From Pseudomonadota bacterium (GTDB taxonomy: Bacteria; Pseudomonadota; Gammaproteobacteria; Xanthomonadales; SZUA-38), in contig JBCCCR010000015.1 in the NCBI GenBank assembly GCA_039033415.1, forward strand, positions 62,001 through 126,000: a stretch of 64,000 nucleotides of DNA, given 5' to 3'. The notes beneath the pieces are model-generated. The model was not told the DNA's origin, did not search any database, and saw only the letters and a program-made list of their open reading frames with translations. Positions 1 through 64,000 of this stretch are shown here, in pieces (within the stretch, counting starts at the first letter, position 1; each line of letters begins with the position of its first letter). The position numbers were made by a program, and so were the translations under genes.

Positions 1-54
1 ACCGAGTTCTTTCGTCAGCTCAGGCTGGGTCAGCGTCAAAGCGGAAGGAGATAA
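1..54 (+). CDS. C-terminal end of an upstream phage protein (partial)
   Basis: Frame 1 is open from the first base to TAA at 52-54 and would encode the last 17 residues of an upstream product, ending in a basic QRQSGRR tail. The Shine-Dalgarno sequence AAGGAG of the next gene lies inside it, as is usual in compact phage operons. Too little is present to identify the protein. Confidence 0.5.
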   Translation, partial: TEFFRQLRLGQRQSGRR

Positions 55-57
55 GCA

Positions 58-492
58 ATGTCGGACCCAGTCGGTGCACTAGATGTTATTCCGCTCGTGG
101 CTCACGTCGACCAAAACAAAACGGATCTGATCAAACGGGTATTGCTGGCTAATACAGCCGATGCGCTTTCTGACTACGAAGCGGATGCGCCCACGGTTCA
201 GATCTACGCCAGCATGTTTGACGCAAACGATCAGCCTGAAGGCGAGATGCGTTGCCACCAAGGTTTCTACTCACTGTTCCACGTTGACTACGTCTGCGAC
301 GTCGCGGACCTCAACGCGGTAACGGCCGAAGTTCGAAAAATCGTATTCCCCTATTCGTTTGGAGAAATGTTCGGCGATATCGCCTTTGCCTTTCCGCCGC
401 GCGCCGGCGGAGTTAGCGGCGGCGTTCTCGACATGAAAGGCAAATACGTTCACTGGCAGGACCGCTTCCAGGTCCTGCATCACACCCCTTAG
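58..492 (+). CDS. Phage tail completion/terminator-like protein
   Basis: This 144-residue protein starts at ATG 58, seven bases after a strong AAGGAG. I do not recognise a named family with certainty. Its size, its place directly before the tail tube gene, and its mixed alpha/beta composition fit a tail terminator or neck protein that caps the tail and joins it to the head. It is followed after 12 bases by a small acidic protein gene. The assignment rests on gene order and not on a motif, so the exact role is inference. Confidence 0.6.
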   Translation: MSDPVGALDVIPLVAHVDQNKTDLIKRVLLANTADALSDYEADAPTVQIYASMFDANDQPEGEMRCHQGFYSLFHVDYVCDVADLNAVTAEVRKIVFPYSFGEMFGDIAFAFPPRAGGVSGGVLDMKGKYVHWQDRFQVLHHTP

Positions 493-504
493 CAGGAGAC
501 CCTC

Positions 505-666
505 ATGGTTCGATCCGGCGGGCGGTACGAAGTCCGGGACGGCGAGCGCGTGCTCGTCGATTGGGGCGGCGTACCCGTAGAAGAAAAACAAGAAACCCAA
601 CCTGAAACCGCCCCGGCGGACGATGACTACGTGGAGGTAGAAGACGATGCTGTTCTTTCGAAGTAA
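505..666 (+). CDS. Small acidic phage protein (53 aa)
   Basis: ATG 505 follows AGGAG with a short spacer and opens a 53-residue reading frame ending at TAA 664-666. It overlaps the start of the tail tube gene at 647 by 20 bases in another frame. The N-terminal half (GGRYEVRDGERVLVD) looks like a short beta hairpin and the C-terminal half is a very acidic, probably disordered tail (DDDYVEVEDD). Proteins of this kind often sit just before the tail tube gene in siphophages; the function is unknown. Confidence 0.6.
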   Translation: MVRSGGRYEVRDGERVLVDWGGVPVEEKQETQPETAPADDDYVEVEDDAVLSK

Positions 667-1582
667 GACCCTTTTTGCCAAGCTTCAGCCGACGGCGCTG
701 ACCGACTCTGTACCGATCGCGACCGACGCCGTTCAGGTGTTTGATCTGGAGATCGACCCGTACGAAGGTGACACCGTCGAAGAGACGGTCGAGCGGGAGC
801 AGTTCGGCAACTACCTGCAGTTCAACACCTCCCCGACAACCACGATGCGCTTTAAGGTTTACTTGAAGGGTACGGGTTCCGCCGGTGACGCTGCTTTCTT
901 CGGTCCGCTTCTGCGCGGTTGCGGTTTCGCCGAGACGCTGAACGCCAGCACCGATGCGACCTACGATCTCGTTTCGACGGGTCAAGAGATGCTGACCCTC
1001 AAATACGTGCTGAGCGGCAACCAGGTGCACGCGGCACTCGATTGTCGCGGAACGGTTCGGCTCGAGTTCACTCGCGGCGGCCTGCCCTACCTGCAGTTCG
1101 AGTTCACCGGCGCCTACGTGGAGCCTGTTACGTCTGCACTGGCCGCCGACATCTCTGCCTGGGAAGCCATTACCACGCTGCCGGTCAACCGGGCCAACAC
1201 GGTGTTCACGCTGGACAGCACGACCCCGTGCCTTGAGCAGCTCGTCGCTGACGTTGCTAACGAAGTGGTCTCTCGCGACCTCCCGAACTGCTATAGCACG
1301 AGCATCGTCGACCGCTCGCCGAACGGCAACTGCAACTTCGAGGCGCCAACGCTGGCGACGAAGGATTGGTTCGATGTTCTGGAGTCGCACAACGGCGTAA
1401 CGACTGTTGCAGGCAGCATCGTTCACGGCTCGACGGCCGGGAACATCATTGAGGTACAGATGCCCCGGGTTCAACTGGCCGGCATCAGCTTCGAAAACAG
1501 CGACGGCATTCTGGTCTACAACACCAACGCCCGGTTCATCCCGGTAGCGGGTAACGACGAGATCCAGATTATCGTGCGCTAA
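647..1582 (+). CDS. Phage major tail tube protein
   Basis: The 311-residue product is rich in beta structure, has no membrane segment, and sits between the tail completion region and the chaperone pair, the invariant place of the tail tube gene in siphophages. The Thr/Gly-rich C-terminal half resembles the beta-sandwich tube proteins that polymerise into the hollow tail. The start at ATG 647 follows GGAGG within the preceding small gene. A hairpin terminator lies immediately downstream, which would give this abundant structural protein its own transcript end. No enzyme motif is seen. Confidence 0.72.
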   Translation: MLFFRSKTLFAKLQPTALTDSVPIATDAVQVFDLEIDPYEGDTVEETVEREQFGNYLQFNTSPTTTMRFKVYLKGTGSAGDAAFFGPLLRGCGFAETLNASTDATYDLVSTGQEMLTLKYVLSGNQVHAALDCRGTVRLEFTRGGLPYLQFEFTGAYVEPVTSALAADISAWEAITTLPVNRANTVFTLDSTTPCLEQLVADVANEVVSRDLPNCYSTSIVDRSPNGNCNFEAPTLATKDWFDVLESHNGVTTVAGSIVHGSTAGNIIEVQMPRVQLAGISFENSDGILVYNTNARFIPVAGNDEIQIIVR

Positions 1583-1584
1583 CT

Positions 1585-1600
1585 GAGTCCCAAAGGACTC
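1585..1600 (+). other. Perfect hairpin after the tail tube stop codon
   Basis: GAGTCC-CAAA-GGACTC is a perfect 6-bp stem with a tetraloop starting three bases after the tail tube stop codon. There is no T run after it, so on its own it is more likely a 3' end protector or part of the terminator region than a terminator. Confidence 0.45.
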
Positions 1601-1615
1601 TTAAAGGTTGCAACC

Positions 1616-1659
1616 GCTGTCCCGGGGTTGGGTCGTTCCCCCGGGGCAGCACCTTTTTC
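1616..1659 (+). terminator. Intrinsic terminator between tail tube and tail chaperone genes
   Basis: Arms 1616-1627 (GCTGTCCCGGGG) and 1639-1650 (CCCCGGGGCAGC) form a 12-bp stem with one G-U pair and an 11-base loop, followed three bases later by TTTTT. It lies in the 100-base gap after the tail tube gene, one of the few real gaps in the tail operon, and should lower expression of the downstream, less abundant tail proteins. Confidence 0.75.
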
Positions 1660-1691
1660 TGACGACCCGAAAACGACTGAGGTTAATGGAT

Positions 1692-2102
1692 ATGACCGCA
1701 TTTAAAGGCGCTAAGAATCAGTACACCGAAGAGTGTCTGGCGAAGTTTCAAGACGGCACTGTGGTGCCGTTCAAGGCCACTTTCAAAAAGCTCAAGCGCA
1801 GCGAATCCAAAGCGCTGCTGAAGCACCAAGGTGTTTCGATGGGTCGCGCTACCGCGATCAGTAAAGGCGACGCCAACGAAGAAAGTCTCAAGTTCTTCGA
1901 AGACGACTATATGGTCGAGCAGACGCTGAAAAATCTCGTGGGTTGGGAGATGCCGTCGCCGGAAGAAGGCGTTGAATGGATTCCGTTTACGCCCGAGAAC
2001 GTCGCCGAGTGCGTCGAGATTAACGAGTACGCGAACGCCCTAACCGCCGGCTTCATGAAAGTGCAAACGGGATCTGTTGAGGCCGACGTAAAAAACTCCT
2101 AG
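1692..2102 (+). CDS. Phage tail assembly chaperone (gpG-like)
   Basis: The product of about 136 residues starts at ATG 1692, nine bases after TGAGG; ATG 1686 is an alternative. It is the gpG-like member of a lambda G/GT pair, which coats the tape measure protein during tail assembly. It begins MTAFKGAKNQ and contains an acidic middle region. The frame ends GTA AAA AAC TCC TAG, placing an A-AAA-AAC slippery heptamer immediately before the stop, so part of the ribosomes should shift back and continue into the next frame. Family assignment rests on gene order, size and the frameshift signal. Confidence 0.75.
   Translation: MTAFKGAKNQYTEECLAKFQDGTVVPFKATFKKLKRSESKALLKHQGVSMGRATAISKGDANEESLKFFEDDYMVEQTLKNLVGWEMPSPEEGVEWIPFTPENVAECVEINEYANALTAGFMKVQTGSVEADVKNS
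2090..2096 (+). promoter_or_regulatory. Programmed -1 ribosomal frameshift site (A-AAA-AAC)
   Basis: The heptamer AAAAAAC is in the X-XXY-YYZ register relative to the chaperone frame and stands one codon before its TAG stop (2100-2102). The -1 frame has no stop between 2096 and the end of the following open frame at 2536. Shifting would append about 146 residues. This is the arrangement seen in lambda G/GT and in many siphophages. Confidence 0.85.
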
Positions 2103-2536
2103 CGGCTGGGCGCTATTGGGCGAGTCGGTCTGACCCTGGAACTACCCAGGAACCGGGCCTCGAAGATTACGACGAGACCGACTTGGCCATGATGAACGAG
2201 GCGTCCCGGGCGGCAATCGCTGCCCGGAGCGCTCAGGCATCAGCGAGCTCTCAGCCCGACTTCGAAATCTTCTACAACAACTGGCTGGCGTGGGGTGTCT
2301 TTCAGGCTTGTACGACTCAATGGCGCATCGCGCCGATGGGCGGGTACACCGGCTTGGACTACACCGCCGTGCATTCCGTGATGACCACCCTGGGCATTGC
2401 GAAGAAGAAACGCTCTTCACATTTCAACCGCCTTCGCTACATCGAGGCCGGCGCAATGGCCGAGATGGCCGAGCAGCGCAAACGGGCTGAGAAGAAGCGC
2501 GAGCGCGAGCAGCAGACCCGCCGGAGACGTCGTTGA
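2096..2536 (+). CDS. Tail assembly chaperone GT extension (DUF1799-like)
   Basis: This open frame is entered by -1 frameshifting from the upstream chaperone. After the slip the product continues LLAAGRYWASRSDPGTTQEP. The part from about 2270 contains a W-x6-F-x4-TQWRIAPMGGYTGLDYTA stretch typical of DUF1799, the T-domain family of tail chaperones, and it ends in a very basic coiled tail (KKREREQQTRRRRR). Independent initiation (for example TTG 2183 or ATG 2189) is possible but no good ribosome binding site is seen. In lambda the GT fusion binds the tape measure and recruits tube subunits. Confidence 0.8.
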   Translation, partial: LLAAGRYWASRSDPGTTQEPGLEDYDETDLAMMNEASRAAIAARSAQASASSQPDFEIFYNNWLAWGVFQACTTQWRIAPMGGYTGLDYTAVHSVMTTLGIAKKKRSSHFNRLRYIEAGAMAEMAEQRKRAEKKREREQQTRRRRR

Positions 2537-5500
2537 CTACCAAGTTCTTTCAAACAGGCATCGTCGTCACCGGCGACGCCCGCGGCGGCGTGCGCGCGCT
2601 TGGTCTCACTCAGGATCAAGTTCGCAAGCTCAACGCAACGATGGCGGCCGGCACCGCTACGGCGCAGGGCTACAGCGCCTCACTGCGCGCGTCTGCGGGA
2701 TCGTCCCTCATCGCCCGGCAAGCGGCGTTTGCACTGACCAACCAGATGCGCAACTTGAGCGCCGCGTTCGGTGTCTTCGAGTCCATCCGTCTGGCTGATC
2801 AGTACGATGATCTGCAGGCTCGCCTCAGCATCGTCACGGAGACGCAGCAGGAGTTCCTGCTAGCTCAACAAGAGACGTTCCGGATCGCTCAGGATACGTC
2901 GCAGGGGCTGCGCAATACGATTGACCTGTACGGCCGCCTGGAGATCTCTCTGGACGACCTCGGCACCAGTCAGACCCGCATCCTGCGTCTGACCGAAACG
3001 ATCAACCAAGCGTTCGCCGTGTCCGGCGCCTCCGCCCAGGAGACGAGCGCCGCGATCATTCAGCTGGCGCAGGGCTTGGCCGCCGGCGCCCTCCGCGGCG
3101 ACGAATTTCGATCTGTGTCTGAGCAAGGCACCCGAGTCTTGAAAGCATTGCGCGACGGCCTGGGCGTGACTCAAGGCGAGTTGCGCGAGATGGCGAACGC
3201 TGGCGAGCTCACTGCCGAGGTCGTGCTGGGCGCTCTCGAGAGCCAAGCCGTCGCCATCGAACGAGAATTCCAAAACCTCCCTCTCACCGCGCGCCGTGCG
3301 TTTACGCAGCTGCGCAACTCATTCACTCAGCTGATCGGCGAAGGCAACCAAGTTATCCCGGTTGTCCGTTTCCTCGCTGAGTCTCTTCAGTTCGTTGCCC
3401 TCAACCTCGACACGCTCGCTACCGGCATTCTCCTTTTTGCCGGCGTCCGCGCGCTCGCCCCTCTTGTTGCCGGCTTGATCGCCGCGGTTCAAACCGTCCG
3501 CAATTTCGGTCTCGCCATGTTGGGCATCGAAGCCGCTATCGCTGCGACGACCGTCAAGACGGCAGTGCTGAGCAAAGCCTTTTTGCTGTTGGGCGGCCCG
3601 GTCGGACTGGGCGTCGCCGCAACCCTGGGCGTCATCGCTGCGGGCTGGGCGTTCTTCAACCGAGAAGCGGCCGTCTCCGTTGAGAAGACCGATGAGGTGC
3701 TCGAGCGCCTGCGCCTGCTAGAAGGCTCCGAGATCGACCTGACCGTTCGGACTGATGCGATTGACGACGCGTTGGATCGTCTCGATGAGCTGTCTCGCGC
3801 TATCGAAGGGTTCCAAGCAGAGCAAGCCCGCGCAATCGGCCGGACCGACCTGGGCGGCATTGGCGCCGAACAACAGCGCGGCATTGCCGGCGAGAACATC
3901 GACCGAGCCCAGGTTGAGATTGATCGCGTACTCGACGGTCTGCAGCAGCTGGGCGTGTCGGCCGACGACCTGGGCGATCTTTACGTCCGCCGCTTCGGTG
4001 AGATGGCCGACGCAACTTCGATTCTCCGCCGCACGGTCGGTGAAACTCAGCGCGATATGTCGCCACTGGCCGGCACCGTGGGCGAGTTCGCGGTTCAGAC
4101 CGTGGCAAGCGTGCTCGGTGTCAACAACCTTGCACAATCGATTCGCGGACTGGCCGGCGCAGCGCAGGACGCTGACACCAACGTCGAGCAGATGGATCTT
4201 GGCACCTTCGCCGATGAGATCGCCGCGCTGACGGGGCAACTCGATCCGGCAGCCGGCGCGGTGCTCAAGTACAACCAGCGCGTCGCCAAGCTGAACGAAG
4301 AGTTCGAGAAAGGCGGCAGCAAAGACGTTGTAGGTTTCTCCAAAGTCATCGAGCTCTCGTCTCGCGTGCTCAACAAGCAGCTGGCGGACCTCAATGACAA
4401 CACGGCAGCGCTGGAAGCGCAGAAGCGAGCTCAAGAGGAACTGAACCGAGCGCAGCTCGAGTACTTCGAGTTGACGAACCAGATTTCTTCCGGCGGTAAC
4501 CCGCAAGAAGCTCTACTGCAGCAGCTGGCGACGGACGTGAAAGAGCTCACCGCCGCGTGGGTCGCTGCAGGCGCCGTTGCGGACGGAAGCTTCGGCAAGG
4601 CTCTTCAGCAGCTGACCGACGACTACAAAGCCAGTATGGAAGAGCTCGAGTCGTACAACGTTGTGCTCAAAGAGTTCCGGAACGTGATGGTCGACCTCGA
4701 AGCCGAAGAGCTGCTTCGGGTGCAGATCGCTATCGAAGAAGCGACCGAGAAGTTCGGCGAGCAGAGCACCGTCGTTCAGACACTGATCGAGCTCTACCGC
4801 CGCCTGCAGCTGGCGCAGAATCCTGACGTGTTCGCCGTTCCCGGGCTCTTCGGTCTCACCGGGGACGGCCGGGCGATCGAGAACTTTCAAGAGCTGCTGT
4901 CGAACGCTTTCGACGAAGCACGTAGTGCGGGCTCGTTCCGTCAGTTCTTCGATGCGATCGTCGACGGCTTCCGGGAGGCATCGCGGCAAGGCGGCGAGGC
5001 GCTTGCGGCGGCCGTTAACAGCGCTGCTCAGTTCGGCGCGTTCGCGGTCAACTCTTTCCGAAACAATCCAGACTCGCCCCTGCGCGCGCTGACCGAAGTC
5101 GCGTCGCAGATCCCCGGTATCGTCGGGCAAGTGGCGCAAACCGTCGCCGCGGTCGATTCGATCTTTGGCGGCCGCCTGCTGGGCACGAACTTCGAAACGG
5201 ATGGGAGCGGCCGGAACTTCTCATTCGGCGCCGGCGGCTTCTCGGGCGGCACCTTCGAAAATCAGTCACGGCAGCGGTCGTTCTTCCGCGGTACCGCCCG
5301 GCGAACGATCGAGCGCGATCTGGACCCGGCGGCGCAGAGGCAGCTCGATCTCTTCTTCGACGAAGTCTCCGACGCCATCTCAGACTCCGCTCGCCGCCTT
5401 GGCGTGGCCATCCCGCAGCTGATCGCTGGCAACTTTGAAGAAGAGTTCGACGCTGACGGCAATCTCGTGCGCTCAGTCTCGAGCGTGCTGGGTCGGACGT

Positions 5501-7806
5501 TCGAGGAAAGCTTCGAAGAGTTCACGACGCGCGTACTCGCAGAAAACCTGCTGGGCACGCTGGCCGGCGCGGTCGGCGACCGGGAGGTCACCCGCCAGCT
5601 GACCGTGGGCGATTTGGTAGGCCGCGAGTTCTTGGGCGATCTGGGCAGCTTCGGCGGCGTCGATCTCGGCCGAGTGATCGGAGAGACCGTCGAGTCGGTC
5701 AACGAAGTGCAGTTCATCGCTGAGCGCTGGCGCGACAACGCGGAGCTCCTACTGGAAGGTGCCCAGTTCCTGCTAGTCGCTCAAGACGACATTCAGCGCG
5801 GCGTAGCGCTTCTGCGAGGCGAAGGCGGCCTGCTGGAGCTCACCGATCTGACCGAGTCGCTGGCGTTCGGCAGCGAGACACTGACTGAGACCTATCTGCG
5901 GCTCGTCGACTCAACAGCGTTGGCCGAAGACGTCTTCCGGGCGTTCAACGGCACCTTCGAAGGCACCCGCGAGGGCTTCGTCCGCTTCAGCTCGGAGCTC
6001 GTCGATTTGCTGGGCGGCCTAGACGCTGCGGGGCAGGCGTTCACGAACATCGTCGAACAGTTCTTCTCGCCCGAAGAAGCCTTGCAGCTGCAGCTCGATC
6101 AGGCGGCGACGATCCGTAACCAGCTGCTTTCGGAAGCCAACCTGTCGGCCGGCATCACCGGCGCACAGTTCCGCGACATCCTGACCGAAGCGATCGACGG
6201 CGGCGCAACGCCGGAGCGGCTGGCAACGCTGATTCAGCTCGGCGACGTGCTGGCGACGATCTCCGGCCTCGAGCGCGAGCTGGCTGACGTTCGATCCGAA
6301 GCCGCGGAGCTCGAGCAAGAGCGGGTCAACAGCCTTCGCGAGCTCCTGCAGGGTCTCGACGAGACGGTCCGGTCATCCGGCCAGACGGAGTTCCAGCAGC
6401 AGCTGACGGCACTGGCGCAGTCTTTCCGGGAGGCGATGACCGAAGCCCGGGCGCTCGGCGCTGACACCGACCAGCTGGCTCAAGTTCAAGCGCGCTTTGC
6501 GTTCCAGCAGCAACAGCTGATCGATCAGCTGCGACTGAGCACGCTCGACCTCGGCGCCCAGCTGTTTGGGACGCCCCTGACTGAGATTGAGGCGCGCATC
6601 GCTGAGCTCCAGGCGCAAACAAGCGGCGGCTTTGAGTCAGCGGCCGACGGTGCGCAGCGACTGTTCGAGCAGATCGCACGCGGTCTACAGCGGATCACCG
6701 AGTTCGTTAATGATCTTCTGCTCGACGAGAGCCTGACGACCCTGACACCGCGTCAGCGGGTCAACGAAGCGGAGCGTCAGTTCCTCGATACGCTGACCGC
6801 GGCGCAGGGTGGCGACGTCGATGCGCTGAACAACTTGCCGGATATTGCCCGCGAGTTCCTGACAGAAGCCCGCGATTTCTTTGCAAGTTCCGACGCGTTC
6901 ACCGATATCTTCAACTTCGTGACCAACGCCTTAAACGGGCTGAACGTGACGGCACCCACCGGCGATGGGGGTGGCGGGGGCGGCACCAGTCCGCTCAATG
7001 CTGAGCTCCAGTCGCTGCTCGCGGAGCGAGATCGACTGCTGGCGCAGCAGGAAGAAGACCGCCGGCGCGCGCTGGCTGAGCAGTTGGCCCAGAACGTCGC
7101 GGATCTGAGCGCGGCCACTGGCGCCACGCTCGAGGCGACCTTGGAGGAGCTCGGTATTGATCTTGCCGATCTAGTGTCCGCGCTGGGTATTGATATCGCG
7201 AACCTGAGCCAGGACGCGGCCGACGAGCTGCTGAACCTTGCGCGCACGCTCAACGTCGAGCTGAGCGACCTGTCGACCAACCTAGGACTCGACCTAGGCT
7301 CGCTGGGAAGCAACGACAGCTTCTTGAACACGCTGCTCGTCGACGCCGTCAACGGTCTGCCTCCGGAGCTCAGCAATCAGCTGCAGCCGCTCCTACAGGC
7401 GATCCAAGACGCCGATACCGACTCGACGTTCGCTACGGCCGTCGATGCCTTCAGTGCGGCCGTGCTGGACCTGCCGCTAACCATTCAGCAGATCTTCGCA
7501 CCGCTCTTCGACGACGTCGACATTGACCCGGCGGATCTGCTGGGCGGCGAGGTGACGCTGGCCGACACGAACTCGATCTTGGACGTTCAGACCAGCCTGC
7601 TGCGAGAGATCGCCAGCGGTCGGCCGATCACGGAGCCGAAAGACGAGACGACGCCGGACGGTCGTAAGAACGATCTCACGCTGCTCGAAGAGCCGCTGGT
7701 TGAGATCGCCGATGGAATCGACGACCTGCCGGGCAACTTCCGTAACGCGGTTCAACCGCTCGTGGATGAGATCCGCGATCTTGGCAACAGGGAGAGACAG
7801 AAATGA
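2533..7806 (+). CDS. Phage tail tape measure protein
   Basis: The 1757-residue product sets tail length and is ejected with the DNA. It starts at TTG 2533, six bases after GGAG and overlapping the preceding TGA. Residues about 85-235 match the tape measure N-terminal domain (TIGR02675 type; ETSAAIIQLAQGLAAGALRG). Residues about 290-380 form several hydrophobic segments usual for the membrane-inserting part. Long coiled-coil and Q/E/L-rich stretches follow, with a Gly-rich linker near 1480 and an unusual leucine-patterned repeat near 1537-1592. Length would predict a tail of roughly 250 nm by the usual 0.15 nm per residue rule (inference). Confidence 0.93.
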   Translation: MTTKFFQTGIVVTGDARGGVRALGLTQDQVRKLNATMAAGTATAQGYSASLRASAGSSLIARQAAFALTNQMRNLSAAFGVFESIRLADQYDDLQARLSIVTETQQEFLLAQQETFRIAQDTSQGLRNTIDLYGRLEISLDDLGTSQTRILRLTETINQAFAVSGASAQETSAAIIQLAQGLAAGALRGDEFRSVSEQGTRVLKALRDGLGVTQGELREMANAGELTAEVVLGALESQAVAIEREFQNLPLTARRAFTQLRNSFTQLIGEGNQVIPVVRFLAESLQFVALNLDTLATGILLFAGVRALAPLVAGLIAAVQTVRNFGLAMLGIEAAIAATTVKTAVLSKAFLLLGGPVGLGVAATLGVIAAGWAFFNREAAVSVEKTDEVLERLRLLEGSEIDLTVRTDAIDDALDRLDELSRAIEGFQAEQARAIGRTDLGGIGAEQQRGIAGENIDRAQVEIDRVLDGLQQLGVSADDLGDLYVRRFGEMADATSILRRTVGETQRDMSPLAGTVGEFAVQTVASVLGVNNLAQSIRGLAGAAQDADTNVEQMDLGTFADEIAALTGQLDPAAGAVLKYNQRVAKLNEEFEKGGSKDVVGFSKVIELSSRVLNKQLADLNDNTAALEAQKRAQEELNRAQLEYFELTNQISSGGNPQEALLQQLATDVKELTAAWVAAGAVADGSFGKALQQLTDDYKASMEELESYNVVLKEFRNVMVDLEAEELLRVQIAIEEATEKFGEQSTVVQTLIELYRRLQLAQNPDVFAVPGLFGLTGDGRAIENFQELLSNAFDEARSAGSFRQFFDAIVDGFREASRQGGEALAAAVNSAAQFGAFAVNSFRNNPDSPLRALTEVASQIPGIVGQVAQTVAAVDSIFGGRLLGTNFETDGSGRNFSFGAGGFSGGTFENQSRQRSFFRGTARRTIERDLDPAAQRQLDLFFDEVSDAISDSARRLGVAIPQLIAGNFEEEFDADGNLVRSVSSVLGRTFEESFEEFTTRVLAENLLGTLAGAVGDREVTRQLTVGDLVGREFLGDLGSFGGVDLGRVIGETVESVNEVQFIAERWRDNAELLLEGAQFLLVAQDDIQRGVALLRGEGGLLELTDLTESLAFGSETLTETYLRLVDSTALAEDVFRAFNGTFEGTREGFVRFSSELVDLLGGLDAAGQAFTNIVEQFFSPEEALQLQLDQAATIRNQLLSEANLSAGITGAQFRDILTEAIDGGATPERLATLIQLGDVLATISGLERELADVRSEAAELEQERVNSLRELLQGLDETVRSSGQTEFQQQLTALAQSFREAMTEARALGADTDQLAQVQARFAFQQQQLIDQLRLSTLDLGAQLFGTPLTEIEARIAELQAQTSGGFESAADGAQRLFEQIARGLQRITEFVNDLLLDESLTTLTPRQRVNEAERQFLDTLTAAQGGDVDALNNLPDIAREFLTEARDFFASSDAFTDIFNFVTNALNGLNVTAPTGDGGGGGGTSPLNAELQSLLAERDRLLAQQEEDRRRALAEQLAQNVADLSAATGATLEATLEELGIDLADLVSALGIDIANLSQDAADELLNLARTLNVELSDLSTNLGLDLGSLGSNDSFLNTLLVDAVNGLPPELSNQLQPLLQAIQDADTDSTFATAVDAFSAAVLDLPLTIQQIFAPLFDDVDIDPADLLGGEVTLADTNSILDVQTSLLREIASGRPITEPKDETTPDGRKNDLTLLEEPLVEIADGIDDLPGNFRNAVQPLVDEIRDLGNRERQK

Positions 7807-10800
7807 CGACAAGGATTGTCGCCGAGTTCCTCGACACCGTGAACGGCGTGAGCGCGCCTCAATACGTGGCGGACATCGGCTATACGACGTCGAACGCCGG
7901 CAGCCCCGCGAATACGTTGATCGAAGGGCGGCTAGCGCGCGAGATCAATATCAACTGGCGGATCGGCTGCATTATCTGGGACGGCACCGAGAGTTCGCGG
8001 AGCACCAGCAGTATTCGTATAGCGAATTCAGATGGCAGGTACGACTACCTTCTCACGCGGGATTTGCGCGACCAAGCAGTAGTTGTTCATGAAATTTCTT
8101 CCGATACAATTAGTAGTGCGACCCGCATCTCGGTCGCCCTAATTGACCGGGTGGATATTCGTGATCGCGGCGAATTAGAGCTAGTGACCTTCGAAAAGAT
8201 GGTCAAGCTCGAGGTGCCGTTGCTGAGCGAGACCTACGACGGGTCTCAGGCAAACCCTCTTCTGACGGGTTTATCTCGCCCTTTGGCGATCGGCAACTGC
8301 GAGAACGTGCGCCCAGTGATCATTGACGCCCCAAATCTTGTCTACGAGACCAACCCCACCGAGCTTACGCAGATCGTCAACGTTCGCGACCGCGGTGCTG
8401 TGTTGGCGCCCCCCAACGCCGACAACCCCGGATATACCACGGTATTCGATCAGTTCACCCTGACGAATAATCCGGACGGTCAAATAACGGCCTCAATATT
8501 TACGGCGTCGACAGCCGCTTTCAGCGTTGTAGGTACCGACGAGCTAAACGGTGTCGGGGATTTCGAAAATTGGACCGGCGGAGTCCCTGACGGCTGGACC
8601 TATACCGCGGGGTTTATCGGAAACCCCGGAACGCTGGCCGAATCCGGCGCGGGCGGACAGGTGGAATTCACGGCGTCCCTGATCACAAACCCGAGTCAAA
8701 ACACAGACCAACTCGCGACATCGCTGAATATCGATTTGATTCCCGGTGAAGAGTACCAGTACACCATTACCGTCGTTTCCGAATCCAACAACGTCAATCC
8801 AACAGAAGGTATTCAGTCGGTCCGGTTGACGGTCAACTCTTTCCAGCTGCCGGGCCAAAACCTATTGGGTGCCGGCGCCGTGCACCCGTTGGCTGCGGGA
8901 ACCTACAGCGGTGTTTTCGTCGCGCCCGCTCGAGCGCCGGGGCCAATCGAGATCCAAGTATTGTCGTTCGGTGATCCGACGAACCCGGGTCAGATTGTCT
9001 TGGACAACTTGACTATCGAGCGCGTCCAGCCGGACACGTCAGATGACGTTCCCGATGTCGTTCGAGATTTGATCTTTCGCGCGGGCTTCGAGGCCGATGA
9101 CTTTGACGATACGGAAGCGGTCAGCTTGCAAAGCGAGATCGAGTACGCCCTGAATCTCTACGTTCATCCCGACGATCCGATCACCGTTCGCCAGGCTTTG
9201 GAGCAGGTGACGAACAGCTTTGCGGGCTTCTCGTACGTCGACAACGAGGGAAAGTTTCACGTCGACAAGCTTCGCCCCGCCCTGCCAGCCGCAACGCCGA
9301 CAGTTGTGGATCTTCGCGAGATCAATGGCGACCTGAAAATCCTCCAAGATCGAGCCCCGGGGCTTAGCGCCCGACTAGGAGTCGATCGTAACTGGCACCC
9401 GCTGCGGGACGGTGACGTTGCCGGCGTGGTGCTCGAAGACGAGAACCAGCGGCTCACTCAGGACTACCTCAAGATCGTCGAGGCTTCGGACGTTGAGGTG
9501 TTGGCGCCGGGCTACAGCTTCGCCAAGACAGCTGCCCCGCGCGGCACGTTGCTGCGCGATTATGATGGCTCCCCGCAGCTGCAGATCGATCACGAAGTCG
9601 GGCTTTACGGTCAGCTGCGCTACTTCTACGAGATCACCGGCGCGCTCGACCCGAGCCTTGCCAAGTTACAGCCCGGCCAGACCGTCCGCCTCTTGGGGGA
9701 CCGCTACGGCCTGGACTCCGGGACGGACCTGCTCGTTGTTGGCGTCGACGCGAACTATCAGACCGGCGTGACCAAGCTGACGCTATGGGGAACGGCACCT
9801 CGGTATCGGACCGAAGCGACGGCATACACCGGGAGCCAGTCCACGCGAATTTTCGGGCTTACGATGCCTGATTCTAATCAGATCACCGTGTGTTTCTGCA
9901 TGCAGGCGGATGACTACGCAACCGGTTCCGAACAAATGATTTTCCGCTGCATCGAGAACGGCGGGGCAGGTGATTTTTACGCGCGGGTTCGGTTCAACGG
10001 GGACCTGCAAATTGTAGGCGAGAACGATGCCGGGACCACAAGGCTGAACGTCGCGGTTCAAGCCCCGGGCTTTGTCAACGGTGCGAAGTATTCGGTATTG
10101 CTGGCGATCGATATGCTCGATCAAGTCCTGGTGTGGATAAACGGCCGGGCATACCCCACGACCGTCACGACGTTTACGTCCGACTCGATCGACCCCGGTA
10201 CGATCGCGCACATCGCAAACCTAAGCGGGCTCGGGACCACGCAAACTTTCGGGGGCAGCATCAGCCACGTTGGAATTTGGTTCGATCGTGCTGTTGATCT
10301 GCTGGATCCAGCAGTTCCGCTGCAGTACTTCGACCGCTACTACCGCCCGCTTGACGGCGGCGACGATGGGTCTTTGCTCAATGGCACAGCGCCAACCTTG
10401 TGGTTTCCGGACGGCCGAGCGCCTAATCGCGGGACAGGCGGCGCAGGAACGGTGGAGCAGGACGCTGGCACGATATCCAACTCCAGCCCGACCGATGACA
10501 GCGCCCTACCGGGCTTCAAGCGTTACCAGACCACCGCCCGATCTTTCAGCAACAGCTCCGGAGATCTAGGTTACTACCGACACGGAGGCGGAACCGTCGA
10601 CAACGCGCTGGTCAGCGGCTGCATTGCCTTTCAGCTGCCGGCGTCGCTGTCATCAGGTCAGGAGTATTTGTTCGACTGGGGGAGCCGCGGCGTTCAGGTT
10701 CTTTACGACGGCGTTAGTGAGCGCATATGGGTCGCCGGTGAAAACAGCTCCGGAGCCAGTATCGCCGGATTGCGTTCGCTGTCGTCCGGCCTGGTCGGCG

Positions 10801-11240
10801 GCGCTTGGTACGCCTTGCTCTTTGCGATTGACACGCAAAACGGCGAGCGACATTTCTATCTCAACGAGTCACCAGACCTGTCCATCGATACTGTCTCTAC
10901 CGGAGAAAGCCTCGACTTTAGCGCTGGGGAACAGACCATCGGTGTGGCGGGGATCGAGACCAACGTCAACGCTTTTGACGGCGCCATTTGCCATCTCGGA
11001 ATTTGCACCGGCCTTTTTCTCGACTTCAGCAAGCCCGCCGTGCGGCGCCGGTTCTTCGACAAGTACAACCGGCCAGTCTACGGCGGCGACGATGGCAGCT
11101 TGGCGTTTGGCCAACAGCCGGAGATCTGGTGCCCCGACGGTGACGGAACCCGCAACGCCGGCAGCTTTGGCGCTTTCGTCTTAATCACGACTGGGGCCGG
11201 CTCGGTCTCGCTCGCCGACACCTACCCCACGGACGCGTAA
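7803..11240 (+). CDS. Large phage tail tip protein with CBM-like and tandem LamG-like regions
   Basis: ATG 7803 overlaps the tape measure stop (ATGA) and follows GGGAGAG. The 1145-residue product has an N-terminal hub-like region (1-245), a jelly-roll, CBM4/9-like insert (about 247-410, starting FENWTGGVPDGW), a second tail-hub segment (414-660), and two C-terminal concanavalin/LamG-like repeats. Each repeat ends with the same signature: YFDRYYRPLDGGDDGSL near 840 and FFDKYNRPVYGGDDGSL near 1082. The repeats probably bind a surface glycan, making this a candidate receptor-binding or tail-tip adhesin. Domain names come from pattern recognition, not a database search. Confidence 0.75.
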   Translation: MTTRIVAEFLDTVNGVSAPQYVADIGYTTSNAGSPANTLIEGRLAREININWRIGCIIWDGTESSRSTSSIRIANSDGRYDYLLTRDLRDQAVVVHEISSDTISSATRISVALIDRVDIRDRGELELVTFEKMVKLEVPLLSETYDGSQANPLLTGLSRPLAIGNCENVRPVIIDAPNLVYETNPTELTQIVNVRDRGAVLAPPNADNPGYTTVFDQFTLTNNPDGQITASIFTASTAAFSVVGTDELNGVGDFENWTGGVPDGWTYTAGFIGNPGTLAESGAGGQVEFTASLITNPSQNTDQLATSLNIDLIPGEEYQYTITVVSESNNVNPTEGIQSVRLTVNSFQLPGQNLLGAGAVHPLAAGTYSGVFVAPARAPGPIEIQVLSFGDPTNPGQIVLDNLTIERVQPDTSDDVPDVVRDLIFRAGFEADDFDDTEAVSLQSEIEYALNLYVHPDDPITVRQALEQVTNSFAGFSYVDNEGKFHVDKLRPALPAATPTVVDLREINGDLKILQDRAPGLSARLGVDRNWHPLRDGDVAGVVLEDENQRLTQDYLKIVEASDVEVLAPGYSFAKTAAPRGTLLRDYDGSPQLQIDHEVGLYGQLRYFYEITGALDPSLAKLQPGQTVRLLGDRYGLDSGTDLLVVGVDANYQTGVTKLTLWGTAPRYRTEATAYTGSQSTRIFGLTMPDSNQITVCFCMQADDYATGSEQMIFRCIENGGAGDFYARVRFNGDLQIVGENDAGTTRLNVAVQAPGFVNGAKYSVLLAIDMLDQVLVWINGRAYPTTVTTFTSDSIDPGTIAHIANLSGLGTTQTFGGSISHVGIWFDRAVDLLDPAVPLQYFDRYYRPLDGGDDGSLLNGTAPTLWFPDGRAPNRGTGGAGTVEQDAGTISNSSPTDDSALPGFKRYQTTARSFSNSSGDLGYYRHGGGTVDNALVSGCIAFQLPASLSSGQEYLFDWGSRGVQVLYDGVSERIWVAGENSSGASIAGLRSLSSGLVGGAWYALLFAIDTQNGERHFYLNESPDLSIDTVSTGESLDFSAGEQTIGVAGIETNVNAFDGAICHLGICTGLFLDFSKPAVRRRFFDKYNRPVYGGDDGSLAFGQQPEIWCPDGDGTRNAGSFGAFVLITTGAGSVSLADTYPTDA

Positions 11241-12052
11241 TGTTTATCGCTTGGGACAACGTGCTCGATCTACTGAGCGCGGACGACCTCGATGTGTCTG
11301 GCGGTACGCCGACGCTGCCTGCAGCGAACCTGCTAGACCCGCGCCTCGAGTCAGTCTTTCGCGTGCCCTTTGCGGCTGCCGGCGTTGAGTGCGAATTCGA
11401 CGTGGTGAACGCTGGACTCTTCTTGCCGCCCAACTTCCAGATCCAGGCAATCCTCGGTAGCGACGTTGCGGGCCCGTCGGGCAGTGTGAGCAACGACACC
11501 GAGCTAGCCTCAATCTGGGTGTCCGACTTCATCAACATCGGCACGATCGTCGATGAGACCGGACTGATCCAGCCGAACTATGTTCAAGTGCACGCCTCGT
11601 CCTTTACCGCGCGCAATACTGACCTGCGGGTCTACGCGGCGTCCGGTGAGTTCCAGCAGGTCGCCCGGGTCTGGTCCGGCCCCGTATGGGACCTGCCGGG
11701 CACGGCCCAGGCATCGTGGTCAGACACCGGCCGCATGAACCGTTCCGATCTCGGCTACGGCTTCAAGCGCGAAGGCGTGCGTTACCGCAAGTGGACAGTG
11801 CGGGTGCCGCTTGTCACGACCGACGAAGCATGGAACGACACCGCCAATAACTTCTTCGAAGCCGTGCGCGAGCTCGCAGTCGGGCAAGAGATGCTGTTTG
11901 TTCCATTCGTCGACGATCCGAATGACAGCGCGCACGACGGGTACCTCACACAGAAGGGATTCACCTACGGCCGACTGGCCGCCCAAGCTGAATTGAAAAC
12001 GCAGGGCGGCGATTACTGGGGCGTGCAGATGACCATCGAGGAAACCAAATGA
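11240..12052 (+). CDS. Phage distal tail protein, paralog A
   Basis: The start overlaps the upstream stop (TAATG). The 270-residue protein has no recognised catalytic motif. It shares with the next gene a central W-[SA]-GP-x-x-DL-[PS]-G motif, a conserved GY/YG-x-[QF]-x-R-x-G stretch and the same C-terminal order ending in a GFTYGRL or GFVYGTL segment, so the two arose by duplication. Position after the tail tip gene suggests minor structural tail components. Confidence 0.6.
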   Translation: MFIAWDNVLDLLSADDLDVSGGTPTLPAANLLDPRLESVFRVPFAAAGVECEFDVVNAGLFLPPNFQIQAILGSDVAGPSGSVSNDTELASIWVSDFINIGTIVDETGLIQPNYVQVHASSFTARNTDLRVYAASGEFQQVARVWSGPVWDLPGTAQASWSDTGRMNRSDLGYGFKREGVRYRKWTVRVPLVTTDEAWNDTANNFFEAVRELAVGQEMLFVPFVDDPNDSAHDGYLTQKGFTYGRLAAQAELKTQGGDYWGVQMTIEETK

Positions 12053-12867
12053 GTACGGTGATCAGCTATTTGAACCTGATCGATACGGCGACGGTCAACG
12101 TCTTCGACAACGGCGACAACGTTCCGGGCGTGCCGGGGTCCGGAGCCAACCTTCAAAACCCAAATCGAAACTCAAAGTGGGTCGGCCCCGTCGTCCCGGT
12201 GTCGGGTGGCGCCAACGGCATCGCCTATGAGTGGGACGATTCCGTCGATCTCAGCGTGGTTGCCCTGCTTGACCACGATGCAGTTCTAACTAATCCGGCG
12301 GATTTCGTCCTACAGAACCGAAATGCGGCGCTCTCTTGGTCCAATCTTGCTGACTCTCTTGGCGTTGTTTGGGAAGACGACGAAGCCGCTCGCCACGGGG
12401 TCTGGTATTTGCCGACCCCGCTTGAGTCCACGGGGATTCGAATGTTGTGGAATACCAACGCTAGCACCGGAGAGACGATCTCGGCCTCGCGGCTTTGGGC
12501 GGGTCCGGCGATCGACCTTAGCGGCTCGGTGACAACTCACACGGAAAATACCGAGCTGATCGACCCGTCGACACAGTCCTACGGCCGGCAGCTGACCCGA
12601 GACGGCCGCACGCGACAGCTGAAGCGCACCGTAACGGAGCTGGGCGATATCCCAACCGCAACGGCCTGGGGCGACGAAACGGACTCTGTGAACTGTTTGG
12701 ATAGCATGGGGGCCGCTGTAGGCCGCTCAGGAGACGTTCTGCTCATCCCAGACACGACGACTGCGGCAAACCGGCGCCGTGGCTTTGTGTACGGGACACT
12801 CACTCAGGATTTGAAATTGCAAGGTCTCAGACCTCGGCGAGCGACGATCGCTATTCGCGAACTGTGA
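12049..12867 (+). CDS. Phage distal tail protein, paralog B
   Basis: ATGA overlap with paralog A indicates translational coupling. The 272-residue product is similar in length and organisation to its neighbour (WAGPAIDLSG versus WSGPVWDLPG, and RGFVYGTL versus KGFTYGRL near the end). No catalytic motif, signal peptide or membrane helix is visible. It is the last gene of the tail operon and is followed by a terminator. Function beyond a tail structural role is unknown. Confidence 0.6.
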   Translation: MSTVISYLNLIDTATVNVFDNGDNVPGVPGSGANLQNPNRNSKWVGPVVPVSGGANGIAYEWDDSVDLSVVALLDHDAVLTNPADFVLQNRNAALSWSNLADSLGVVWEDDEAARHGVWYLPTPLESTGIRMLWNTNASTGETISASRLWAGPAIDLSGSVTTHTENTELIDPSTQSYGRQLTRDGRTRQLKRTVTELGDIPTATAWGDETDSVNCLDSMGAAVGRSGDVLLIPDTTTAANRRRGFVYGTLTQDLKLQGLRPRRATIAIREL

Positions 12868-12883
12868 ATACTCGATTTGGTAC

Positions 12884-12920
12884 AAAACCTCAGCACTTCT
12901 GAAAAAGTGTCCGAGGTTTT
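12884..12920. terminator. Bidirectional intrinsic terminator at end of tail operon
   Basis: AAAACCTC-A-GCACTT and AAGTG-TCC-GAGGTTTT pair as a long, slightly imperfect stem, with an A run on one side and a T run on the other. It lies between the convergent tail gene ending at 12867 and the small membrane protein gene ending at 12929, and can serve both. Confidence 0.7.
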
Positions 12921-12928
12921 ATCCCACG

Positions 12929-13210
12929 TCAACCCATCCAAGGCATCCAACGCCGGCACTCCGCCGCGCGCTGATCTTCTTGTTGGATCGACTTCCCAAT
13001 CTCTTCTACGCGATACAGCGCATCCATCACAGCCTCTTCGCGCCGTTCGGTTCCTCTCGCGCTTTGACGAAGCTCTCGAATTACTTGATCGGTCTTTGCG
13101 CTTTCAGCCACGGCATCATATTCGGGAATTGGGCACTGACTCATCAGGCCCAAAGCTGTTGCGCCGCTCACTAAAACCAGGCTGGAGCCTGTAATCAGGA
13201 ACTTGGTCAT
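12929..13210 (-). CDS. Small membrane-anchored coiled-coil phage protein
   Basis: The 93-residue product starts at ATG 13210, where GAAGGA gives proper spacing; ATG 13219 has almost none. Residues 1-22 are a hydrophobic anchor (MTKFLITGSSLVLVSGATAL), followed by a Gln/Arg/Glu-rich helix likely to form a coiled coil and a C-terminal ECRRWMPWMG. Anchor plus coiled coil resembles Rz-type inner-membrane spanins, which would suit a phage end, but no lysis neighbours are present and the opposite strand is unusual. The function is left open. Confidence 0.5.
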   Translation of the reverse strand: MTKFLITGSSLVLVSGATALGLMSQCPIPEYDAVAESAKTDQVIRELRQSARGTERREEAVMDALYRVEEIGKSIQQEDQRAAECRRWMPWMG

Positions 13211-13255
13211 CCTCTTCATTCCTTCAGTATATCAGCCGTTCTAAACAGGCTCTTT

Positions 13256-13348
13256 AGCCCTATAAGACTCGAAAAGCACACCCCTCCCGTTTGTTTCGCG
13301 GTCGATTCACGGTCGATTGTGGAGGGTACTGGAGAGTCCTATAGGGCT
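13256..13348. repeat. Nested inverted and direct repeats next to the attachment site
   Basis: Arms 13256-13270 (AGCCCTATAAGACTC) and 13334-13348 (GAGTCCTATAGGGCT) are complementary with one mismatch. Inside are CACCCCTCC / GGAGGGT arms and two direct copies of CGGTCGATT at 13299-13307 and 13310-13318 (11-base period). The stretch carries no gene and lies about 60 bases from the tRNA fragment, as expected for integrase or excisionase arm sites. Confidence 0.5.
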
Positions 13349-13409
13349 CGTAGAATCGCTAAGTTATTGAAAAATCAATGCCTATTCAACACCTTTTAGC
13401 CCCCGTATC

Positions 13410-13437
13410 TAGGGTTCGAATCCCTCTCTCTCCGCCA
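13410..13437 (+). other. Prophage attachment site: 3' end of a tRNA-Ser-like gene
   Basis: The sequence reads T-arm TAGGG-TTCGAAT-CCCTC, then acceptor strand TCTCTCC, discriminator G and encoded CCA. The acceptor half TCTCTCCGCCA is that of a tRNA-Ser of the GGAGAGA class. No matching 5' half, D-arm or anticodon arm exists upstream, so this is a fragment, consistent with the displaced 3' end left when a phage integrates into a tRNA gene. The common core may extend some bases to the left. Confidence 0.75.
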
Positions 13438-13488
13438 CTCTATCCCCTGCTATCCTGCACCTGCTTTCTGTTACAGCAGGTAACGCCC

Positions 13489-14403
13489 GTGAAAATTGCC
13501 CGGCTAGCTTTCTTCTTTCTCCTCAGCCCCCTAGCCCAGGCCGAATGGACCCATCTCACGGTCAAAGGCGCCGGCGAGGTCCCGCTCAACGTGGTCACCG
13601 CGGGCAACCCGGAATCTCCGCCCATTCTGTTTATTCACGGAATCGGCCAAAGCCACTACAGCTTTGTCCACCAGCTGAACTCCGACCTGGCCAACGATTA
13701 CTTCCTGGTCACCTTTGACTTGCGTGGCCACGGCGCCTCCGGCAAACCCTGGGCGCCGGAGGCCTATCAGCTCCGGAGCGTTTGGGCGGATGACGTTGAC
13801 GCGGTGATGGAAGCCACCGGCATCCAAAATCCCGTTGTCCTGGCCTGGTCTTACGGCACCCTGGTGCTGATGGACTACATTCGGGAGCGAGGCGCAGACG
13901 GCCTGGTCGCCATCAACCTGACGGGTGCTTTAGGTTCTTTGGTGCCGGTTCGTCTGCCGACCAACGACCCAAATACGGAAGAGTTCCTCCGGCTAAGGAA
14001 GTTACGCCAAAGCCCGAATCTGGCGGACAAGATCAAGGCGAGTGAGGGTATGAGCCGGTGGCTTACCGCCACGCCGATGGCGGACGACGATAAGCGTCTG
14101 TTTGACGCAATTTCCCAGATGCTGCCAGCCTACGCAAGAACCCCCATGATGCAGCGCCCGTTCAACAACGAGGATTTGCTGGGCGGCCTAGACATGCCGG
14201 TGATGCTGTCGCTGGGTTCGGAAGACAACCCGCTACAGCTGGAAGACGGCGCGGCGCTGGCCAAAGCCCACAAGAACATCAGTCTGTCGGTCTTCGACGG
14301 CGCGGGACACTCCGTCTTCTTCGAGCAGCCAGAGCGCTTCAATCGCGAGCTGCGGACCTTTGTCGAAGCCAGCCTGCGCGCTCACGAAACACCAGAACCG
14401 TAA
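13489..14403 (+). CDS. Exported alpha/beta hydrolase
   Basis: GTG 13489 is the likely start because it is followed by a clean signal peptide (MKIARLAFFFLLSPLAQA); the longer open frame runs back through the tRNA fragment and cannot be protein-coding there. The 304-residue product has the alpha/beta hydrolase signs FIHGIGQS (oxyanion hole), a nucleophile elbow AWSYGT (Ala in the usual first Gly position), GSEDNP with the acid, and the catalytic His in GAGHSVFFEQPE. A periplasmic esterase or related hydrolase is likely; the substrate is unknown. Confidence 0.85.
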   Translation: MKIARLAFFFLLSPLAQAEWTHLTVKGAGEVPLNVVTAGNPESPPILFIHGIGQSHYSFVHQLNSDLANDYFLVTFDLRGHGASGKPWAPEAYQLRSVWADDVDAVMEATGIQNPVVLAWSYGTLVLMDYIRERGADGLVAINLTGALGSLVPVRLPTNDPNTEEFLRLRKLRQSPNLADKIKASEGMSRWLTATPMADDDKRLFDAISQMLPAYARTPMMQRPFNNEDLLGGLDMPVMLSLGSEDNPLQLEDGAALAKAHKNISLSVFDGAGHSVFFEQPERFNRELRTFVEASLRAHETPEP

Positions 14404-14506
14404 ACCGCGCCAATACCCCTGACGTATGGGCGGCTGCCTAATCCCGCTAGGCTGGGCGTCGGGCCGTGTGCAATACTTTTCCTACCGATAGTCCTCGGGG
14501 AGGCCC

Positions 14507-15697
14507 ATGGCAAAACGCCGCGTCGTTGGAGCAATGGCAGCGCTGGTATTGGTTGTGCTGGCTGTTGGGGCAGCAACCGTTGACTGGCGATTCTGGTACC
14601 GGTGGCACAACTTGCCCAAGGACCCGGGCGAGTGGCCGGCCAGTTACTACCAACCCAAGCACCAGCTGCCCGGCAACGAGCAGGCGTTTTTTCCCATAGC
14701 CAGCGACGTCGAGCGCAGCGTTCCAGGCGATACCCTTGAGTCCGCCGCCGCCTGGGCTGAAGCCCACAACTCAGCTGCGCTTCTGATCCTCCATCGGGGC
14801 AAAATTCAGCTGGAGCGCTACTGGCAGGACATCGGACCCGACTCGCTTTTCACCGGGCGCGCGATGACCCGGTCGCTCTTACCGCCGCTGGTCGCTGTGG
14901 CGATGAGCGACGGCCATATCGGGTCCCTGGACGACCCAGTCGGACGGTACCTTAACGAATGGCGCGACGACGCAAGAGGCAAGATCACGCTTCGGCAGCT
15001 TCTGCAAAACATCAGCGGTCTGGAGAACCCCCCGCTGGCCGGAGATCCCGATCCGATGGCCAAGAACGCGCAGGTGTCGCTGAGCTCTGACTTCCGCAAG
15101 GCGGCGCTCAACTTTGACCTGGAAAACACGCCGGGTACATTTTTCGGCCTGTCGAATGCGAACGCACAGCTGATCGGGGCGGTTCTGGAGTCGGCCACCG
15201 GCGTTCCCTACGAAGACTATTTGAACGATCGACTGTGGAGCCTCCTCGGCGCCGGCCCGGCGGAGCTCTACATGGACCGACCGCGCGGCATGCCTGCGGT
15301 TTACTGCTGCTTTCGCGCGACGCCGCGAGACTGGCTTCGCTACGGGGCGGCGCTCGCCACTGACGGGATGGTGAATGGCCAGCGAATCTGGCCAGAGGGA
15401 TGGACTCAGCAAATGGCCACCCCATCGGCGATCTATCCCAACTACGGACTCCAGCTGTGGGTCGGGAACCCGCCGAACTCGGATCGTCGGCCCTACATCC
15501 AGGGCCAGGAAATGAGTGTGCCGCACGGCCCGCCGGTCGAAAGCGAGCGTTTCTTTTTCCTGGAAGGTGGAGGTTATCGAACGATGATCGTGCTGCCGGA
15601 GGAAGAGCTGGTGATTCTGCGGCTGGGCTACTATCACCCGGAGTGGCAAACCTCCGCCCTCCCGAATCTGATACTTGCTGGCATCAACGCACCGTGA
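14507..15697 (+). CDS. Beta-lactamase-fold protein lacking the S-x-x-K motif
   Basis: ATG 14507 follows GGGGAGG. The 396-residue protein has one N-terminal anchor (about 8-25) and a periplasmic domain of the serine beta-lactamase-like/6-aminohexanoate hydrolase type: ITLRQLLQNISGL, a DYLNDRLWSLLGAG segment, RDWLRYGAAL and a C-terminal GGGYRTMIVLP strand. At the position of the nucleophile motif (after DSLFTGR) the sequence is AMTR instead of S-x-x-K, and the Y-x-N-type motif reads LSN. The classic Ser, Lys and Tyr are therefore all absent, which points to a pseudoenzyme or a changed mechanism. Confidence 0.8.
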   Translation: MAKRRVVGAMAALVLVVLAVGAATVDWRFWYRWHNLPKDPGEWPASYYQPKHQLPGNEQAFFPIASDVERSVPGDTLESAAAWAEAHNSAALLILHRGKIQLERYWQDIGPDSLFTGRAMTRSLLPPLVAVAMSDGHIGSLDDPVGRYLNEWRDDARGKITLRQLLQNISGLENPPLAGDPDPMAKNAQVSLSSDFRKAALNFDLENTPGTFFGLSNANAQLIGAVLESATGVPYEDYLNDRLWSLLGAGPAELYMDRPRGMPAVYCCFRATPRDWLRYGAALATDGMVNGQRIWPEGWTQQMATPSAIYPNYGLQLWVGNPPNSDRRPYIQGQEMSVPHGPPVESERFFFLEGGGYRTMIVLPEEELVILRLGYYHPEWQTSALPNLILAGINAP

Positions 15698-15748
15698 TCC
15701 CGCCGTGCTGCTGAACGCCTGATCCAGCAAACGCAGAGGCTAAGTTGG

Positions 15749-16621
15749 CTAGACCTCGAACGGAATCGGCCGATCAAACTCGTCCCAGCGCGGCTTCAGC
15801 AGCTCGGGATACTCTCGCTCCATGCGATTGAGCATCTCCCGAGGCAGTTCAGCAGGTGAGTTCACTTTTTTGCCGTCCCAGAAGCCCGAGAGGTGACCCT
15901 TGCCCTCCGGCATTCCCAGCCACTTGGGATACTCGTAAGCGTAATGTCCGCAAAAATGCACGGGTAGAGAAGTGATGCTCTGGTTCGCAAACAGGTCGAA
16001 CTCGACCCACTGGCAAGAGTTTTCAATGTGGGTGGCCGGCCAGTCCGGCGGCGCACTGCGCACGCTGTCCAGCTTGATGAGGTCGTTCTCAATGCGGAAC
16101 TGCCGAAACACGTCCTGGGTATACCCGCCGCCATTCATATTACGAAAGCCCGCTGGGCTGCCGATCGTGCCGGGATCGTTCAACAGCAGCGATACCGGAA
16201 CCTCAACCCGCTTTTCCGTAATCGGGTTAATGACACTGTCGGTAAACTTGTTGGTTTTGAGATCGCGCGGGTAAGACAGGTTATGGGCGTGAATTCGGTA
16301 GTTGTTATTGCCGAGATGCCGGAAATAGCTGTATTCGATTCCCTCGTAGCGCAGCAGCGGCTCCGGTCGCCGCCCCCCAGGGATCATAAAAACAATCCAG
16401 TGGTACCAGGTCAGGGTCGTGCCCTGCTCTTCCACGAGGTCGCGCTCCATACGCATGTGCGCGCGAAACTCCTCAACCGGGTCATCAAAATCCAGAAACT
16501 CCGACACGACCGGGCTCACCGCCGGCGCAACGGACATCCCGGATTCCGCGCTTAAGGCGCTGCCTCCAAGAACCCCTCCGGCGGCGCCGGCGGCGGAAAC
16601 CAAACTGCGTCTGCTGATCAT
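15749..16621 (-). CDS. Tat-exported DUF1838 family protein, copy 1
   Basis: ATG 16621 gives a 290-residue protein starting MISRRSLVSAAGAAGG, a twin-arginine-like signal peptide. The mature part has DUF1838 features: FLDFDDPVEEFRAHMRMERD, a TLTWYHW stretch, RYEGIEYSYFRHLG, DSVINPITEKRVEVP, and WPATHIENSCQWVEFDLF. The family has no established biochemical role. It is divergently arranged to a second DUF1838 gene (16859), the two sharing a 237-base intergenic region. The longer reading frame upstream of 16621 is unlikely to be translated. Confidence 0.85.
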   Translation of the reverse strand: MISRRSLVSAAGAAGGVLGGSALSAESGMSVAPAVSPVVSEFLDFDDPVEEFRAHMRMERDLVEEQGTTLTWYHWIVFMIPGGRRPEPLLRYEGIEYSYFRHLGNNNYRIHAHNLSYPRDLKTNKFTDSVINPITEKRVEVPVSLLLNDPGTIGSPAGFRNMNGGGYTQDVFRQFRIENDLIKLDSVRSAPPDWPATHIENSCQWVEFDLFANQSITSLPVHFCGHYAYEYPKWLGMPEGKGHLSGFWDGKKVNSPAELPREMLNRMEREYPELLKPRWDEFDRPIPFEV

Positions 16622-16858
16622 GGTCAAGACCCCACAAGTTGCGCCACCCACAGGCTCCGGCATTTTGTCTACGGACGCAAGGCAGAAGACCGCTGGAATC
16701 CATGCGCGTTGGTTCTGACAACCCTTATCATTTGCATGGCCAAAATGAGAAGACGAAGCAAATTGACGCGGGTACTGGGCCATAATGGCGGCGACTCTGG
16801 AACCGGAGTCGGGCGCCAGGGCGTCTGCGGTGAAGCCAAACCTGCCAGGAATCAATCG

Positions 16859-17827
16859 ATGAGCTATTTTTTGACGCGCGCCTTAAGAGGCCTGCACTCA
16901 AATTTAAAGCGGCCCGTGTCCACTCGGAGCCAGCGGCGGAGATTTATGACCGCAACCCTGGCAGCGAGCGCGACGGCCGTACCCGGCACAATGGCGCTCG
17001 CGAGCCCGGCGGCGCTGCCCGCCTTTCCCGGTGGCCGCATTCGATCCGAATTTGTGAATTACGAAGATCCGCTGGAACATCAGCGACAGAGCTTCCGGGT
17101 CCTGCGCAATATGCGTAAAAACGCGGACGTTCTGTTCTGGTACCACTTTCAAATGTACGCCGTGCAGGACGGGCGTCGCCCCGAAGCGGTGGTGCGCTGG
17201 GAGGGCATCGAGCTTTCCCATCATCAAAACCTTGGGCCGGGTATGTACCGAATCGGCGGTCACAACCTGTCTTTTCCCCGCGACATCAAAACAGGACGCT
17301 GGACCGACAGCGCCGTCAATCCGATCACCGGGGAAACGGTTGCGGTTCCCGCGATCACCCTGACCGGCGATCCTGGCTACCTCTATACGCCGGACGGCGT
17401 GATCCCACTCGACAGCCCGGAAGCGCCGCCGCGGATTCGTCACGAGCAGTTTTTGATCGAAGGAGACCTGATGAAGATCGAACAGGTGCGCCAGCCGCCG
17501 GCTTCCTGGCCCGCCACGTTTATCGAAACGTCGGCCAACTGGTCGCCGCTTTCGCTCTTTCAGGACGACAGCATTCTGGATCTCCCGACCGGCACCTCCG
17601 GCGGCTACGTTTTCCCCTGGCCCGAATGGATGGATATGGGCGACCGGCCTGGCCATATGTTCGCCACCTGGAACGGTCGCAAGCTCCAGTCCGTCGACCA
17701 GCTGCCGGCGGAGTTTTTCCAGAAAGCCAGTACGGTTCATCCAGAGCTGCTTGAGGTGGACATGACGAGGTTCTCCAAAGCCCTCCCCGAACCGCTCGCC
17801 AAGCGGGTTGCCGAGGCAGCCGCATGA
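16859..17827 (+). CDS. Tat-exported DUF1838 family protein, copy 2
   Basis: ATG 16859 follows AGGA with 8-base spacing. The 322-residue protein carries a long Tat-type leader (TRSQRRRFMTATLAASA) and the DUF1838 body: VNYEDPLEHQRQSF, VLFWYHFQMYAVQDGRRPE, RWEGIELSHHQNLG, DSAVNPITGETVAVP, SWPATFIETSANWSPL. It aligns along its whole length with the gene at 15749 and the two are clear but distant paralogs. It overlaps the downstream CpcT/CpeT-like gene by ATGA, so the two are probably made together. Confidence 0.85.
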   Translation: MSYFLTRALRGLHSNLKRPVSTRSQRRRFMTATLAASATAVPGTMALASPAALPAFPGGRIRSEFVNYEDPLEHQRQSFRVLRNMRKNADVLFWYHFQMYAVQDGRRPEAVVRWEGIELSHHQNLGPGMYRIGGHNLSFPRDIKTGRWTDSAVNPITGETVAVPAITLTGDPGYLYTPDGVIPLDSPEAPPRIRHEQFLIEGDLMKIEQVRQPPASWPATFIETSANWSPLSLFQDDSILDLPTGTSGGYVFPWPEWMDMGDRPGHMFATWNGRKLQSVDQLPAEFFQKASTVHPELLEVDMTRFSKALPEPLAKRVAEAAA

Positions 17828-18495
17828 ACGCCGTCAAACGTCATCTGAGGGTGGGCATTTTGGCCGCGGTCCTCGCTACCTGCTGCTGGTCCTTCAGCCA
17901 GGCGAACGATCAAGCCGATTCCCTGGCAGCGATACAGGCGCTCCTCCCAGGCGACTATCTTGGCGAGGGGAGTCGGGGCCCTGTCTATCATCGGATCGTG
18001 CCGCTAAAGGTGCCCGCGTTGGGCGGCCAGATTTTCTATCACCACATCAGCACGGAGTCGTTCGGCGGCCCGGCAGCGCAGCGTAAATTTTATGTTTTCG
18101 AAGGCACCGACCTGATCATGCGGTCCACGGTGCTGCTGGAAAGCGGCGTCACGCTGGACAGCAACTGGGACATGGCGCTGCAGCTCACCCAGGTCACGGA
18201 GGAGAAGCTCCTCAGATTTCCCGACGGCTGCCGGTTTCAGTGGCGCGACGACAACGGCGACTTCGTCGCACGCGTAGACCGCAGCGTGTGTAGCTACGAC
18301 AGCCCCACGTTCGGCGGCCGAGTCAGCCCGGAGATGACCTATCGCCTCACGCCCTGCGATCTGGCGATTGCGGAGGGCATTTACCGCGAGGACGGCAGCC
18401 CTGTCTTTCCGCCGTCTGACGTCACGAATCGCCGGATGGTCACAGCAAATGACACGAACAAAGGCGCAATGACGGGATGTAACGCTTCGCGCTGA
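17824..18495 (+). CDS. Secreted CpcT/CpeT-like protein
   Basis: Translationally coupled (ATGA) to the DUF1838 gene. The 223-residue product has a signal peptide (about 1-27, ending SFSQA) and a domain resembling the CpcT/CpeT chromophore lyase family: an N-terminal LLPGDYLGEGS with HRIVPLKVP, a FYHHIS strand, then DGCRFQWRDDNGDFVARVDRSVC and a late IAEGIYREDGSPVF. In cyanobacteria these proteins attach bilins to phycobiliproteins, but many bacteria without bilins carry relatives of unknown role. A calycin-like binding barrel is likely; the ligand is unknown. Confidence 0.65.
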   Translation: MNAVKRHLRVGILAAVLATCCWSFSQANDQADSLAAIQALLPGDYLGEGSRGPVYHRIVPLKVPALGGQIFYHHISTESFGGPAAQRKFYVFEGTDLIMRSTVLLESGVTLDSNWDMALQLTQVTEEKLLRFPDGCRFQWRDDNGDFVARVDRSVCSYDSPTFGGRVSPEMTYRLTPCDLAIAEGIYREDGSPVFPPSDVTNRRMVTANDTNKGAMTGCNASR

Positions 18496-18557
18496 CGTAC
18501 AGTCCCTGCACCGCCACAACGGGTAGCTTTTCTGCAGGATCCCGTTAGGCTAACCCT

Positions 18558-21500
18558 ATGATTTCTCGCTCTTGGACAGCCCGCACAGCCGGGCTCGTAA
18601 TGCTGTTTCTGCCGCTGGTTTGGAGCAGCGCCCACTCCCAATCTCTGCGCTTTGAGCGCTTCGTGCCGGCACTGCAGCAGCCCTGGTATTTCTCCGACGG
18701 GGTTGACGGTATTGCTGCGGTCGGCGATACGGTCTTTGCGGTGAGCGAAGGCAACGCCTTTGCGCTCAGCCGCACCGGGCGAATCATCACGCTCGGCTCG
18801 CCGTTCGGCGCCAATAACGCTTTTGATTTTGTGGCGAGGAACAACCTGCTTTTTATCCCCACCTTCGGTGGTGTGGTTCAGATGGATCAGAACTTCGAGT
18901 CGATTCGATTTCTTTCCGATGGCGGCTCGGGAGGCCCAGGCGGGATTATCCGGGCAGCCGCGATGGACTTTCTGAGCGACGGCAGCTTCGCCGTCCTCGA
19001 CGTGGACTCTTCCGTGCCTGACGCTAGCGCCAACAGCGTCAAGATTTTTGACGCTGACTTTGATTTTCTGTCGAGCTTTCAAGGTCTGGGCACCTGCCCC
19101 ATCACCTTTTCGATTCAGCCGACAGGGCTATTTGTCGCTCCCGACGACACCATTTACGTGACACACACCTGCGCCAGCGAAATCCAGCAATTCAGCCGCT
19201 CTGGAACTCTGCTCCGCACCCTTGGCTCCGTTTCCGACACGCCCCGTCCCCAGGATTTGACGATGAGCGCCGACGGCAACCAAATCGTTGTGGCAACAGA
19301 ACGTGACGTCGCGGTGCTGGACACCCTAACCGGTGCACTGGTTACTCGTTTCAGCCCGCCACCAAGCGGCAGCAACTTTTTTCCCGCCATTACCCTCGCG
19401 CCTGACGGCACGTACTTGCTCGGATCGATCTCTGCAATACACCGCTTTAGCAAAACCTTCCAGCTGCTGAGCACGTTCCAGAGCGCCTCCCCTGAGGAGG
19501 GTTTCTTTGATGAACCGCGGGATATCGCCGTCGATAACCGCAACGGCGTCGTGAATGTCATCGAGGGCCGCAACAACCGAATATCCGTCCTGGACTCCCA
19601 GGGACAATTGACCACGGTTTACGACCGCAGTACGGCGAACTTTGACACGTTAGATACCCCATCCAGCATCGCCAACCTGGGCCAGCTGGGGCTGCCTTTT
19701 ACAGGACTTGAGGAGAACTTTTATGGTGTCGCTGACTGCAACGGCGTGAAGTATTTTTCCGGCGACGGCACGACCTATCTGCCGCTGACAACGGTCGCCG
19801 GCAGCAACCCAGGGGAATTCGTGCAGCGCTGCGGCAAACGGATCGGCATGCTGCCGATCGCCATCGACGACGTTGAGCTTTTTCTCACAGACGGCGGAAA
19901 CGATACAGTCAAAGTCTTCGACGCAATCACCTACGATTTCCGCCGCGAGTGGACTTCAATCAATCCGCAGACCAACGCCCCTTTCAGAATCCGGTCGCTG
20001 ACGAGTGATGGTGAGCACCTGATTGCACTGGGACAAGACAGGGTGGTTTTCTATGATCGCGACGGCGTGCCGCAGCGAGACTTCGACATCGGGGACAGTG
20101 GCGGTGACATCACCTACACGCAGCTCGGCGATCTGCTGGTGACCAGCTCGAGAGCACTGCGACGGTACACGCTGGAAGGCGAGCTGACCCAGGAAACCCC
20201 GTTGCCCCGGGGCATCGGCCCCGGGCAGGTGCGCGACATCACTAACTCCTCCGCCGTCGATCTCGGTAACGATCAAATTGTTGTGGCCGACGGTCGCAAC
20301 AATCGGGTGAAATACCTGCGCGCGCTAACCACCACAGAAAATCCTAAAGCGATTGTGGTTGCCGGCGGAGGCCCCTACCCCGGCAACGCCCTGTGGGACG
20401 CAACCCGGGTCAACGCCAACTTTGGGTATCGCACCCTGCTCAACCAAGGGTTTGACAAGGATGGTGTCCAATACCTGTCCGATGACAATGCCGACCTGGA
20501 CCAGAACGGCGTCGAGGACGACATCGACGCGCCGGCAATCGGCAGCGAACTGGAGGCGGCGATCACCGGAGCCTTTTCCGCGGACGCCACCGAGCTCGTG
20601 ATCTACCTGGTGGATCACGGCGGCGACGACACGTTCCGGCTGAGCGGCACCGAGACGATCACGAGCACCCAACTCAACGAATGGCTGGACACCTGGCAGC
20701 AGGCCAGCGGCGGCCAGCGCATCACCGTGATCTACGATGCGTGCCAGTCCGGCTCTTTTGTCGACGAGATCAGCGCCGGCAGCGCCAACCGGATTGTGAT
20801 CGCCAGCGCACGGGCCGACCAGAGCGCCTACTTTGTCTCGCAGGGTGCGCTGTCCTTTTCCAACCAGTTCTGGACGCAGATCTTCAACGGGCAGTCGCTC
20901 AAGGCAGCCTATGAGGCGGCCACCGAGGTGATCGAGCAGGCGTTTCCCACGCAAAACCCAATCCTTGACAGCAACGGCAACGGCATCGGGAACGAAACCG
21001 CGGACTTTGCCGTGCTCGACCTGATCGGCGGTGGCTTTATCGGCAACGGCACCACCATCAGCGGCTCCCGGCCCATCATCACCAGCGTCTTTCCGCCCAT
21101 CACGCTCGCAAACGGCAACGAGACCGCGCTGACCGCGTTCGGCGTCACCGACTCCGACGGCGTAGCCCGGGTCTGGGCAATATTGATTCCTCCCGGCTAC
21201 GTGCCTGGCTCAGCCGACAACCCCGTGAGTGAACTGCCCACGGTGAATCTAGACTCGCAAAGCGGCGATGATTTCTCGGCGACCTTTGCGGGCTTTTCCG
21301 AAATCGGTACCTACCAGGTCGTAATCTACGCCGAGGACGGCTTCGGCAACGTCTCGGTGCCGAGCATCAGCACGGTGACCGTCAACAGTCCACTGCAGCG
21401 GCGCGCCGTCATTATCGCCGGGGGCGATCAGTCAGACGCTGGCTTTGCGGGAGTCAGCGCCAACACGCGCCTGGCTTACGCGGCGCTGGAACAGCAGGGC

Positions 21501-22430
21501 TACGGTCCGGACGGCGTCTCCTGCGACAGCGCCCTCTGCGACGCCGTGCAGTTTCTCACGCCCGAGGCGGTGGCAGGTTTTGACGCCACCGCAACCCTCA
21601 GCAACGTGGAAGACGCCATTTCGGTATGGGGCGCCACCGAGACCCAGGATCTGACGGTCTACCTGACCGGCCCCCGCGGCGGCGGCGGCTTTCAGCTTGC
21701 GGGCGGCGACGTGCTGACCGCGGCAGCGCTGGACGGGTTCCTGGACATCGCCGAGGCCGCAAACCCGGGGCGGGTCACGGTGATCGTCGACGGCGATCTG
21801 GCCGGCGAATTTGTGAACCAGCTGAGTCCTTCGGACGGCCGCCGCTTCCTGATCGCCAGCGCGTCGGGTACCGACGTCGCGGCCAACGCGCTGGAAGGCG
21901 TCGTGTCGTTTTCCCGGTTCTTCTGGTCGCAGACGCTGAACGGCGCCACGGTGTTCGACGCCTTCCGTCAGGCCCGCAGCGGCATTCGCTTTGCCGCGGA
22001 CTGCCAGAACCCGGAAATCGACACCGACGGCAACAACGTTCCCAACCAGCTATTCGACGGCCTGTCAGCCGGCGCCTATCGAATTGGCTCCGGGATTCTG
22101 CTGGCCGGGGATGACCCCTTGATCGAGTCGACCCAGGGACCGTCGGTGGTGACGGAAGGCAGCGCTTACAACCTGACCGTAAGCGGCATCACGACTACGG
22201 GCACCATCGACCGCGTGGTGGCGGTGATCGGCATGAACGGCAGCTGCGAGGTCACCCAGGTGCTCAACAACCTGGGGAACGGTCGCTGGGGCGGCGAACT
22301 GCCGATGGTGGATTTCGAATCACCGAGACTGAGCGTCGCGGCTTTTGCGGTAGACGATGACGGCAACGTCTCACTGCCGGTGACCCGCAGCGTTGTCGGC
22401 GACCTGGTCTTTCGCAACGGCCTCGAGTAG
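18558..22430 (+). CDS. Secreted beta-propeller protein with two caspase/legumain-like domains
   Basis: The 1290-residue product has a signal peptide (about 1-28), a long NHL-like beta-propeller region (about 30-590), and a clan CD peptidase-like domain (about 598-850) with the His and Cys in YLVDHGGDD (His687) and IYDACQSGSF (Cys729). An Ig-like linker follows (RPIITSVFPPITL), then a second copy (about 948-1180) in which the matching motifs read YLTGPRGGGGF (Pro1039) and IVDGDLAGEF (Asp1080), so it cannot be a cysteine peptidase. A final beta-sandwich ends in GDLVFRNGLE. It may be a surface or periplasmic peptidase; substrate and partners are unknown. Confidence 0.8.
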   Translation: MISRSWTARTAGLVMLFLPLVWSSAHSQSLRFERFVPALQQPWYFSDGVDGIAAVGDTVFAVSEGNAFALSRTGRIITLGSPFGANNAFDFVARNNLLFIPTFGGVVQMDQNFESIRFLSDGGSGGPGGIIRAAAMDFLSDGSFAVLDVDSSVPDASANSVKIFDADFDFLSSFQGLGTCPITFSIQPTGLFVAPDDTIYVTHTCASEIQQFSRSGTLLRTLGSVSDTPRPQDLTMSADGNQIVVATERDVAVLDTLTGALVTRFSPPPSGSNFFPAITLAPDGTYLLGSISAIHRFSKTFQLLSTFQSASPEEGFFDEPRDIAVDNRNGVVNVIEGRNNRISVLDSQGQLTTVYDRSTANFDTLDTPSSIANLGQLGLPFTGLEENFYGVADCNGVKYFSGDGTTYLPLTTVAGSNPGEFVQRCGKRIGMLPIAIDDVELFLTDGGNDTVKVFDAITYDFRREWTSINPQTNAPFRIRSLTSDGEHLIALGQDRVVFYDRDGVPQRDFDIGDSGGDITYTQLGDLLVTSSRALRRYTLEGELTQETPLPRGIGPGQVRDITNSSAVDLGNDQIVVADGRNNRVKYLRALTTTENPKAIVVAGGGPYPGNALWDATRVNANFGYRTLLNQGFDKDGVQYLSDDNADLDQNGVEDDIDAPAIGSELEAAITGAFSADATELVIYLVDHGGDDTFRLSGTETITSTQLNEWLDTWQQASGGQRITVIYDACQSGSFVDEISAGSANRIVIASARADQSAYFVSQGALSFSNQFWTQIFNGQSLKAAYEAATEVIEQAFPTQNPILDSNGNGIGNETADFAVLDLIGGGFIGNGTTISGSRPIITSVFPPITLANGNETALTAFGVTDSDGVARVWAILIPPGYVPGSADNPVSELPTVNLDSQSGDDFSATFAGFSEIGTYQVVIYAEDGFGNVSVPSISTVTVNSPLQRRAVIIAGGDQSDAGFAGVSANTRLAYAALEQQGYGPDGVSCDSALCDAVQFLTPEAVAGFDATATLSNVEDAISVWGATETQDLTVYLTGPRGGGGFQLAGGDVLTAAALDGFLDIAEAANPGRVTVIVDGDLAGEFVNQLSPSDGRRFLIASASGTDVAANALEGVVSFSRFFWSQTLNGATVFDAFRQARSGIRFAADCQNPEIDTDGNNVPNQLFDGLSAGAYRIGSGILLAGDDPLIESTQGPSVVTEGSAYNLTVSGITTTGTIDRVVAVIGMNGSCEVTQVLNNLGNGRWGGELPMVDFESPRLSVAAFAVDDDGNVSLPVTRSVVGDLVFRNGLE

Positions 22431-22485
22431 AGATAGTGCTGGACCCCGCACGCGCCTCGCGCCTTGTAGCGATAACGTAAGAACC

Positions 22486-23448
22486 TTGGGTTCCAACCAA
22501 CATCGCGTGCTGCTGGCGGGTGCTTCCGGGTACATCGGTCGCGCGGTGGCGGCCAAGCTGCTCGCCGATGGTTATGAGGTGATTGCGCCGCTGCGCAGAC
22601 CGGATCAGGCGCCGCCCGGCTGCCGGGTAATCCATACCGAACTGGACGACCCCAACAAGCTATCGACGGCTCTCGCCGGCGTCAATACATCGGCCATCAT
22701 TTCCTGCATCGCGTCGCGCAGCGGCGTCGCCCAAGACGCCTGGCGTGTCGACTATCAGGCCAATCGGAATCTTCTCCAGGTTGCCTCGGCGCTCGGAGCA
22801 AATCGTTTTATCCTGCTTTCAGCAATCTGCGTACAACGGCCGAAGCTCGCATTTCAGCAGGCCAAGCTCGCGTTTGAGACCGACCTTAGAGCCGCCGGCC
22901 TCACCTATTCGATCGTCCGACCCACCGCCTTCTTTCGATCCCTGTCGGGTCAAGTTCCTCGCGTGCAGCAAGGCAAACCCTATCTGTTGTTTGGCGACGG
23001 CTCGCTGACCGCGTGCAAACCGATCGCTGAGGATGATCTGGCGGCGTTTATCGTTCAGTGTCTCGTCGATGAGGACAAACAAAACCGAGTGCTGCCCATC
23101 GGTGGGCCGGGACCCGCCCTGACACCGCGCGAGCAGGGCGAGATGCTGTTTGAACTGACGGGCCAACCGCCGCGCTTCAAGCGCGTGCCCCCAGCCCTTT
23201 TCTCGGTGGCGTTGAGCCTGCTGAATCCGCTCAGCAAGATCATTCCGGCCCTGGCGGCCAAGGCGGAGCTGGCGCGCATCGGACGGTACTACGCCACCGA
23301 ATCGATGCTGCTTTGGGACGAGGACCGCGCGCGTTACGACGAATCAGCCACACCCAGCACCGGTAAAATCACGCTTCGAGATCACTACGAGCGCGTGCTG
23401 ACCGAGGGTATGGCCGGTCAAGAGGCTGGCGACCAGAAGCTGTTTTAG
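22486..23448 (+). CDS. NAD(P)-binding reductase of the BciA/DVR type
   Basis: TTG 22486 is the best start, giving a 320-residue protein with the Rossmann motif GASGYIGRAV at its beginning; upstream starts fall inside the previous gene. Long stretches recall the 8-vinyl reductase of chlorophyll synthesis (BciA/DVR): ILLSAICVQRPKLAFQQAKL, FETDLRAAGLTYSIVRPTAF, FGDGSLTACKPIAEDDLA, VLPIGGPGPALTPREQGEM and a terminal EGMAGQEAGDQKLF. BciA reduces divinyl protochlorophyllide or chlorophyllide. No other pigment gene is seen in the window, so a different substrate is possible. Confidence 0.82.
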   Translation: MGSNQHRVLLAGASGYIGRAVAAKLLADGYEVIAPLRRPDQAPPGCRVIHTELDDPNKLSTALAGVNTSAIISCIASRSGVAQDAWRVDYQANRNLLQVASALGANRFILLSAICVQRPKLAFQQAKLAFETDLRAAGLTYSIVRPTAFFRSLSGQVPRVQQGKPYLLFGDGSLTACKPIAEDDLAAFIVQCLVDEDKQNRVLPIGGPGPALTPREQGEMLFELTGQPPRFKRVPPALFSVALSLLNPLSKIIPALAAKAELARIGRYYATESMLLWDEDRARYDESATPSTGKITLRDHYERVLTEGMAGQEAGDQKLF

Positions 23449-23487
23449 CCGGGCTGCCGCCGTAGATGCCGGAGCAAGAACGCCGAG

Positions 23488-24228
23488 TCAGGCGAGCGCA
23501 ATACGATTGCGCGCCTCGTCAAAAGACCCGACGCGATCCAGCATCCGCACCAGTTGCGCTACCGAGCGAACCGACATCTTCTCCATGGCATGCGACCGGT
23601 GAATCTCTACGGTCCGCGGAGAAATCCCAAGCTCCAGGCCGATACTCTTATTGGCTTGACCATCGGCAATCAGCGCCATCACCTGCCGTTCCCGAGGCGT
23701 CAGGCTGTCGATCCGCCGGTTGACCTCGTCAGCCTCCAGCGCGGATTCGTGGCCCGCACGGTTTTGTTCCAGCGCTTCGTTTACGCGATGAAGTAGGTCC
23801 TGGTCGCGAATGGGTTTTGGCAAGAAATCGACGGCGCCGAGCTTCAGCGCCTCGACCGCCATCGGAATATCGCCATGGCCCGACATAAAAATCAGTGCCA
23901 GCTGACGATAGTCTCGCGTCATGAGTTCCCGCTGCAGCTCCAGGCCACTCATCTCCGGCATCCTGACGTCCAAAACCAGCACCCCAGGCCGGCCGTCGTA
24001 TACATCGAGAAACTGCTGGGCAGAAGCAAGCGCCAGGCACTTCAGGTTGACAGATTCAAGCAGCAGCGTCAGCGCGCTTCGGATGGCGTCATCATCGTCG
24101 ACAACGTAGACCGTTTGGTCGATTGCGCGACGCCCAGCCTTGGAAAATGCCTGTTCGCAGTCGGGATCTGCGGGAGTATCCACGGCCAGACCCGCAGCCA
24201 AATCGGTGTTGGATACGGAGCGTCCCAT
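23488..24228 (-). CDS. FixJ-type response regulator (orphan)
   Basis: ATG 24228 follows a near-perfect AAGGAGGT. The 246-residue protein has an N-terminal extension of about 38 residues, a receiver domain (VYVVDDDDAIR; phospho-acceptor in VLVLDVRMPEMSG; MSGHGDIPMAVEALK; LPKP) and a LuxR/FixJ helix-turn-helix (LTPRERQVMALIADGQ, SPRTVEIHRS). It is a close paralog of the FixJ-like regulator at 57781. Upstream on the same strand lies a kinase with an altered H-box, so the partner kinase is uncertain. Confidence 0.9.
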   Translation of the reverse strand: MGRSVSNTDLAAGLAVDTPADPDCEQAFSKAGRRAIDQTVYVVDDDDAIRSALTLLLESVNLKCLALASAQQFLDVYDGRPGVLVLDVRMPEMSGLELQRELMTRDYRQLALIFMSGHGDIPMAVEALKLGAVDFLPKPIRDQDLLHRVNEALEQNRAGHESALEADEVNRRIDSLTPRERQVMALIADGQANKSIGLELGISPRTVEIHRSHAMEKMSVRSVAQLVRMLDRVGSFDEARNRIALA

Positions 24229-24383
24229 CACTCCACCTCCTTCCTGATCGGGTTAAGTCCTTAGCCTCCATCCTCACAAATCGCCCGCCGCTTCACTATA
24301 AGTATTTGCCCCAGCTAGGGTAACCGGATGTTGCGGGGGGCTAAGTCCGAGTTTGGCACCGAGCCGAAGTCGCTGCGGAACGC

Positions 24384-24818
24384 TTAGGCGCTCTGTTCTG
24401 ACAGGTCAGTCGCTTCTCGACAAACGTCGGCCAGCGTTGCGACGTTTTGGGACGTCAGCGGCTTATTCAGGATGTCCCTCCCCATCGGGAAAGCCAACGC
24501 TCGGGACCGGTCAGCCGGATTCAGCGAGGTTGTCAGCAGCACCACCACGGAACGTTCAAAACGCGGTCCAAACTCCGCCTGCGCTTGATCAAGGAACTCA
24601 AACCCATCCATCCGAGGCATGTTGATATCGAGGGTGATCAGGTCAACCCGAGGGCGGTCGTTGCGGCGCAGATGAGCCAGGGCATCTTCAGCGAGCGAAA
24701 AGAAGTTCAGGGTGGCGACTAGCCCTGATCGTTCGATGATGCGTCGATACAGATACTGATCGGTCTCGTCGTCATCGATCATCACCATGCTGCCGATGAC
24801 GCTCGATGCTTCACCCAT
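24384..24818 (-). CDS. Single-domain response regulator (Rcp1/CheY-like)
   Basis: The 144-residue product is one receiver domain: acidic pocket MIDDDETD, phospho-acceptor Asp64 in LITLDINMPRMDGFEF, the LLTTS switch segment and Lys in NKPLT. It lacks an output domain and resembles Rcp1-like regulators that accept phosphate from GAF or phytochrome-type kinases. It overlaps the upstream kinase gene by 8 bases, so the two form an operon and probably a working pair. Confidence 0.88.
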   Translation of the reverse strand: MGEASSVIGSMVMIDDDETDQYLYRRIIERSGLVATLNFFSLAEDALAHLRRNDRPRVDLITLDINMPRMDGFEFLDQAQAEFGPRFERSVVVLLTTSLNPADRSRALAFPMGRDILNKPLTSQNVATLADVCREATDLSEQSA

Positions 24819-25995
24819 CGGTTGCCACCGGCAGCGTCACGGAAAAAACCGAGCCTCCGCCTCGCCGTGAGTGAACGTCGATGTTGCCGGCATGATTGAG
24901 GGCCACGCGGCGGCACAGCGCAAGACCAATTCCGGTCCCTGAGTATTCGCTGGCCAGATGAAGCCGCTTGAACATGCCAAAAATTCGGCCCTGGTCTTCG
25001 GGATCGATGCCAATGCCGTTGTCTTTGACGTCGATCACACACTCGCGGCTGCCCTCCGAACCGCCAATGGCGATCTCAATCTTCGGCGCAACGCCTGGAG
25101 CCACGTATTTCAAGCCGTTAGCGATCAGGTTCTGGAACAGGATTCGCAGCTGCGAAGCCACTCCGACGACACGAGGCAGCGTGCCGGCACTTACCGTCGC
25201 ACCTGAAACCTGGATCTGCTGGGCGAGGTCATCAATCACGTCGTTGACCAAATTCGCCAGATCCAGCGACTGCTTATCGACCTCGATGCCGGAGACCCGG
25301 GTATAGCTCATCACGTCTTCGATGAGCTGGTTCATGCGGCCGGTGGTCTGATGACACCGTTCGAGCATCATCAGCGCCTCGCTGTCCTTGTCTGAATCCA
25401 GCAGCAGACCGAGCTCGGTATGCAGCAGCGCCAGCGTATTGGTGGGCGCCTTTAGATCGTTGGAAAGCACGTTGGTAAATTCCTGCTGCTCGAGGCGCAG
25501 TCGCTTACTGGTAATCCGCGCTGCTTTCAGACGAACCAGGTCTGAGACACAGCTCGAAATCTTCTGGACCGTCGCCTGATCTTCCTCCGTCCATTCCCGA
25601 GGCTCATCGGCGATCACGCAAAAGGCGCCCACCGGCTCCTCGCTTTCGCCATAGATCGGGTTTCCCAGGTAAGCCATCACGCCAAGATTGGGGATTGCCA
25701 GATTGTCTTTCACCAGCTTGTGGCTCAGCGCATTGTCCACAACCAGCGGACAATTGCGGCCGACAACATGTTGGCAAAAGGAGTGGTCGAGCGGGGTTTG
25801 ACGCCGTTCACGCCACGGGTCTTGCAGACCGTGCTGACTCTTAAAAAACTGGCGATCCTGATCAAAGTCCACGATGGACACCAGCGCTACCGGGACGTTC
25901 AGGAGATGTGCCGCAAGTTCGGTCAGACTGTCAAAATTCTGCTCCGGCGCTGCGTCAACAAGGTCGAGATCTCCTAGCTGTTGTGTATCAGCCAT
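24811..25995 (-). CDS. GAF-domain sensor histidine kinase homolog with Asn at the phospho-site
   Basis: The 394-residue soluble protein has a GAF domain (about 20-160), a HisKA-like helix pair and a HATPase domain with N-box QNLIANGLKYV, G1 VKDNGIGI, F-box FGMFKRLH and G2 GTGIGLAL. In the H-box, normally F-x-x-x-x-S-HDL-x-x-P, it reads FTNVLSNDLKAP: the phospho-accepting His is Asn179. The ATP site appears intact, so it may act in trans, as a phosphatase or as a binding scaffold for the coupled receiver protein (24384). No membrane segment is present. Confidence 0.87.
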   Translation of the reverse strand: MADTQQLGDLDLVDAAPEQNFDSLTELAAHLLNVPVALVSIVDFDQDRQFFKSQHGLQDPWRERRQTPLDHSFCQHVVGRNCPLVVDNALSHKLVKDNLAIPNLGVMAYLGNPIYGESEEPVGAFCVIADEPREWTEEDQATVQKISSCVSDLVRLKAARITSKRLRLEQQEFTNVLSNDLKAPTNTLALLHTELGLLLDSDKDSEALMMLERCHQTTGRMNQLIEDVMSYTRVSGIEVDKQSLDLANLVNDVIDDLAQQIQVSGATVSAGTLPRVVGVASQLRILFQNLIANGLKYVAPGVAPKIEIAIGGSEGSRECVIDVKDNGIGIDPEDQGRIFGMFKRLHLASEYSGTGIGLALCRRVALNHAGNIDVHSRRGGGSVFSVTLPVATDG

Positions 25996-26203
25996 GAATT
26001 TCAGCGAATTGTCTGCAGTTCAAGGGTTACCGCCTGCCTTATGCCAATGTCGATTAGGCCTGCCGTTTCGGCCCGGCGTAACCCTTCATAGCGGCCAAGA
26101 TCCGTCGAACTTGAGTCTGGATAGGCTTGTCGCCTCGATCTCTGGGTATTTTGGTGGCACTTGGATAAGCAACGCCCTCGTATACGGTCTCTTGAGGGTC
26201 AAA

Positions 26204-26992
26204 TCAGCTGACATCCACCTCGTAGCCCTGGTGCTTGCGAATGTTGAGCACCCGGTCGTCATTCAGCAGGAGATATTGTCCTTTGATACCAAGTAGCGTG
26301 CCATCGATAGCAGGCTGTTTGTCAAAGCCGACGCTCTTGACCTTCTCCGGGAATACCTGCACCGGATAGTTGATTCGCCATACCGCGTCATCTTCATCGA
26401 CATACTGAGTGAGGTCTCTGGCCAGCTCACCACGAAGGCGGTCTTTGAAGGCCAGCAGATCATCGTCGCAGATTTCGTTTTTCAGCATGCGACGCCAGTT
26501 GGTCCGGTCGGTGAGGTGAGCCTTCAGCGCGACTTCGATCACGCCGGCGGTATAGCGATTCGGCGTACGGGCAAACACCACCGCCTCCGAGGCGCCTTGA
26601 TCAATCCAGCGCGTGGGAATCTGTGTGTTTCTGGTGATACCCACTTTCACCGCTGAGCTTTTGGCCAGGTAGACCACGTGTTCCTGAAGACAGTGTTTTC
26701 TGGCCCACGCCATATCGCGGGCTTCGCCGTCATGAGCGCGACACAGCTCTGGACCCAGGATACATTCGCTGGCTTCAGGCGCGGAGCGAAAACACGGGAA
26801 GCAGAACCCCTGGCCGAACGACTTTTTGGTCTCCCGGCCACACTTGATGCAGTGGATAAGCCCGGCGTAGCGCAGCGAGATCGGCTGGCCAATGCGCGGG
26901 TTGAGATCGATTCTCGAACCGCCAACCGGCAGGTGGTAGCTCACAACCTCGTCTAGGCTGACGGTCATTTTTCTCAGATTGCCTTTGATCAC
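26204..26992 (-). CDS. DUF2797 family protein
   Basis: GTG 26992 follows GGGAG and yields 262 residues starting MIKGNLRKM, the usual DUF2797 N-terminus. It has a Cys-rich zinc-ribbon-like part (CIKCGR, CFPCF, then C-x7-C-x2-H) and a GIY-YIG-like core (VVYLAKSSAVKVGITR, then PTRWIDQGA). DUF2797 proteins are widespread in gammaproteobacteria; a nucleic-acid-related role is inferred from the fold but not shown. It is divergent from the 2-hydroxyacid dehydrogenase gene. Confidence 0.85.
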   Translation of the reverse strand: MIKGNLRKMTVSLDEVVSYHLPVGGSRIDLNPRIGQPISLRYAGLIHCIKCGRETKKSFGQGFCFPCFRSAPEASECILGPELCRAHDGEARDMAWARKHCLQEHVVYLAKSSAVKVGITRNTQIPTRWIDQGASEAVVFARTPNRYTAGVIEVALKAHLTDRTNWRRMLKNEICDDDLLAFKDRLRGELARDLTQYVDEDDAVWRINYPVQVFPEKVKSVGFDKQPAIDGTLLGIKGQYLLLNDDRVLNIRKHQGYEVDVS

Positions 26993-27133
26993 TTTTCTCC
27001 CTTTGGTCTGATCGCCCCCCGATCGCGGTCAAGGCATACCGGGCACCGTCTTTCATCCTACCGTGCGCGGCCGGCGACGGTTGCATTCGCGCCATCGTGA
27101 CGGCGATCATAAGCAGGACGCACGGAGACCCGC

Positions 27134-28231
27134 ATGAACCTATCGCAATTAATCGTACTGATTGCTGGCATAAGCCTGACCGGCGCCGCTATCGCGCAGT
27201 CCAATATTGAAGAACTCATCGCGCAGACTGGCGTAAAGGAGGGGGCCGCAGCGCTGCGGGAGCTACCCGGCTGGCGAAAGCCTCAAAAGATCATTGTGCG
27301 GGACGTGGGGCTGCCGCGCAGCGAAATCGAGGGAGCGATACCGGGGGTTGAAGTGATCCTCACCGTCAGCGAAAGCCAGGCCATCGACAACGCGCGCGGC
27401 GCGGACGCGATCATCGGCTGGTGTTCCGAGCCGCTGTTGAGGGCGAGCGACCACATCGCGTGGGTCCAGATCTTTAGCGCCGGAGCCGAGCGCTGCGTAA
27501 CGGCTGGACCCATCGCTGACGGATCGATGGTGCTGACCAACATGCAGAAAATGTCTTCACCCGTGCTGGCCGAACACGCCATTGCGCTGACCTTGGGTCT
27601 GGCGCGCCAGCTCCCCTACTTCACTAAACAGATGACCACCGGCCAGTGGCGAAAACAATCGTTGGCCACCGACCGCATGCAGTCGATTGCGGGCAAGACT
27701 CTCCTGGTCGTCGGCCTGGGGGGCATCGGTATCGAGGTGGCAAAACGAGCGGCCGCTTTGGACATGAGGGTCATTGGCACCCGCCGCAGTTCGCGAGAGG
27801 GCCCCACCTATATCGATTACGTTGGCCTGTCCGATGAACTGCTTAACCTGGCGGGCGAGGCGGATTTTATTGTGGTTACCCTGCCCCTGACTCCGGACAC
27901 ACGCGGCCTGCTCGATCGAGAATTCTTCAACGCCGCGAAGCGAGGGGCAAAGCTGGTGAACGTTGGCCGAGGCCCGGTGGTGGTCACCGATGATCTGCTT
28001 GCTGCCCTACGCAGCGGGCAGCTCAGCGGCGCAGCGCTGGACGTGACCGATCCAGAGCCGCTGCCGCCAACGCACCCCCTCTGGCAAATGGAAAACGTGC
28101 TCATTACGCCGCACGTAGCGGCACGCGGCGGCAGCCTCGCGCGCCACATGATCATCCTGAAAGAAAACCTCCGCCGTTTTGCCGCCGGCGACGCGCTGCT
28201 GAATGTGGTCGACCCTCAGCTCGGCTATTGA
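27134..28231 (+). CDS. D-2-hydroxyacid dehydrogenase with a signal peptide
   Basis: ATG 27134 follows GGAG with 7-base spacing. The 365-residue product is of the D-isomer 2-hydroxyacid dehydrogenase family: Rossmann motif VVGLGGIGIEVAKRAA, LPLTPDTRGLLD, LVNVGRGPVV with the substrate Arg, a D-x-x-EPLP segment carrying the acid and TPHVAA with the catalytic His. The N-terminus is a typical Sec signal peptide (about 1-22, ending AAIAQ), which is unusual for an NAD(P)-dependent enzyme. The 3' end overlaps the convergent gene by 7 bases. Confidence 0.88.
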   Translation: MNLSQLIVLIAGISLTGAAIAQSNIEELIAQTGVKEGAAALRELPGWRKPQKIIVRDVGLPRSEIEGAIPGVEVILTVSESQAIDNARGADAIIGWCSEPLLRASDHIAWVQIFSAGAERCVTAGPIADGSMVLTNMQKMSSPVLAEHAIALTLGLARQLPYFTKQMTTGQWRKQSLATDRMQSIAGKTLLVVGLGGIGIEVAKRAAALDMRVIGTRRSSREGPTYIDYVGLSDELLNLAGEADFIVVTLPLTPDTRGLLDREFFNAAKRGAKLVNVGRGPVVVTDDLLAALRSGQLSGAALDVTDPEPLPPTHPLWQMENVLITPHVAARGGSLARHMIILKENLRRFAAGDALLNVVDPQLGY

Positions 28232-29100
28232 GGCGCGGGCTCGCGGTCAGCGTAAAGCCTCGCGACCGTTGTAAGATTGTCGTCTCCCATGCCAGCGCCA
28301 AGGGCGCTGGCAAACACCGCAGCGGCCGCGCTGCTGACCGGCAGCGACGCTGCATGGCTCCCAATGGCGTAAGAGAAATCCTTGGCGACGAGCTCGACCG
28401 GAAACAACGGCTCATGCTGTCCTGCCAGCATCAGACCAGCCGCACCTTTGGCTGCCGGACTCATGACCGGTGTTTCGCCGAGCTGCGCGAACGCTTTTTG
28501 CGCATCAAGACCGAGCTCCCGACTACGGTTTAGGAGCTCCGCCAGCGCAGCGACCTGGATACCAAACAGCGTATTCGCCAGCAGCTTTAGTGCTGTTCCA
28601 GCACCCGTCGGTCCGGCATGGTGTTGCGCCTGCCCGAGCTGTGCGAGAACGGGTGATATACGGGCCACGGCCTCGTCGGAGCCGCCGAGCAGATGTACAA
28701 GCTGACCCGCCTCGGCCTGTGGGCGCGAGCCTAGCACCGGGGCGTCAGCAAATAGTCGGTCGTGTCTCTCCGCGACGCCGGCAAGTTCTTTGACCCACTC
28801 CACCGACAGCGTGGAGGACTCTACTGCCCAGGCATTCGACTTCAGCGCCCGGAGCGCGCCCGTTTCCCTCTCCAGCCATACAGAACGGGAGGCCTCATCG
28901 TCGCGCAAGGCCGCGATGACGCCCGTCGCGTCGCTCACCGCATTCGCGGGGGAGTTGGCCGGACGCGCCCCCTGCTCTGCCAGCTCGCGGACCGACCCGG
29001 GGTTTCGATTCCATACCGTTACGGTGTGGCCAGCCGCCAGAAGCCGTCGCGCCATGCGTGACCCCATCGCGCCAAGCCCGAGGATCGCAAGATGGGTCAT
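28225..29100 (-). CDS. 3-hydroxyisobutyrate dehydrogenase-like NAD(P) oxidoreductase
   Basis: ATG 29100 gives 291 residues starting MTHLAILGLGAMGSRMARRL, the N-terminal Rossmann motif of the family. The substrate loop reads ADAPVLGSRPQAEAGQL and the catalytic Lys lies in GAGTALKLLANTLFG. The start overlaps the stop of the small AhpD-like remnant (ATGA), so both are read from the same promoter. The LysR gene at 29412 is divergent and is the likely regulator. The natural substrate (a beta-hydroxyacid, or glyoxylate/succinic semialdehyde) cannot be told from sequence. Confidence 0.88.
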   Translation of the reverse strand: MTHLAILGLGAMGSRMARRLLAAGHTVTVWNRNPGSVRELAEQGARPANSPANAVSDATGVIAALRDDEASRSVWLERETGALRALKSNAWAVESSTLSVEWVKELAGVAERHDRLFADAPVLGSRPQAEAGQLVHLLGGSDEAVARISPVLAQLGQAQHHAGPTGAGTALKLLANTLFGIQVAALAELLNRSRELGLDAQKAFAQLGETPVMSPAAKGAAGLMLAGQHEPLFPVELVAKDFSYAIGSHAASLPVSSAAAAVFASALGAGMGDDNLTTVARLYADREPAPQ

Positions 29101-29300
29101 CGGGCCGGTTCCTCCTGCTGCCGCTGGGTACTGCCCAGCGGATCGTGCCAGCAAAGGTCCTCCTCCTGCGGGGAAACCGGCCTTTCTGCCAGGATGGCGT
29201 GCAGCCTCGGAATAAAGCCCCAGCTGGCTTTGACCTGCGAAAGTCGTTGCCGTGAACCTATCGGGGCCGTGATTTCCTCAGGGAATGAAAATAGCGACAT
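29097..29300 (-). pseudogene. Remnant of an AhpD/carboxymuconolactone decarboxylase-family gene
   Basis: ATG 29300 has an ideal AGGAG seven bases upstream and opens a 67-residue frame. Its first half (RLSQVKASWGFIPRLHAILAE) matches the N-terminus of AhpD-like proteins, but after ERP the sequence changes and the rest of the family, including the Cys-x-x-Cys helix, is missing. A deletion that joined a 5' end to the following gene would explain this and the ATGA overlap. It may still be translated as a leader peptide. Confidence 0.55.
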
Positions 29301-29411
29301 CAGTGAACTCCTGTTGATCTGTCGACGGATGTTGGGAGCTATCCTGCCCGCGCTCTCGCTCATGCAGAAGTGGGGCAATACTGATAAGATTTATTCTTTT
29401 TGAGAATATAT

Positions 29412-30296
29412 ATGGATCAGCTGCTCGCGATGCGCCAGTTTGTGTCGGTGGTGGACGCTGGCTCGTTTTCCGCCGCCGCCCGCCTGCTGCACGTGGGTCA
29501 ACCAGCGGTCTCCAAGGCGATCGCAGCGCTTGAAGACCACCTCGGCGTGAGGCTGCTCGTTCGTACGACCCGTTCCCACAGCGTGACTCACGCCGGCGAA
29601 CGTTTCTACGAGCGGGCGAGGCGCGTGCTGGATGAGGTGGACGAAGCGGAGAAGGCGGCCAGGGACGAAAGTACCGCGCTGACCGGGCGTTTGCGCGTTG
29701 CTGCGCCGCCGGTCTACGCCAGCTCGCAGATCATTCCTCGTCTAGCCGAATTTACCAACGACCACCCCGATCTGAGCATCGACTTTGTGCTCGATGATCG
29801 TCTGATCAATCTAGTGGAAGAAGGTGTGGACGTCGGGATACGGGCCGGTGAGCTGCGAGACTCCTCGCTGGTCGCTCGCCGCATCGATACCTCACACCGC
29901 CTGGTGGTCGGCGCGCCGGCCTATCTGGAGCGGTACGGCGAGCCCCAAAAACCCGCGGAGCTGGCGAGGTTTCGCGTCATCACCTACGCCGGTTTTCGAG
30001 GACCAACCCAGTGGTCCTTCAAACGCGGCGGTCATACCAGCGAGGTAATGCTGGACAGCGGCATTCGCGTCAGCGCCGCTGAAGCGCTTCGCGCTGCGAT
30101 TATCGCCGGTCTTGGCTATGGCGTTGTGTCATCGCGCATGATGGAGGCAGAGCTTGCCAGCGGTCAGGTTCGCCAGGTGCTCAAAGGCTGGACCTTACCA
30201 GCCACCGGGGTCTGGGCGATTTATCCCGCTGGCCGGCGACCGCCGGCTAAGGCAACCGCCTTCGTTGAGTGGCTAGCGGAGGGTGGGAACACCTAG
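29412..30296 (+). CDS. LysR-family transcriptional regulator
   Basis: ATG 29412 is the typical LysR start (MDQLLAMRQFVSVVDAGSFS). The 294-residue product has the N-terminal winged helix (AARLLHVGQPAVSKAIAAL, then LLVRTTRS) and a periplasmic-binding-like effector domain (residues about 90-290). It is divergent from the dehydrogenase gene at 28225 and its truncated partner across a 111-base region (29301-29411), the classic layout for LysR control of a neighbour. The inducer is unknown. Confidence 0.9.
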   Translation: MDQLLAMRQFVSVVDAGSFSAAARLLHVGQPAVSKAIAALEDHLGVRLLVRTTRSHSVTHAGERFYERARRVLDEVDEAEKAARDESTALTGRLRVAAPPVYASSQIIPRLAEFTNDHPDLSIDFVLDDRLINLVEEGVDVGIRAGELRDSSLVARRIDTSHRLVVGAPAYLERYGEPQKPAELARFRVITYAGFRGPTQWSFKRGGHTSEVMLDSGIRVSAAEALRAAIIAGLGYGVVSSRMMEAELASGQVRQVLKGWTLPATGVWAIYPAGRRPPAKATAFVEWLAEGGNT

Positions 30297-30343
30297 CGGA
30301 CGGCCGATCCAACCGGCGTTAGCACAACGCGTGCCCGCGATTC

Positions 30344-31003
30344 TTACCAGGGAAGCTCGTAGCCTTCCGCGTGCCAGAATCGACCGGTGTTTTCCATGGA
30401 CAGCTCGTCCATTCGGTCGATTAATCCGGCTGCCGCCTGGGCGGGCTCAATGCCTCGCAGGCCGGTCATTTCGGTGGCAACCAAACCCGGGTGCAGCAGG
30501 GCCACCGCAATACCGCGACGGGCTAGGTCATGACTCAAGTTTTTGCCCACCATATTGACCGCCGCCTTGGAGCAGCGATAGCCGTAGTTGTTGCCGCTGC
30601 CGTTGTCCTCAACGGAGCCAACCCGGCTGGAAACAATGCCGACCTTTGCCCCGTCTTCAAGGTTCCCGGCAAGGGCTCGAGTGATCCGGAGCGGCCCAAG
30701 AGCGTTGACCTGGAATTGCTCCAGCATCGAGTCGTAGTCGAGGCTGTCGAAATGATCGCCGCGCAGGATGCCAGCATTGTTGATAAGCCAGTCGATCTTT
30801 CGCCCGCCCAGCGAGTGCGCAAGCTGCGCTACGTCGTCAGCGCTGGAAACATCAACACCGTCGAAAACCTCCGCCCCGGCCGCGCCGAGCTCCCGGTTGG
30901 CCCCGCGGCAGACGCCGATCACGCTGTCGCCGCGCGCCGCAAGCTGCCGGCAGATTTCCAGTCCGATGCCGCGATTGGCGCCGGTGACCAGTGCTGTTGT
31001 CAT
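30344..31003 (-). CDS. Short-chain dehydrogenase/reductase
   Basis: ATG 31003 has AAGGAG at 8-base spacing; the GTG at 31012 is too close. The 219-residue product has TGANRGIG (cofactor loop), NNAGIL, a catalytic Ser in IVSSRVGS and Y-x-x-x-K in YGYRCSKAAVN, as in the C-factor/CsgA-like classical SDRs. The substrate is unknown. It is convergent with the LysR gene. Confidence 0.9.
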   Translation of the reverse strand: MTTALVTGANRGIGLEICRQLAARGDSVIGVCRGANRELGAAGAEVFDGVDVSSADDVAQLAHSLGGRKIDWLINNAGILRGDHFDSLDYDSMLEQFQVNALGPLRITRALAGNLEDGAKVGIVSSRVGSVEDNGSGNNYGYRCSKAAVNMVGKNLSHDLARRGIAVALLHPGLVATEMTGLRGIEPAQAAAGLIDRMDELSMENTGRFWHAEGYELPW

Positions 31004-31087
31004 GCGTTCCACTCCTTTTGCCGGCGCCGGCGCCGCGATTGTTCCACGCCGCTGAGCCTAACGATGCTGGAATTCCGGCTCAACTTA

Positions 31088-32482
31088 TTACAACGGAACA
31101 AAGGTCACCAACAGCGCTGAGGTGGCGAAAATATAGAGAAAAGGCAGCACGAGATAACCCATAACGTCTCGCGCCTGAATGCGAACGCCCGCCCCCATCA
31201 CCGGCAAAATGACCAGCAGAAAAAACGGCTGGAGCAGATTGGTCGACGTTTCACCGTAAGCGACCGCCAGCGCCACCCGGGCGATAAACGGCTGGACCTG
31301 GTCTTCCGGCAGCGTCGCCGCCAAACTGGCCGCGGCCTCGGTGAAGGCCGGTCCGATCACCGCCCACTCACCTCCCGCGGACGGAATGGCAAAGTTCACC
31401 ACGGCGCCGCTCAGCATGCCAATAAACGGAAGCGTACCGACCGTGGCACCCTCAGACATCCAGCCGGCGATCTGTGTACCCAAACCGCTGAACATCATGA
31501 TACCCATAATCCCGGCGTAAAACGGATACTGGAACACGATGCCGGAGACGTTGGAGCAGGCTCGTTTCATAGCGATGACGTAGCGCATCGGCGTCCCGTG
31601 GGTGAGCAAGCCAACGGCGAGAAAGATAAAGATCATAATGTTGAGATCGATATCAAAGCCGTTGCGCGCGAAGTGGCGAAAGACGTAGCTCAGCGCTGCG
31701 AGGGCAATGACCAGCTGCAGCCAGATTGTGTTGTTTAAGCGGTCAGAAATCGATTTTCCAGTCAGCACGTGCGTAGCTGCTTCCTCTGCCACCGTGCCGC
31801 GTTCTTCGTAGGCAGGGTCAGCGAGGTCGCGCATAGAACGGCTCGCATGCACGTGCGGACGCATGAGCCACATGAGCAGCGGCACCGCCAGAAAATGGTG
31901 AGCGATATAAGCCCAGTTCAGCGGACTCCCAAGCGTCGCGGAAATGGGGATTTGCTCGGACAACACGCCGGTCTCGATCAGGAAATTGCCTTCGGTATTC
32001 AGCAGCAGCGGAATGGAGCTCGACAAGCCACCGACCCAGGGCTGGCCTGCAAGATAGACACAGGCCACGAGATAAGAGTAGTCGAGACCGTCGACGCGCC
32101 GCGCCAGCTCTCGGGCGAGCACGGCGGTCAGCACCGCCCAGCCCCAGCTGATCAGACCAAACAGGCCACCCACCACAACCACCAGCACATAAACGGCGCC
32201 AGGTGTGGCTGCGAGCTTTGCCAGCCGATTGATCAATTGAGCAATGAACGGCGACAGCGCAATCGCGTAGCCGGTCACCAGGATCAAGACCATTTGCATG
32301 CCAAATTCCAGCAGTGTCCAGAACCCGCGGTACCAGTCGTCGACCACCGCGTTCACGCTCCGGTCGGTAAAGACCAGCGCCAATCCGGCGACCAGCAGCG
32401 TCAGAATGATCGCAAAGACAAAAGGTTCTGGAATCCAGCGCTGAAGCCGGTTTGACAGCACGCTGCCGGCGGCACGCAACAT
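31088..32482 (-). CDS. Short-chain fatty acid transporter of the AtoE family
   Basis: ATG 32482 gives 464 residues starting MLRAAGSVLSNRLQRWIPEP, typical of AtoE proteins; the longer upstream frame lacks support. About 12 hydrophobic segments, the GQPWVGGLSSSIPLLLNTEG loop and IPSAGGEWAVIGPAF near the C-terminus are family features. AtoE imports short-chain fatty acids such as acetoacetate or butyrate. No ato degradation genes are adjacent. Confidence 0.87.
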   Translation of the reverse strand: MLRAAGSVLSNRLQRWIPEPFVFAIILTLLVAGLALVFTDRSVNAVVDDWYRGFWTLLEFGMQMVLILVTGYAIALSPFIAQLINRLAKLAATPGAVYVLVVVVGGLFGLISWGWAVLTAVLARELARRVDGLDYSYLVACVYLAGQPWVGGLSSSIPLLLNTEGNFLIETGVLSEQIPISATLGSPLNWAYIAHHFLAVPLLMWLMRPHVHASRSMRDLADPAYEERGTVAEEAATHVLTGKSISDRLNNTIWLQLVIALAALSYVFRHFARNGFDIDLNIMIFIFLAVGLLTHGTPMRYVIAMKRACSNVSGIVFQYPFYAGIMGIMMFSGLGTQIAGWMSEGATVGTLPFIGMLSGAVVNFAIPSAGGEWAVIGPAFTEAAASLAATLPEDQVQPFIARVALAVAYGETSTNLLQPFFLLVILPVMGAGVRIQARDVMGYLVLPFLYIFATSALLVTFVPL

Positions 32483-32626
32483 GTCAGTCGTTTGTCCTTT
32501 GGCGTTCTTGCCGGCACAGGGAGACTGGAAGCATGCTAGGAAGGACACCGGGTTTCGAAGTGGGGCCACTGTACCCCATCCTCAGCAAATTGATGAAGCG
32601 ACCGCGTCCGTGGGCCGACCTGTTGC

Positions 32627-34522
32627 CTATGGCTGGTGCAAGGTGAGCTTTTGCAGCAGCTGCTCCGCCGTGAAGGGCTTTGACAAAAAGCCGTAGCGAC
32701 CGGACTCGATGCCGTCGATTGCCAGTTCGCTCGGCACATAGCCAGAACAGATCAGTACCCCGCCCTGCGGACAGCGATCTTCAAAGACTTCGAGGACCTC
32801 AGCGAGTGGCGCTCCGGGGAACAGCGCGTCGGTACACAATAGATGAAAAGGCTGATCCATTTCCGCAAGCGCTTTGAGCGCCGCTTCCCCATCGGCAGCT
32901 TCGACGGTCCGAAAGCCACCCTTGCTCAGCGCAAAAACAATGAGCTGACGGACCAGCGGATCGTCTTCGACCACCAAAACGCGGCGACCTTGAAAGGCCG
33001 CGGAGTCAGTATCGTTCTCGTCGCCTTGCTTGTCCGAGGATGACGACTCCGCAGCATCCGGCGCCAGGGTGACGCGCGGGAAACTGATCGAGAATCGGGT
33101 GCCCTCACCCGGCTGACTGAAGACATCGATGGCCCCATCACTCTGCTCAACAATACCGAAGACGCTGGAGAGACCGAGTCCGGTCCCCTTCCCGACTCCT
33201 TTGGTGGTAAAAAACGGATCGAAGATCTGTTCCCGCGTCTCAGCGTCCATCCCAACACCCGAGTCTTCAACTTCAACGATCACCCGGCCGGCCTGGATCA
33301 CGTCAGAAGGGGCCAGACAGCGTGTGCGCAGGCGGATCTCCCCGCCGTTGGGCATGGCGTCAATCGAGTTGAGCACTAGGTTGTACAGCAACTGACGCAG
33401 CTGCGTTTCGTCAACATAGATGGCGGCGTCGGGATCGAGATCGAGCTGAATAGCGGTATTGGACGGCAGTAAGGCCTTGAGCGTATCTGCCGTGTCTGCC
33501 ACCACTTCGGAGGCACGCAGGTAGCTCGGCGACCGGACCTCCTGGCGACCGAAAATCAGCAGCTTGTCCGAAAGCTGCTTCGCCTGTCCGGTTGCGCTGG
33601 CGATGGCCTCGATCGCCTTGTCGCGGAATGCTTCGCTGCTGTCGTTTTGCAGGAGAGCCGTCCAGCCTTGAATCACCAGCAGCGCGTTGTTGAAGTCGTG
33701 CGCAACCCCTGCCGCCAGCCTGCCGAGCGCATCCAGCTTCTGTGTTTGGCTGGCAACGATCTGCGCTTCGCGCCACGCCTGCTCCGCATCCTGGCGCTGT
33801 CGGATCTCGGTGCGCAACCGATTGACCGCCTGGTTACGCTCCCGGAGCGCCGCATCCTGGCCAGAGAGCGATTTTTCGATGGTGCTTACCACAAACCAGA
33901 CGGAAAACGCCATCCCGGCCCAGAAAAGCACCGAAACAAAGCTGGCTCGGGCCCAAAGCATGGGACCGCCCGCGGCATAGCTGACGTTATCGGGCCCGGC
34001 CCACCATCCGAGGTACTGCACGACAAAAAACCCAAACAGCACGACCGTCGTTGCCAGCAGGAGACGAACCATCACCTTCCGGCCCAGCAGCAGGGCCGAG
34101 AAAATCAGACAGAAGGCCACGCAAAGCACGGGACCGGCGGCCACCCCGACAAAAAACAGCGCTGCGAAAGATGCGGCAAGCGACAGGCTGAGAATGGTCC
34201 AGACGCGAACCAGATAGGAAAATCGGCCGCTGGACAGGTAAGCAGCCGGTACCAGAGAGACGACCAAAAGCACGCTGACCATCCGAAAGCTGGGGCTGCC
34301 GTCGAAAAGAAAAATCAAAATCGCCGTAATAGCCAGAACGGCCAGCAGCACCACGCGGATCTGCTTGAGGAGGTCGTTCCGCCAGTCGGGGATTACCGGC
34401 GAAGCGCGTTGCTCTCGAGATTCTTCAACCGCCGGTCTCACCGGCGGTTCAACGGGACCCACCTTCAGCTGCCGCTGCGGCGACTCGGCGGCCGCCCCGT
34501 TGTCGTCCGCCGTATCGTTCAA
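32627..34522 (-). CDS. Membrane hybrid histidine kinase
   Basis: The 631-residue product has a cytoplasmic N-terminal stretch of about 50 residues, six hydrophobic segments (about 55-210), a coiled linker ([20 protein letters not shown]), a HisKA domain with H-box [18 protein letters not shown], a HATPase domain ([30 protein letters not shown]) and a C-terminal receiver ([12 protein letters not shown]; Asp in [20 protein letters not shown]). The HDFNN class often works with its own receiver. The membrane part has no recognised ligand domain. No output regulator lies next to it. Confidence 0.9.
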
Positions 34523-34620
34523 CGCTCGTCGACAGTACGGGAAAATTTTTCCATCGAGAGATGTTGATACGCCTGCGGAAAATATTCAAGCAGTGCCATA
34601 GACCGGGCGCTGGCCGCCAT

Positions 34621-36759
34621 CTACCCGTGCCTCACCGGCGATTGATCCTCAAGACCAAAAACTTTGAGCGCAAAAGCGTACTCGTGGGCGCGCTCCTCCA
34701 GCCGCTCAAATCGCGCTGCTGAACCGCTGTGGCCAGCTGCCATATTCATCTTTAGGAAAAACGGGCCACCGGTCGCTTCTGCCCGCAGCCTTGCGACCCA
34801 TTTAGCGGGTTCCCAATAGGTGACCCGGTAGTCGGTCAATCCGCCGGTAGCGAGCAGCGGCGGATAGTCGACGTCCCCGCGGATGTTGTCATAGGGAGAG
34901 TACCCAGCAATCGTCTGGAAAGCCGTCAGGTCGTTGATCGGATCCCCCCACTCAACCCACTCGGGCGGGGTTAACGGCAGGTCCGCATCCGAGATCGTGT
35001 TGAGCACGTCGACGAAGGGTACTGCGGCAATCGCGCCGCCGAAAAGATCCGGCCGCAGGTTCAGCGTGGCGCCAACCAGCAACCCGCCTGCGGATCCGCC
35101 ATAGCTGACCGTCCTGCCCTTCCCCCCGTAACCGCGGTCCTGCAGGGCTTCGGCAACCCGTGCAAAATCGGTAAACGAATGGTTTTTGTTGGCCAGCTTG
35201 CCGTCCTGATACCACTGTCGGCCGTTGTCAGAACCGCCCCGAACATGAGCTGTTGCGTAAACCACACCCCGATCGACCAACGACAGCAAAGCGCTGCTGA
35301 ACCAGGCCTGCATCGTGGTTCCGTAGCTGCCGTAACCGTAAAGCAGCAGAGGCGTTGTGCCGTCAGCCCGGGTGGTCTTGAGCCTGAGCAGCGTTACTGG
35401 AATCTGAGCCCCGTCATCAGCCGTCACAAACAGGCGCTCCACCGCGTAGAGACCTGGGTCGTGGCCACTGGGAATTTCCTGTTGTTTCTGTAGCACCCGC
35501 TTCTGCGACTTTAGATCCACATCGAAGGTCTGGACCGGTGTGGACGGCGACTCGTAGTGGATGCGCAGCGACCGGGTGTCGAACTCAAGACCTCGGCTGA
35601 GCTCCAGATTGTACGCAGGGTCCGGAAAGTCTAGCTCGAAGCTCTCGCTGCGGGCGTAGTCGGACACCACAAGCCTTGGCAGGGCCTCGCGCCGCTCCAG
35701 ACGGATTAACCAATCTTTGAGTGTAATGAGGTCACTCACGTAGCGACCGTCCTGATGAGGCAGCCAGTCCTGCCAGTGTTCCCGACCGGGTGAGGCAACG
35801 GGGGTGACGACAAGCTTAAAGTCCATCGCTCCCTGCGCATTGGTGCGCAGGTAAAAGTGATTGCCCTGATGATGTGGGTAGTAGAGTTCGTCCTCGACGC
35901 GAGCCGCAATCAGGCACGGCTCTGTCCCCGGGCTGGCGTCAAGCGCTAGATACCGATATTCCGTTGAGGTGCCCTTGGTGCTGCCAATAAACAGGTATTC
36001 GCGGCTCTGGCTGGCGTGAATCCCGAGAAAATAACTGTCGTCAGGTTCCTCATACACCAGCAGGTCTTCGGCCGGCGCAGTCCCCAGCAGGTGATGCTTG
36101 ACGCGCTTCGGGCGCTGGCTGTTGTCACGTTCGACGTAGAAGAATGACCGCGAGTCTGAGGCCCAGACCACATGCCCACCGGTTTGCGAAATGGTCTCGA
36201 GGAGAGCCTCGCCGGACTCAATATGGCGTATCGTCAAATCGTAATACTCAGAACCCAACCGATCGACGCCGCAGGCGATCAGTGAGTGATCCGGGCTGTG
36301 GACCACGCTGGCGATACGAAAGAACGCCTCGCCTTTCGCTTCGAGGTCACCATCAAACAGGATCTGCTCCCGGAGCCCCTCCCGCGTGGTCCGCACGTAG
36401 ACCGGGTAATCGCCGCCGTCGCGGTAGCGAACCGCATACGCAAATTCTCCGTCGGGTCTTGGTAGCGAGCTGTCCGCCTCTTTGATCCGCCCCCGCATCT
36501 CCCGGACCAGCCGTCGGCGCAGCGGTTCCAGGTCGTGGGTCGCTGCTTCGTAATACGCGTTTTCGGCATTCAGATGGTCGCGGATCGCCACGCTCAGCCG
36601 CGACGGGTCGCGCAGCACCTCCTGCCAGTACGGATCGCGGAGCCAGGCATATTCATCGACACGGTTTACGCCATGCTGAGTCGTCGTCTCGGGGCGCCGG
36701 TCAGCGATCGGTGGCGCATGGTTAACATCATCAAAGGGATTGCGAGGTGGCTGGCTCAT
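34621..36759 (-). CDS. ptrB: Oligopeptidase B (S9A prolyl oligopeptidase family)
   Basis: ATG 36759 gives 712 residues, normal for oligopeptidase B. The N-terminus has VDEYAWLRDPYW and NAENAYYEA, followed by a seven-bladed propeller and the C-terminal hydrolase: YGYGSYGTTM, the nucleophile in SYGGSAGGLLVGA (about residue 552), GDPIND and the catalytic His in NMAAGHSGSAARFE. It cleaves short peptides after Lys or Arg in the cytoplasm; no signal peptide is seen. No strong ribosome binding site is visible at the chosen start. Confidence 0.92.
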   Translation of the reverse strand: MSQPPRNPFDDVNHAPPIADRRPETTTQHGVNRVDEYAWLRDPYWQEVLRDPSRLSVAIRDHLNAENAYYEAATHDLEPLRRRLVREMRGRIKEADSSLPRPDGEFAYAVRYRDGGDYPVYVRTTREGLREQILFDGDLEAKGEAFFRIASVVHSPDHSLIACGVDRLGSEYYDLTIRHIESGEALLETISQTGGHVVWASDSRSFFYVERDNSQRPKRVKHHLLGTAPAEDLLVYEEPDDSYFLGIHASQSREYLFIGSTKGTSTEYRYLALDASPGTEPCLIAARVEDELYYPHHQGNHFYLRTNAQGAMDFKLVVTPVASPGREHWQDWLPHQDGRYVSDLITLKDWLIRLERREALPRLVVSDYARSESFELDFPDPAYNLELSRGLEFDTRSLRIHYESPSTPVQTFDVDLKSQKRVLQKQQEIPSGHDPGLYAVERLFVTADDGAQIPVTLLRLKTTRADGTTPLLLYGYGSYGTTMQAWFSSALLSLVDRGVVYATAHVRGGSDNGRQWYQDGKLANKNHSFTDFARVAEALQDRGYGGKGRTVSYGGSAGGLLVGATLNLRPDLFGGAIAAVPFVDVLNTISDADLPLTPPEWVEWGDPINDLTAFQTIAGYSPYDNIRGDVDYPPLLATGGLTDYRVTYWEPAKWVARLRAEATGGPFFLKMNMAAGHSGSAARFERLEERAHEYAFALKVFGLEDQSPVRHG

Positions 36760-36802
36760 CGCGCTAGCGTTGCGGAGAGGTCTGGGAAAGTGAGAGCACC
36801 GC

Positions 36803-37270
36803 TCAGTTAGATCGGTGGTCGCCGGACGGGCGCCGCGGTTCTTCTGGCGCATAGCCGTCTGCGACGTATGCCGGCCCTTTCAGAATATGAACGACAACGC
36901 ATCCAATAGACACGGTCAGCAGGACGGTCCAAAGCGTCACAACCGTGGCGATCACAAAAATGTCGACGCTGGCGATCTGCTTGGCGACTGATTCAAGCGA
37001 ATCATTGCTCGGAAACCAGCGAGCGACCGCCGACAAGGATCCGACAGAGAGCGTGGTGACAAGACACAGTAGCGGCATTTTGCGCAGCAGCGTGAGCTCT
37101 AGCCCCGGCGGAGTCCGGCGAACGTGAAGTCGTTTGGGGAATTGGTTGCTCGTCAACGTCTTTTTCGGGTCGATGCTGCTAGTGATAAGCCAGTAAAGCA
37201 CAGACACGTGGCAATGTTCCGTCAAGGTATGGATCCCGACACTGCCAAGCGCGACCCCTGCGCTCGTCAC
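36803..37270 (-). CDS. Hypothetical membrane protein (two TM helices)
   Basis: The 155-residue frame has two clear hydrophobic segments (LLCLVTTLSVGSLSAVA and IFVIATVVTLWTVLLTVSIG), with a PPGLELTLLRKMP stretch before the first and GPAYVADGYAPEE after the second. The start is uncertain: GTG 37270 is the upstream limit and an internal start is possible. It precedes oligopeptidase B on the same strand with a 43-base gap. I do not recognise the family. Confidence 0.5.
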   Translation of the reverse strand: MTSAGVALGSVGIHTLTEHCHVSVLYWLITSSIDPKKTLTSNQFPKRLHVRRTPPGLELTLLRKMPLLCLVTTLSVGSLSAVARWFPSNDSLESVAKQIASVDIFVIATVVTLWTVLLTVSIGCVVVHILKGPAYVADGYAPEEPRRPSGDHRSN

Positions 37271-37390
37271 TGTAGGTAAGGGCTTTCCCGGCTGTGCGAT
37301 TGCCCAACCCCGCGCCAGCAGGCAGAGTAAAGACCAGCCGGCGCTTCTTAAGCCAGCAAGACCACCGGACGCTGAGCGGACCCGAGAAGT

Positions 37391-38182
37391 ATGGACCTAT
37401 TTCAGTTTGATCAAGCCATTGTCAGGCAGCCCGCGGCATCGGTCATCAACGGCCTGCGCGCGGTAGATCGGGGGGCTCCAGACTTCGACCAGCTTGGCGC
37501 GGAGCACCGCGCGTACGTGAAAGCCCTGGTGGCCGCCGGCGTAGCGGTCACCGTGCTGCCCCCCGCCCCTGCGCTTCCGGACGCCGTATTTGTTGAGGAT
37601 CCGGCGCTGGTGTTTTCCAGCGGAGCCATTGCGCTTCGTCCGGGTGCCGCGTCACGGTTCGGCGAAGCGGCTGAACTGCTCCCCGAGCTGCAAAAGCATT
37701 TCACCAACGTTCTTCAACTACCCGGCCCCGGCAACGTTGAGGGCGGGGATGTGCTCATCACACCCGAAAAGGTCATGGTCGGCTTGTCTGAACGCACCAA
37801 CCTCGAAGGCGCTGAAGCGCTCATGAGCTGCCTGAACCACCTCGGCCTGCGAGGCGCCATTGTGCATACGCCGCCCGACGTCCTGCACTTCAAGTCCGAC
37901 TGCTCGATGCTCGACAACGAAACGGTGTTGTCGACGCGCAGGCTGGCCGCCAGCGGGGTATTTAACGGCCTCAGAACGATCCTGGTGCCCCAAGGAGAAG
38001 AGGCTGCAGCCAACGCATTGCGGATCAACGATCGAGTGCTGATCGGGAGCCATTTCCACCAAACGATCGACCAGCTTAGCGGGCAGGGTTATTCGCTCGA
38101 GCCCCTCAAGACCGACGAAATCAGCAAGCTTGACGCCGGACTATCCTGCATGTCGCTGCGCTGGCGGAGTGCAATAGGGTAA
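37391..38182 (+). CDS. Dimethylarginine dimethylaminohydrolase (DDAH)-like
   Basis: The 263-residue protein has the DDAH plan: ALPDAVFVEDPALVF with the acid pair, LPGPGNVEGGDVLI, the catalytic His166 in VLHFKSDCSML and the nucleophile Cys253 in DAGLSCMSLRW. DDAH hydrolyses N-omega-methylated arginines to citrulline and methylamines. Arginine deiminase-like members of the superfamily are longer, so DDAH is the better call. It stands alone, without arginine catabolism genes nearby. Confidence 0.87.
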   Translation: MDLFQFDQAIVRQPAASVINGLRAVDRGAPDFDQLGAEHRAYVKALVAAGVAVTVLPPAPALPDAVFVEDPALVFSSGAIALRPGAASRFGEAAELLPELQKHFTNVLQLPGPGNVEGGDVLITPEKVMVGLSERTNLEGAEALMSCLNHLGLRGAIVHTPPDVLHFKSDCSMLDNETVLSTRRLAASGVFNGLRTILVPQGEEAAANALRINDRVLIGSHFHQTIDQLSGQGYSLEPLKTDEISKLDAGLSCMSLRWRSAIG

Positions 38183-38429
38183 GCCGACAAATCCGTCACC
38201 GGCGCCGGGGCGACACCGACACTCACCGCGCCTTGAGAAGGCACCTCAAATCAGCCGTTTACCTACGTCGATCTCCGGAAATTTCCGAATATTTCCTGTT
38301 TTGTTCCGAGTAAATTCGAACTCCGTCTCGTATTAATGGTGAAGGGACGACCGGCGTGCCGGACGTCAGAACCCGTATGCAGGGCGCTGGCTCATTGGCC
38401 ATGCCTACCGCCAAGCTTGAACACAACCG

Positions 38430-40145
38430 ATGAGAGAACCGATGATCCAAAAAAACGCCACCCGATCGAATCAGGAAAGCTCCCGAAACGCGCTTGAAAC
38501 CGCTGAGCGCAACCCACGCCGACAGTTTTTGAGCCAGGTCGGAGCGGCTGCGGCCGGAACCGGCGCGGCGATGATGACCGGCACGGTCGACGCAAAAAAC
38601 GCCGTCCCTAGCGACAAGAGTGAGGTGGGGGTTTCCCGGGTGCGCAGCGTGGCAGCCAGGTCAATGCGCGTCGGCGTCGCCCGCGAGCAGTTCCTCGTTC
38701 GCAGTCCTGTCAATCAAGGGAATGGCGATGAGGATCAGCTGCCGGACTTTATCGGCAGCTTTACCAAAACGCTGCCGCACAATGCGGTGGGGGAAGTTGA
38801 TGCAGCAGCCTATGGCGCTTACCTGCAGGCGCTCGAGGGTCGCAGCGACACGGCCTGGGAACACATTGCGCTCGCCCCCGAAGCGGACCGGAAGCTGGCC
38901 AATCCGCAGGCGTCCCTGGCATTCAGTCTTGTGGGCGGTGATTCCCACGCGTTTTTTATGCCGCCAGCGCCGGGCTTCGGCAGCGCGGAAACCGCAGCCG
39001 AGATGGCGGAGGTCTACCTTCATGCGCTGCTTCGCGACGTGCCCTTTGAGGCCTATGGGTCAGATCCTTCCGCGGACTTCGCCGCGCGCGAACTCAGCGC
39101 GTTTTCCGGTTTCACCGGCCCCCGGCAAGGCGGTGCGGTGACGCCGGCCACGCTGTTTCGAGGGTCGTTTGCCGGCGACCTCACCGGCAACTATGTTTCT
39201 CAGTTCCTGCTGCTGCCGGTTCCACAAGGCGCTGCGCTCACGGAACAGCGCTACCAGACGACCGTGCCGGGGGACGACCATATGCTGAACCGCGAGGACT
39301 GGCTCAACGTGCTCCGCGGCGGCGCCCCGGCCACCGCCAGCCGCTTTGAGCCGGAACCCCGGTTTATCACCACCGCTCGCGACCTTGGTGAATACGTCCA
39401 CCGGGATTACACCTATCAGACCTATCTCCAGGCCGCGCTGATCCTGCTCGGCTTGAGCGAGCCACTGCGCGCGGGGAACCCGTACAACACCAGCGCCACC
39501 CAGGGAGGTTTTGTCACGTTCGGAGCGGCGGAGGTGCTATCTCAGATCGGTGACGTGGCCCTGCAGTCGCTTCGTGCCGCGTGGTACCAGAAGTGGCAGG
39601 TCCACCGGAGGCTGCGGCCTGAGGTGTTTGGGGGTCGCGTCCAGTTCACGCGCTCCGGCGAGCGGTCTTACCCAATCAATAGCGAACTGCTCAATTCGCC
39701 GGTATTGGACGCCATTGCAGACGCCAACAACGGGGAATACTGGCTGCCGATGGCCTACCCCGAGGGCTCACCGACCCACCCCGCCTACCCCGCTGGGCAC
39801 GCGGCGATTGCCGGCGCCTGCGTCACGGTGCTCAAAGCATTCTTTGACGGCAGCAGCGTCATTCCGGAGCCGGTTGAGGTTGTGCCCGGCTCCGACGGAC
39901 AGGCGCTTCAACCCTATAGCGGCACGGAGGTTCTCACGGTTGAAGGCGAGCTCAACAAGCTGGCCAACAACATCGCCATCGGCCGCAACCTGGCCGGCGT
40001 CCATTGGCGTACCGACGGCACCGACGGAATATTGCTGGGCGAGGACGTTGCCGTGCGCATGCTGCGCGACCTGCGGCAAACCTACAACGAGGTCGCGGGC
40101 GAAATTCGATTCACCGGTTTTGCCGGCAACACGATCATTATTTGA
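38430..40145 (+). CDS. Tat-exported vanadium-dependent haloperoxidase-like protein
   Basis: The 571-residue product (a start at ATG 38442 is also possible) has a twin-arginine leader (NPRRQFLSQVGAAAAGTGAA). The C-terminal half carries the vanadate-binding signature of haloperoxidases and PAP2 phosphatases: WYQKWQVHRRLRPE near residue 385, HPAYPAGHAAIAGA near 450 with the PxGH core, and GRNLAGVHWRTDG near 518 with Arg and the axial His. Vanadium haloperoxidases oxidise halides with peroxide. Its 247-base upstream gap contains adjacent GGAAATTTCC and GAATATTTCC boxes. Confidence 0.87.
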   Translation: MREPMIQKNATRSNQESSRNALETAERNPRRQFLSQVGAAAAGTGAAMMTGTVDAKNAVPSDKSEVGVSRVRSVAARSMRVGVAREQFLVRSPVNQGNGDEDQLPDFIGSFTKTLPHNAVGEVDAAAYGAYLQALEGRSDTAWEHIALAPEADRKLANPQASLAFSLVGGDSHAFFMPPAPGFGSAETAAEMAEVYLHALLRDVPFEAYGSDPSADFAARELSAFSGFTGPRQGGAVTPATLFRGSFAGDLTGNYVSQFLLLPVPQGAALTEQRYQTTVPGDDHMLNREDWLNVLRGGAPATASRFEPEPRFITTARDLGEYVHRDYTYQTYLQAALILLGLSEPLRAGNPYNTSATQGGFVTFGAAEVLSQIGDVALQSLRAAWYQKWQVHRRLRPEVFGGRVQFTRSGERSYPINSELLNSPVLDAIADANNGEYWLPMAYPEGSPTHPAYPAGHAAIAGACVTVLKAFFDGSSVIPEPVEVVPGSDGQALQPYSGTEVLTVEGELNKLANNIAIGRNLAGVHWRTDGTDGILLGEDVAVRMLRDLRQTYNEVAGEIRFTGFAGNTIII

Positions 40146-40193
40146 GGACGTTCATGCGACCAACGTCTCATGGCGCTTGAGCAACGACCGGTA

Positions 40194-40733
40194 TCAGGTC
40201 ACGGCTTTTGTCGACAATGCGTCGGACGACGTTGCCGCGTCAGGCGCCTCTGACATGGTTTTCTCCCAGTACCCCACGTCCACCCACTGGTCGAACTTCC
40301 GACCGGTCTGACGAAAATGAGCGACTTTGGTGAAGCCCAGCTTTTCGTGCAGCGCGACGCTGGGATCGTTGGGCAGCGCAATCCCCGCAAGCACCGCGTG
40401 GACACCCTGCCCCTCCAGGCGCTGGAGTAAAGCGCACATCAGCCGCGTGCCCATGCCCTGGCCTGCGGCCTCGGGCGAGAGATACACCGTACTCTCCACG
40501 GTGTGTCGATATGCCTGCCGCGGTTTCCAGCGGGTTGCGTAGGCGTAGCCGGCGATGCTCTCGTTGCTTTCACCCAGCAGCCAGGGAAAATCGGCCGTGG
40601 TGGCCGCGATCCGGCGGGCCATCTCGCTGACAGCGAGCGGTTCGGTTTCAAAGGTCGCCAGGCTATGTGCAATGTAGTGGTTGTAGATCTCACACAGCGC
40701 CAGCGCGTCAGCTTCAGTCGCGTCTCGAATCAT
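40194..40733 (-). CDS. GNAT-family N-acetyltransferase (phosphinothricin acetyltransferase-like)
   Basis: The 179-residue product begins IRDATEADALALCEIYNHYI, as in the Pat/Bar-like group, and has the acetyl-CoA loop SPEAAGQGMGTRLMCALLQ, then ALPNDPSVALHEKLGFTKV and a C-terminal FDQWVDVGYWEK. It should acetylate a small amine, often an amino acid analogue. The true substrate is unknown. It is convergent with the haloperoxidase gene. Confidence 0.88.
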   Translation of the reverse strand: MIRDATEADALALCEIYNHYIAHSLATFETEPLAVSEMARRIAATTADFPWLLGESNESIAGYAYATRWKPRQAYRHTVESTVYLSPEAAGQGMGTRLMCALLQRLEGQGVHAVLAGIALPNDPSVALHEKLGFTKVAHFRQTGRKFDQWVDVGYWEKTMSEAPDAATSSDALSTKAVT

Positions 40734-40841
40734 CGGCGCAGCTTAGCGTGTTTGCTGTGCGCGCCAACATATACAAAACCCTCGTTCTGGCGCTGCTTTC
40801 CGATCCATCGCGGCGATGGCACCGGTGAGATCGGCACCCAC

Positions 40842-40876
40842 AAAAAAGGCCGCGCCCCTCCCGGGACGCGGCCTTT
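40842..40876 (-). terminator. Intrinsic terminator of the peroxiredoxin gene
   Basis: On the minus strand GGCCGCGTCCCGGG and GGGGCGCGGCC form a GC-rich stem followed directly by TTTTTT. It lies 24 bases after the peroxiredoxin stop codon. Confidence 0.8.
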
Positions 40877-40899
40877 AAGACGTCGCGAGCTGCGGCGGC

Positions 40900-41469
40900 T
40901 TAGCCTACAAAAGCGTTGCGCTCAGGCTTGTCAGCGGGCGCGGCCTCACCCTTCATCCACGCCAGCATGGTGTCGGCGTCGGAAACCTCAAACGGGTCGC
41001 TCGGGCAGTTGTCGCCGAAATCTGGCTCGACAAACACTTTCTCGATGGTGCTGTCATTCACCAGCATCGAGTAGCGCCAGGAACGCATGCCAAAACCCAG
41101 GTTGTCCTTATCGACCAGCATGCCCATTTTGCGGGTGAACTCACCGCTGCCGTCCGGCAGCATTTTGACCTTGTCCGCGCCGATGTGCTTGCCCCACTGG
41201 AACATGACAAACGCGTCGTTCACCGACAGGCAGTAAATCTCATCGACGCCCTGCGCAGCAAACTGGTCAGAAAGCTCTTCATAGCGTGGCAGGTGCGTTG
41301 AGGAACACGTCGGGGTGAAGGCTCCGGGCAGCGCAAAGATGATGACTTTTTTGCCGGCAAAGATGTCGTCTGAGGTCGTGTCCTGCCACTTGAACGGATT
41401 GTCTCCGCCGATCGACTCGTCACGGACGCGGGTTTTGAATACTACGCTTGGGACCTTCTCGGGGGTCAT
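40900..41469 (-). CDS. Peroxiredoxin of the Prx5 type
   Basis: The 189-residue protein has the Prx5 motif [16 protein letters not shown] with peroxidatic Cys55, followed by [16 protein letters not shown] and [21 protein letters not shown] second Cys near the C-terminal half (DNCPSDPF) may be the resolving residue. It reduces hydrogen peroxide or organic peroxides in the cytoplasm, with glutathione or thioredoxin as donor. A strong terminator follows and an OxyR-like site lies about 105-140 bases upstream, so induction by peroxide is likely. Confidence 0.92.
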
Positions 41470-41572
41470 CTGGGATCTCTCCTGAAGTGTGATGTAAAGA
41501 GCGAAATAAGGGTGCTGGCGGCGGCCAGCAAATTAACCGCGGTAAGCTATCAATTCGACGTTTTCGATTGAA

Positions 41573-41609
41573 ATAGTTTATATCTATGGGCGTGATAGGC
41601 CTGCTGCAT
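41573..41609. promoter_or_regulatory. OxyR-like operator upstream of the peroxiredoxin gene
   Basis: 41573-41587 reads ATAGTTTATATCTAT, whose reverse complement also fits ATAG-N-T-NNN-A-N-CTAT at every fixed position. After exactly seven bases a weaker second element, ATAGGCCTGCTGCAT, keeps ATAG and the final AT. The spacing is that of the full OxyR site. It lies upstream of the peroxiredoxin start on the minus strand. Confidence 0.5.
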
Positions 41610-41662
41610 AACGTCGACGGCAATCCGCCGCCAAGGCGCTCACAGGCCGTGTCAGACCTTCG

Positions 41663-43639
41663 TCAGGGGGCCGCCACCTCCGTTGCCACGGCGGGACCGA
41701 TATGTCGATTGAAGAAATCCAGCTTGGCCTGGAAAAAGTCGCGTCGGGTTGCCGGATTGACAAACCCATGCCCCTCACGCCGTTCCACAACTAGGGAGAA
41801 TGGCCTGTCAGCCTCGGTTAACGCCTCCACCAGACGCGTCGACTGAATGGGTGGGGCCCGTTCGTCACGCTTGCCGTAGGAAATCATCAGCGCTGCCTTG
41901 ATCGCCGCAACGTGGTTCACCGGAGACTGCTGATAATGAAGCTCCGGGTCCGTGCCCAGCGCGAGCTTCAGGTATTCAACGCCTCCCCGAACATCCGGGA
42001 TATCCCCCGAGCGAAACATCAACGCCATGTCGTAGACGCCGACGTGGCCAACTGCGCATTTATAGAGGTCCGGCTCCCGGGCGACGCTCATCAGAGCCGA
42101 ATACCCGCCAAAGCTGCCACCTGAAATACAAACGCGTTGAGGGTCGACAAGGGCCTGTTCAATGCCCCAGCGCACGCCGTCGGTGATGTCATTCTGAATC
42201 GCCGTTCCCCACCGGCGATGCCCGGCTCGCTCAAATGCCAGGCCATAGCCTCCCGATCCGCGATAGTTGACCTGCAGCACCTGAAAGCCCCGATTGGCCA
42301 GCATCTGCACCTCGGGCTGGTAGCGCCAGTTGTCTCGCGGACCGTGGGGTCCACCGTGCACCTGCACCACCGTCGGCAGAGGCCCCAGGGCTCCGACCGG
42401 CCGTGTGAGATAGCCCTCGATCTCCTGTCCGTCCCGGGCCGCAAAGGTAATCGGTTGCATCGGAGCAAGGTCGTTGGGTTCAAGCCATCGCCGTGAGCTC
42501 AGGAGGTAGTCGACCTTAAGCTTGTTGGTCTGCAGCATGAAATAATCGCCGGGGTTTCGATCAGCGGTGACCCACAAAACGGCTTCTTCCCCACCTCGCG
42601 TCCAGCTCGCGACGGTCATGAACTGTTCCGTAAAAGCCGCCTGAACCTTGGACAGAGCCTGGCTTTCCGGGTGATCGGGATCGAGATAGGTGCACTTCGG
42701 CATCGCGGCCTCAAAACACACGCCGAGCACGGTGAACTGATCGCTTCCCATCACTACCCGACCCGCATCGTAATTAGGATCGGCAATGACCGGCTCGACT
42801 GCGCCGGATTCCATATCGATACGGACGAGCGAGATGGTGTCAAAGCCGACATTCGTCAGCGCCAGCACGCCGCTGCCGTCCTCGCTGACGCTCACGGCCC
42901 GAAGGTGCTGCTCAAGGCTTTCCGCCTGCATCAGAAGTCGCCAATCGGCGGATTTTTTGCCCCGTACATGCAGCACCGCGCGCCCCTCTGGGTCAGTGCC
43001 GAACGACGCCCAGTGACTCATCTTCGCGTTGGTGACGGCCCGCGCCTGCGGAACCGGCAGACGAGTCACCGCACGTTTAGTCCCGTTAATGATGTTCAGC
43101 TGATAAACCGTCGGTATCGCGGCCATCTGGTTGGCAAAGGGGTAGGAGATGATCAGCGCATGCTTTTTGTCGTCCGGCAGCGGATGCAGCACACCGCCCC
43201 AGGCGCGCTCGCCGTCAGCTTTCCGGATTTTGCTGCCCGTGCCCATTTCGCCGACCCGATACCCGAAAACCAGCTTTCGTCGACCGCCGTCCGCGTCCAT
43301 GGCGAATAGCTCACCGAAATCCGCCACCCGGTCGTTGTCTGATTGTCGCGAGAGGATTTTCGCGAGCACGCGGTCATTGCTGGCCCAATAGAGCTGACCG
43401 ACCTGCTGTCCCAAATCCATCCGGATCGAGGACATCACGGCCATTTTTTGCCGGTCGATGACCACCAGCGCGTTCTGATTACCCGCTGGAATCAAAGCCG
43501 CGAGGTAACTACCGTCCGGCGATATGCGCAGCGAGCGGTATTCCGCGGGACGAACAAAGTCGTCGAGCGAAACTGGGGTGGTGATTCCCACCAACGGCGA
43601 AGTGAGCAACAGTGCGGAAAGTAGGCAACGAGTGAGCAT
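41663..43639 (-). CDS. Exported S9-family prolyl oligopeptidase/dipeptidyl aminopeptidase-like protein
   Basis: ATG 43639 follows AAAGGAG and gives 658 residues with a signal peptide (MLTRCLLSALLLTSPLVG). A propeller-like region (about 20-410) precedes the hydrolase domain: VQVHGGPHGPRDNW, NYRGSGGYG, the nucleophile in SGGSFGGYSALMS (about residue 508), the acid in YGKRDERAPP and the His in EGHGFVNPATR. It should cleave peptides in the periplasm or outside. ATG 43654 is an alternative start without a good binding site. Confidence 0.9.
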   Translation of the reverse strand: MLTRCLLSALLLTSPLVGITTPVSLDDFVRPAEYRSLRISPDGSYLAALIPAGNQNALVVIDRQKMAVMSSIRMDLGQQVGQLYWASNDRVLAKILSRQSDNDRVADFGELFAMDADGGRRKLVFGYRVGEMGTGSKIRKADGERAWGGVLHPLPDDKKHALIISYPFANQMAAIPTVYQLNIINGTKRAVTRLPVPQARAVTNAKMSHWASFGTDPEGRAVLHVRGKKSADWRLLMQAESLEQHLRAVSVSEDGSGVLALTNVGFDTISLVRIDMESGAVEPVIADPNYDAGRVVMGSDQFTVLGVCFEAAMPKCTYLDPDHPESQALSKVQAAFTEQFMTVASWTRGGEEAVLWVTADRNPGDYFMLQTNKLKVDYLLSSRRWLEPNDLAPMQPITFAARDGQEIEGYLTRPVGALGPLPTVVQVHGGPHGPRDNWRYQPEVQMLANRGFQVLQVNYRGSGGYGLAFERAGHRRWGTAIQNDITDGVRWGIEQALVDPQRVCISGGSFGGYSALMSVAREPDLYKCAVGHVGVYDMALMFRSGDIPDVRGGVEYLKLALGTDPELHYQQSPVNHVAAIKAALMISYGKRDERAPPIQSTRLVEALTEADRPFSLVVERREGHGFVNPATRRDFFQAKLDFFNRHIGPAVATEVAAP

Positions 43640-43821
43640 GGAGCTCCTTTTCATGCATCGGGAATTAACCCCCGCAATAATAGCAACCTCCCTCGGTGGG
43701 CTGTCCAGTGAAAACCGAATACCCAACGACGAAAAATCTGAAATCAGACTTCGGGATTTTGGTGACGTGACCTTCACGGTCGGCGCGAAATCATGATGAT
43801 TTAGCTAATCCAGGTACGGAG

Positions 43822-44541
43822 ATGGGCCTCAGATTCCTGATGTTTCCGCTTTGGTCGCTCCTCTTGTGTTTCGGCTGTGCCGCCGAAGAAAGGGAGGAGG
43901 TTTATCAGCAGCGCTCACCCAACCGCGACGGTATTGGCAAGGTCTATATGGGCCGGGAGATCTCGCACGTCATGGGGCACCTCGGGGCTCGGTGGCTGGA
44001 GCGACCCGAGCGAGTGAGCGAGGAGCGTACAGACCTGCTGGTTCAGAACCTGCCGCTGGAGCCCGACGACGTCATTGCCGATATTGGCGCAGGCACCGGG
44101 TATTTCTCCTTCCCGATGGCAGCTCGCGTGCCGGAAGGCAAGGTTTTGGCCGTGGATATCCAGCCTGAGATGCTGGCGATCATCGAGCAACGTAAGCGTA
44201 CCGCCGCGGTGAACAACATCGACACGGTGCTCGGCACCGAGCGCGACCCGGGGTTGCCGGAAGCCGCGGTTGATCTAATCCTCATTGTGGACGCGTACCA
44301 CGAGTTTTCTTATCCACGCGAAATGGGGCTGGGTCTGGCGCGCTCACTCAAACCCGGAGGGCGCCTGGTGCTGATCGAATACCGGGGGGAAGATCCGAGG
44401 GTGCCAATCAAACGCCTGCACAAGATGACGGAGCAGCAGGCAAAAAAAGAGATGGCGGCGATCGGACTGACCTGGGAACGTACGCTGTCACTCTTGCCTC
44501 AACAGCACTTCATGATTTTCCGCCGCCCGGTCAACAGCTGA
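43822..44541 (+). CDS. Exported, probably lipoprotein, SAM-dependent methyltransferase-like protein
   Basis: The 239-residue product begins with a hydrophobic leader and a possible lipobox-type Cys (LLLCFGCAAEE), followed by a class I methyltransferase fold: motif I DVIADIGAGTGYFSF, the acidic end of strand 2 in VLAVDIQ, then LILIVDAYHEF and LKPGGRLVLIEY. Export of a SAM-dependent enzyme is odd because SAM is cytoplasmic. The stop codon is followed in the same frame by a remnant of another gene. Confidence 0.8.
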   Translation: MGLRFLMFPLWSLLLCFGCAAEEREEVYQQRSPNRDGIGKVYMGREISHVMGHLGARWLERPERVSEERTDLLVQNLPLEPDDVIADIGAGTGYFSFPMAARVPEGKVLAVDIQPEMLAIIEQRKRTAAVNNIDTVLGTERDPGLPEAAVDLILIVDAYHEFSYPREMGLGLARSLKPGGRLVLIEYRGEDPRVPIKRLHKMTEQQAKKEMAAIGLTWERTLSLLPQQHFMIFRRPVNS

Positions 44542-44673
44542 CCCGCTCGCCGCGAAACCCGACTCACCGTCGAACATACCGGCTTTTCACGCTTTACCGA
44601 CGTCTCTGACTATCCCTTTGGATGGCGGGAATTCATGGAGAAGATTGCCGCGGTGGCGCAGGCCACCGCTTAG
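44542..44673 (+). pseudogene. C-terminal remnant of an SRPBCC/AHSA1-like gene
   Basis: In the frame that continues directly after the methyltransferase stop, the translation runs ETRLTVEHTGF, later PFGWREFMEKIAAVAQ and a stop at 44671-44673. This is the typical end of AHSA1-like (SRPBCC) proteins. The rest of the domain is missing and no start codon is suitably placed, so it is a leftover from a deletion. Confidence 0.6.
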
Positions 44674-46496
44674 CGGGAGTTGGAGATGCCGGCAATCTTT
44701 TCTGATTCGCCCTCGATGCTTCGCCGGCGGAGCGGCGTCAGCACCTCGCTAGAGACCCAATAGATGTCTTCGTTGCTCGTGTAGAACAGGTAACGGCCAT
44801 CCAAGCTCACAAAAGGGCAGAGTTCGTGGCCAGCGGTATTGATGCCAGGCCCGAGAGGCACCGCATCACCCCAGGAGGCATCCTCCCGGCGAAAAGTCAC
44901 GTACAGATCTCCGCGCCCCTGACCACCGGCTCGCGTGCTGGAAAAGATCAGATAGCTGCCGTCAGCGGCGATAAAAGGATCGGCGTCGAAGGACGGGCTG
45001 TTCACCGATTCGGGCAGCTGGGTCACGGTTACCGCATTTCGGCTCTCCACGCCTGCGGCCAGGTAAAGATCGGGGTTGTCCAGGTCGTTGGTGTGCATCG
45101 TCGAGGCAAACGCCAGCGTCCCGAGGTTGGTAAAGGATGCGTAGTACTCGTGACCGGCGGTATTAACGGGCGCGGGCAGAAGCCGTGGATCACTCCAACC
45201 ATCCCTGCGGCGTTCGATGTATCCGATATCGTAGGTGTCTTGCCGGACGCCATTCGCGGCCCGGGTTGTGATGAAGTACAGCCGAGATTGATCCGGTGAA
45301 AACATCGGATCGTTGAAGCCAGCCTTTGGGTCACTGAGCAGGACTTCAGGCGGTGTCCAGCGCTCACCGTCAAACCGGGTGACGCGGATTTCGTCACGCC
45401 CCCCCAGCGCTACGCCATAAAACATCTCCCGGCCGTCCGCGGAGAACACCGAGCCGTATTCATACTGGTCCGGCAGCGATACCACGCCAGGAGCAAACAC
45501 CTGAGGATCAGGGCCCGGCGACGCTTCGCCGAGGTAGCTTCCCGTGGCCGGGGGCAACAGGGATCGGCGCACCAGCTCGGCGCGCAGCACCGCCTCGTTC
45601 TCCAGCCGATGGACCAGCCAGCGTGCGGGGAAGCCAGCCACTTCCGCCAGGGCGGCAACCCGGCCCTGCCCTAAAAACAGCGTATCGGGCTGCTCAGCGG
45701 CGATGGGGTCTTCATAAGCCTGTGTCGCCGGAATAATCCGCCAGCCTGCTTCTCGCAACGCCGCCACCAGATCACCGATGAACAGCGCCGCGAGGTCGTT
45801 TTCGTGCAGGAGCAGCACGTGGCGTGGTGATCGACCCAGCGTTTCCTGGGCAATCCGATCGTAGAATTCGATTCCCTGCATCAATACCGACAGATACACC
45901 TCACGCCACGCATCGCGGTCGAAAGCGATGCCAAGCCGACGCTGCTCACCCAGCAGCGCCTCCAGATACCAGTCGTAGTTGTCGATGGTGACGTACCCGT
46001 TCTCAAGACCGAGCTGCTGAAGACCTTCCACAATCGCATCACGGCGCTCTCGGGGGCGTCCCTCGTGGAGGTATGGAAATCGAAACCGCGGCACGTACGC
46101 TGGGAGCCTCGACAGCACCTGATGAGCCTCAGAAACGTCGTCGAGAAATGCTTTTGGCGTGACTCGGTTGGCCGAGGGATGGCTATGCGAGTGATTGGCG
46201 ATCGCATGACCGGCCTCAGCGTATTGCCTGAGCCGCGCCACGCCCGCGGGATCATCGAGCTTCCCCGAGTTGGCAAAAAACATGGCGCCATCCACCTTCG
46301 CCTTTCGGAGCGCCTCGATCAGCATCTCGGTACGCTCGACGCCGGTCAGCAGCGCACCGTCGCCACGGGGCGCGTCATCGAAGGTCAACGCGATTTCTCT
46401 TGGCCTTGGCTCTTCGGCGTCTGCGGCTCCGGCTGGCAGCGGTGCCAACGCCGCAGCAGAAATCATCAGCAAAACGATCGTCGGAAAATGGTGCAT
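44670..46496 (-). CDS. Exported polysaccharide deacetylase fused to a PD40-type beta-propeller
   Basis: The 608-residue product has a signal peptide (about 1-24), a NodB-type deacetylase domain (about 34-290: ALTFDDAP, the metal motif NHSHSHPS, RFRFPYLHEG and LLLHEND) and a C-terminal propeller of TolB/WD40-like (PD40) repeats (about 340-590: SVFSADGREMFYG, DPMFSPDQSRLYF, DPFIAADGSYLIF, CPFVSLDGRYLFY). The deacetylase would remove N-acetyl groups from a glycan; the propeller could hold the substrate or a partner. Confidence 0.85.
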   Translation of the reverse strand: MHHFPTIVLLMISAAALAPLPAGAADAEEPRPREIALTFDDAPRGDGALLTGVERTEMLIEALRKAKVDGAMFFANSGKLDDPAGVARLRQYAEAGHAIANHSHSHPSANRVTPKAFLDDVSEAHQVLSRLPAYVPRFRFPYLHEGRPRERRDAIVEGLQQLGLENGYVTIDNYDWYLEALLGEQRRLGIAFDRDAWREVYLSVLMQGIEFYDRIAQETLGRSPRHVLLLHENDLAALFIGDLVAALREAGWRIIPATQAYEDPIAAEQPDTLFLGQGRVAALAEVAGFPARWLVHRLENEAVLRAELVRRSLLPPATGSYLGEASPGPDPQVFAPGVVSLPDQYEYGSVFSADGREMFYGVALGGRDEIRVTRFDGERWTPPEVLLSDPKAGFNDPMFSPDQSRLYFITTRAANGVRQDTYDIGYIERRRDGWSDPRLLPAPVNTAGHEYYASFTNLGTLAFASTMHTNDLDNPDLYLAAGVESRNAVTVTQLPESVNSPSFDADPFIAADGSYLIFSSTRAGGQGRGDLYVTFRREDASWGDAVPLGPGINTAGHELCPFVSLDGRYLFYTSNEDIYWVSSEVLTPLRRRSIEGESEKIAGISNSR

Positions 46497-46552
46497 GGCG
46501 ATGGCTCAAGCGAGAACGCCGCTGACTTTACCAGGGAACCCGAAGTCGAGCG

Positions 46553-46915
46553 TTAAGGCGCCAGCTCCGGATGGGCTTTGACCAGCGTCGCGGAAGCGAC
46601 CTGTCGCCAGGCGGCGGTCAGCAGCTCGGCAAGCCGCGCATCCGGCAGGCCGTCCAGACTGACGCCGAGCCAACCCTGAGCCGCCCAGCCCACATCGTGA
46701 AAGCGGTCGGGGTGAGTGGCCAGCAGTGCCTCCCGGTCGGCGGCGGACAGTTTGACGACGCAGCGACCCGGCTGTCGGCCGACGGTGGCAAAGATTTTGT
46801 TTTTGACGCGAAAGGAGGACTGTTCGAAATGGGGCTTCTCCTCGGCTGAAGGAAGCACCAGCGCCAGCGCGCGCACCCGAACCACATCCTGATTGTCAGT
46901 GGGGTCTTTCGCCAT
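46553..46915 (-). CDS. MmcQ/YjbR family protein
   Basis: The 120-residue product has the MmcQ/YjbR (DUF419) pattern: an early ALVLPSAEEKPHFEQSSFRV, KIFATVG, then VVKLSAADREAL, DVGWAAQGWLGVSL and a terminal AWRQVASATLVKAHPEL. The fold is like CyaY/DNA-binding double wings; the role is not established. It follows the membrane protein gene at 46934 with an 18-base gap on the same strand, so they are likely cotranscribed. Confidence 0.88.
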   Translation of the reverse strand: MAKDPTDNQDVVRVRALALVLPSAEEKPHFEQSSFRVKNKIFATVGRQPGRCVVKLSAADREALLATHPDRFHDVGWAAQGWLGVSLDGLPDARLAELLTAAWRQVASATLVKAHPELAP

Positions 46916-46933
46916 CGTTGAGCTGGCCAGCTT

Positions 46934-47572
46934 TTACCGGCCTCTTCGGATCATCGTCACGCCGACACAGGCTGCCCAGCATACCTGAATCGAATAGATC
47001 ACCAGCGCCGTGGAGACATCCATCGCGTTGCCGCCTGCGGCAAGGACGCCGACTGGCACCACGCTGGCAAGAAGGCCGAGGCCGGCCAGCCAGGGCTGCC
47101 GAGGCACTTTTCTCAGCAGCTGAATCGACCACAGCATATAGGCGAGCGCGATCGCATACACCGCCAGCTTCGCGAGTGCCTGATTGAGGTCCCAGGCGAA
47201 GTCAAATATGTCGTGACCAATTTCGTCCTCGCCGCGTGCCGCCAGGCTCGGAAAAACAAAGCCGTTCACCACCGCCGCGAGACTGTTGGCGATCGCGGCA
47301 GCCAGATAACAAATCAGACCTGTCAGCACTGGCAGGTGGCTCAGCCCGAGCCCCGAAGCAAAGTGAACCAGGCCGGTGGCGAGGGCAACAACCATGAGCA
47401 GCATGACGCCATGAACCATACCCGCAATGCCAGTCATGCCGGCCACGCTCGTGGGGTGGTGGGTCATAAAGAAGACGGTTCCGAGCGCCGCACCCACCAG
47501 CAGATAGCCGAAGCTCTTGTGGTGCTCCGTCCGGCCCGGGGCTGCGTCTGTGTTAGTTTCTCGTTGGTCCAT
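46934..47572 (-). CDS. Hypothetical multi-pass membrane protein
   Basis: ATG 47572 follows CGGAG. The 212-residue product has about six hydrophobic segments and a His-rich part near the first one (FFMTHHPTSVAGM). No family is recognised. It is divergent from the TetR-type regulator and is followed by the MmcQ-like gene, so it is a plausible target of that regulator. Confidence 0.7.
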   Translation of the reverse strand: MDQRETNTDAAPGRTEHHKSFGYLLVGAALGTVFFMTHHPTSVAGMTGIAGMVHGVMLLMVVALATGLVHFASGLGLSHLPVLTGLICYLAAAIANSLAAVVNGFVFPSLAARGEDEIGHDIFDFAWDLNQALAKLAVYAIALAYMLWSIQLLRKVPRQPWLAGLGLLASVVPVGVLAAGGNAMDVSTALVIYSIQVCWAACVGVTMIRRGR

Positions 47573-47696
47573 TACTGCTCCGCGCTGTCATGAAAGCCAT
47601 GCAAGGGTGCCTGAGACACCCCGCCAACCCCAAGGGATACGGCCTCCCGAACGTCTGTTACCGGACAACTCGCGCCGATTGTCCGGGTTCGAACCT

Positions 47697-48209
47697 GTGA
47701 TCGAAGCCGTCGACCGACGCAAGCTGCGCACGCGCAAGGCCATCATTCAGGCCTTCAACGAACTTTTTTTTGAGGGTGAACTTGAAGAAATTCGGGTACC
47801 GGACATCGTCGATCGAGCGGACGTCGGGCGCTCGACGTTTTACGAACACTTCGGGAACGCCCAGCAGGTGTTCCTGGCCGCCTTTTCCTACCCGCTGTCG
47901 ACGCTGGCAGCGGTGCTCGCCGGCGATGGCAATGCCGCGGAGCTGGAAACACTGTTAGAGCACCTATGGGACAACCGCAGTCGCGCCCGCAAGACGTTTG
48001 CGGGGCGCGGGCGGGAACAGATCGGCCGGCTACTCCGTCAGCTTCTTGAAGAACGGTGCCGAGATCTTCCAGGCGATCGGAGATTGAACCCGGTCCAGGC
48101 TGTCGCCCGAACTGAGCAGGCTATGGGGCTGCTGCGTGCCTGGCTACTCGGAGAACTCGCCTGCTCGCGCGACGAGCTCAAGCACGCGATTATTGGGATC
48201 GCTGCCTGA
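47697..48209 (+). CDS. TetR-family transcriptional regulator
   Basis: The N-terminal helix-turn-helix is clear: RTRKAIIQAFNELFFEG, then VPDIVDRADVGRSTFYEHF. The start is uncertain. GTG 47697 leaves room for a shared promoter region with the divergent membrane protein gene; GTG 47607 would add 30 residues of low-complexity sequence. The C-terminal ligand domain is of the YcdC/DUF-like type without recognised specificity. Autoregulation and control of 46553-47572 are inferred from the layout. Confidence 0.82.
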   Translation: MIEAVDRRKLRTRKAIIQAFNELFFEGELEEIRVPDIVDRADVGRSTFYEHFGNAQQVFLAAFSYPLSTLAAVLAGDGNAAELETLLEHLWDNRSRARKTFAGRGREQIGRLLRQLLEERCRDLPGDRRLNPVQAVARTEQAMGLLRAWLLGELACSRDELKHAIIGIAA

Positions 48210-48218
48210 CCCGATAAG

Positions 48219-48902
48219 TCAGAACGGTTTGGTTGCGCCCAGGAACGCCACGCTCAGGATGCCCACCCAATACATGTAAGCCACCTTCCGAGAGTTCCGG
48301 ATCGATGTCTCCAGCTTGTTCTCTACTGCCGGGTTGTCACCATGGGCCGCCAGCTCGCGAAACATCATGGTCCACTCGCGCATCACAAAGCGCAGATACA
48401 AACCGATGCACAGCATCAGGGCGTAGATCAGGATCTTCCAGCTGTACCAGTAAAAGCCTTCCATCGCCTTAAAGGGACCATAACCCAGCAGTGAGCTGAT
48501 GGCGGAGATGATCAGTGCCGGGATCACGACAAATCGAATGGCCTCGTCGATTTTGGTCAGGCGAATGCCGGTATCGGTCTCACGGTACACGAAGGCGGCC
48601 CAGCACAGGGCCAGCCAAACCCCGAAAACGACCCACATTCCGGTGAGCCACATGCCGCCCAGCGGCTGGACGCCCCAGAAATGGCCCATATGAAGCCCCA
48701 GCGGCAGCAGCAGGATAATACCCGTACGCGCGAGGATATCGATCCGATAAGCGGTTTCCATATGCCGCCGACGCTCCTCCATGCCGAGCTTTCGGTTGAC
48801 CACGTTGTAAGACTTTTGAAAAACGCCCCACTCGCCGCCGAGCCAGTAAACCATAGCCACGATGTGCAGCCAGCGAAGAACCGCCAGTTCGCTGATCCCC
48901 AT
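48219..48902 (-). CDS. Integral membrane protein of the CopD-like/DUF2269-like type
   Basis: ATG 48902 follows GGAG at 7-base spacing. The 227-residue protein has about six TM helices; the N-terminal LRWLHIVAMVYWLGGEWGV has the His and Trp seen in CopD-like heme or copper membrane proteins. Its divergence from the cbb3 operon and the shared 155-base upstream region with an 18-bp palindrome suggest a respiratory or redox function. The specific family cannot be named with certainty. Confidence 0.7.
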   Translation of the reverse strand: MGISELAVLRWLHIVAMVYWLGGEWGVFQKSYNVVNRKLGMEERRRHMETAYRIDILARTGIILLLPLGLHMGHFWGVQPLGGMWLTGMWVVFGVWLALCWAAFVYRETDTGIRLTKIDEAIRFVVIPALIISAISSLLGYGPFKAMEGFYWYSWKILIYALMLCIGLYLRFVMREWTMMFRELAAHGDNPAVENKLETSIRNSRKVAYMYWVGILSVAFLGATKPF

Positions 48903-48931
48903 GAATCGACTCCGTTGCTTATTTCACGAAT

Positions 48932-48949
48932 TGTTATAGGACTATAACA
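48932..48949. promoter_or_regulatory. 18-bp palindromic operator candidate between divergent respiratory genes
   Basis: TGTTATAG-GA-CTATAACA is a perfect 8-bp dyad with a 2-bp centre, extended with further matching A/T pairs on the outside. It lies about 30 bases upstream of the CopD-like gene and 130 bases upstream of ccoN. It does not match FNR/ANR (TTGAT-N4-ATCAA) and is more like an Rrf2- or GntR-size site. Confidence 0.55.
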
Positions 48950-49008
48950 TTTCAAATCGCCCGACCACACGCCCAATTCGATGAATTTTGAACCGTTCCT
49001 AAACGGCC

Positions 49009-49023
49009 CTACGTAGTTACCGA
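49009..49023 (+). promoter_or_regulatory. Putative FixJ box upstream of ccoN
   Basis: CTACGTAGTTACCGA differs at one base from CTACGTAGTTTCCGA at 59604-59618 upstream of the stress protein gene. It contains TACGTAG, close to the GTA(A/C)GTAG consensus reported for rhizobial FixJ. It lies about 58 bases before the ccoN start codon, a suitable distance for an activator site. Confidence 0.6.
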
Positions 49024-49081
49024 AATGTGATGCGGGCTTTGCGGATGGGTTACTCGGTTGAGTGCCCGGACAATGCGCCCC

Positions 49082-50509
49082 ATGAACACTCAAGCCGCTA
49101 CGTACAATGACGCGATCGTCCGCAAAATGGCGATCATGACCGTGGTCTGGGGAATCGTCGGTATGACGGTTGGCGTATTGATCGCCGCCCAGCTTTACTG
49201 GCCCGCGCTGAACTTCGATCTGCCGTGGCTCACCTACAGTCGACTGAGGCCGCTGCACACCAACGCGGTGATCTTTGCGTTCGGCGGAACCGCGCTGATG
49301 GCCACGTCCTTTCACGTGGTTCAGCGCACCTGCCACACGCGGCTTTTTTCAGACGGGCTGGCCAGCTTCGTGTTCTGGGGTTGGCAGCTGGTCATCGTGG
49401 CGGCTGCGGTGTCGCTGCCGCTAGGGCTGACCCAAAGTAAAGAATACGCTGAGCTGATCTGGCCGATCGATTTGCTGATCGCCGTCGTCTGGGTCGCCTA
49501 CGCCATCGTCTTTTTCGGCACTATCGCCAAGCGCCAGGTCAAACACATCTATGTGGCGAACTGGTTCTACGCGGCGTTCATCCTGACGGTGGCGGTGCTA
49601 CATATCGTCAACAGCCTGGCTATACCTACCAGTTTGACGCATTCCTACCCGATCTATTCGGGCGCAATCGACGCGATGGTGCAGTGGTGGTACGGACACA
49701 ACGCGGTGGGCTTTTTCCTGACCGCCGGCTTCCTGGGCATGATGTACTACTACGTGCCCAAGCAAGCCAACCGACCCATCTACTCCTATCGGTTGTCCGT
49801 CGTGCACTTCTGGGCCCTGATCTCGATTTACATGTGGGCCGGACCGCATCACCTGCACTACACATCGGTCCCCGACTGGGCCCAGTCTCTCGGCATGGTG
49901 TTCTCACTGATCCTGCTGGCACCGAGCTGGGGCGGCATGATCAACGGGATCATGACGCTCAGCGGCGCGTGGGACAAGCTGCGGGACGACCCGATCCTGA
50001 AGTTCATGATCGTGTCCCTGTCGTTCTACGGCATGTCGACCTTCGAAGGACCGATGATGTCGATCAAGACCGTCAACGCGCTGTCCCACTACACCGACTG
50101 GACGATTGGCCACGTGCACTCCGGCGCTCTTGGTTGGGTCGCGATGATGACGGTCGGCGCCATGTACTGCCTGATTCCGCGGGTCTTCGGCAAAGAACAG
50201 ATGTACAGCATCCCGATGATCAACGTGCACTTCTGGACCACCACGATCGGCATCGTGCTCTACACGGTTTCCATGTGGATCGCCGGTATTTCCCAGGGAC
50301 TGATGTGGCGGGCCACCAACCCTGACGGGACGCTGACCTACACGTTCATCGAGTCGCTGGTCGTGACCTACCCGTACTACCTGATGCGCCTCGGCGGCGG
50401 ACTGCTGGTGCTGGTCGGTATGTTCCTGATGGCCTGGAACGTCTGGAAGACGGTTAAGGCCTCCAGCTCTGACGAGAGCCCGGTGCTGGCTCCCGCAACG
50501 GCAACATAA
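49082..50509 (+). CDS. ccoN: cbb3-type cytochrome c oxidase subunit I
   Basis: The 475-residue subunit has about 12 TM helices and the CcoN signature: [47 protein letters not shown] with CuB/heme ligands, [21 protein letters not shown], and [13 protein letters not shown]. It holds heme b and the b3-CuB centre that reduces O2. ATG 49082 is chosen by analogy to CcoN N-termini (MNTQ); TTG 49058 and ATG 49073 are also in frame and no start has a strong binding site. First gene of the cco operon. Confidence 0.95.
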
Positions 50510-50521
50510 GGCAAGCTGCAA

Positions 50522-51205
50522 ATGAAACACGAAAAGATTGAGAAGAACGTTGGCCTGATGGGCATCCTGATCATCGCGGTGATCAGCGTGGCCGGCCTGG
50601 TCGAGATTGTTCCGCTGGCAACCCAGGCGCAGATTATCGAGCCCGCCGAGGGCATCGAGCCCTACACGCCGATCCAGCTGGCCGGCAGAGACATCTACGT
50701 CCGGGAAGGCTGTTATGTGTGCCATTCGCAGCAGGTGCGCCCGTTTCGCAGTGAGACCGAGCGCTACGGCCACTATTCGCTGGCCGGCGAATCGGTCTAC
50801 GACCGGCCCTTCCAGTGGGGTTCGAAACGGACCGGGCCGGACCTGGCTAGGGTCGGCGGTCGCTACAGCGATCAATGGCACCAGGTGCACCTGATCAACC
50901 CGCGCGACGTGGTGCCCGAATCCAACATGCCGGGTTATCCCTGGCTGAGTAGCGCCATGATCGACGGCGAGGTGATCGCGGGGCGGATGAACGCGCTCCG
51001 GACCTTAGGCCACCCCTACAGCGACGAGGAAATCGGCGGCGCTCCCGCCGCCCTCCAGGGCGTAACCGAGATGGAGGCCCTGATCGCCTACCTGCAGGGG
51101 CTGGGCACCAACATCGGCCGTGGCGCCCTGCGCCAGCAAGGCCAGCCGGTGGCAGACGCCGGTTCACCCGCCGCCGGTGATGCCGGCGCAGGAGGTGCCC
51201 AATGA
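50522..51205 (+). CDS. ccoO: cbb3-type oxidase subunit II (mono-heme c)
   Basis: The 227-residue subunit has an N-terminal anchor ([20 protein letters not shown]) and the heme c motif [21 protein letters not shown], with the axial Met in [10 protein letters not shown]. It passes electrons from CcoP to CcoN. It starts 12 bases after ccoN. The Ala/Gly-rich C-terminal tail (from about 205) looks disordered. It overlaps ccoQ by 4 bases. Confidence 0.95.
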
Positions 51206-51423
51206 TGGCTGAAGCACTCGACCTGGGACTGATTCGCGGCATCATCACCGCCGTATTGCTGGGAGCGTTTATCGGCATGGTTTTCTGGGCCTACAGCACC
51301 CGACGCGAAGGGGAGTTTGAGGAGGCATCCCGGATGCCGCTGGATGACCAACCGGAAGACAACCGGAGCGAAGGTATGCAAACGCGCCGCTCCGACTGGG
51401 AAATGGAAGGAAACAACCGATGA
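51202..51423 (+). CDS. ccoQ: cbb3-type oxidase subunit CcoQ
   Basis: The 73-residue protein has one TM helix ([20 protein letters not shown]) followed by a charged, soluble tail ([16 protein letters not shown]), as in CcoQ. It stabilises the complex. The start overlaps ccoO by ATGA and the end overlaps ccoP by 4 bases. Confidence 0.92.
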
Positions 51424-52343
51424 CGATGAGCAGCGGCTGGCACTGGTATGTGGCGGCGATCACACTGATTAATATCATTGCCTGTATCTGGCTCATCCTC
51501 TGGTCTTCTCGTCAGGGTGACGCGGCTAAGGCCAACAGCGACACCCTGGACCACACCTGGGACGAAGACCTTTGCGAGCGGAACAACCCGCTGCCGCGCT
51601 GGTGGCTGTACCTCTTCGTCGGCACCATCATCTGGGGCCTGGGCTATCTGGTTTACTACCCGGGGCTGGGCGCTTACCCAGGCGTGGGCGGCTGGAGCCA
51701 GAAAGGCCAATACCAGGCTGAGCGCGCCCGAATTGACGCGGTCTACCAGGAGAAATTCGCCACGCTGGCGGCGCTGGACTATCAGGCCCTGAGCCAGCAT
51801 GCTGACGGCATGGATATCGCCGGCCGACTCTATGGCGCCAACTGCGCGACCTGCCACGGATCGGACGCTAGGGGCGCAGTCGGTTTCCCGAACCTCGCCG
51901 ACAACGACTGGCTCTACGGCGACTCCCCGCAGGTGCTGACCCACTCGATCACCCTGGGGCGTCAGGGGCTGATGCCGGGCTGGGCTGCTGCCCTCGGCGG
52001 TGACGAAGGCGTTCGCCAGACCATGGAGTACGTGAAGTCGCTGTCCGGCATGGACCACGACGCGGCGATGGCCGGCGATGGCCAAGCCCGGTACAACACG
52101 GTGTGTGTCGCCTGTCACGGCGCCACCGGCACCGGCATGCAGGCGCTGGGCGCGCCCAATCTGACCGACGGCATCTGGCTCTACGGTAACTCCGACGACG
52201 CGCTCTATGAGTCTATTGCGGTGGGCAGAAACGGGGTGATGCCCGCACACCAGACGCTGCTCAGCGAAGAGGAAATCAAGCTGCTCGTGGCGTACGTCAT
52301 GTCTCTCGGCGGCGGCGAAACCAACGCCACCGGAGCGCCCTGA
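51420..52343 (+). CDS. ccoP: cbb3-type oxidase subunit III (di-heme c)
   Basis: The 307-residue subunit has an N-terminal TM (WYVAAITLINIIACIWLILW), the LPRWWLYLFVGTIIWG second helix and two heme c motifs, CATCHG and CVACHG, each followed by a late Met ligand region (GLMPGW, GVMPAH). It takes electrons from soluble cytochrome c. Its N-terminal fusion of a CcoP DUF4405-type helix pair is standard. Confidence 0.95.
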   Translation: MTMSSGWHWYVAAITLINIIACIWLILWSSRQGDAAKANSDTLDHTWDEDLCERNNPLPRWWLYLFVGTIIWGLGYLVYYPGLGAYPGVGGWSQKGQYQAERARIDAVYQEKFATLAALDYQALSQHADGMDIAGRLYGANCATCHGSDARGAVGFPNLADNDWLYGDSPQVLTHSITLGRQGLMPGWAAALGGDEGVRQTMEYVKSLSGMDHDAAMAGDGQARYNTVCVACHGATGTGMQALGAPNLTDGIWLYGNSDDALYESIAVGRNGVMPAHQTLLSEEEIKLLVAYVMSLGGGETNATGAP

Positions 52344-52395
52344 AGCCGAGGTCGGGCGTCAGCCCGGCCTTTGAGCGCAAAGGCACCGATCGACC

Positions 52396-52695
52396 ATGGC
52401 TAAACACTGGAACTGGCGCCAACGCAGCATCGCCGTCATCGTCTGGCCCTCGTTTCTGATGGCCAGCGTGGCGACACTGCTGTTTTTCGCCAAGATAGAC
52501 CCGGCGCTGCTGCTCTCGGCTTTTGTCTTTCAAGTTGAGATGAGCAATCAGGCTGTCTATTCGCTGGGCTTTTTCTTTTTCTGGTTGATCTGTGCCGGCG
52601 CGTGCACCCTCAGCACCTGGCTGATTCGCACGGAACGGCGAATGGACAGCTTCCCCGAGGTGCCGCCCGACCTGCCTGTGGACCCGGAGCTATGA
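52396..52695 (+). CDS. Small two-helix membrane protein in the cco operon
   Basis: The 99-residue product lies between ccoP and ccoG. It has two hydrophobic segments (AVIVWPSFLMASVATLLFFA and QAVYSLGFFFFWLICAGA) and a conserved-looking C-terminal TWLIRTERRMDSFPE. The end overlaps ccoG (ATGA). I do not recognise a named family; the location suggests a role in oxidase assembly or in CcoG function. Confidence 0.75.
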   Translation: MAKHWNWRQRSIAVIVWPSFLMASVATLLFFAKIDPALLLSAFVFQVEMSNQAVYSLGFFFFWLICAGACTLSTWLIRTERRMDSFPEVPPDLPVDPEL

Positions 52696-54110
52696 CCACC
52701 GCCACGCCGACCAAGCGCGGCAACTCCAAGCGGGACGCGATACCCGTTGAGGTCAGCGGATCGCTTTATCAGAAAGAGTCCAAGATCTACGTCAAAGACG
52801 TTAAGGGACGCTTCGCCCGCCTGCGAAACATTGCCATGGTGGCCCTGCTGGGTCTGTTTTACGGCGTGGTTTGGCTGACGTGGGAGGGGCGCCAGGCGGT
52901 GCTTTTTGACCTCCCGGCTCGCAAGTTCTACATCTGGGGGCTGACGCTCTGGCCGCAGGACTTTATCTACCTGGCCCTGCTCCTGCTGCTGCTGGCGCTG
53001 AGCCTCTTTTTCTTCACCGCGCTGGCCGGCCGCTTGTGGTGTGGCTACGCCTGCCCACAGACGGTCTGGACCGAAGCGTTCATGCTGATCGAGCGTTGGG
53101 TTGAGGGCGACCGGAATCGCCGCATGAAGCTGGATAAGGGGCCGCGCAACAGGACGTTCCTGCTGCGCAAGAGCACCAAACAGTTTCTATGGCTTGCCCT
53201 GTCACTCTGGACCGGCATGACCTTCGTCGGCTACTTCATGCCGATCCGGGAGCTGGCCGCGGGTATCGTCAGCTTCAACCTGCATCCCTGGGCCTGGTTC
53301 TGGTTCCTGTTCTATGGCTTCGCCACCTACGGCAACGCGGGCTTTCTTCGCGAGCAGGTTTGCAAGTACATGTGCCCCTACGCGCGTTTTCAGAGCGCGA
53401 TGTTCGACAATGACACGCTGATCATCGCGTACGACGAAAGCCGCGGTGAGCCGCGCGGCGGACGCAAGAAAAAGGTCGACCACCGTGCTCAAGGCCTCGG
53501 CGACTGCATCGATTGCACGCTCTGTGTCCAGGTGTGCCCCACCGGGATCGATATCCGGGACGGGCTGCAGTATGAGTGCATCGCCTGTGCGGCCTGCATC
53601 GACGCGTGTGACGAGGTCATGGACAAGATGTCCTACCCTCGCGGCCTGATTCGGTATACCTCCAACAACGCCGTGCGTGGCGGCAAAGCGCACGTGCTGC
53701 GCCCAAGGATGATTGTTTACGCGGTGCTGCTGGTTGTCATCAGCGTCAGCCTGGTGACCTCGGTCAGTACACGAACGCCGCTGCGGATGGAGGTTATTCG
53801 GGACCGCAATGCGCTCTATCGTGAGCTCGCTGACGGGCGTATCGAAAACGTCTACACCCTGCGGGTGATCAACATGACCGAACAGAGCGAAAGCTATGAG
53901 CTCGTTTTGTCGGGTAACCCTCAGCTGACCATCGACAGCCCGCAGATCACCGTGCCTGCCAATCAAACCGCCGCTTTTCCGCTGCGCATTCAGGCAGCAC
54001 CCGAGGCGGGTATGGGCAGCATCCCGATCCAGCTTTCGCTGACCAGTCAGACCAACCCTGACGATCAGGTCATTCGTGACAGCAAATTTTTTCTGCCGGT
54101 GAAATCATGA
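52692..54110 (+). CDS. ccoG: Cytochrome oxidase accessory ferredoxin CcoG
   Basis: ATG 52692 overlaps the previous stop and gives 472 residues. CcoG (FixG/RdxA) has TM helices (AMVALLGLFYGVVWLTW; FIYLALLLLLLALSLFFFT), the conserved RLWCGYACPQTVWTE and VCKYMCPYARFQSAM segments, and two ferredoxin-type 4Fe-4S motifs: CIDCTLCVQVCPTGIDIR and CIACAACIDACD. A C-terminal Ig-like domain (about 390-472) is periplasmic. It reduces Cu(II) for delivery to the oxidase. Confidence 0.94.
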   Translation: MTTATPTKRGNSKRDAIPVEVSGSLYQKESKIYVKDVKGRFARLRNIAMVALLGLFYGVVWLTWEGRQAVLFDLPARKFYIWGLTLWPQDFIYLALLLLLLALSLFFFTALAGRLWCGYACPQTVWTEAFMLIERWVEGDRNRRMKLDKGPRNRTFLLRKSTKQFLWLALSLWTGMTFVGYFMPIRELAAGIVSFNLHPWAWFWFLFYGFATYGNAGFLREQVCKYMCPYARFQSAMFDNDTLIIAYDESRGEPRGGRKKKVDHRAQGLGDCIDCTLCVQVCPTGIDIRDGLQYECIACAACIDACDEVMDKMSYPRGLIRYTSNNAVRGGKAHVLRPRMIVYAVLLVVISVSLVTSVSTRTPLRMEVIRDRNALYRELADGRIENVYTLRVINMTEQSESYELVLSGNPQLTIDSPQITVPANQTAAFPLRIQAAPEAGMGSIPIQLSLTSQTNPDDQVIRDSKFFLPVKS

Positions 54111-54325
54111 AACCAACCCAAACCTCCTCTGCCGGCAGCCGCTGGTACCAAGAATCCGCGATGAAAGTGGTCGCCGGCGTACTCATTGCCACGCTGATGT
54201 CCGGTGTAACGATGCTTTCGCTCGCGCTGAGCAGCGATGATCCGCTGGTTATCACCGACGGCCAGTATCAGGAGCTGCGCGATGAGTTTCGTCTGACGGA
54301 GCCTCGCCCGGACGATGACGGCTGA
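54107..54325 (+). CDS. ccoH: Short FixH/CcoH-like protein
   Basis: The 72-residue product starts with an ATGA overlap. It has SRWYQESAMKVVAG before one TM helix (VLIATLMSGVTMLSLALS) and DPLVITDGQY after it, as in the N-terminal part of FixH. The periplasmic domain of full-length FixH (about 150-170 residues) is absent. It overlaps ccoI by 11 bases. The identification rests mainly on position. Confidence 0.75.
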   Translation: MKPTQTSSAGSRWYQESAMKVVAGVLIATLMSGVTMLSLALSSDDPLVITDGQYQELRDEFRLTEPRPDDDG

Positions 54326-56828
54326 AGCGATTCTGCGTCCATCATCCCGCGAGCAGCATATCGTGCTGAGCGACGGGCTGATCCAAGAGGGTACGTGCTT
54401 TCACTGCGCGGAACCGATCCCCCCCGGTCTGGACCTGTCGGTGAGTTACCGCGGCGAAGACCGGCGCGTTTGCTGCACCGGCTGCCAGGCGGTGGCCGAA
54501 CTGATCATCAGCGGGGGCCAGGGTGACTACTACGAATATCGTGAAAGCCCGGCCGCCAGTCCCCAGCTTCAGGCAACCGAGACGGACTGGCAGGCGTTTG
54601 ACGGCCAGGAAACGGTGGATAAAGACGGACAGGCTGAGGCAACTATCTGGATCGATGGTATCCACTGCGGTGCCTGCGGCTGGCTGATCGAGACCCAGCT
54701 GAAGGCAATCCGCGGCGTCCACTCCGTCGGCGTCGACCAACAGACCGGCATCACCCATCTGCGATGGTCCAATGAGTTTGTCCAGCAGAGCACGTTGCTC
54801 GAAACCATTGCAGCGCTTGGCTATCAACCCCACCCGCTTTCCGGCAGCGAGCTTGACGAGAGCCTGGCCCGCGAACGTGCAGCGTTCCTCAAGCAGCTTG
54901 CGGTGGCGGGTTTGGGCATGATGCAGGTCTCCATGTTTGCCATCGGCACGTATTTTGGTCCAGAAAACGGGATGGACCCGGCGGTCGAGCGGCTGCTGTA
55001 TCTCGTGTCGATGGTGGTTGCGGCGCCGGTGGTTTTCTACTCCGGCGTGTCCTTTTTTGCCGGCGCCGTCCGCGCCCTCCGGGCCCGCCAGCTGAACATG
55101 GACGTACCCGTGTCCATTGCGCTGCTGCTGGCCTTCGGCGCGAGCACCATCAACTTTTTCCGCGGCGACGGGCCCATGTATTTTGAGTCCGCCACCATGT
55201 TTGTGTTTCTGCTCCTGGCCGCACGCTTTATTGCGATGGGCGTCCGACACAAGGCGGTCGATGCGCAGCGGGCGCTCCTGCCGATGTTGCCCGACGCGGT
55301 GATCAAGATTATCGAAGATGGGCCGGCGCTCCAGGAAGTCAGCGTCCCCCGCGCCAGCCTTCAGCCGGGCGACCTCATCCGGGTTAGACCCGGGGACGCC
55401 ATCGCAGCGGACGGGGTGATCGAAAGCGGCGCCACGACCATCAATGAGGCGCTGATGACCGGGGAATCACACCCCAGGACTGGCGCAGTCGGCGAGCTGG
55501 TGCTCGCGGGCAGCGGCAATATCGATGGCAGCATTACGGTACGAATCACCCGCGCGGGCCGGGACTGCACCCTGTCCCAGGCCGCAGACCTTCTCAACCG
55601 CGCTCGCCTCAGCAGACCGCAACAGGTGCTCACCGCCAATCGGGTTTCCAGCGTGTTTGTCGCCTGCCTGCTGCTGGTTGCTACCGGCGTATTCTTTTTC
55701 TGGCTGCCGGCAGGCTTCGAGCGGGCTTTCAGCACCACGCTGGCAGTCCTCGTCGTGACCTGCCCCTGCGCGCTCTCGCTCGCCATACCGGCGGCGCTAT
55801 CCGCGGCCACAACCCGCCTCGCCCGGGACGGCCTGCTGGTCAGCCGGCTCGACGCGCTGGAAGTACTGCCGCGGGTCACGTGTGCGTTGATCGACAAAAC
55901 CGGAACCTTGAGTGAGGGACGGCCGGGAATCAGCGCCGTCCGGCTGAATAGCTCTCACCCGAAGGCCATAGACCGGGCCACGCTGCTCGACTGGATGGCT
56001 GCACTGGAGAAACACAGCAACCACCCGCTCGCCGCAGCCTTCCGAGGCATTCGGAGCAGCGCCCAGGCAGACGCGGTATCGGCGGTCGCCGGGCAGGGCA
56101 TTCAGGGAAAGATTGAGGGTCGCAACCTCAAGCTGGGTAGCGCTGCCTTTACCGGCGACGTCACCCAGGCAGACGAACCGCTGATCCTCGCGGACGAAAC
56201 CGGTGTTCTGGGCTGGGTTGAGGTCACCGACCCCTGGCGGGAGGATACGGCCAAGACGCTCAGCCGCCTCGCTGCCGCCGGAATCAGGATCGTTATTGCC
56301 AGCGGGGATCACGACAAGCGGGTCCAGCGCGCCGCCGCCGAACTGGGCATTCGATTCGCTGCGGGCGAGCTGAGGCCCGATCAGAAGCTCACGCTCCTCC
56401 GTCAGCTGCAGGCTGAGGGAGAAACCGTTTTGGCGTTGGGTGACGGCGTCAACGATAGCGGGCTACTGGGTGGGGCTGATGTGTCTGTTGCGATGGCCGA
56501 GGGAGCCGACCTCGCGACCGCTGGCGCGGACGTGGTTCTGACGGGCCGCAGACTAGGGCCGCTGCTGATGTTGCTAACGGCAGCCCGCTATTGCCGCATG
56601 ATCGTCCGGCAGAATCTCATCTGGGCGGTAGCGTATAACGTGATTGCGGTGCCGTTTGCGGCGGCCGGACTGATCGGCCCGGGCCTGGCAGCACTCGGGA
56701 TGTCAGCCAGCTCGCTGGTCGTCATCCTCAACGCCGCCAGGCTGGCAAAAATGGATCTGGCTGCCGGCGAATCCCAATCCCCTGGCGCTGCAGACCGCAA
56801 CAGCGTTCCCCAGCCACAACCGGCTTAG
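54315..56828 (+). CDS. ccoI: Copper-transporting P-type ATPase for cbb3 maturation
   Basis: The 837-residue protein has a Cys-rich N-terminal domain (CFHCAEPI, CCTGCQAV), a metal-binding domain with GIHCGACGW, eight TM helices, the TGES actuator motif (LMTGESHP), the CPC ion path (VTCPCALSLAI), DKTGT with the phosphorylated Asp near residue 526, the HP loop (SNHPLAAAF) and GDGVNDSGLLG. It supplies copper for the CuB site of CcoN. The CcoI/FixI type is typical of this operon. Confidence 0.96.
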   Translation: MTAEAILRPSSREQHIVLSDGLIQEGTCFHCAEPIPPGLDLSVSYRGEDRRVCCTGCQAVAELIISGGQGDYYEYRESPAASPQLQATETDWQAFDGQETVDKDGQAEATIWIDGIHCGACGWLIETQLKAIRGVHSVGVDQQTGITHLRWSNEFVQQSTLLETIAALGYQPHPLSGSELDESLARERAAFLKQLAVAGLGMMQVSMFAIGTYFGPENGMDPAVERLLYLVSMVVAAPVVFYSGVSFFAGAVRALRARQLNMDVPVSIALLLAFGASTINFFRGDGPMYFESATMFVFLLLAARFIAMGVRHKAVDAQRALLPMLPDAVIKIIEDGPALQEVSVPRASLQPGDLIRVRPGDAIAADGVIESGATTINEALMTGESHPRTGAVGELVLAGSGNIDGSITVRITRAGRDCTLSQAADLLNRARLSRPQQVLTANRVSSVFVACLLLVATGVFFFWLPAGFERAFSTTLAVLVVTCPCALSLAIPAALSAATTRLARDGLLVSRLDALEVLPRVTCALIDKTGTLSEGRPGISAVRLNSSHPKAIDRATLLDWMAALEKHSNHPLAAAFRGIRSSAQADAVSAVAGQGIQGKIEGRNLKLGSAAFTGDVTQADEPLILADETGVLGWVEVTDPWREDTAKTLSRLAAAGIRIVIASGDHDKRVQRAAAELGIRFAAGELRPDQKLTLLRQLQAEGETVLALGDGVNDSGLLGGADVSVAMAEGADLATAGADVVLTGRRLGPLLMLLTAARYCRMIVRQNLIWAVAYNVIAVPFAAAGLIGPGLAALGMSASSLVVILNAARLAKMDLAAGESQSPGAADRNSVPQPQPA

Positions 56829-56844
56829 CTGACGACATACCAAT

Positions 56845-57012
56845 ATGAAGATACTGTTTTTATTGATACCCCTGAGCCTGATGCTTCTCAGCGTTGCCGT
56901 CTGGGGCTTCTTCTGGATGGTCCGCCATCGCCAGTTCGAGGATATGGACGCCGCCGCATGGCGGATCCTGCCCGATGACGTCACTCCAGCGAATCGCACC
57001 AACGATGAATGA
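56845..57012 (+). CDS. ccoS: cbb3-type oxidase assembly protein CcoS
   Basis: ATG 56845 opens a 55-residue frame: one TM helix (LFLLIPLSLMLLSVAVWGFF) followed by WMVRHRQFEDMDAAAWRILP, the CcoS signature of a W and the (Q/E)F-E/D-D region. CcoS is needed for maturation of the oxidase. It starts 16 bases after ccoI and overlaps the next gene by 8 bases. Confidence 0.93.
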   Translation: MKILFLLIPLSLMLLSVAVWGFFWMVRHRQFEDMDAAAWRILPDDVTPANRTNDE

Positions 57013-57769
57013 ACCACTGACCATCGGGGCGGCGCTCATCGCCGGTTTGGTCGGAAGCGGCCACTGCCTGGGCATGTGCGGACCGCTGGCCGCGCTGGCC
57101 GGGCTCAATCGACAGGGTCGCGGGGCGGCCGCAGCTTCGGCGCTCACCCACAATCTGGGCCGGCTGCTCAGCTACGGGCTGCTCGGCGCACTGATCGGGG
57201 CGCTGGGCATGGCTGCCGGCTCGCTCGCACCCGTCGCCGCGGCGGGCCCGGCGCTGCGCATTGCGCTTGGCGTGATCCTGGTATTGCTGGGTCTGCAGCT
57301 TGTTGCCCCGCGTTTTCGGCTCAACCCGCTCGATCTCGTCAGCCGCAAGCTGGGCGTACCGCTGTGGCGGCGCCTGCAGCCGCTGACCCTAAAACTCAAC
57401 CAGCGGAAGGGATTTGCCGCCAACCTGGCGCGGGGCATGCTCTGGGGCTGGCTCCCCTGTGGATTGGTGTACAGCCTGCTGGCTCTGGCTGCGGTGTCGG
57501 GTTCTGCCACGAGTGGCTCGCTGGTCATGGTGGCTTTCGGCGTCGGCACCCTTCCCGCCATGCTGGGCGTTGGCCTCCTCGGCAGCCCGCTGGCAGGCCT
57601 GTCCAAGGCGCGCCTGAAGCCCCTGATGGGAGCGATGATGATCGCCAGCGGTTTTGCCGTGTCCGCGATGCCGGTGATGCACCTGAGCGGCGCCCATGAT
57701 CATAGTCACGCTCACCAGGCGCCTCAGCCTAGCGAGGATGGCGCGCACCACGAGCATCACCGACACTAA
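57005..57769 (+). CDS. TauE/SafE (UreH-like) membrane protein of the cco operon
   Basis: ATG 57005 overlaps ccoS. The 254-residue product has six TM helices and the UreH-type motif GHCLGMCGPLAALAG at the N-terminus, with a second copy-like GWLPCGLVYSLLALAA in the middle. The C-terminus is His-rich (AHDHSHAHQ and HHEHHRH), which suggests metal binding. Proteins of this type follow ccoIS in many bacteria and are linked to copper or oxidase biogenesis. Confidence 0.88.
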   Translation: MNEPLTIGAALIAGLVGSGHCLGMCGPLAALAGLNRQGRGAAAASALTHNLGRLLSYGLLGALIGALGMAAGSLAPVAAAGPALRIALGVILVLLGLQLVAPRFRLNPLDLVSRKLGVPLWRRLQPLTLKLNQRKGFAANLARGMLWGWLPCGLVYSLLALAAVSGSATSGSLVMVAFGVGTLPAMLGVGLLGSPLAGLSKARLKPLMGAMMIASGFAVSAMPVMHLSGAHDHSHAHQAPQPSEDGAHHEHHRH

Positions 57770-57780
57770 TCGATCGTGGC

Positions 57781-58440
57781 CTATTCCGTTTGCCGGGAAA
57801 AGTAGTCGACCTGGTGCAGCATTCGCACGAGGTGCGCAAGGTTTCTTACCCCCATTTTCTCCATGACGTGGGTTCGATGGATTTCCACCGTCCGCTGTGA
57901 GATCTCCAGATCCAGCGCGACAACTTTATTGGCTTTACCGTCGGCCACCATGCCCATGACTTGCCGCTCGCGAGGCGTCAGCGATTCGATTCGGCGCTGG
58001 ATGTCTTTCATATCGGCCGCCTCGCGCTGGCCCTCGCGACATTCGTTCATCGCTGTCTGAACCCGATCCAGCAGGTCCTGGTCCCGGAAAGGCTTTGGCA
58101 GGAAGTCGACGGCCCCACGCTTCAGCGCCTCGACCGCCATCGGAATATCCCCATGGCCGGAGATAAAGATGATCGACAGTTCCTTGATACCCCGCTCCTG
58201 GAGCAGGTCCTGAAGCTCGAGCCCGCTCATCTGAGGCATCCGGACGTCCAGGATCAGTACCCCGGCATCGCCGCCGTAACCGTCCAAAAATTCTGCGGCT
58301 GACGAGAAGGTTTTGCATTCGATCGACACCGAGTCCAGCAGAAAAGCGATAGCGTCTCGCACCGCCGAATCATCATCCACCAGGTAGACAGGCGTTTGAT
58401 CACCCTGCTCAGCGGCCGGGCCTTGATCCCTAGCATTCAT
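57781..58440 (-). CDS. fixJ: FixJ-type response regulator
   Basis: The 219-residue regulator has a receiver domain (VYLVDDDSAVR; phospho-acceptor in VLILDVRMPQMSGLEL; FISGHGDIPMAVEALK; LPKPF) and a LuxR-type helix-turn-helix (LTPRERQVMGMVADGKANK, SQRTVEIHRT). It overlaps the upstream FixL-like kinase by 4 bases and is convergent with the cco operon. It should bind the shared TACGTAG box upstream of ccoN and the stress protein gene (inference). It is a close paralog of the regulator at 23488. Confidence 0.92.
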   Translation of the reverse strand: MNARDQGPAAEQGDQTPVYLVDDDSAVRDAIAFLLDSVSIECKTFSSAAEFLDGYGGDAGVLILDVRMPQMSGLELQDLLQERGIKELSIIFISGHGDIPMAVEALKRGAVDFLPKPFRDQDLLDRVQTAMNECREGQREAADMKDIQRRIESLTPRERQVMGMVADGKANKVVALDLEISQRTVEIHRTHVMEKMGVRNLAHLVRMLHQVDYFSRQTE

Positions 58441-59591
58441 GTTGGTATCTCCTGAGTTGGCGGCAGAGCCAGCACAAAGCGGCTGCCTCCCGCCGGGTTT
58501 TCTTCACACCAAAGGCGCCCACCGTGGCCTCGCATGATCGTGCGGCAGATCGACAGTCCAACGCCCATGCCGCTGGGCTTACTCGTGTGAAACGGCTCAA
58601 AGATCCGCTCGCGCTGATCCTCGTTTACACCGGTGCCGTGGTCAACGACGGCAACTCGCACCTCGCCATCAACCTGTTCGCTGATGACGTAGAGCCCCTG
58701 TGAGATCTGGCTTGGCCGAACCATCGACTCCAGGCCGTTCCTGATCAGATTCAGCAGCACCTGCTGAATCTGCACCGGGTCGATATCGACCGCCGGGAGG
58801 TTTTCCTCCAGCTCCAAAACAATGGGGGCACCGCTGTCGCGAGCTTCGAGCGCCGCCAGCTCCATCAGTTCACGGATCACGTCGTTGATCGGTCGCGTAG
58901 AGCGGGGCGTCTCCTCGCGGCGGGACAGCGCCCGGATGCGCTCCACCACCCTGCCCGCCCGTCGGGCCTGCTCACCGATCTGCTCCAGCGCGTAGTTGAG
59001 GCGTTCACCGTCGGGCGGATCTTTCGATAACAGCCGACGCCCAGCGTCAGCGAACGTCGCCATCGCGGCGAGCGGCTGGTTGATTTCGTGAGCTATTCCT
59101 GCACTCATCTCGCCCAGCGTGCTCGTCCGGTGGAAACTCGCCAGGGTCTGCTGGAGGTCATTGATATTGCGCCGCTCCGCCTGAAGCTCAGACTGCAGCT
59201 GATTGCGGGGCCGCAGGTCCTGCATAATCGCCACAAACAGCTGCCGGCCGTCGACCGACGCGTGTCCGACAGACAGGTGGATCGACAGCTCGTCGCCGCC
59301 CTGATGACGCCCCGTGACCTCCCGCCCGATACCGATGATCTTTCGCTCGCCGGTGCCGAGATAGCTCTCCATATACCGGTCGTGATGGGCGTGATCGTGG
59401 CTACCCATCAAAATTCGAACGTTCTGACCCTGAACCTCTTCCTCGGTATAGCCAAAAAGCGCCTGCGCACCGCTATTGAACAGCAGGATTTCGCCGCTCT
59501 CATCACTGATGATAATCGCCTCCACCGCCGCGTCCAGCAGCGCTTTCAGCAGCCCACTTTCGTCCTTGTGGCTAATCACTTCGCCCATCAT
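58437..59591 (-). CDS. fixL: FixL-like PAS heme sensor histidine kinase
   Basis: The 384-residue soluble kinase has a PAS domain (about 10-125) with ILLFNSGAQALFGYTEEEV and HHDRYMESYLGTGERKIIGI. His70 matches the heme ligand of FixL and Arg90 is exactly 20 residues later, as His200 and Arg220 in Bradyrhizobium FixL. The kinase core has GEMSAGIAHEINQPLAAM, the N-box LLNLIRNGLESM, DHGTGVNEDQ and SGMGVGLSICRTI. It lacks the membrane domain of rhizobial FixL. It should phosphorylate the coupled FixJ at low oxygen. Confidence 0.9.
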   Translation of the reverse strand: MMGEVISHKDESGLLKALLDAAVEAIIISDESGEILLFNSGAQALFGYTEEEVQGQNVRILMGSHDHAHHDRYMESYLGTGERKIIGIGREVTGRHQGGDELSIHLSVGHASVDGRQLFVAIMQDLRPRNQLQSELQAERRNINDLQQTLASFHRTSTLGEMSAGIAHEINQPLAAMATFADAGRRLLSKDPPDGERLNYALEQIGEQARRAGRVVERIRALSRREETPRSTRPINDVIRELMELAALEARDSGAPIVLELEENLPAVDIDPVQIQQVLLNLIRNGLESMVRPSQISQGLYVISEQVDGEVRVAVVDHGTGVNEDQRERIFEPFHTSKPSGMGVGLSICRTIMRGHGGRLWCEENPAGGSRFVLALPPTQEIPT

Positions 59592-59603
59592 GAGAATTTG
59601 GCT

Positions 59604-59618
59604 CTACGTAGTTTCCGA
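59604..59618 (+). promoter_or_regulatory. Putative FixJ box upstream of the stress protein gene
   Basis: CTACGTAGTTTCCGA matches the ccoN upstream box in 14 of 15 bases. It lies 84 bases before the GTG start of the universal stress protein gene and 12 bases upstream of the divergent fixL start, so it could activate the first and affect the second. Confidence 0.58.
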
Positions 59619-59702
59619 GGTGCCTTTTCGGACACCCCGTCTGGCAGACTTGCGGGCAGCAGACGTAAAGTTTGCATCAGAGTAAGAGCAGGTAGGACAA
59701 CC

Positions 59703-60677
59703 GTGCAGCAAATTGTTATTGATATCGCTGATCCCACCAGTAAAGATCAGCCCGCGCTGGACGCTGCGCTCGCGTGCCGTTCGCCGGAATCTACGCTCGC
59801 CCTGTTCCACAATGTCTATCATAAATCAATCATGGATGACCCTGGAAATCAGGATCAGGTGCTCGACGAAGTTCGGGACCTTTTGCTGGAATCCAGGCAC
59901 GGGCAGCTCGAGGAGCTGGCCAGCGATCGGCTGGGCCAGAAGGTGGCCATTCATCTAGTGTGGGCCGAGCAAGGTTGGCAGGAGCTGATTCGGTTTTCAG
60001 CACAGTCGAACGCCTCGCTGGTGGTGACCCAGACCGTTCACAAGAACCGGTGGCAACGTCTGACGCTGAGCAATGAAGATTGGGAGACCATCCGTCACTG
60101 CCCCATTCCGCTGCTTCTCGCCAGATCGGACACCGCGGATCGCTACCAGCAGGTGATCGCCGCCATCGACCCGCTGCATCTCGACGATAAACCCGCGTCG
60201 CTGGATCAGAAAATCCTCCATCACGCGAGCGGGCTGGCCAAACTTCACAGCGCACCGCTGAAGGTGGTCAATGTGGTTGTTCCCACCCAGCTCGCCCCGA
60301 TGGGCGGCATGGAATCCGCTATGGCCGTCTGCGAGGTCTCCGAGCAGGTGCTCGACGCGCACAAGGAGGCCACCAGTCGGCTGATGGATGCAGAGAAATG
60401 CAGCCGCGGCGCCGACAGCCACGTGGTGGTCGGCAATCCCGAGGAAGAGATTGTCGAGCTCGCCAATGCCACTTCCGGTTCGCTGGTGGTGATGGGCGGC
60501 GTGTCGAGGACTCGACTGCAACGCCTGCTGATCGGCAGTACCGCCGAGCGGGTTCTGGACAAGCTCACCGGCGACGTGCTGATCGTTAAGCCGGCTGACT
60601 TCGGGGTCGACATGCCGGCAGTCGACGCGCTCATACAGGCGAGCATGTCACCGATGACGCGATCCTTTATCGGCTGA
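59703..60677 (+). CDS. Tandem-domain universal stress protein
   Basis: GTG 59703 follows GGTAGGA at good spacing and gives 324 residues; the longer upstream frame runs through fixL and is rejected. Two Usp folds are present: a first degenerate one (VIDIADPTSKDQPALDAALA; RDLLLESRHGQLEELASD) and a second with DSHVVVGNPEEEIVELA and the nucleotide-binding GGVSRTRLQRLLIGSTAERV. UspE-like proteins of this type are common under low-oxygen control. The putative FixJ box upstream fits that. Confidence 0.88.
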   Translation: MQQIVIDIADPTSKDQPALDAALACRSPESTLALFHNVYHKSIMDDPGNQDQVLDEVRDLLLESRHGQLEELASDRLGQKVAIHLVWAEQGWQELIRFSAQSNASLVVTQTVHKNRWQRLTLSNEDWETIRHCPIPLLLARSDTADRYQQVIAAIDPLHLDDKPASLDQKILHHASGLAKLHSAPLKVVNVVVPTQLAPMGGMESAMAVCEVSEQVLDAHKEATSRLMDAEKCSRGADSHVVVGNPEEEIVELANATSGSLVVMGGVSRTRLQRLLIGSTAERVLDKLTGDVLIVKPADFGVDMPAVDALIQASMSPMTRSFIG

Positions 60678-61538
60678 CAGCCAGCGATCGATGGCGCTGG
60701 CGAGCCTTGCCGGCGCCCCGTCCGACAGCCGCAGATATAGCGAGGGCTCAACCAGCTCAAGTTCCATGAGGCGGATTCCGCCCTGGGTCTCGACCAGGTC
60801 CACCCTGGCGTAGAGCGGCTGCTCGTTCAGCTCTGCGAGCACACGTTCGGCTAACGCTGTCATGGGCGCCTCGGCGGCGACGGCATCTAGCTGACCGCCA
60901 TGCTCCTCCTGGACCCGAAAATCACCCTCCGCCGGCCTTTTGCACACCACGTGGCTGAGCTCGCCGGCAAAGTAGAACAACGAATGTTCACCCTCGCTGA
61001 CGATCTCCTTTAGAAACGGCTGCAGCATACACGGGCGATCGCTGAAACAGCCCAAGGTGGCCTGCTCGACCGAACCGGGTGTCATCCGAAAGGTGTCGCG
61101 CGCGCTGGCTCCCAGCACAGGCTTCAGCACCAGCTCCTGGCAACCGAAGGAATCAAAGGCCTGATTGATCGCGTTCTGCGACAGGTCATCCAGCCAAAGC
61201 GTCGGTACAACCGGCACCTCCCTCCCCTCAAGCTCTCTGAGATACCGCTTGTCGAGGTTCCAACGCACCAACGACAGACTGTTAGCCAGCGGTGTGCCGA
61301 CCGCGGCAATGGCCTCGAGCGCCGCCATAAACTGCTCGGCCGCCTCGGTGTAATCCCAGGGACTGCGAATCACGACACCGGCGTAGTCGCGCCAGTCGAC
61401 ACCCGCCCGCCACGACACAAACTCGGCCGTCCTGCCGAGTGCTGCCAACGGTTCAATCAACAGCTCGTCGTCGGTGACGTGCCCGTGCAGATCGTCGGTG
61501 GTCAGCAGGGCCACAGGCCGATTTTTTTTGGTTTTCAC
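60648..61538 (-). CDS. ATP-grasp domain protein
   Basis: The 296-residue protein has the order of a RimK/glutathione synthetase-like ATP-grasp: VVIRSPWDYTEA, NSLSLVRWNLDKRYLREL, ELVLKPVLGASARDTFR, then MLQPFLKEI, SLFYFAGELSHVV, ARVDLVETQGGIRLMELELV with the metal ligands and EPSLYLR. It should ligate a carboxylate to an amine or thiol with ATP. Substrate unknown. It overlaps the convergent stress protein gene by 30 bases. Confidence 0.87.
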   Translation of the reverse strand: MKTKKNRPVALLTTDDLHGHVTDDELLIEPLAALGRTAEFVSWRAGVDWRDYAGVVIRSPWDYTEAAEQFMAALEAIAAVGTPLANSLSLVRWNLDKRYLRELEGREVPVVPTLWLDDLSQNAINQAFDSFGCQELVLKPVLGASARDTFRMTPGSVEQATLGCFSDRPCMLQPFLKEIVSEGEHSLFYFAGELSHVVCKRPAEGDFRVQEEHGGQLDAVAAEAPMTALAERVLAELNEQPLYARVDLVETQGGIRLMELELVEPSLYLRLSDGAPARLASAIDRWLSADKGSRHR

Positions 61539-61541
61539 GGC

Positions 61542-61571
61542 TTAACTCCAGAGCTTGACGACTGCTATAAT
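61542..61571 (+). promoter_or_regulatory. Promoter of the 4.5S RNA gene
   Basis: A perfect -10 element TATAAT lies at 61566-61571, with TTAACT at 61542-61547 as a weak -35 at 18-base spacing. Transcription would start near 61578 in a GC-rich discriminator, about 22 bases before the RNA proper, which agrees with the leader removed by RNase P in Escherichia coli. Confidence 0.6.
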
Positions 61572-61599
61572 CGCGCTCCCGCAAGTCGCGGGACGCTAT

Positions 61600-61711
61600 G
61601 GCGACCTTCGTCGGTCCCTTCGCAACGAACCATTGTGGACCCCGTCAGGCCCGGAAGGGAGCAGCGGCAACAGTGAACTCGTGTGCCGAAGTGTGGCTGG
61701 CGAAGGAAGCC
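61600..61711 (+). ncRNA. ffs: Signal recognition particle 4.5S RNA
   Basis: The segment GTCAGGCCCGGAAGGGAGCA (from 61644) is the invariant SRP domain IV loop with the GGAA tetraloop and asymmetric loop, followed by CGTGTGCCGAAGTGTGGCTG. The 5' GGC-GA-CCTTCG pairs with 3' CGAAGG-AA-GCC, giving one long hairpin of about 112 bases. It binds Ffh and targets membrane proteins. The exact ends are estimated from pairing. Confidence 0.93.
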
Positions 61712-61717
61712 ACCATC

Positions 61718-62332
61718 TCATCGAATCACCCCAAGCGCTTCCGCCCGCCGGAGGTCGGCGCCCTCGTCCAGGTCATGGCACGTCGGCAGCAGCTCAAGCT
61801 TTAGCCTGAGGTCCGTCACGTGCGCCATCGTCTGCTGCCAGACCAAAGCGGTACCCCAGTCGATGTCGTTGAACAGCGCCTGACAGGGCGCCGCGGGAGC
61901 CACCAGATAGTAGCCGCCGTCAACGCTCGGCCCCAAAACGAGATCAGCGCCACGCTTAAGCTGACGGGAAGCCTCACGCAAGTGCTCAGGCTCCAGGTCA
62001 ACAATATCTGAGCCGATGAGCATCACCTGCTGATGCCGCGCGAGCCCGTCGCTCAGGGCGTGGTGCATCCTCGCGCCCAGGTCGTCCCCGCGCTGGCGCC
62101 GGATCGTCGCCTCGAGTCCCTCCTCGTCCAGCAGGGATTCCAGCGGTTTCGACGAAGCGCCAGCCATCCAGACCTCGAGCGCAAAACCGGTTGCCGCCGC
62201 CTGCTCGAGCGTGCGTCGCAGCAGCTGCTCATAAACCGCCAGGGCGCGTTCGGCCCCAACCTCCGGAATCAGGCGGGTTTTGACCTGCCCAAGCACCGGC
62301 GCTCGGGCAAAAACCTGGATGAGCGCACTCAA
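61718..62332 (-). CDS. TIGR04282 family transferase (DUF2064)
   Basis: TTG 62332 overlaps the stop of the upstream gene (TTGA) and gives 204 residues starting LSALIQVFARAPVLGQVKTRL, the N-terminus of the rSAM/selenodomain-associated transferase 1 family. It has the nucleotide-binding motif RQRGDDLGARMHHAL, GSDIVDLEPEHL and a DGGYYLVA metal-binding region. The nucleotidyltransferase-like fold suggests a sugar or lipid modification role. The pair with 62329 is conserved in many bacteria. Confidence 0.88.
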   Translation of the reverse strand: MSALIQVFARAPVLGQVKTRLIPEVGAERALAVYEQLLRRTLEQAAATGFALEVWMAGASSKPLESLLDEEGLEATIRRQRGDDLGARMHHALSDGLARHQQVMLIGSDIVDLEPEHLREASRQLKRGADLVLGPSVDGGYYLVAPAAPCQALFNDIDWGTALVWQQTMAHVTDLRLKLELLPTCHDLDEGADLRRAEALGVIR

Positions 62333-63024
62333 CCTCGCGGCGCCCGACGTTGGTAGTAATCGGCAATCCGAGCTGGACTGACGCCGAGCGTATAGGCCGC
62401 GCGGAGCGTCCACATCTCCAGCACGGTACGACCCACACCCCGCTGCTCCCAGCGTCGGCTTGAGGTGATCAGTGTCGGCCTGGCGATCAGCGGGCGTGCC
62501 TGGCGGCGCAGCCGCTTGCTGAGCTCGATGTCTTCCATCAGCGGCAGCGCAGGTATGCCGCCGATGCGCTCCAAAAGGCCACGCTGCGCAAAAATTCCCT
62601 GATCGCCGGTGGCGATGCCGGTCAGTCGTGTCCGCGCATTCATGCTCCACTCCACCACTCTCAGCTGCCAGAGGCGGCCACTCAGCCCGATTCTGAAAAA
62701 GCCCCAGGGTGCCTCACGATGGTTTTGCAGGAAGGTGAAGTGGGCCATTTCGACAACGCTGTCGGCGTGCAGCATCCAAACCAGCGGACCTTGTGCAGCC
62801 TCGATACCCGCCTGCAGCTGTCGCGCGCGTCCGGTGGATTTTGAAAGCAGCTGGTCGCAAAGCGGGTCTGCAATGGAAGCGGTTGAGTCGCTGCTGGCGC
62901 CGTCCACGACGATGACCTCGGCACCGAGGTTTCGCAGGCCTTGCAAGCCGACGAGGGTTCGCTCGATGATGGCGGCCTCATTGTGGACCGGCATCACCAC
63001 ACTCAGCCACGGTTCAGCGGACAC
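62329..63024 (-). CDS. TIGR04283 family glycosyltransferase
   Basis: The 231-residue GT2-type protein (GTG start 63024) begins MSAEPWLSVVMPVHNEAAII, has VIVVDGASSDST, the metal motif in LHADS, RIGLSGRLWQLRVVEW and the late MEDIELSKRLRR. This is transferase 2 of the rSAM/selenodomain group, some members of which act in arsenosugar synthesis. Coupled to TIGR04282 by the TTGA overlap. Confidence 0.88.
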   Translation of the reverse strand: MSAEPWLSVVMPVHNEAAIIERTLVGLQGLRNLGAEVIVVDGASSDSTASIADPLCDQLLSKSTGRARQLQAGIEAAQGPLVWMLHADSVVEMAHFTFLQNHREAPWGFFRIGLSGRLWQLRVVEWSMNARTRLTGIATGDQGIFAQRGLLERIGGIPALPLMEDIELSKRLRRQARPLIARPTLITSSRRWEQRGVGRTVLEMWTLRAAYTLGVSPARIADYYQRRAPRG

Positions 63025-63041
63025 AGCGCAGGGAGAGAGAA

Positions 63042-64000
63042 TTGAAGGGCAGGATTAAAATTTTTGTTGTTGTCGTCATGGTGTTGGCCGTGGCGGCGTT
63101 TTTTCTACTCGACCTGGGTGAATACCTCTCGCTTTCGGCCCTGAAGTCGCGGCTGGCTGATTTCCGCGAATACCAGGCTGAAAATGGCGTTTTGACCGCC
63201 GGCATTTTTTTCGGTGTCTATGTGCTTGTTACCGGCTTGTCTCTGCCCGGTGCGGCTCTGTTAACGCTGCTGGCGGGCGCATTGTTTGGACTGGCAACCG
63301 GGACCCTGTTGGTGTCCTTTGCTTCCACGCTCGGCGCTACGCTCGCCTTTCTAGCGGCTCGGCTGGTGCTCGGTGACAGTGTCCGCCAACGTTTTCCCAA
63401 GGCTTTTGCCGCTTTTGACCGGGGCATGGAAAAAGAGGGTGCCTTCTACTTATTTTCGCTACGCCTGATTCCGCTGTTTCCGTTTTTTGTCATCAATCTG
63501 GTCATGGGCCTGACCAAAATCCGAACCCTGGTTTTCGCCGGCGTGAGCCAGCTTGGCATGCTGCCGGGCACCCTCGCCTACGTCAATGCCGGACAGCAGC
63601 TCGCTGCGCTCGACTCCCTGTCAGACATTGTGAGCCCGGGACTCATCGGTTCTTTTGTTGTGCTGGGGCTCGTCCCGCTGGTGGGTAAGCGGGTGGTTGA
63701 GGTGGTCCGCCGCCGCCGCCTCTATTCGCGCTTTGAAAAGCCGGCCCAGATCGATCGCAATATCATTGCCATCGGCGGCGGCTCGGCGGGGCTGGTAACG
63801 TCGTTTATCGCCGCTGCGGTGAAGGCCAAAGTCGCTTTGGTTACCGACGACAAGATGGGCGGCGACTGCCTCTACACCGGCTGCGTGCCCAGCAAATCGC
63901 TGCTGCGAAGCGCGAGGTTTATGCAGGACGTCAGGCAGCACCAGGCGTTCGGTTTCGCCTCTGCCAGCGCCGAGGTGGATTTCGCAGCGGTGATGGGGCG
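63042..64000 (+). CDS. TVP38/TMEM64-type membrane domain fused to a disulfide oxidoreductase (partial)
   Basis: TTG 63042 follows GGGAGAGAG; the frame is open to the window end. Residues 1-235 form a VTT/DedA-like membrane domain (GLSLPGAALLTLLAGALFG; RLIPLFPFFVINLVMGL). From about residue 240 a mercuric reductase/dihydrolipoamide dehydrogenase domain begins: NIIAIGGGSAGLVTSFIAAA for FAD and MGGDCLYTGCVPSKSLLRSA with the redox Cys pair. This fusion is known in gammaproteobacteria, but its substrate is unknown. The start is 17 bases from the divergent gene. Confidence 0.87.
   Translation, partial: MKGRIKIFVVVVMVLAVAAFFLLDLGEYLSLSALKSRLADFREYQAENGVLTAGIFFGVYVLVTGLSLPGAALLTLLAGALFGLATGTLLVSFASTLGATLAFLAARLVLGDSVRQRFPKAFAAFDRGMEKEGAFYLFSLRLIPLFPFFVINLVMGLTKIRTLVFAGVSQLGMLPGTLAYVNAGQQLAALDSLSDIVSPGLIGSFVVLGLVPLVGKRVVEVVRRRRLYSRFEKPAQIDRNIIAIGGGSAGLVTSFIAAAVKAKVALVTDDKMGGDCLYTGCVPSKSLLRSARFMQDVRQHQAFGFASASAEVDFAAVMG

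Follow-up and report, generated by a model that had tools for sequence, protein, structure and literature searches.

Pseudoenzyme control of proteases has, to our knowledge, been studied mostly in animals and plants. Caspase-8 is paired with and controlled by its dead homologue c-FLIP(L), the two being separate, cytoplasmic animal proteins of family C14. Gingipain has its catalytic subdomain, B, in second position, and PorU is a clan CD sortase, a C25-type enzyme. Legumain carries a C-terminal regulatory domain after its peptidase and works as a monomer with no second copy, as far as the accessible part of the source describes it (PMC4357240). PMC4626109 describes gingipain R (family C25), in which an active clan CD subdomain lies next to a similar subdomain in one chain, and argues that separase lacks a dead second domain of the caspase-like type, so separase is not used as a parallel here. 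Bacterial caspase-fold domains without the dyad are represented by pseudo-orthocaspases and by the caspase-like repeats of polymorphic toxins, according to excerpts of the two sources (PMC6426788, PMC3482391). A literature search over titles and abstract openings, with subscription journals mostly outside its coverage, showed among the hits listed no description of a C13 live-dead tandem in bacteria.

Domain organization

The window is the whole 64,000-nucleotide stretch analyzed. The gene described here encodes, from N- to C-terminus, a likely signal peptide, a propeller, a first C13-type domain (D1), an Ig-like domain, a second C13-type domain (D2), a second all-beta domain, and a C-terminal tag (Table 1). 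The protein is probably secreted. The propeller reported in the first-pass annotation was recovered as NHL repeats in the N-terminal half, where the NCBIfam ScyF NHL model also matches with a score below its cut-off. The linker domain (aa 836-944) gave a weak InlK_D3 match, likewise under its cut-off. DUF1838 and NAD-binding genes are neighbors of the gene. No Pfam toxin match was obtained for the protein, in which D2 is followed only by an all-beta domain and then a short tag. A polymorphic toxin with a caspase-like releasing domain was rejected as no distinct C-terminal toxin domain was found behind the peptidase.

Table 1. Coordinates of features in the window
Feature	Position	Strand	Basis
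Whole gene, 1290 aa	18558..22430	+	ORF call; Pfam; 85% identity to the syntenic homologue of a sister genome
Likely signal peptide, aa 1-28	18558..18641	+	By-eye reading of first 28 residues
Beta-propeller region, aa 29-596	18642..20345	+	Pfam NHL E 1.1e-8; PDB NHL chains
Divergent block	18753..20300	+	DNA identity 0.62-0.70 to syntenic sister gene (L065); right edge by eye
D1, C13 (legumain-type) domain, aa 597-835	20346..21062	+	Pfam PF01650; legumain Z 24.9
His687 codon of D1	20616..20618	+	D1-D2 and family alignments
Cys729 codon of D1	20742..20744	+	D1-D2 and family alignments
Ig-like all-beta linker domain, aa 836-944	21063..21389	+	Strands in predicted model
D2, dead C13-type domain, aa 945-1195	21390..22142	+	D1 homology; legumain Z 22.4
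Pro1039 codon, at catalytic His position of D2	21672..21674	+	D1-D2 and family alignments
Asp1080 codon, at catalytic Cys position of D2	21795..21797	+	D1-D2 and family alignments
Second all-beta (Ig-like) domain, aa 1196-1284	22143..22409	+	Strands in predicted model
C-terminal tag FRNGLE	22410..22427	+	Variant of family's FxxGFE ending (listed C-termini)

Homology and predicted fold of the two domains

By its Pfam score, His/Cys dyad, and predicted fold, D1 is a member of peptidase family C13. It scores 36.5 bits against the Pfam Peptidase_C13 gathering score of 22.8, and its predicted model matched legumain (6azt_A) with a Z of 24.9 and an rmsd of 2.4 over 220 residues. D1 also has conserved loops rich in Asp. 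D2 by itself matched no Pfam family. The homology of the two segments noted in the first-pass annotation was upheld by an alignment of 223 aa with 33% identity (E 3e-25) and a local alignment score of 274, where 2000 shuffles averaged 38.6 and never exceeded 70. The alignment also placed His687 and Cys729 in D1 and Pro1039 and Asp1080 in D2 exactly as had been read from the sequence.

The whole-model fold search was filled by D1 matches and carried little information on D2, which was therefore folded alone. Modeled in this way, D2 reached a pLDDT of 88.0 and matched legumain with a Z of 22.4 over 214 residues, so the caspase-like second segment claimed earlier has a predicted legumain fold. 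The D1-Ig-D2 module was predicted with a pTM of 0.89. The top structural matches include GPI transamidase and peptide ligases, and the listed matches contain PDB entry 3h11, which we take to be the caspase-8/c-FLIP(L) complex. Gingipain, separase, and C25 chains were absent from the 50 matches listed in each fold search, an absence that carries no evidential weight. Of 35 aligned D2s, 14 matched PF01650 (E up to 10; best 1.4e-9), and the window's own D2 was not one of these 14. A D2 profile gave only weak GPI-transamidase matches among PDB sequences (E 0.088). On sequence and model, D2 shares descent with C13 domains but is without the catalytic His and Cys, and is thus a homologous pseudoenzyme and not a peptidase.

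Distribution of the family and loss of the dyad

A search of other genomes for the full architecture, suggested with the first-pass annotation, found the family in Lysobacterales relatives and in other phyla, with 11 copies in this genome and 8 and 3 in two relatives. Within Lysobacterales, D1 has both His and Cys in 22/22 cases and D2 has neither in 22/22. Elsewhere, mainly in Hydrogenedentota and Desulfobacterota, the D1 His/Cys occurred in 65/66 complete D1 rows, while the His occurred in 0/25 complete D2s and the Cys alone in 5/25. This second tally excludes the window together with the G001 and G003 loci, which are counted in the Lysobacterales set. Also excluded are four D1 rows, of which three are short fragments and the fourth is a piece of L111's interrupted D1, and four D2 rows, namely an L099 fragment of 42 aa, two L111 D1 pieces, and L117. 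L117 has a gap at the His column, and one of the excluded L111 pieces carries the His and was mislabeled as D2.

Complete dyads were present in 0/3 second copies of G316, another gammaproteobacterium, and in 0/9 distinct D2s of the loci returned from 395 genomes of Desulfonema magnum's phylum, four of the nine repeating earlier loci. From the rows of the latter search, a D2 fragment without the His column (L191) was dropped, and 4 of the remaining 13 show a gene that another row already covers. The best three candidates were scored per genome, or the best six in the order search and the 395-genome search, so the tallies are lower bounds. Catalytically complete second domains, which the first-pass annotation had named as a point to look for in orthologs, thus numbered 0/22, 0/25, 0/3, and 0/9 across the four sets, counting relatives in which both catalytic columns are covered.

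The catalytic positions of D2 are occupied by many different residues while the fold is kept. This pattern fits a possible, though doubtful, reading of D2 as a peptide- or ligand-binding module, in which the old substrate groove no longer cuts and would hold a partner, for instance a surface protein, leaving D1 catalysis unaffected. PMC3482391 assigns a structural or peptide-binding role to caspase-like repeat arrays in polymorphic toxins, some of them lacking catalytic residues. Such a module leaves unexplained why D2 lies right behind a live D1 in one chain in an arrangement that apparently evolved twice.

Origin and selection of D2

In a tree of 54 rows, taken from the 131 rows of a quick tree, the 19 D2 rows formed one clade with 100/97 support, recovered in 100% of 200 bootstrap trees. 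By this phylogeny, D2 is one clade that has been retained across several phyla. The second copy of G316, also dead, grouped with the first copies of G316, and a single clade uniting it with D2 was rejected (p-AU 0.011, for a group named after the tree had been seen). The G316 second copies have Asn/Pro at the dyad positions, a pair that L111 also carries in its D2, so homogenization by gene conversion is possible instead of a second origin. The live-dead C13 arrangement thus apparently arose twice, the second time in G316, where "apparently" reflects both the post hoc grouping and the Asn/Pro pair in common with L111.

D2 showed a dN/dS of 0.031-0.082 in 5/5 orthologous pairs from two sister genomes, and the range of D1 in the same pairs (0.024-0.080) matches it. 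Purifying selection acts on D2 to the same extent as on D1. The lost catalytic residues of D2 could mark a decaying duplicate, a fossil heading for loss, but this is barely credible for a domain that persists as a single clade over several phyla, and decay is contradicted by the dN/dS values.

Retention by selection and presence in several phyla suggest that D2 helps or controls the live D1. Counting against D2 as a partner are D1-only relatives, which are common in Desulfobacterota and Nitrospirota, so that D2 is not required for such a D1 in general, and dead copies with no live counterpart in the viewed stretch (L167, L172, L173, and the first ORF of L114).

Divergence of the propeller

Identity to the sister gene L065 was profiled in 250-base windows. 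Besides the divergent block (Table 1), DNA identity upstream of it, as far as 15753, was 0.86-0.96; it was 0.93-0.96 in 20494-22243 and dropped to 0.73-0.87 beyond 22484. The N-terminal part has a dS of 1.48, compared with 0.17-0.27 for the remainder of the gene. The propeller has either diverged or been replaced as a block between the sister genomes, a difference that is clear in 1/5 orthologous pairs. With the protease module staying constant, the block difference suggests separate evolution of target choice and catalysis.

Neighboring genes and the C-terminal tag

GPI transamidase and peptide ligases among the best structural matches raise the reading of D1 as a surface sortase or transpeptidase that would cut a sorting signal and attach the cargo to an acceptor on the surface. 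The propeller would hold this acceptor and an outer-membrane barrel would deliver the cargo, in the manner of the PorU-PorV-PorZ complex of type IX secretion. A FadL/PorV/BamG-superfamily barrel was the first or second neighbor at 8/55 loci, all labeled Desulfobacterota, Nitrospirota, or Deltaproteobacteria, and 9/9 neighboring barrels passed the gathering score of Pfam Toluene_X (FadL/TodX, PF03349). Across 10 genomes, of which 8 were chosen for holding a barrel-C13 pair, 19/41 barrels lay <=10 kb from a C13 match against ~1 expected; in the two genomes not so chosen, 5/9 barrels lay near a C13 match against ~0.2 expected. PorZ, for its part, is described in PMC8545088 as a protein with two propellers that binds A-LPS and also interacts with PorU, the sortase. 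Speaking against this reading, the nine barrels of the eight loci match the BamG (E 2e-17 to 5e-25) and PorV models below the curated NCBIfam cut-offs, and the window's lineage has weak barrel matches only, on other contigs. We regard such a sortase as unlikely.

PorU (NF033707) was found above its cut-off in 0/13 genomes and below it in 7/13, with the matches of G000, G001, and G003 sitting on contigs without the family. As PorU never reached the cut-off in the 13 genomes, a type IX sortase partner for the family was rejected. The FxxGFE tag gave 66 hits in G017 and 47 in G006, same-order genomes where the family was not found. The tag being this common in genomes without a family match, D1 was also rejected as its general sortase. 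A wider version, in which the live-dead pair and an exchangeable propeller would form a second, unrecognized kind of surface-attachment machinery, a sortase or transamidase whose dead copy keeps cargo or acceptor in place, and work with a PorV/BamG-like barrel in Desulfobacterota and Nitrospirota, convergent with PorU-PorV-PorZ, appears quite unlikely. The recurrent barrel neighborhood does suggest a possible role in surface assembly beyond the Bacteroidota.

Some long members could instead mature a neighboring two-partner-secretion (TPS) exoprotein, with D1 processing the large exoprotein adjoining it. Three of the five members >2,000 aa (G000, G001, G003) were clustered with a TPS exoprotein gene (L058, confirmed by Pfam, and L072 and L074 by similarity). 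A ShlB-type transporter gene is next in L058 and, by similarity, in L074, and a TPS-domain gene lies near L107. In the viewed stretches, such a neighbor is absent for the long members L064 and L075 as well as for the window gene, and this role seems improbable to us. Raw sightings among Lysobacterales neighbors, from which no association is claimed, were genes for a Ser/Thr kinase (5 loci in a cluster) and for TPR, collagen-like, and beta-helix proteins.

Proposed mechanism

We favor, with moderate confidence, a secreted or surface C13 peptidase with a live D1, a propeller that varies as a block, a pseudoenzyme D2 acting on D1, and a C-terminal sorting or anchoring signal. D1 would do the chemistry through His687 and Cys729, as their conservation indicates. 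The propeller may bind the target or a surface ligand and would vary as a block beside a constant protease module, as seen in one pair. D2 would have arisen by tandem duplication, probably losing the His first and the Cys later, and may have been retained for acting on D1 in cis as a scaffold, gate, or substrate-holding partner. The C-terminus would serve as a lineage-specific sorting or anchoring signal.

Comparison with known systems

The candidate system is a bacterial live-dead pair fixed in one chain. It occurs across several phyla, shows strong purifying selection in the tested pairs, and apparently evolved twice, so that its rule is directly testable by deletion and swap. Legumain (asparaginyl endopeptidase) and the catalytic subunit of GPI transamidase belong to the same family as D1 (Pfam Peptidase_C13, clan CD), with the same dyad and fold. 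Compared with legumain, the window protein has a propeller in front and a dead C13 copy behind. Gingipain R is also a secreted surface enzyme but differs in family, and the live copy of the window protein comes first, unlike the gingipain order. Pseudo-orthocaspases and toxin repeats are p20-type proteins or toxin arrays, whereas a fixed live-dead C13 pair is found here. The type IX attachment complex PorU-PorV-PorQ-PorZ has propellers in common with the family, and a PorV/BamG-superfamily barrel lies nearby in some lineages, but here propeller and peptidase are in one chain. The likeness to caspase-8 and c-FLIP(L) lies in a dead homologue accompanying a live one, although in the window protein both belong to a single chain.

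Domain architecture of the protease gene

The N-terminal half of the window protein carries NHL propeller sequence, followed by a live C13 (legumain-type) domain (D1), an Ig-like domain and a dead C13-type copy (D2). The first-pass annotation had named His687 and Cys729 in D1 and Pro1039 and Asp1080 in D2, and all four lie at the positions claimed. Its proposal of an internal duplication is borne out by the alignment of D1 with D2, with 33% identity over 223 aa (E 3e-25) and a score of 274, while the highest among 2000 shuffles was 70. D2 of the window protein alone had no match in Pfam. In the D1-to-end model (32 sequences, pLDDT 89.3, pTM 0.89), D1 matched legumains best (Z 24.9, rmsd 2.4, 220 residues). 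D2 modelled alone (35 sequences, pLDDT 88.0, pTM 0.86) gave matches to those enzymes too (Z 22.4, rmsd 2.5, 214 residues), consistent with the caspase-like fold proposed for the second segment; Foldseek searches pointed the same way for both domains. D1 is assigned to C13 by sequence and fold, and the architecture is a new variant.

Features of the window and loci with neighbouring barrel genes
Feature	Position	Strand	Remark
Protease gene ORF	18558-22430	+	1290 aa
D1	aa 597-835		Peptidase_C13 domain, above curated Pfam cut-off
D2	aa 945-1195		homologous to D1
FxxGFE-type ending of the protein	22410-22427
Two divergent DUF1838 genes	15749-17827		upstream of protease gene, inside stretch syntenic in sister genome
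Tape-measure protein	2533-7806		phage/prophage region at left side of window
Barrel loci	L100, L105, L111, L113, L114, L117, L126, L132		barrel genomes G465-G474

Catalytic residues and selection

Both D1 residues are present in all 22 Lysobacterales members, found in the window's own genome (G000), its sister (G001) and a relative (G003), and both are absent from D2 of the same 22. Among complete rows outside these genomes, D1 retains both in 65 of 66 (the exception being Pro/Cys), while D2 has the His in 0 and the Cys in 5 of 25. When the best six candidates per genome were scored in 395 genomes of the phylum that includes Desulfonema magnum, at least 15 matched; in the returned loci the His column is covered in nine distinct D2s, of which none has the His and four have the Cys (four of the nine had already been seen in the scan of named genomes). 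D2 is dead in all complete copies seen, and a catalytically complete D2, which had been considered for relatives, was not among them. The residue pattern fits a loss of His first and of Cys afterwards. At L167, L172 and L173, dead copies occur without a live partner in the stretch seen.

In all five orthologous pairs of the two sister genomes, dN/dS was 0.031-0.082 for D2 and 0.024-0.080 for D1. D2 is under purifying selection, which rules it out as a fossil.

Divergence of the propeller

DNA identity to the syntenic sister gene (L065) was 0.86-0.96 across 15753-18752, dropped to 0.62-0.70 across 18753-20243, and was 0.88 directly after 20243 and 0.93-0.96 across 20494-22243. Further out it was lower again (0.73-0.87 beyond 22484, 0.76-0.83 in 13404-15688); relative to these surroundings, similarity is therefore higher in the flanking block and lower in the propeller. 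Protein identity was 92% in the first 50 residues, mostly 44-76% in the propeller and 96-100% in residues 605-1290, with the boundary near the D1 start, and dS was 1.48 in the N-terminal part versus 0.17-0.27 in the rest of the gene. The other four orthologous pairs had no comparable break at the propeller/D1 boundary, and N-terminal dS was raised in the L060/L068 pair (1.05 versus 0.65 in D1). Recombination is the likely cause of the divergent block; the paralogues that were fetched yielded no donor. Because the propeller differs as a block beside a conserved module, the pattern suggests that the propeller may choose the target and that D1-D2 may be a constant effector.

Distribution and origin of the tandem

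In the own genome, 11 of the 12 C13 matches are proteins with the propeller-D1-D2 architecture; the twelfth (contig C16) was not recovered by D1 or D2 searches. Eight members occur in G001 and three in G003, which belongs to the same taxonomic family. With the best six candidates scored per genome, the full protein matched in at least 7 of 101 genomes (own included); the D1-D2 part matched only in G000, G001 and G003, and the match was confined to the propeller or C13 part in the remaining four. A D1-D2 profile matched at least 21 of 369 genomes drawn from the class (best three candidates each), mostly by the C13 part alone. The architecture, which the first-pass annotation could not place, was recovered elsewhere as the same plan in G001 and G003, and the named-genome scan yielded 65 loci, 55 of them further ones outside these two. 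By record name, many records being MAGs, the 55 come from Hydrogenedentota, Desulfobacterota, Nitrospirota, some Gammaproteobacteria and one Bacteroides-labelled MAG; Asgard archaea and one Anaerolineae MAG had D1 only.

The Asgard C13 proteins (L140-L143; Sigynarchaeota, Prometheoarchaeum), of which two or three seem by eye to have a membrane-spanning tail, may bear on how eukaryotic legumain and GPI transamidase arose. G472 holds a large array of such genes, with 9 C13 matches in ~41 kb (contig C358, 17472-58776). In Desulfamplus (L110:11165-12919), a propeller-like domain is fused to a C10 cysteine peptidase adjoining two C13 genes, so that the plan of propeller plus peptidase recurs there with a different family of peptidase.

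In a 54-row tree, 19 D2 rows formed one clade (support 100/97), and a quick 131-row tree agreed except for two long-branched rows. Three proteins of G316, another gammaproteobacterium, have two copies each, the second dead (Asn/Pro). These second copies group with that genome's first copies (100/100), and a clade shared with D2 was rejected (p-AU 0.011, the group having been named after tree inspection). From these trees, the live-dead tandem appears to have one D2 origin and a repeat in G316. Gene conversion within G316 instead of a second origin is possible, since D2 of L111 has the same Asn/Pro pair.

C-terminal tails and neighbouring genes

Inspection by eye assigned an FxxGFE ending to 10 of the 22 Lysobacterales members, a few of which continue for some residues past it, and a close variant to the other 12. 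NCBIfam had no match for the C-terminal tail of the window protein. The coding pattern had 50 matches in G000 in any reading frame versus 1 for the reversed control, and one of the 50 precedes TGG with no stop. The tag is frequent in many of the order's genomes, whether or not the family is present, and is therefore a general ending and not the family's private substrate. It is an apparent sorting tag. In other phyla the tails look, by eye, dockerin-like or membrane-spanning, in keeping with a surface protein.

A FadL/PorV/BamG-superfamily barrel is the first or second neighbour at 8 of 55 loci, with an additional barrel further away at L105. All nine pass the Pfam Toluene_X cut-off and match the BamG and PorV models below those models' cut-offs. 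In the ten barrel genomes, with 1 to 9 barrels each, all under the BamG cut-off, 19 of 41 barrels have a C13 match within 10 kb, versus ~1 expected (the sum of per-genome fractions), eight of the ten having been picked because they had such a pair. For the two that were not, G465 and G474, the count was 5 of 9 versus ~0.2. G467 contributes 0, its interrupted D1 being missed by Pfam. In Desulfobacterota and Nitrospirota, the barrel genes and C13 genes are thus clustered. The window's lineage has no barrel pairing: G001 lacks any barrel match, and those of G000 and G003 are weak and sit on other contigs.

In the window's lineage, three of the five members longer than 2,000 aa (L058, L072, L074) share a cluster with a gene for a two-partner-secretion exoprotein; the other two (L064, L075) do not. 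ShlB and CHASE2-cyclase genes are close by at L058, and a caspase (C14) gene at L074.

Proposed mechanism and known parallels

The protein would be exported, the propeller would pick the target, D1 would catalyse and D2 would act on D1. A sortase reading is the boldest left by the evidence. The closest working parallels are gingipain, in which a similar subdomain stands next to the active subdomain, and the pair of caspase-8 and c-FLIP.
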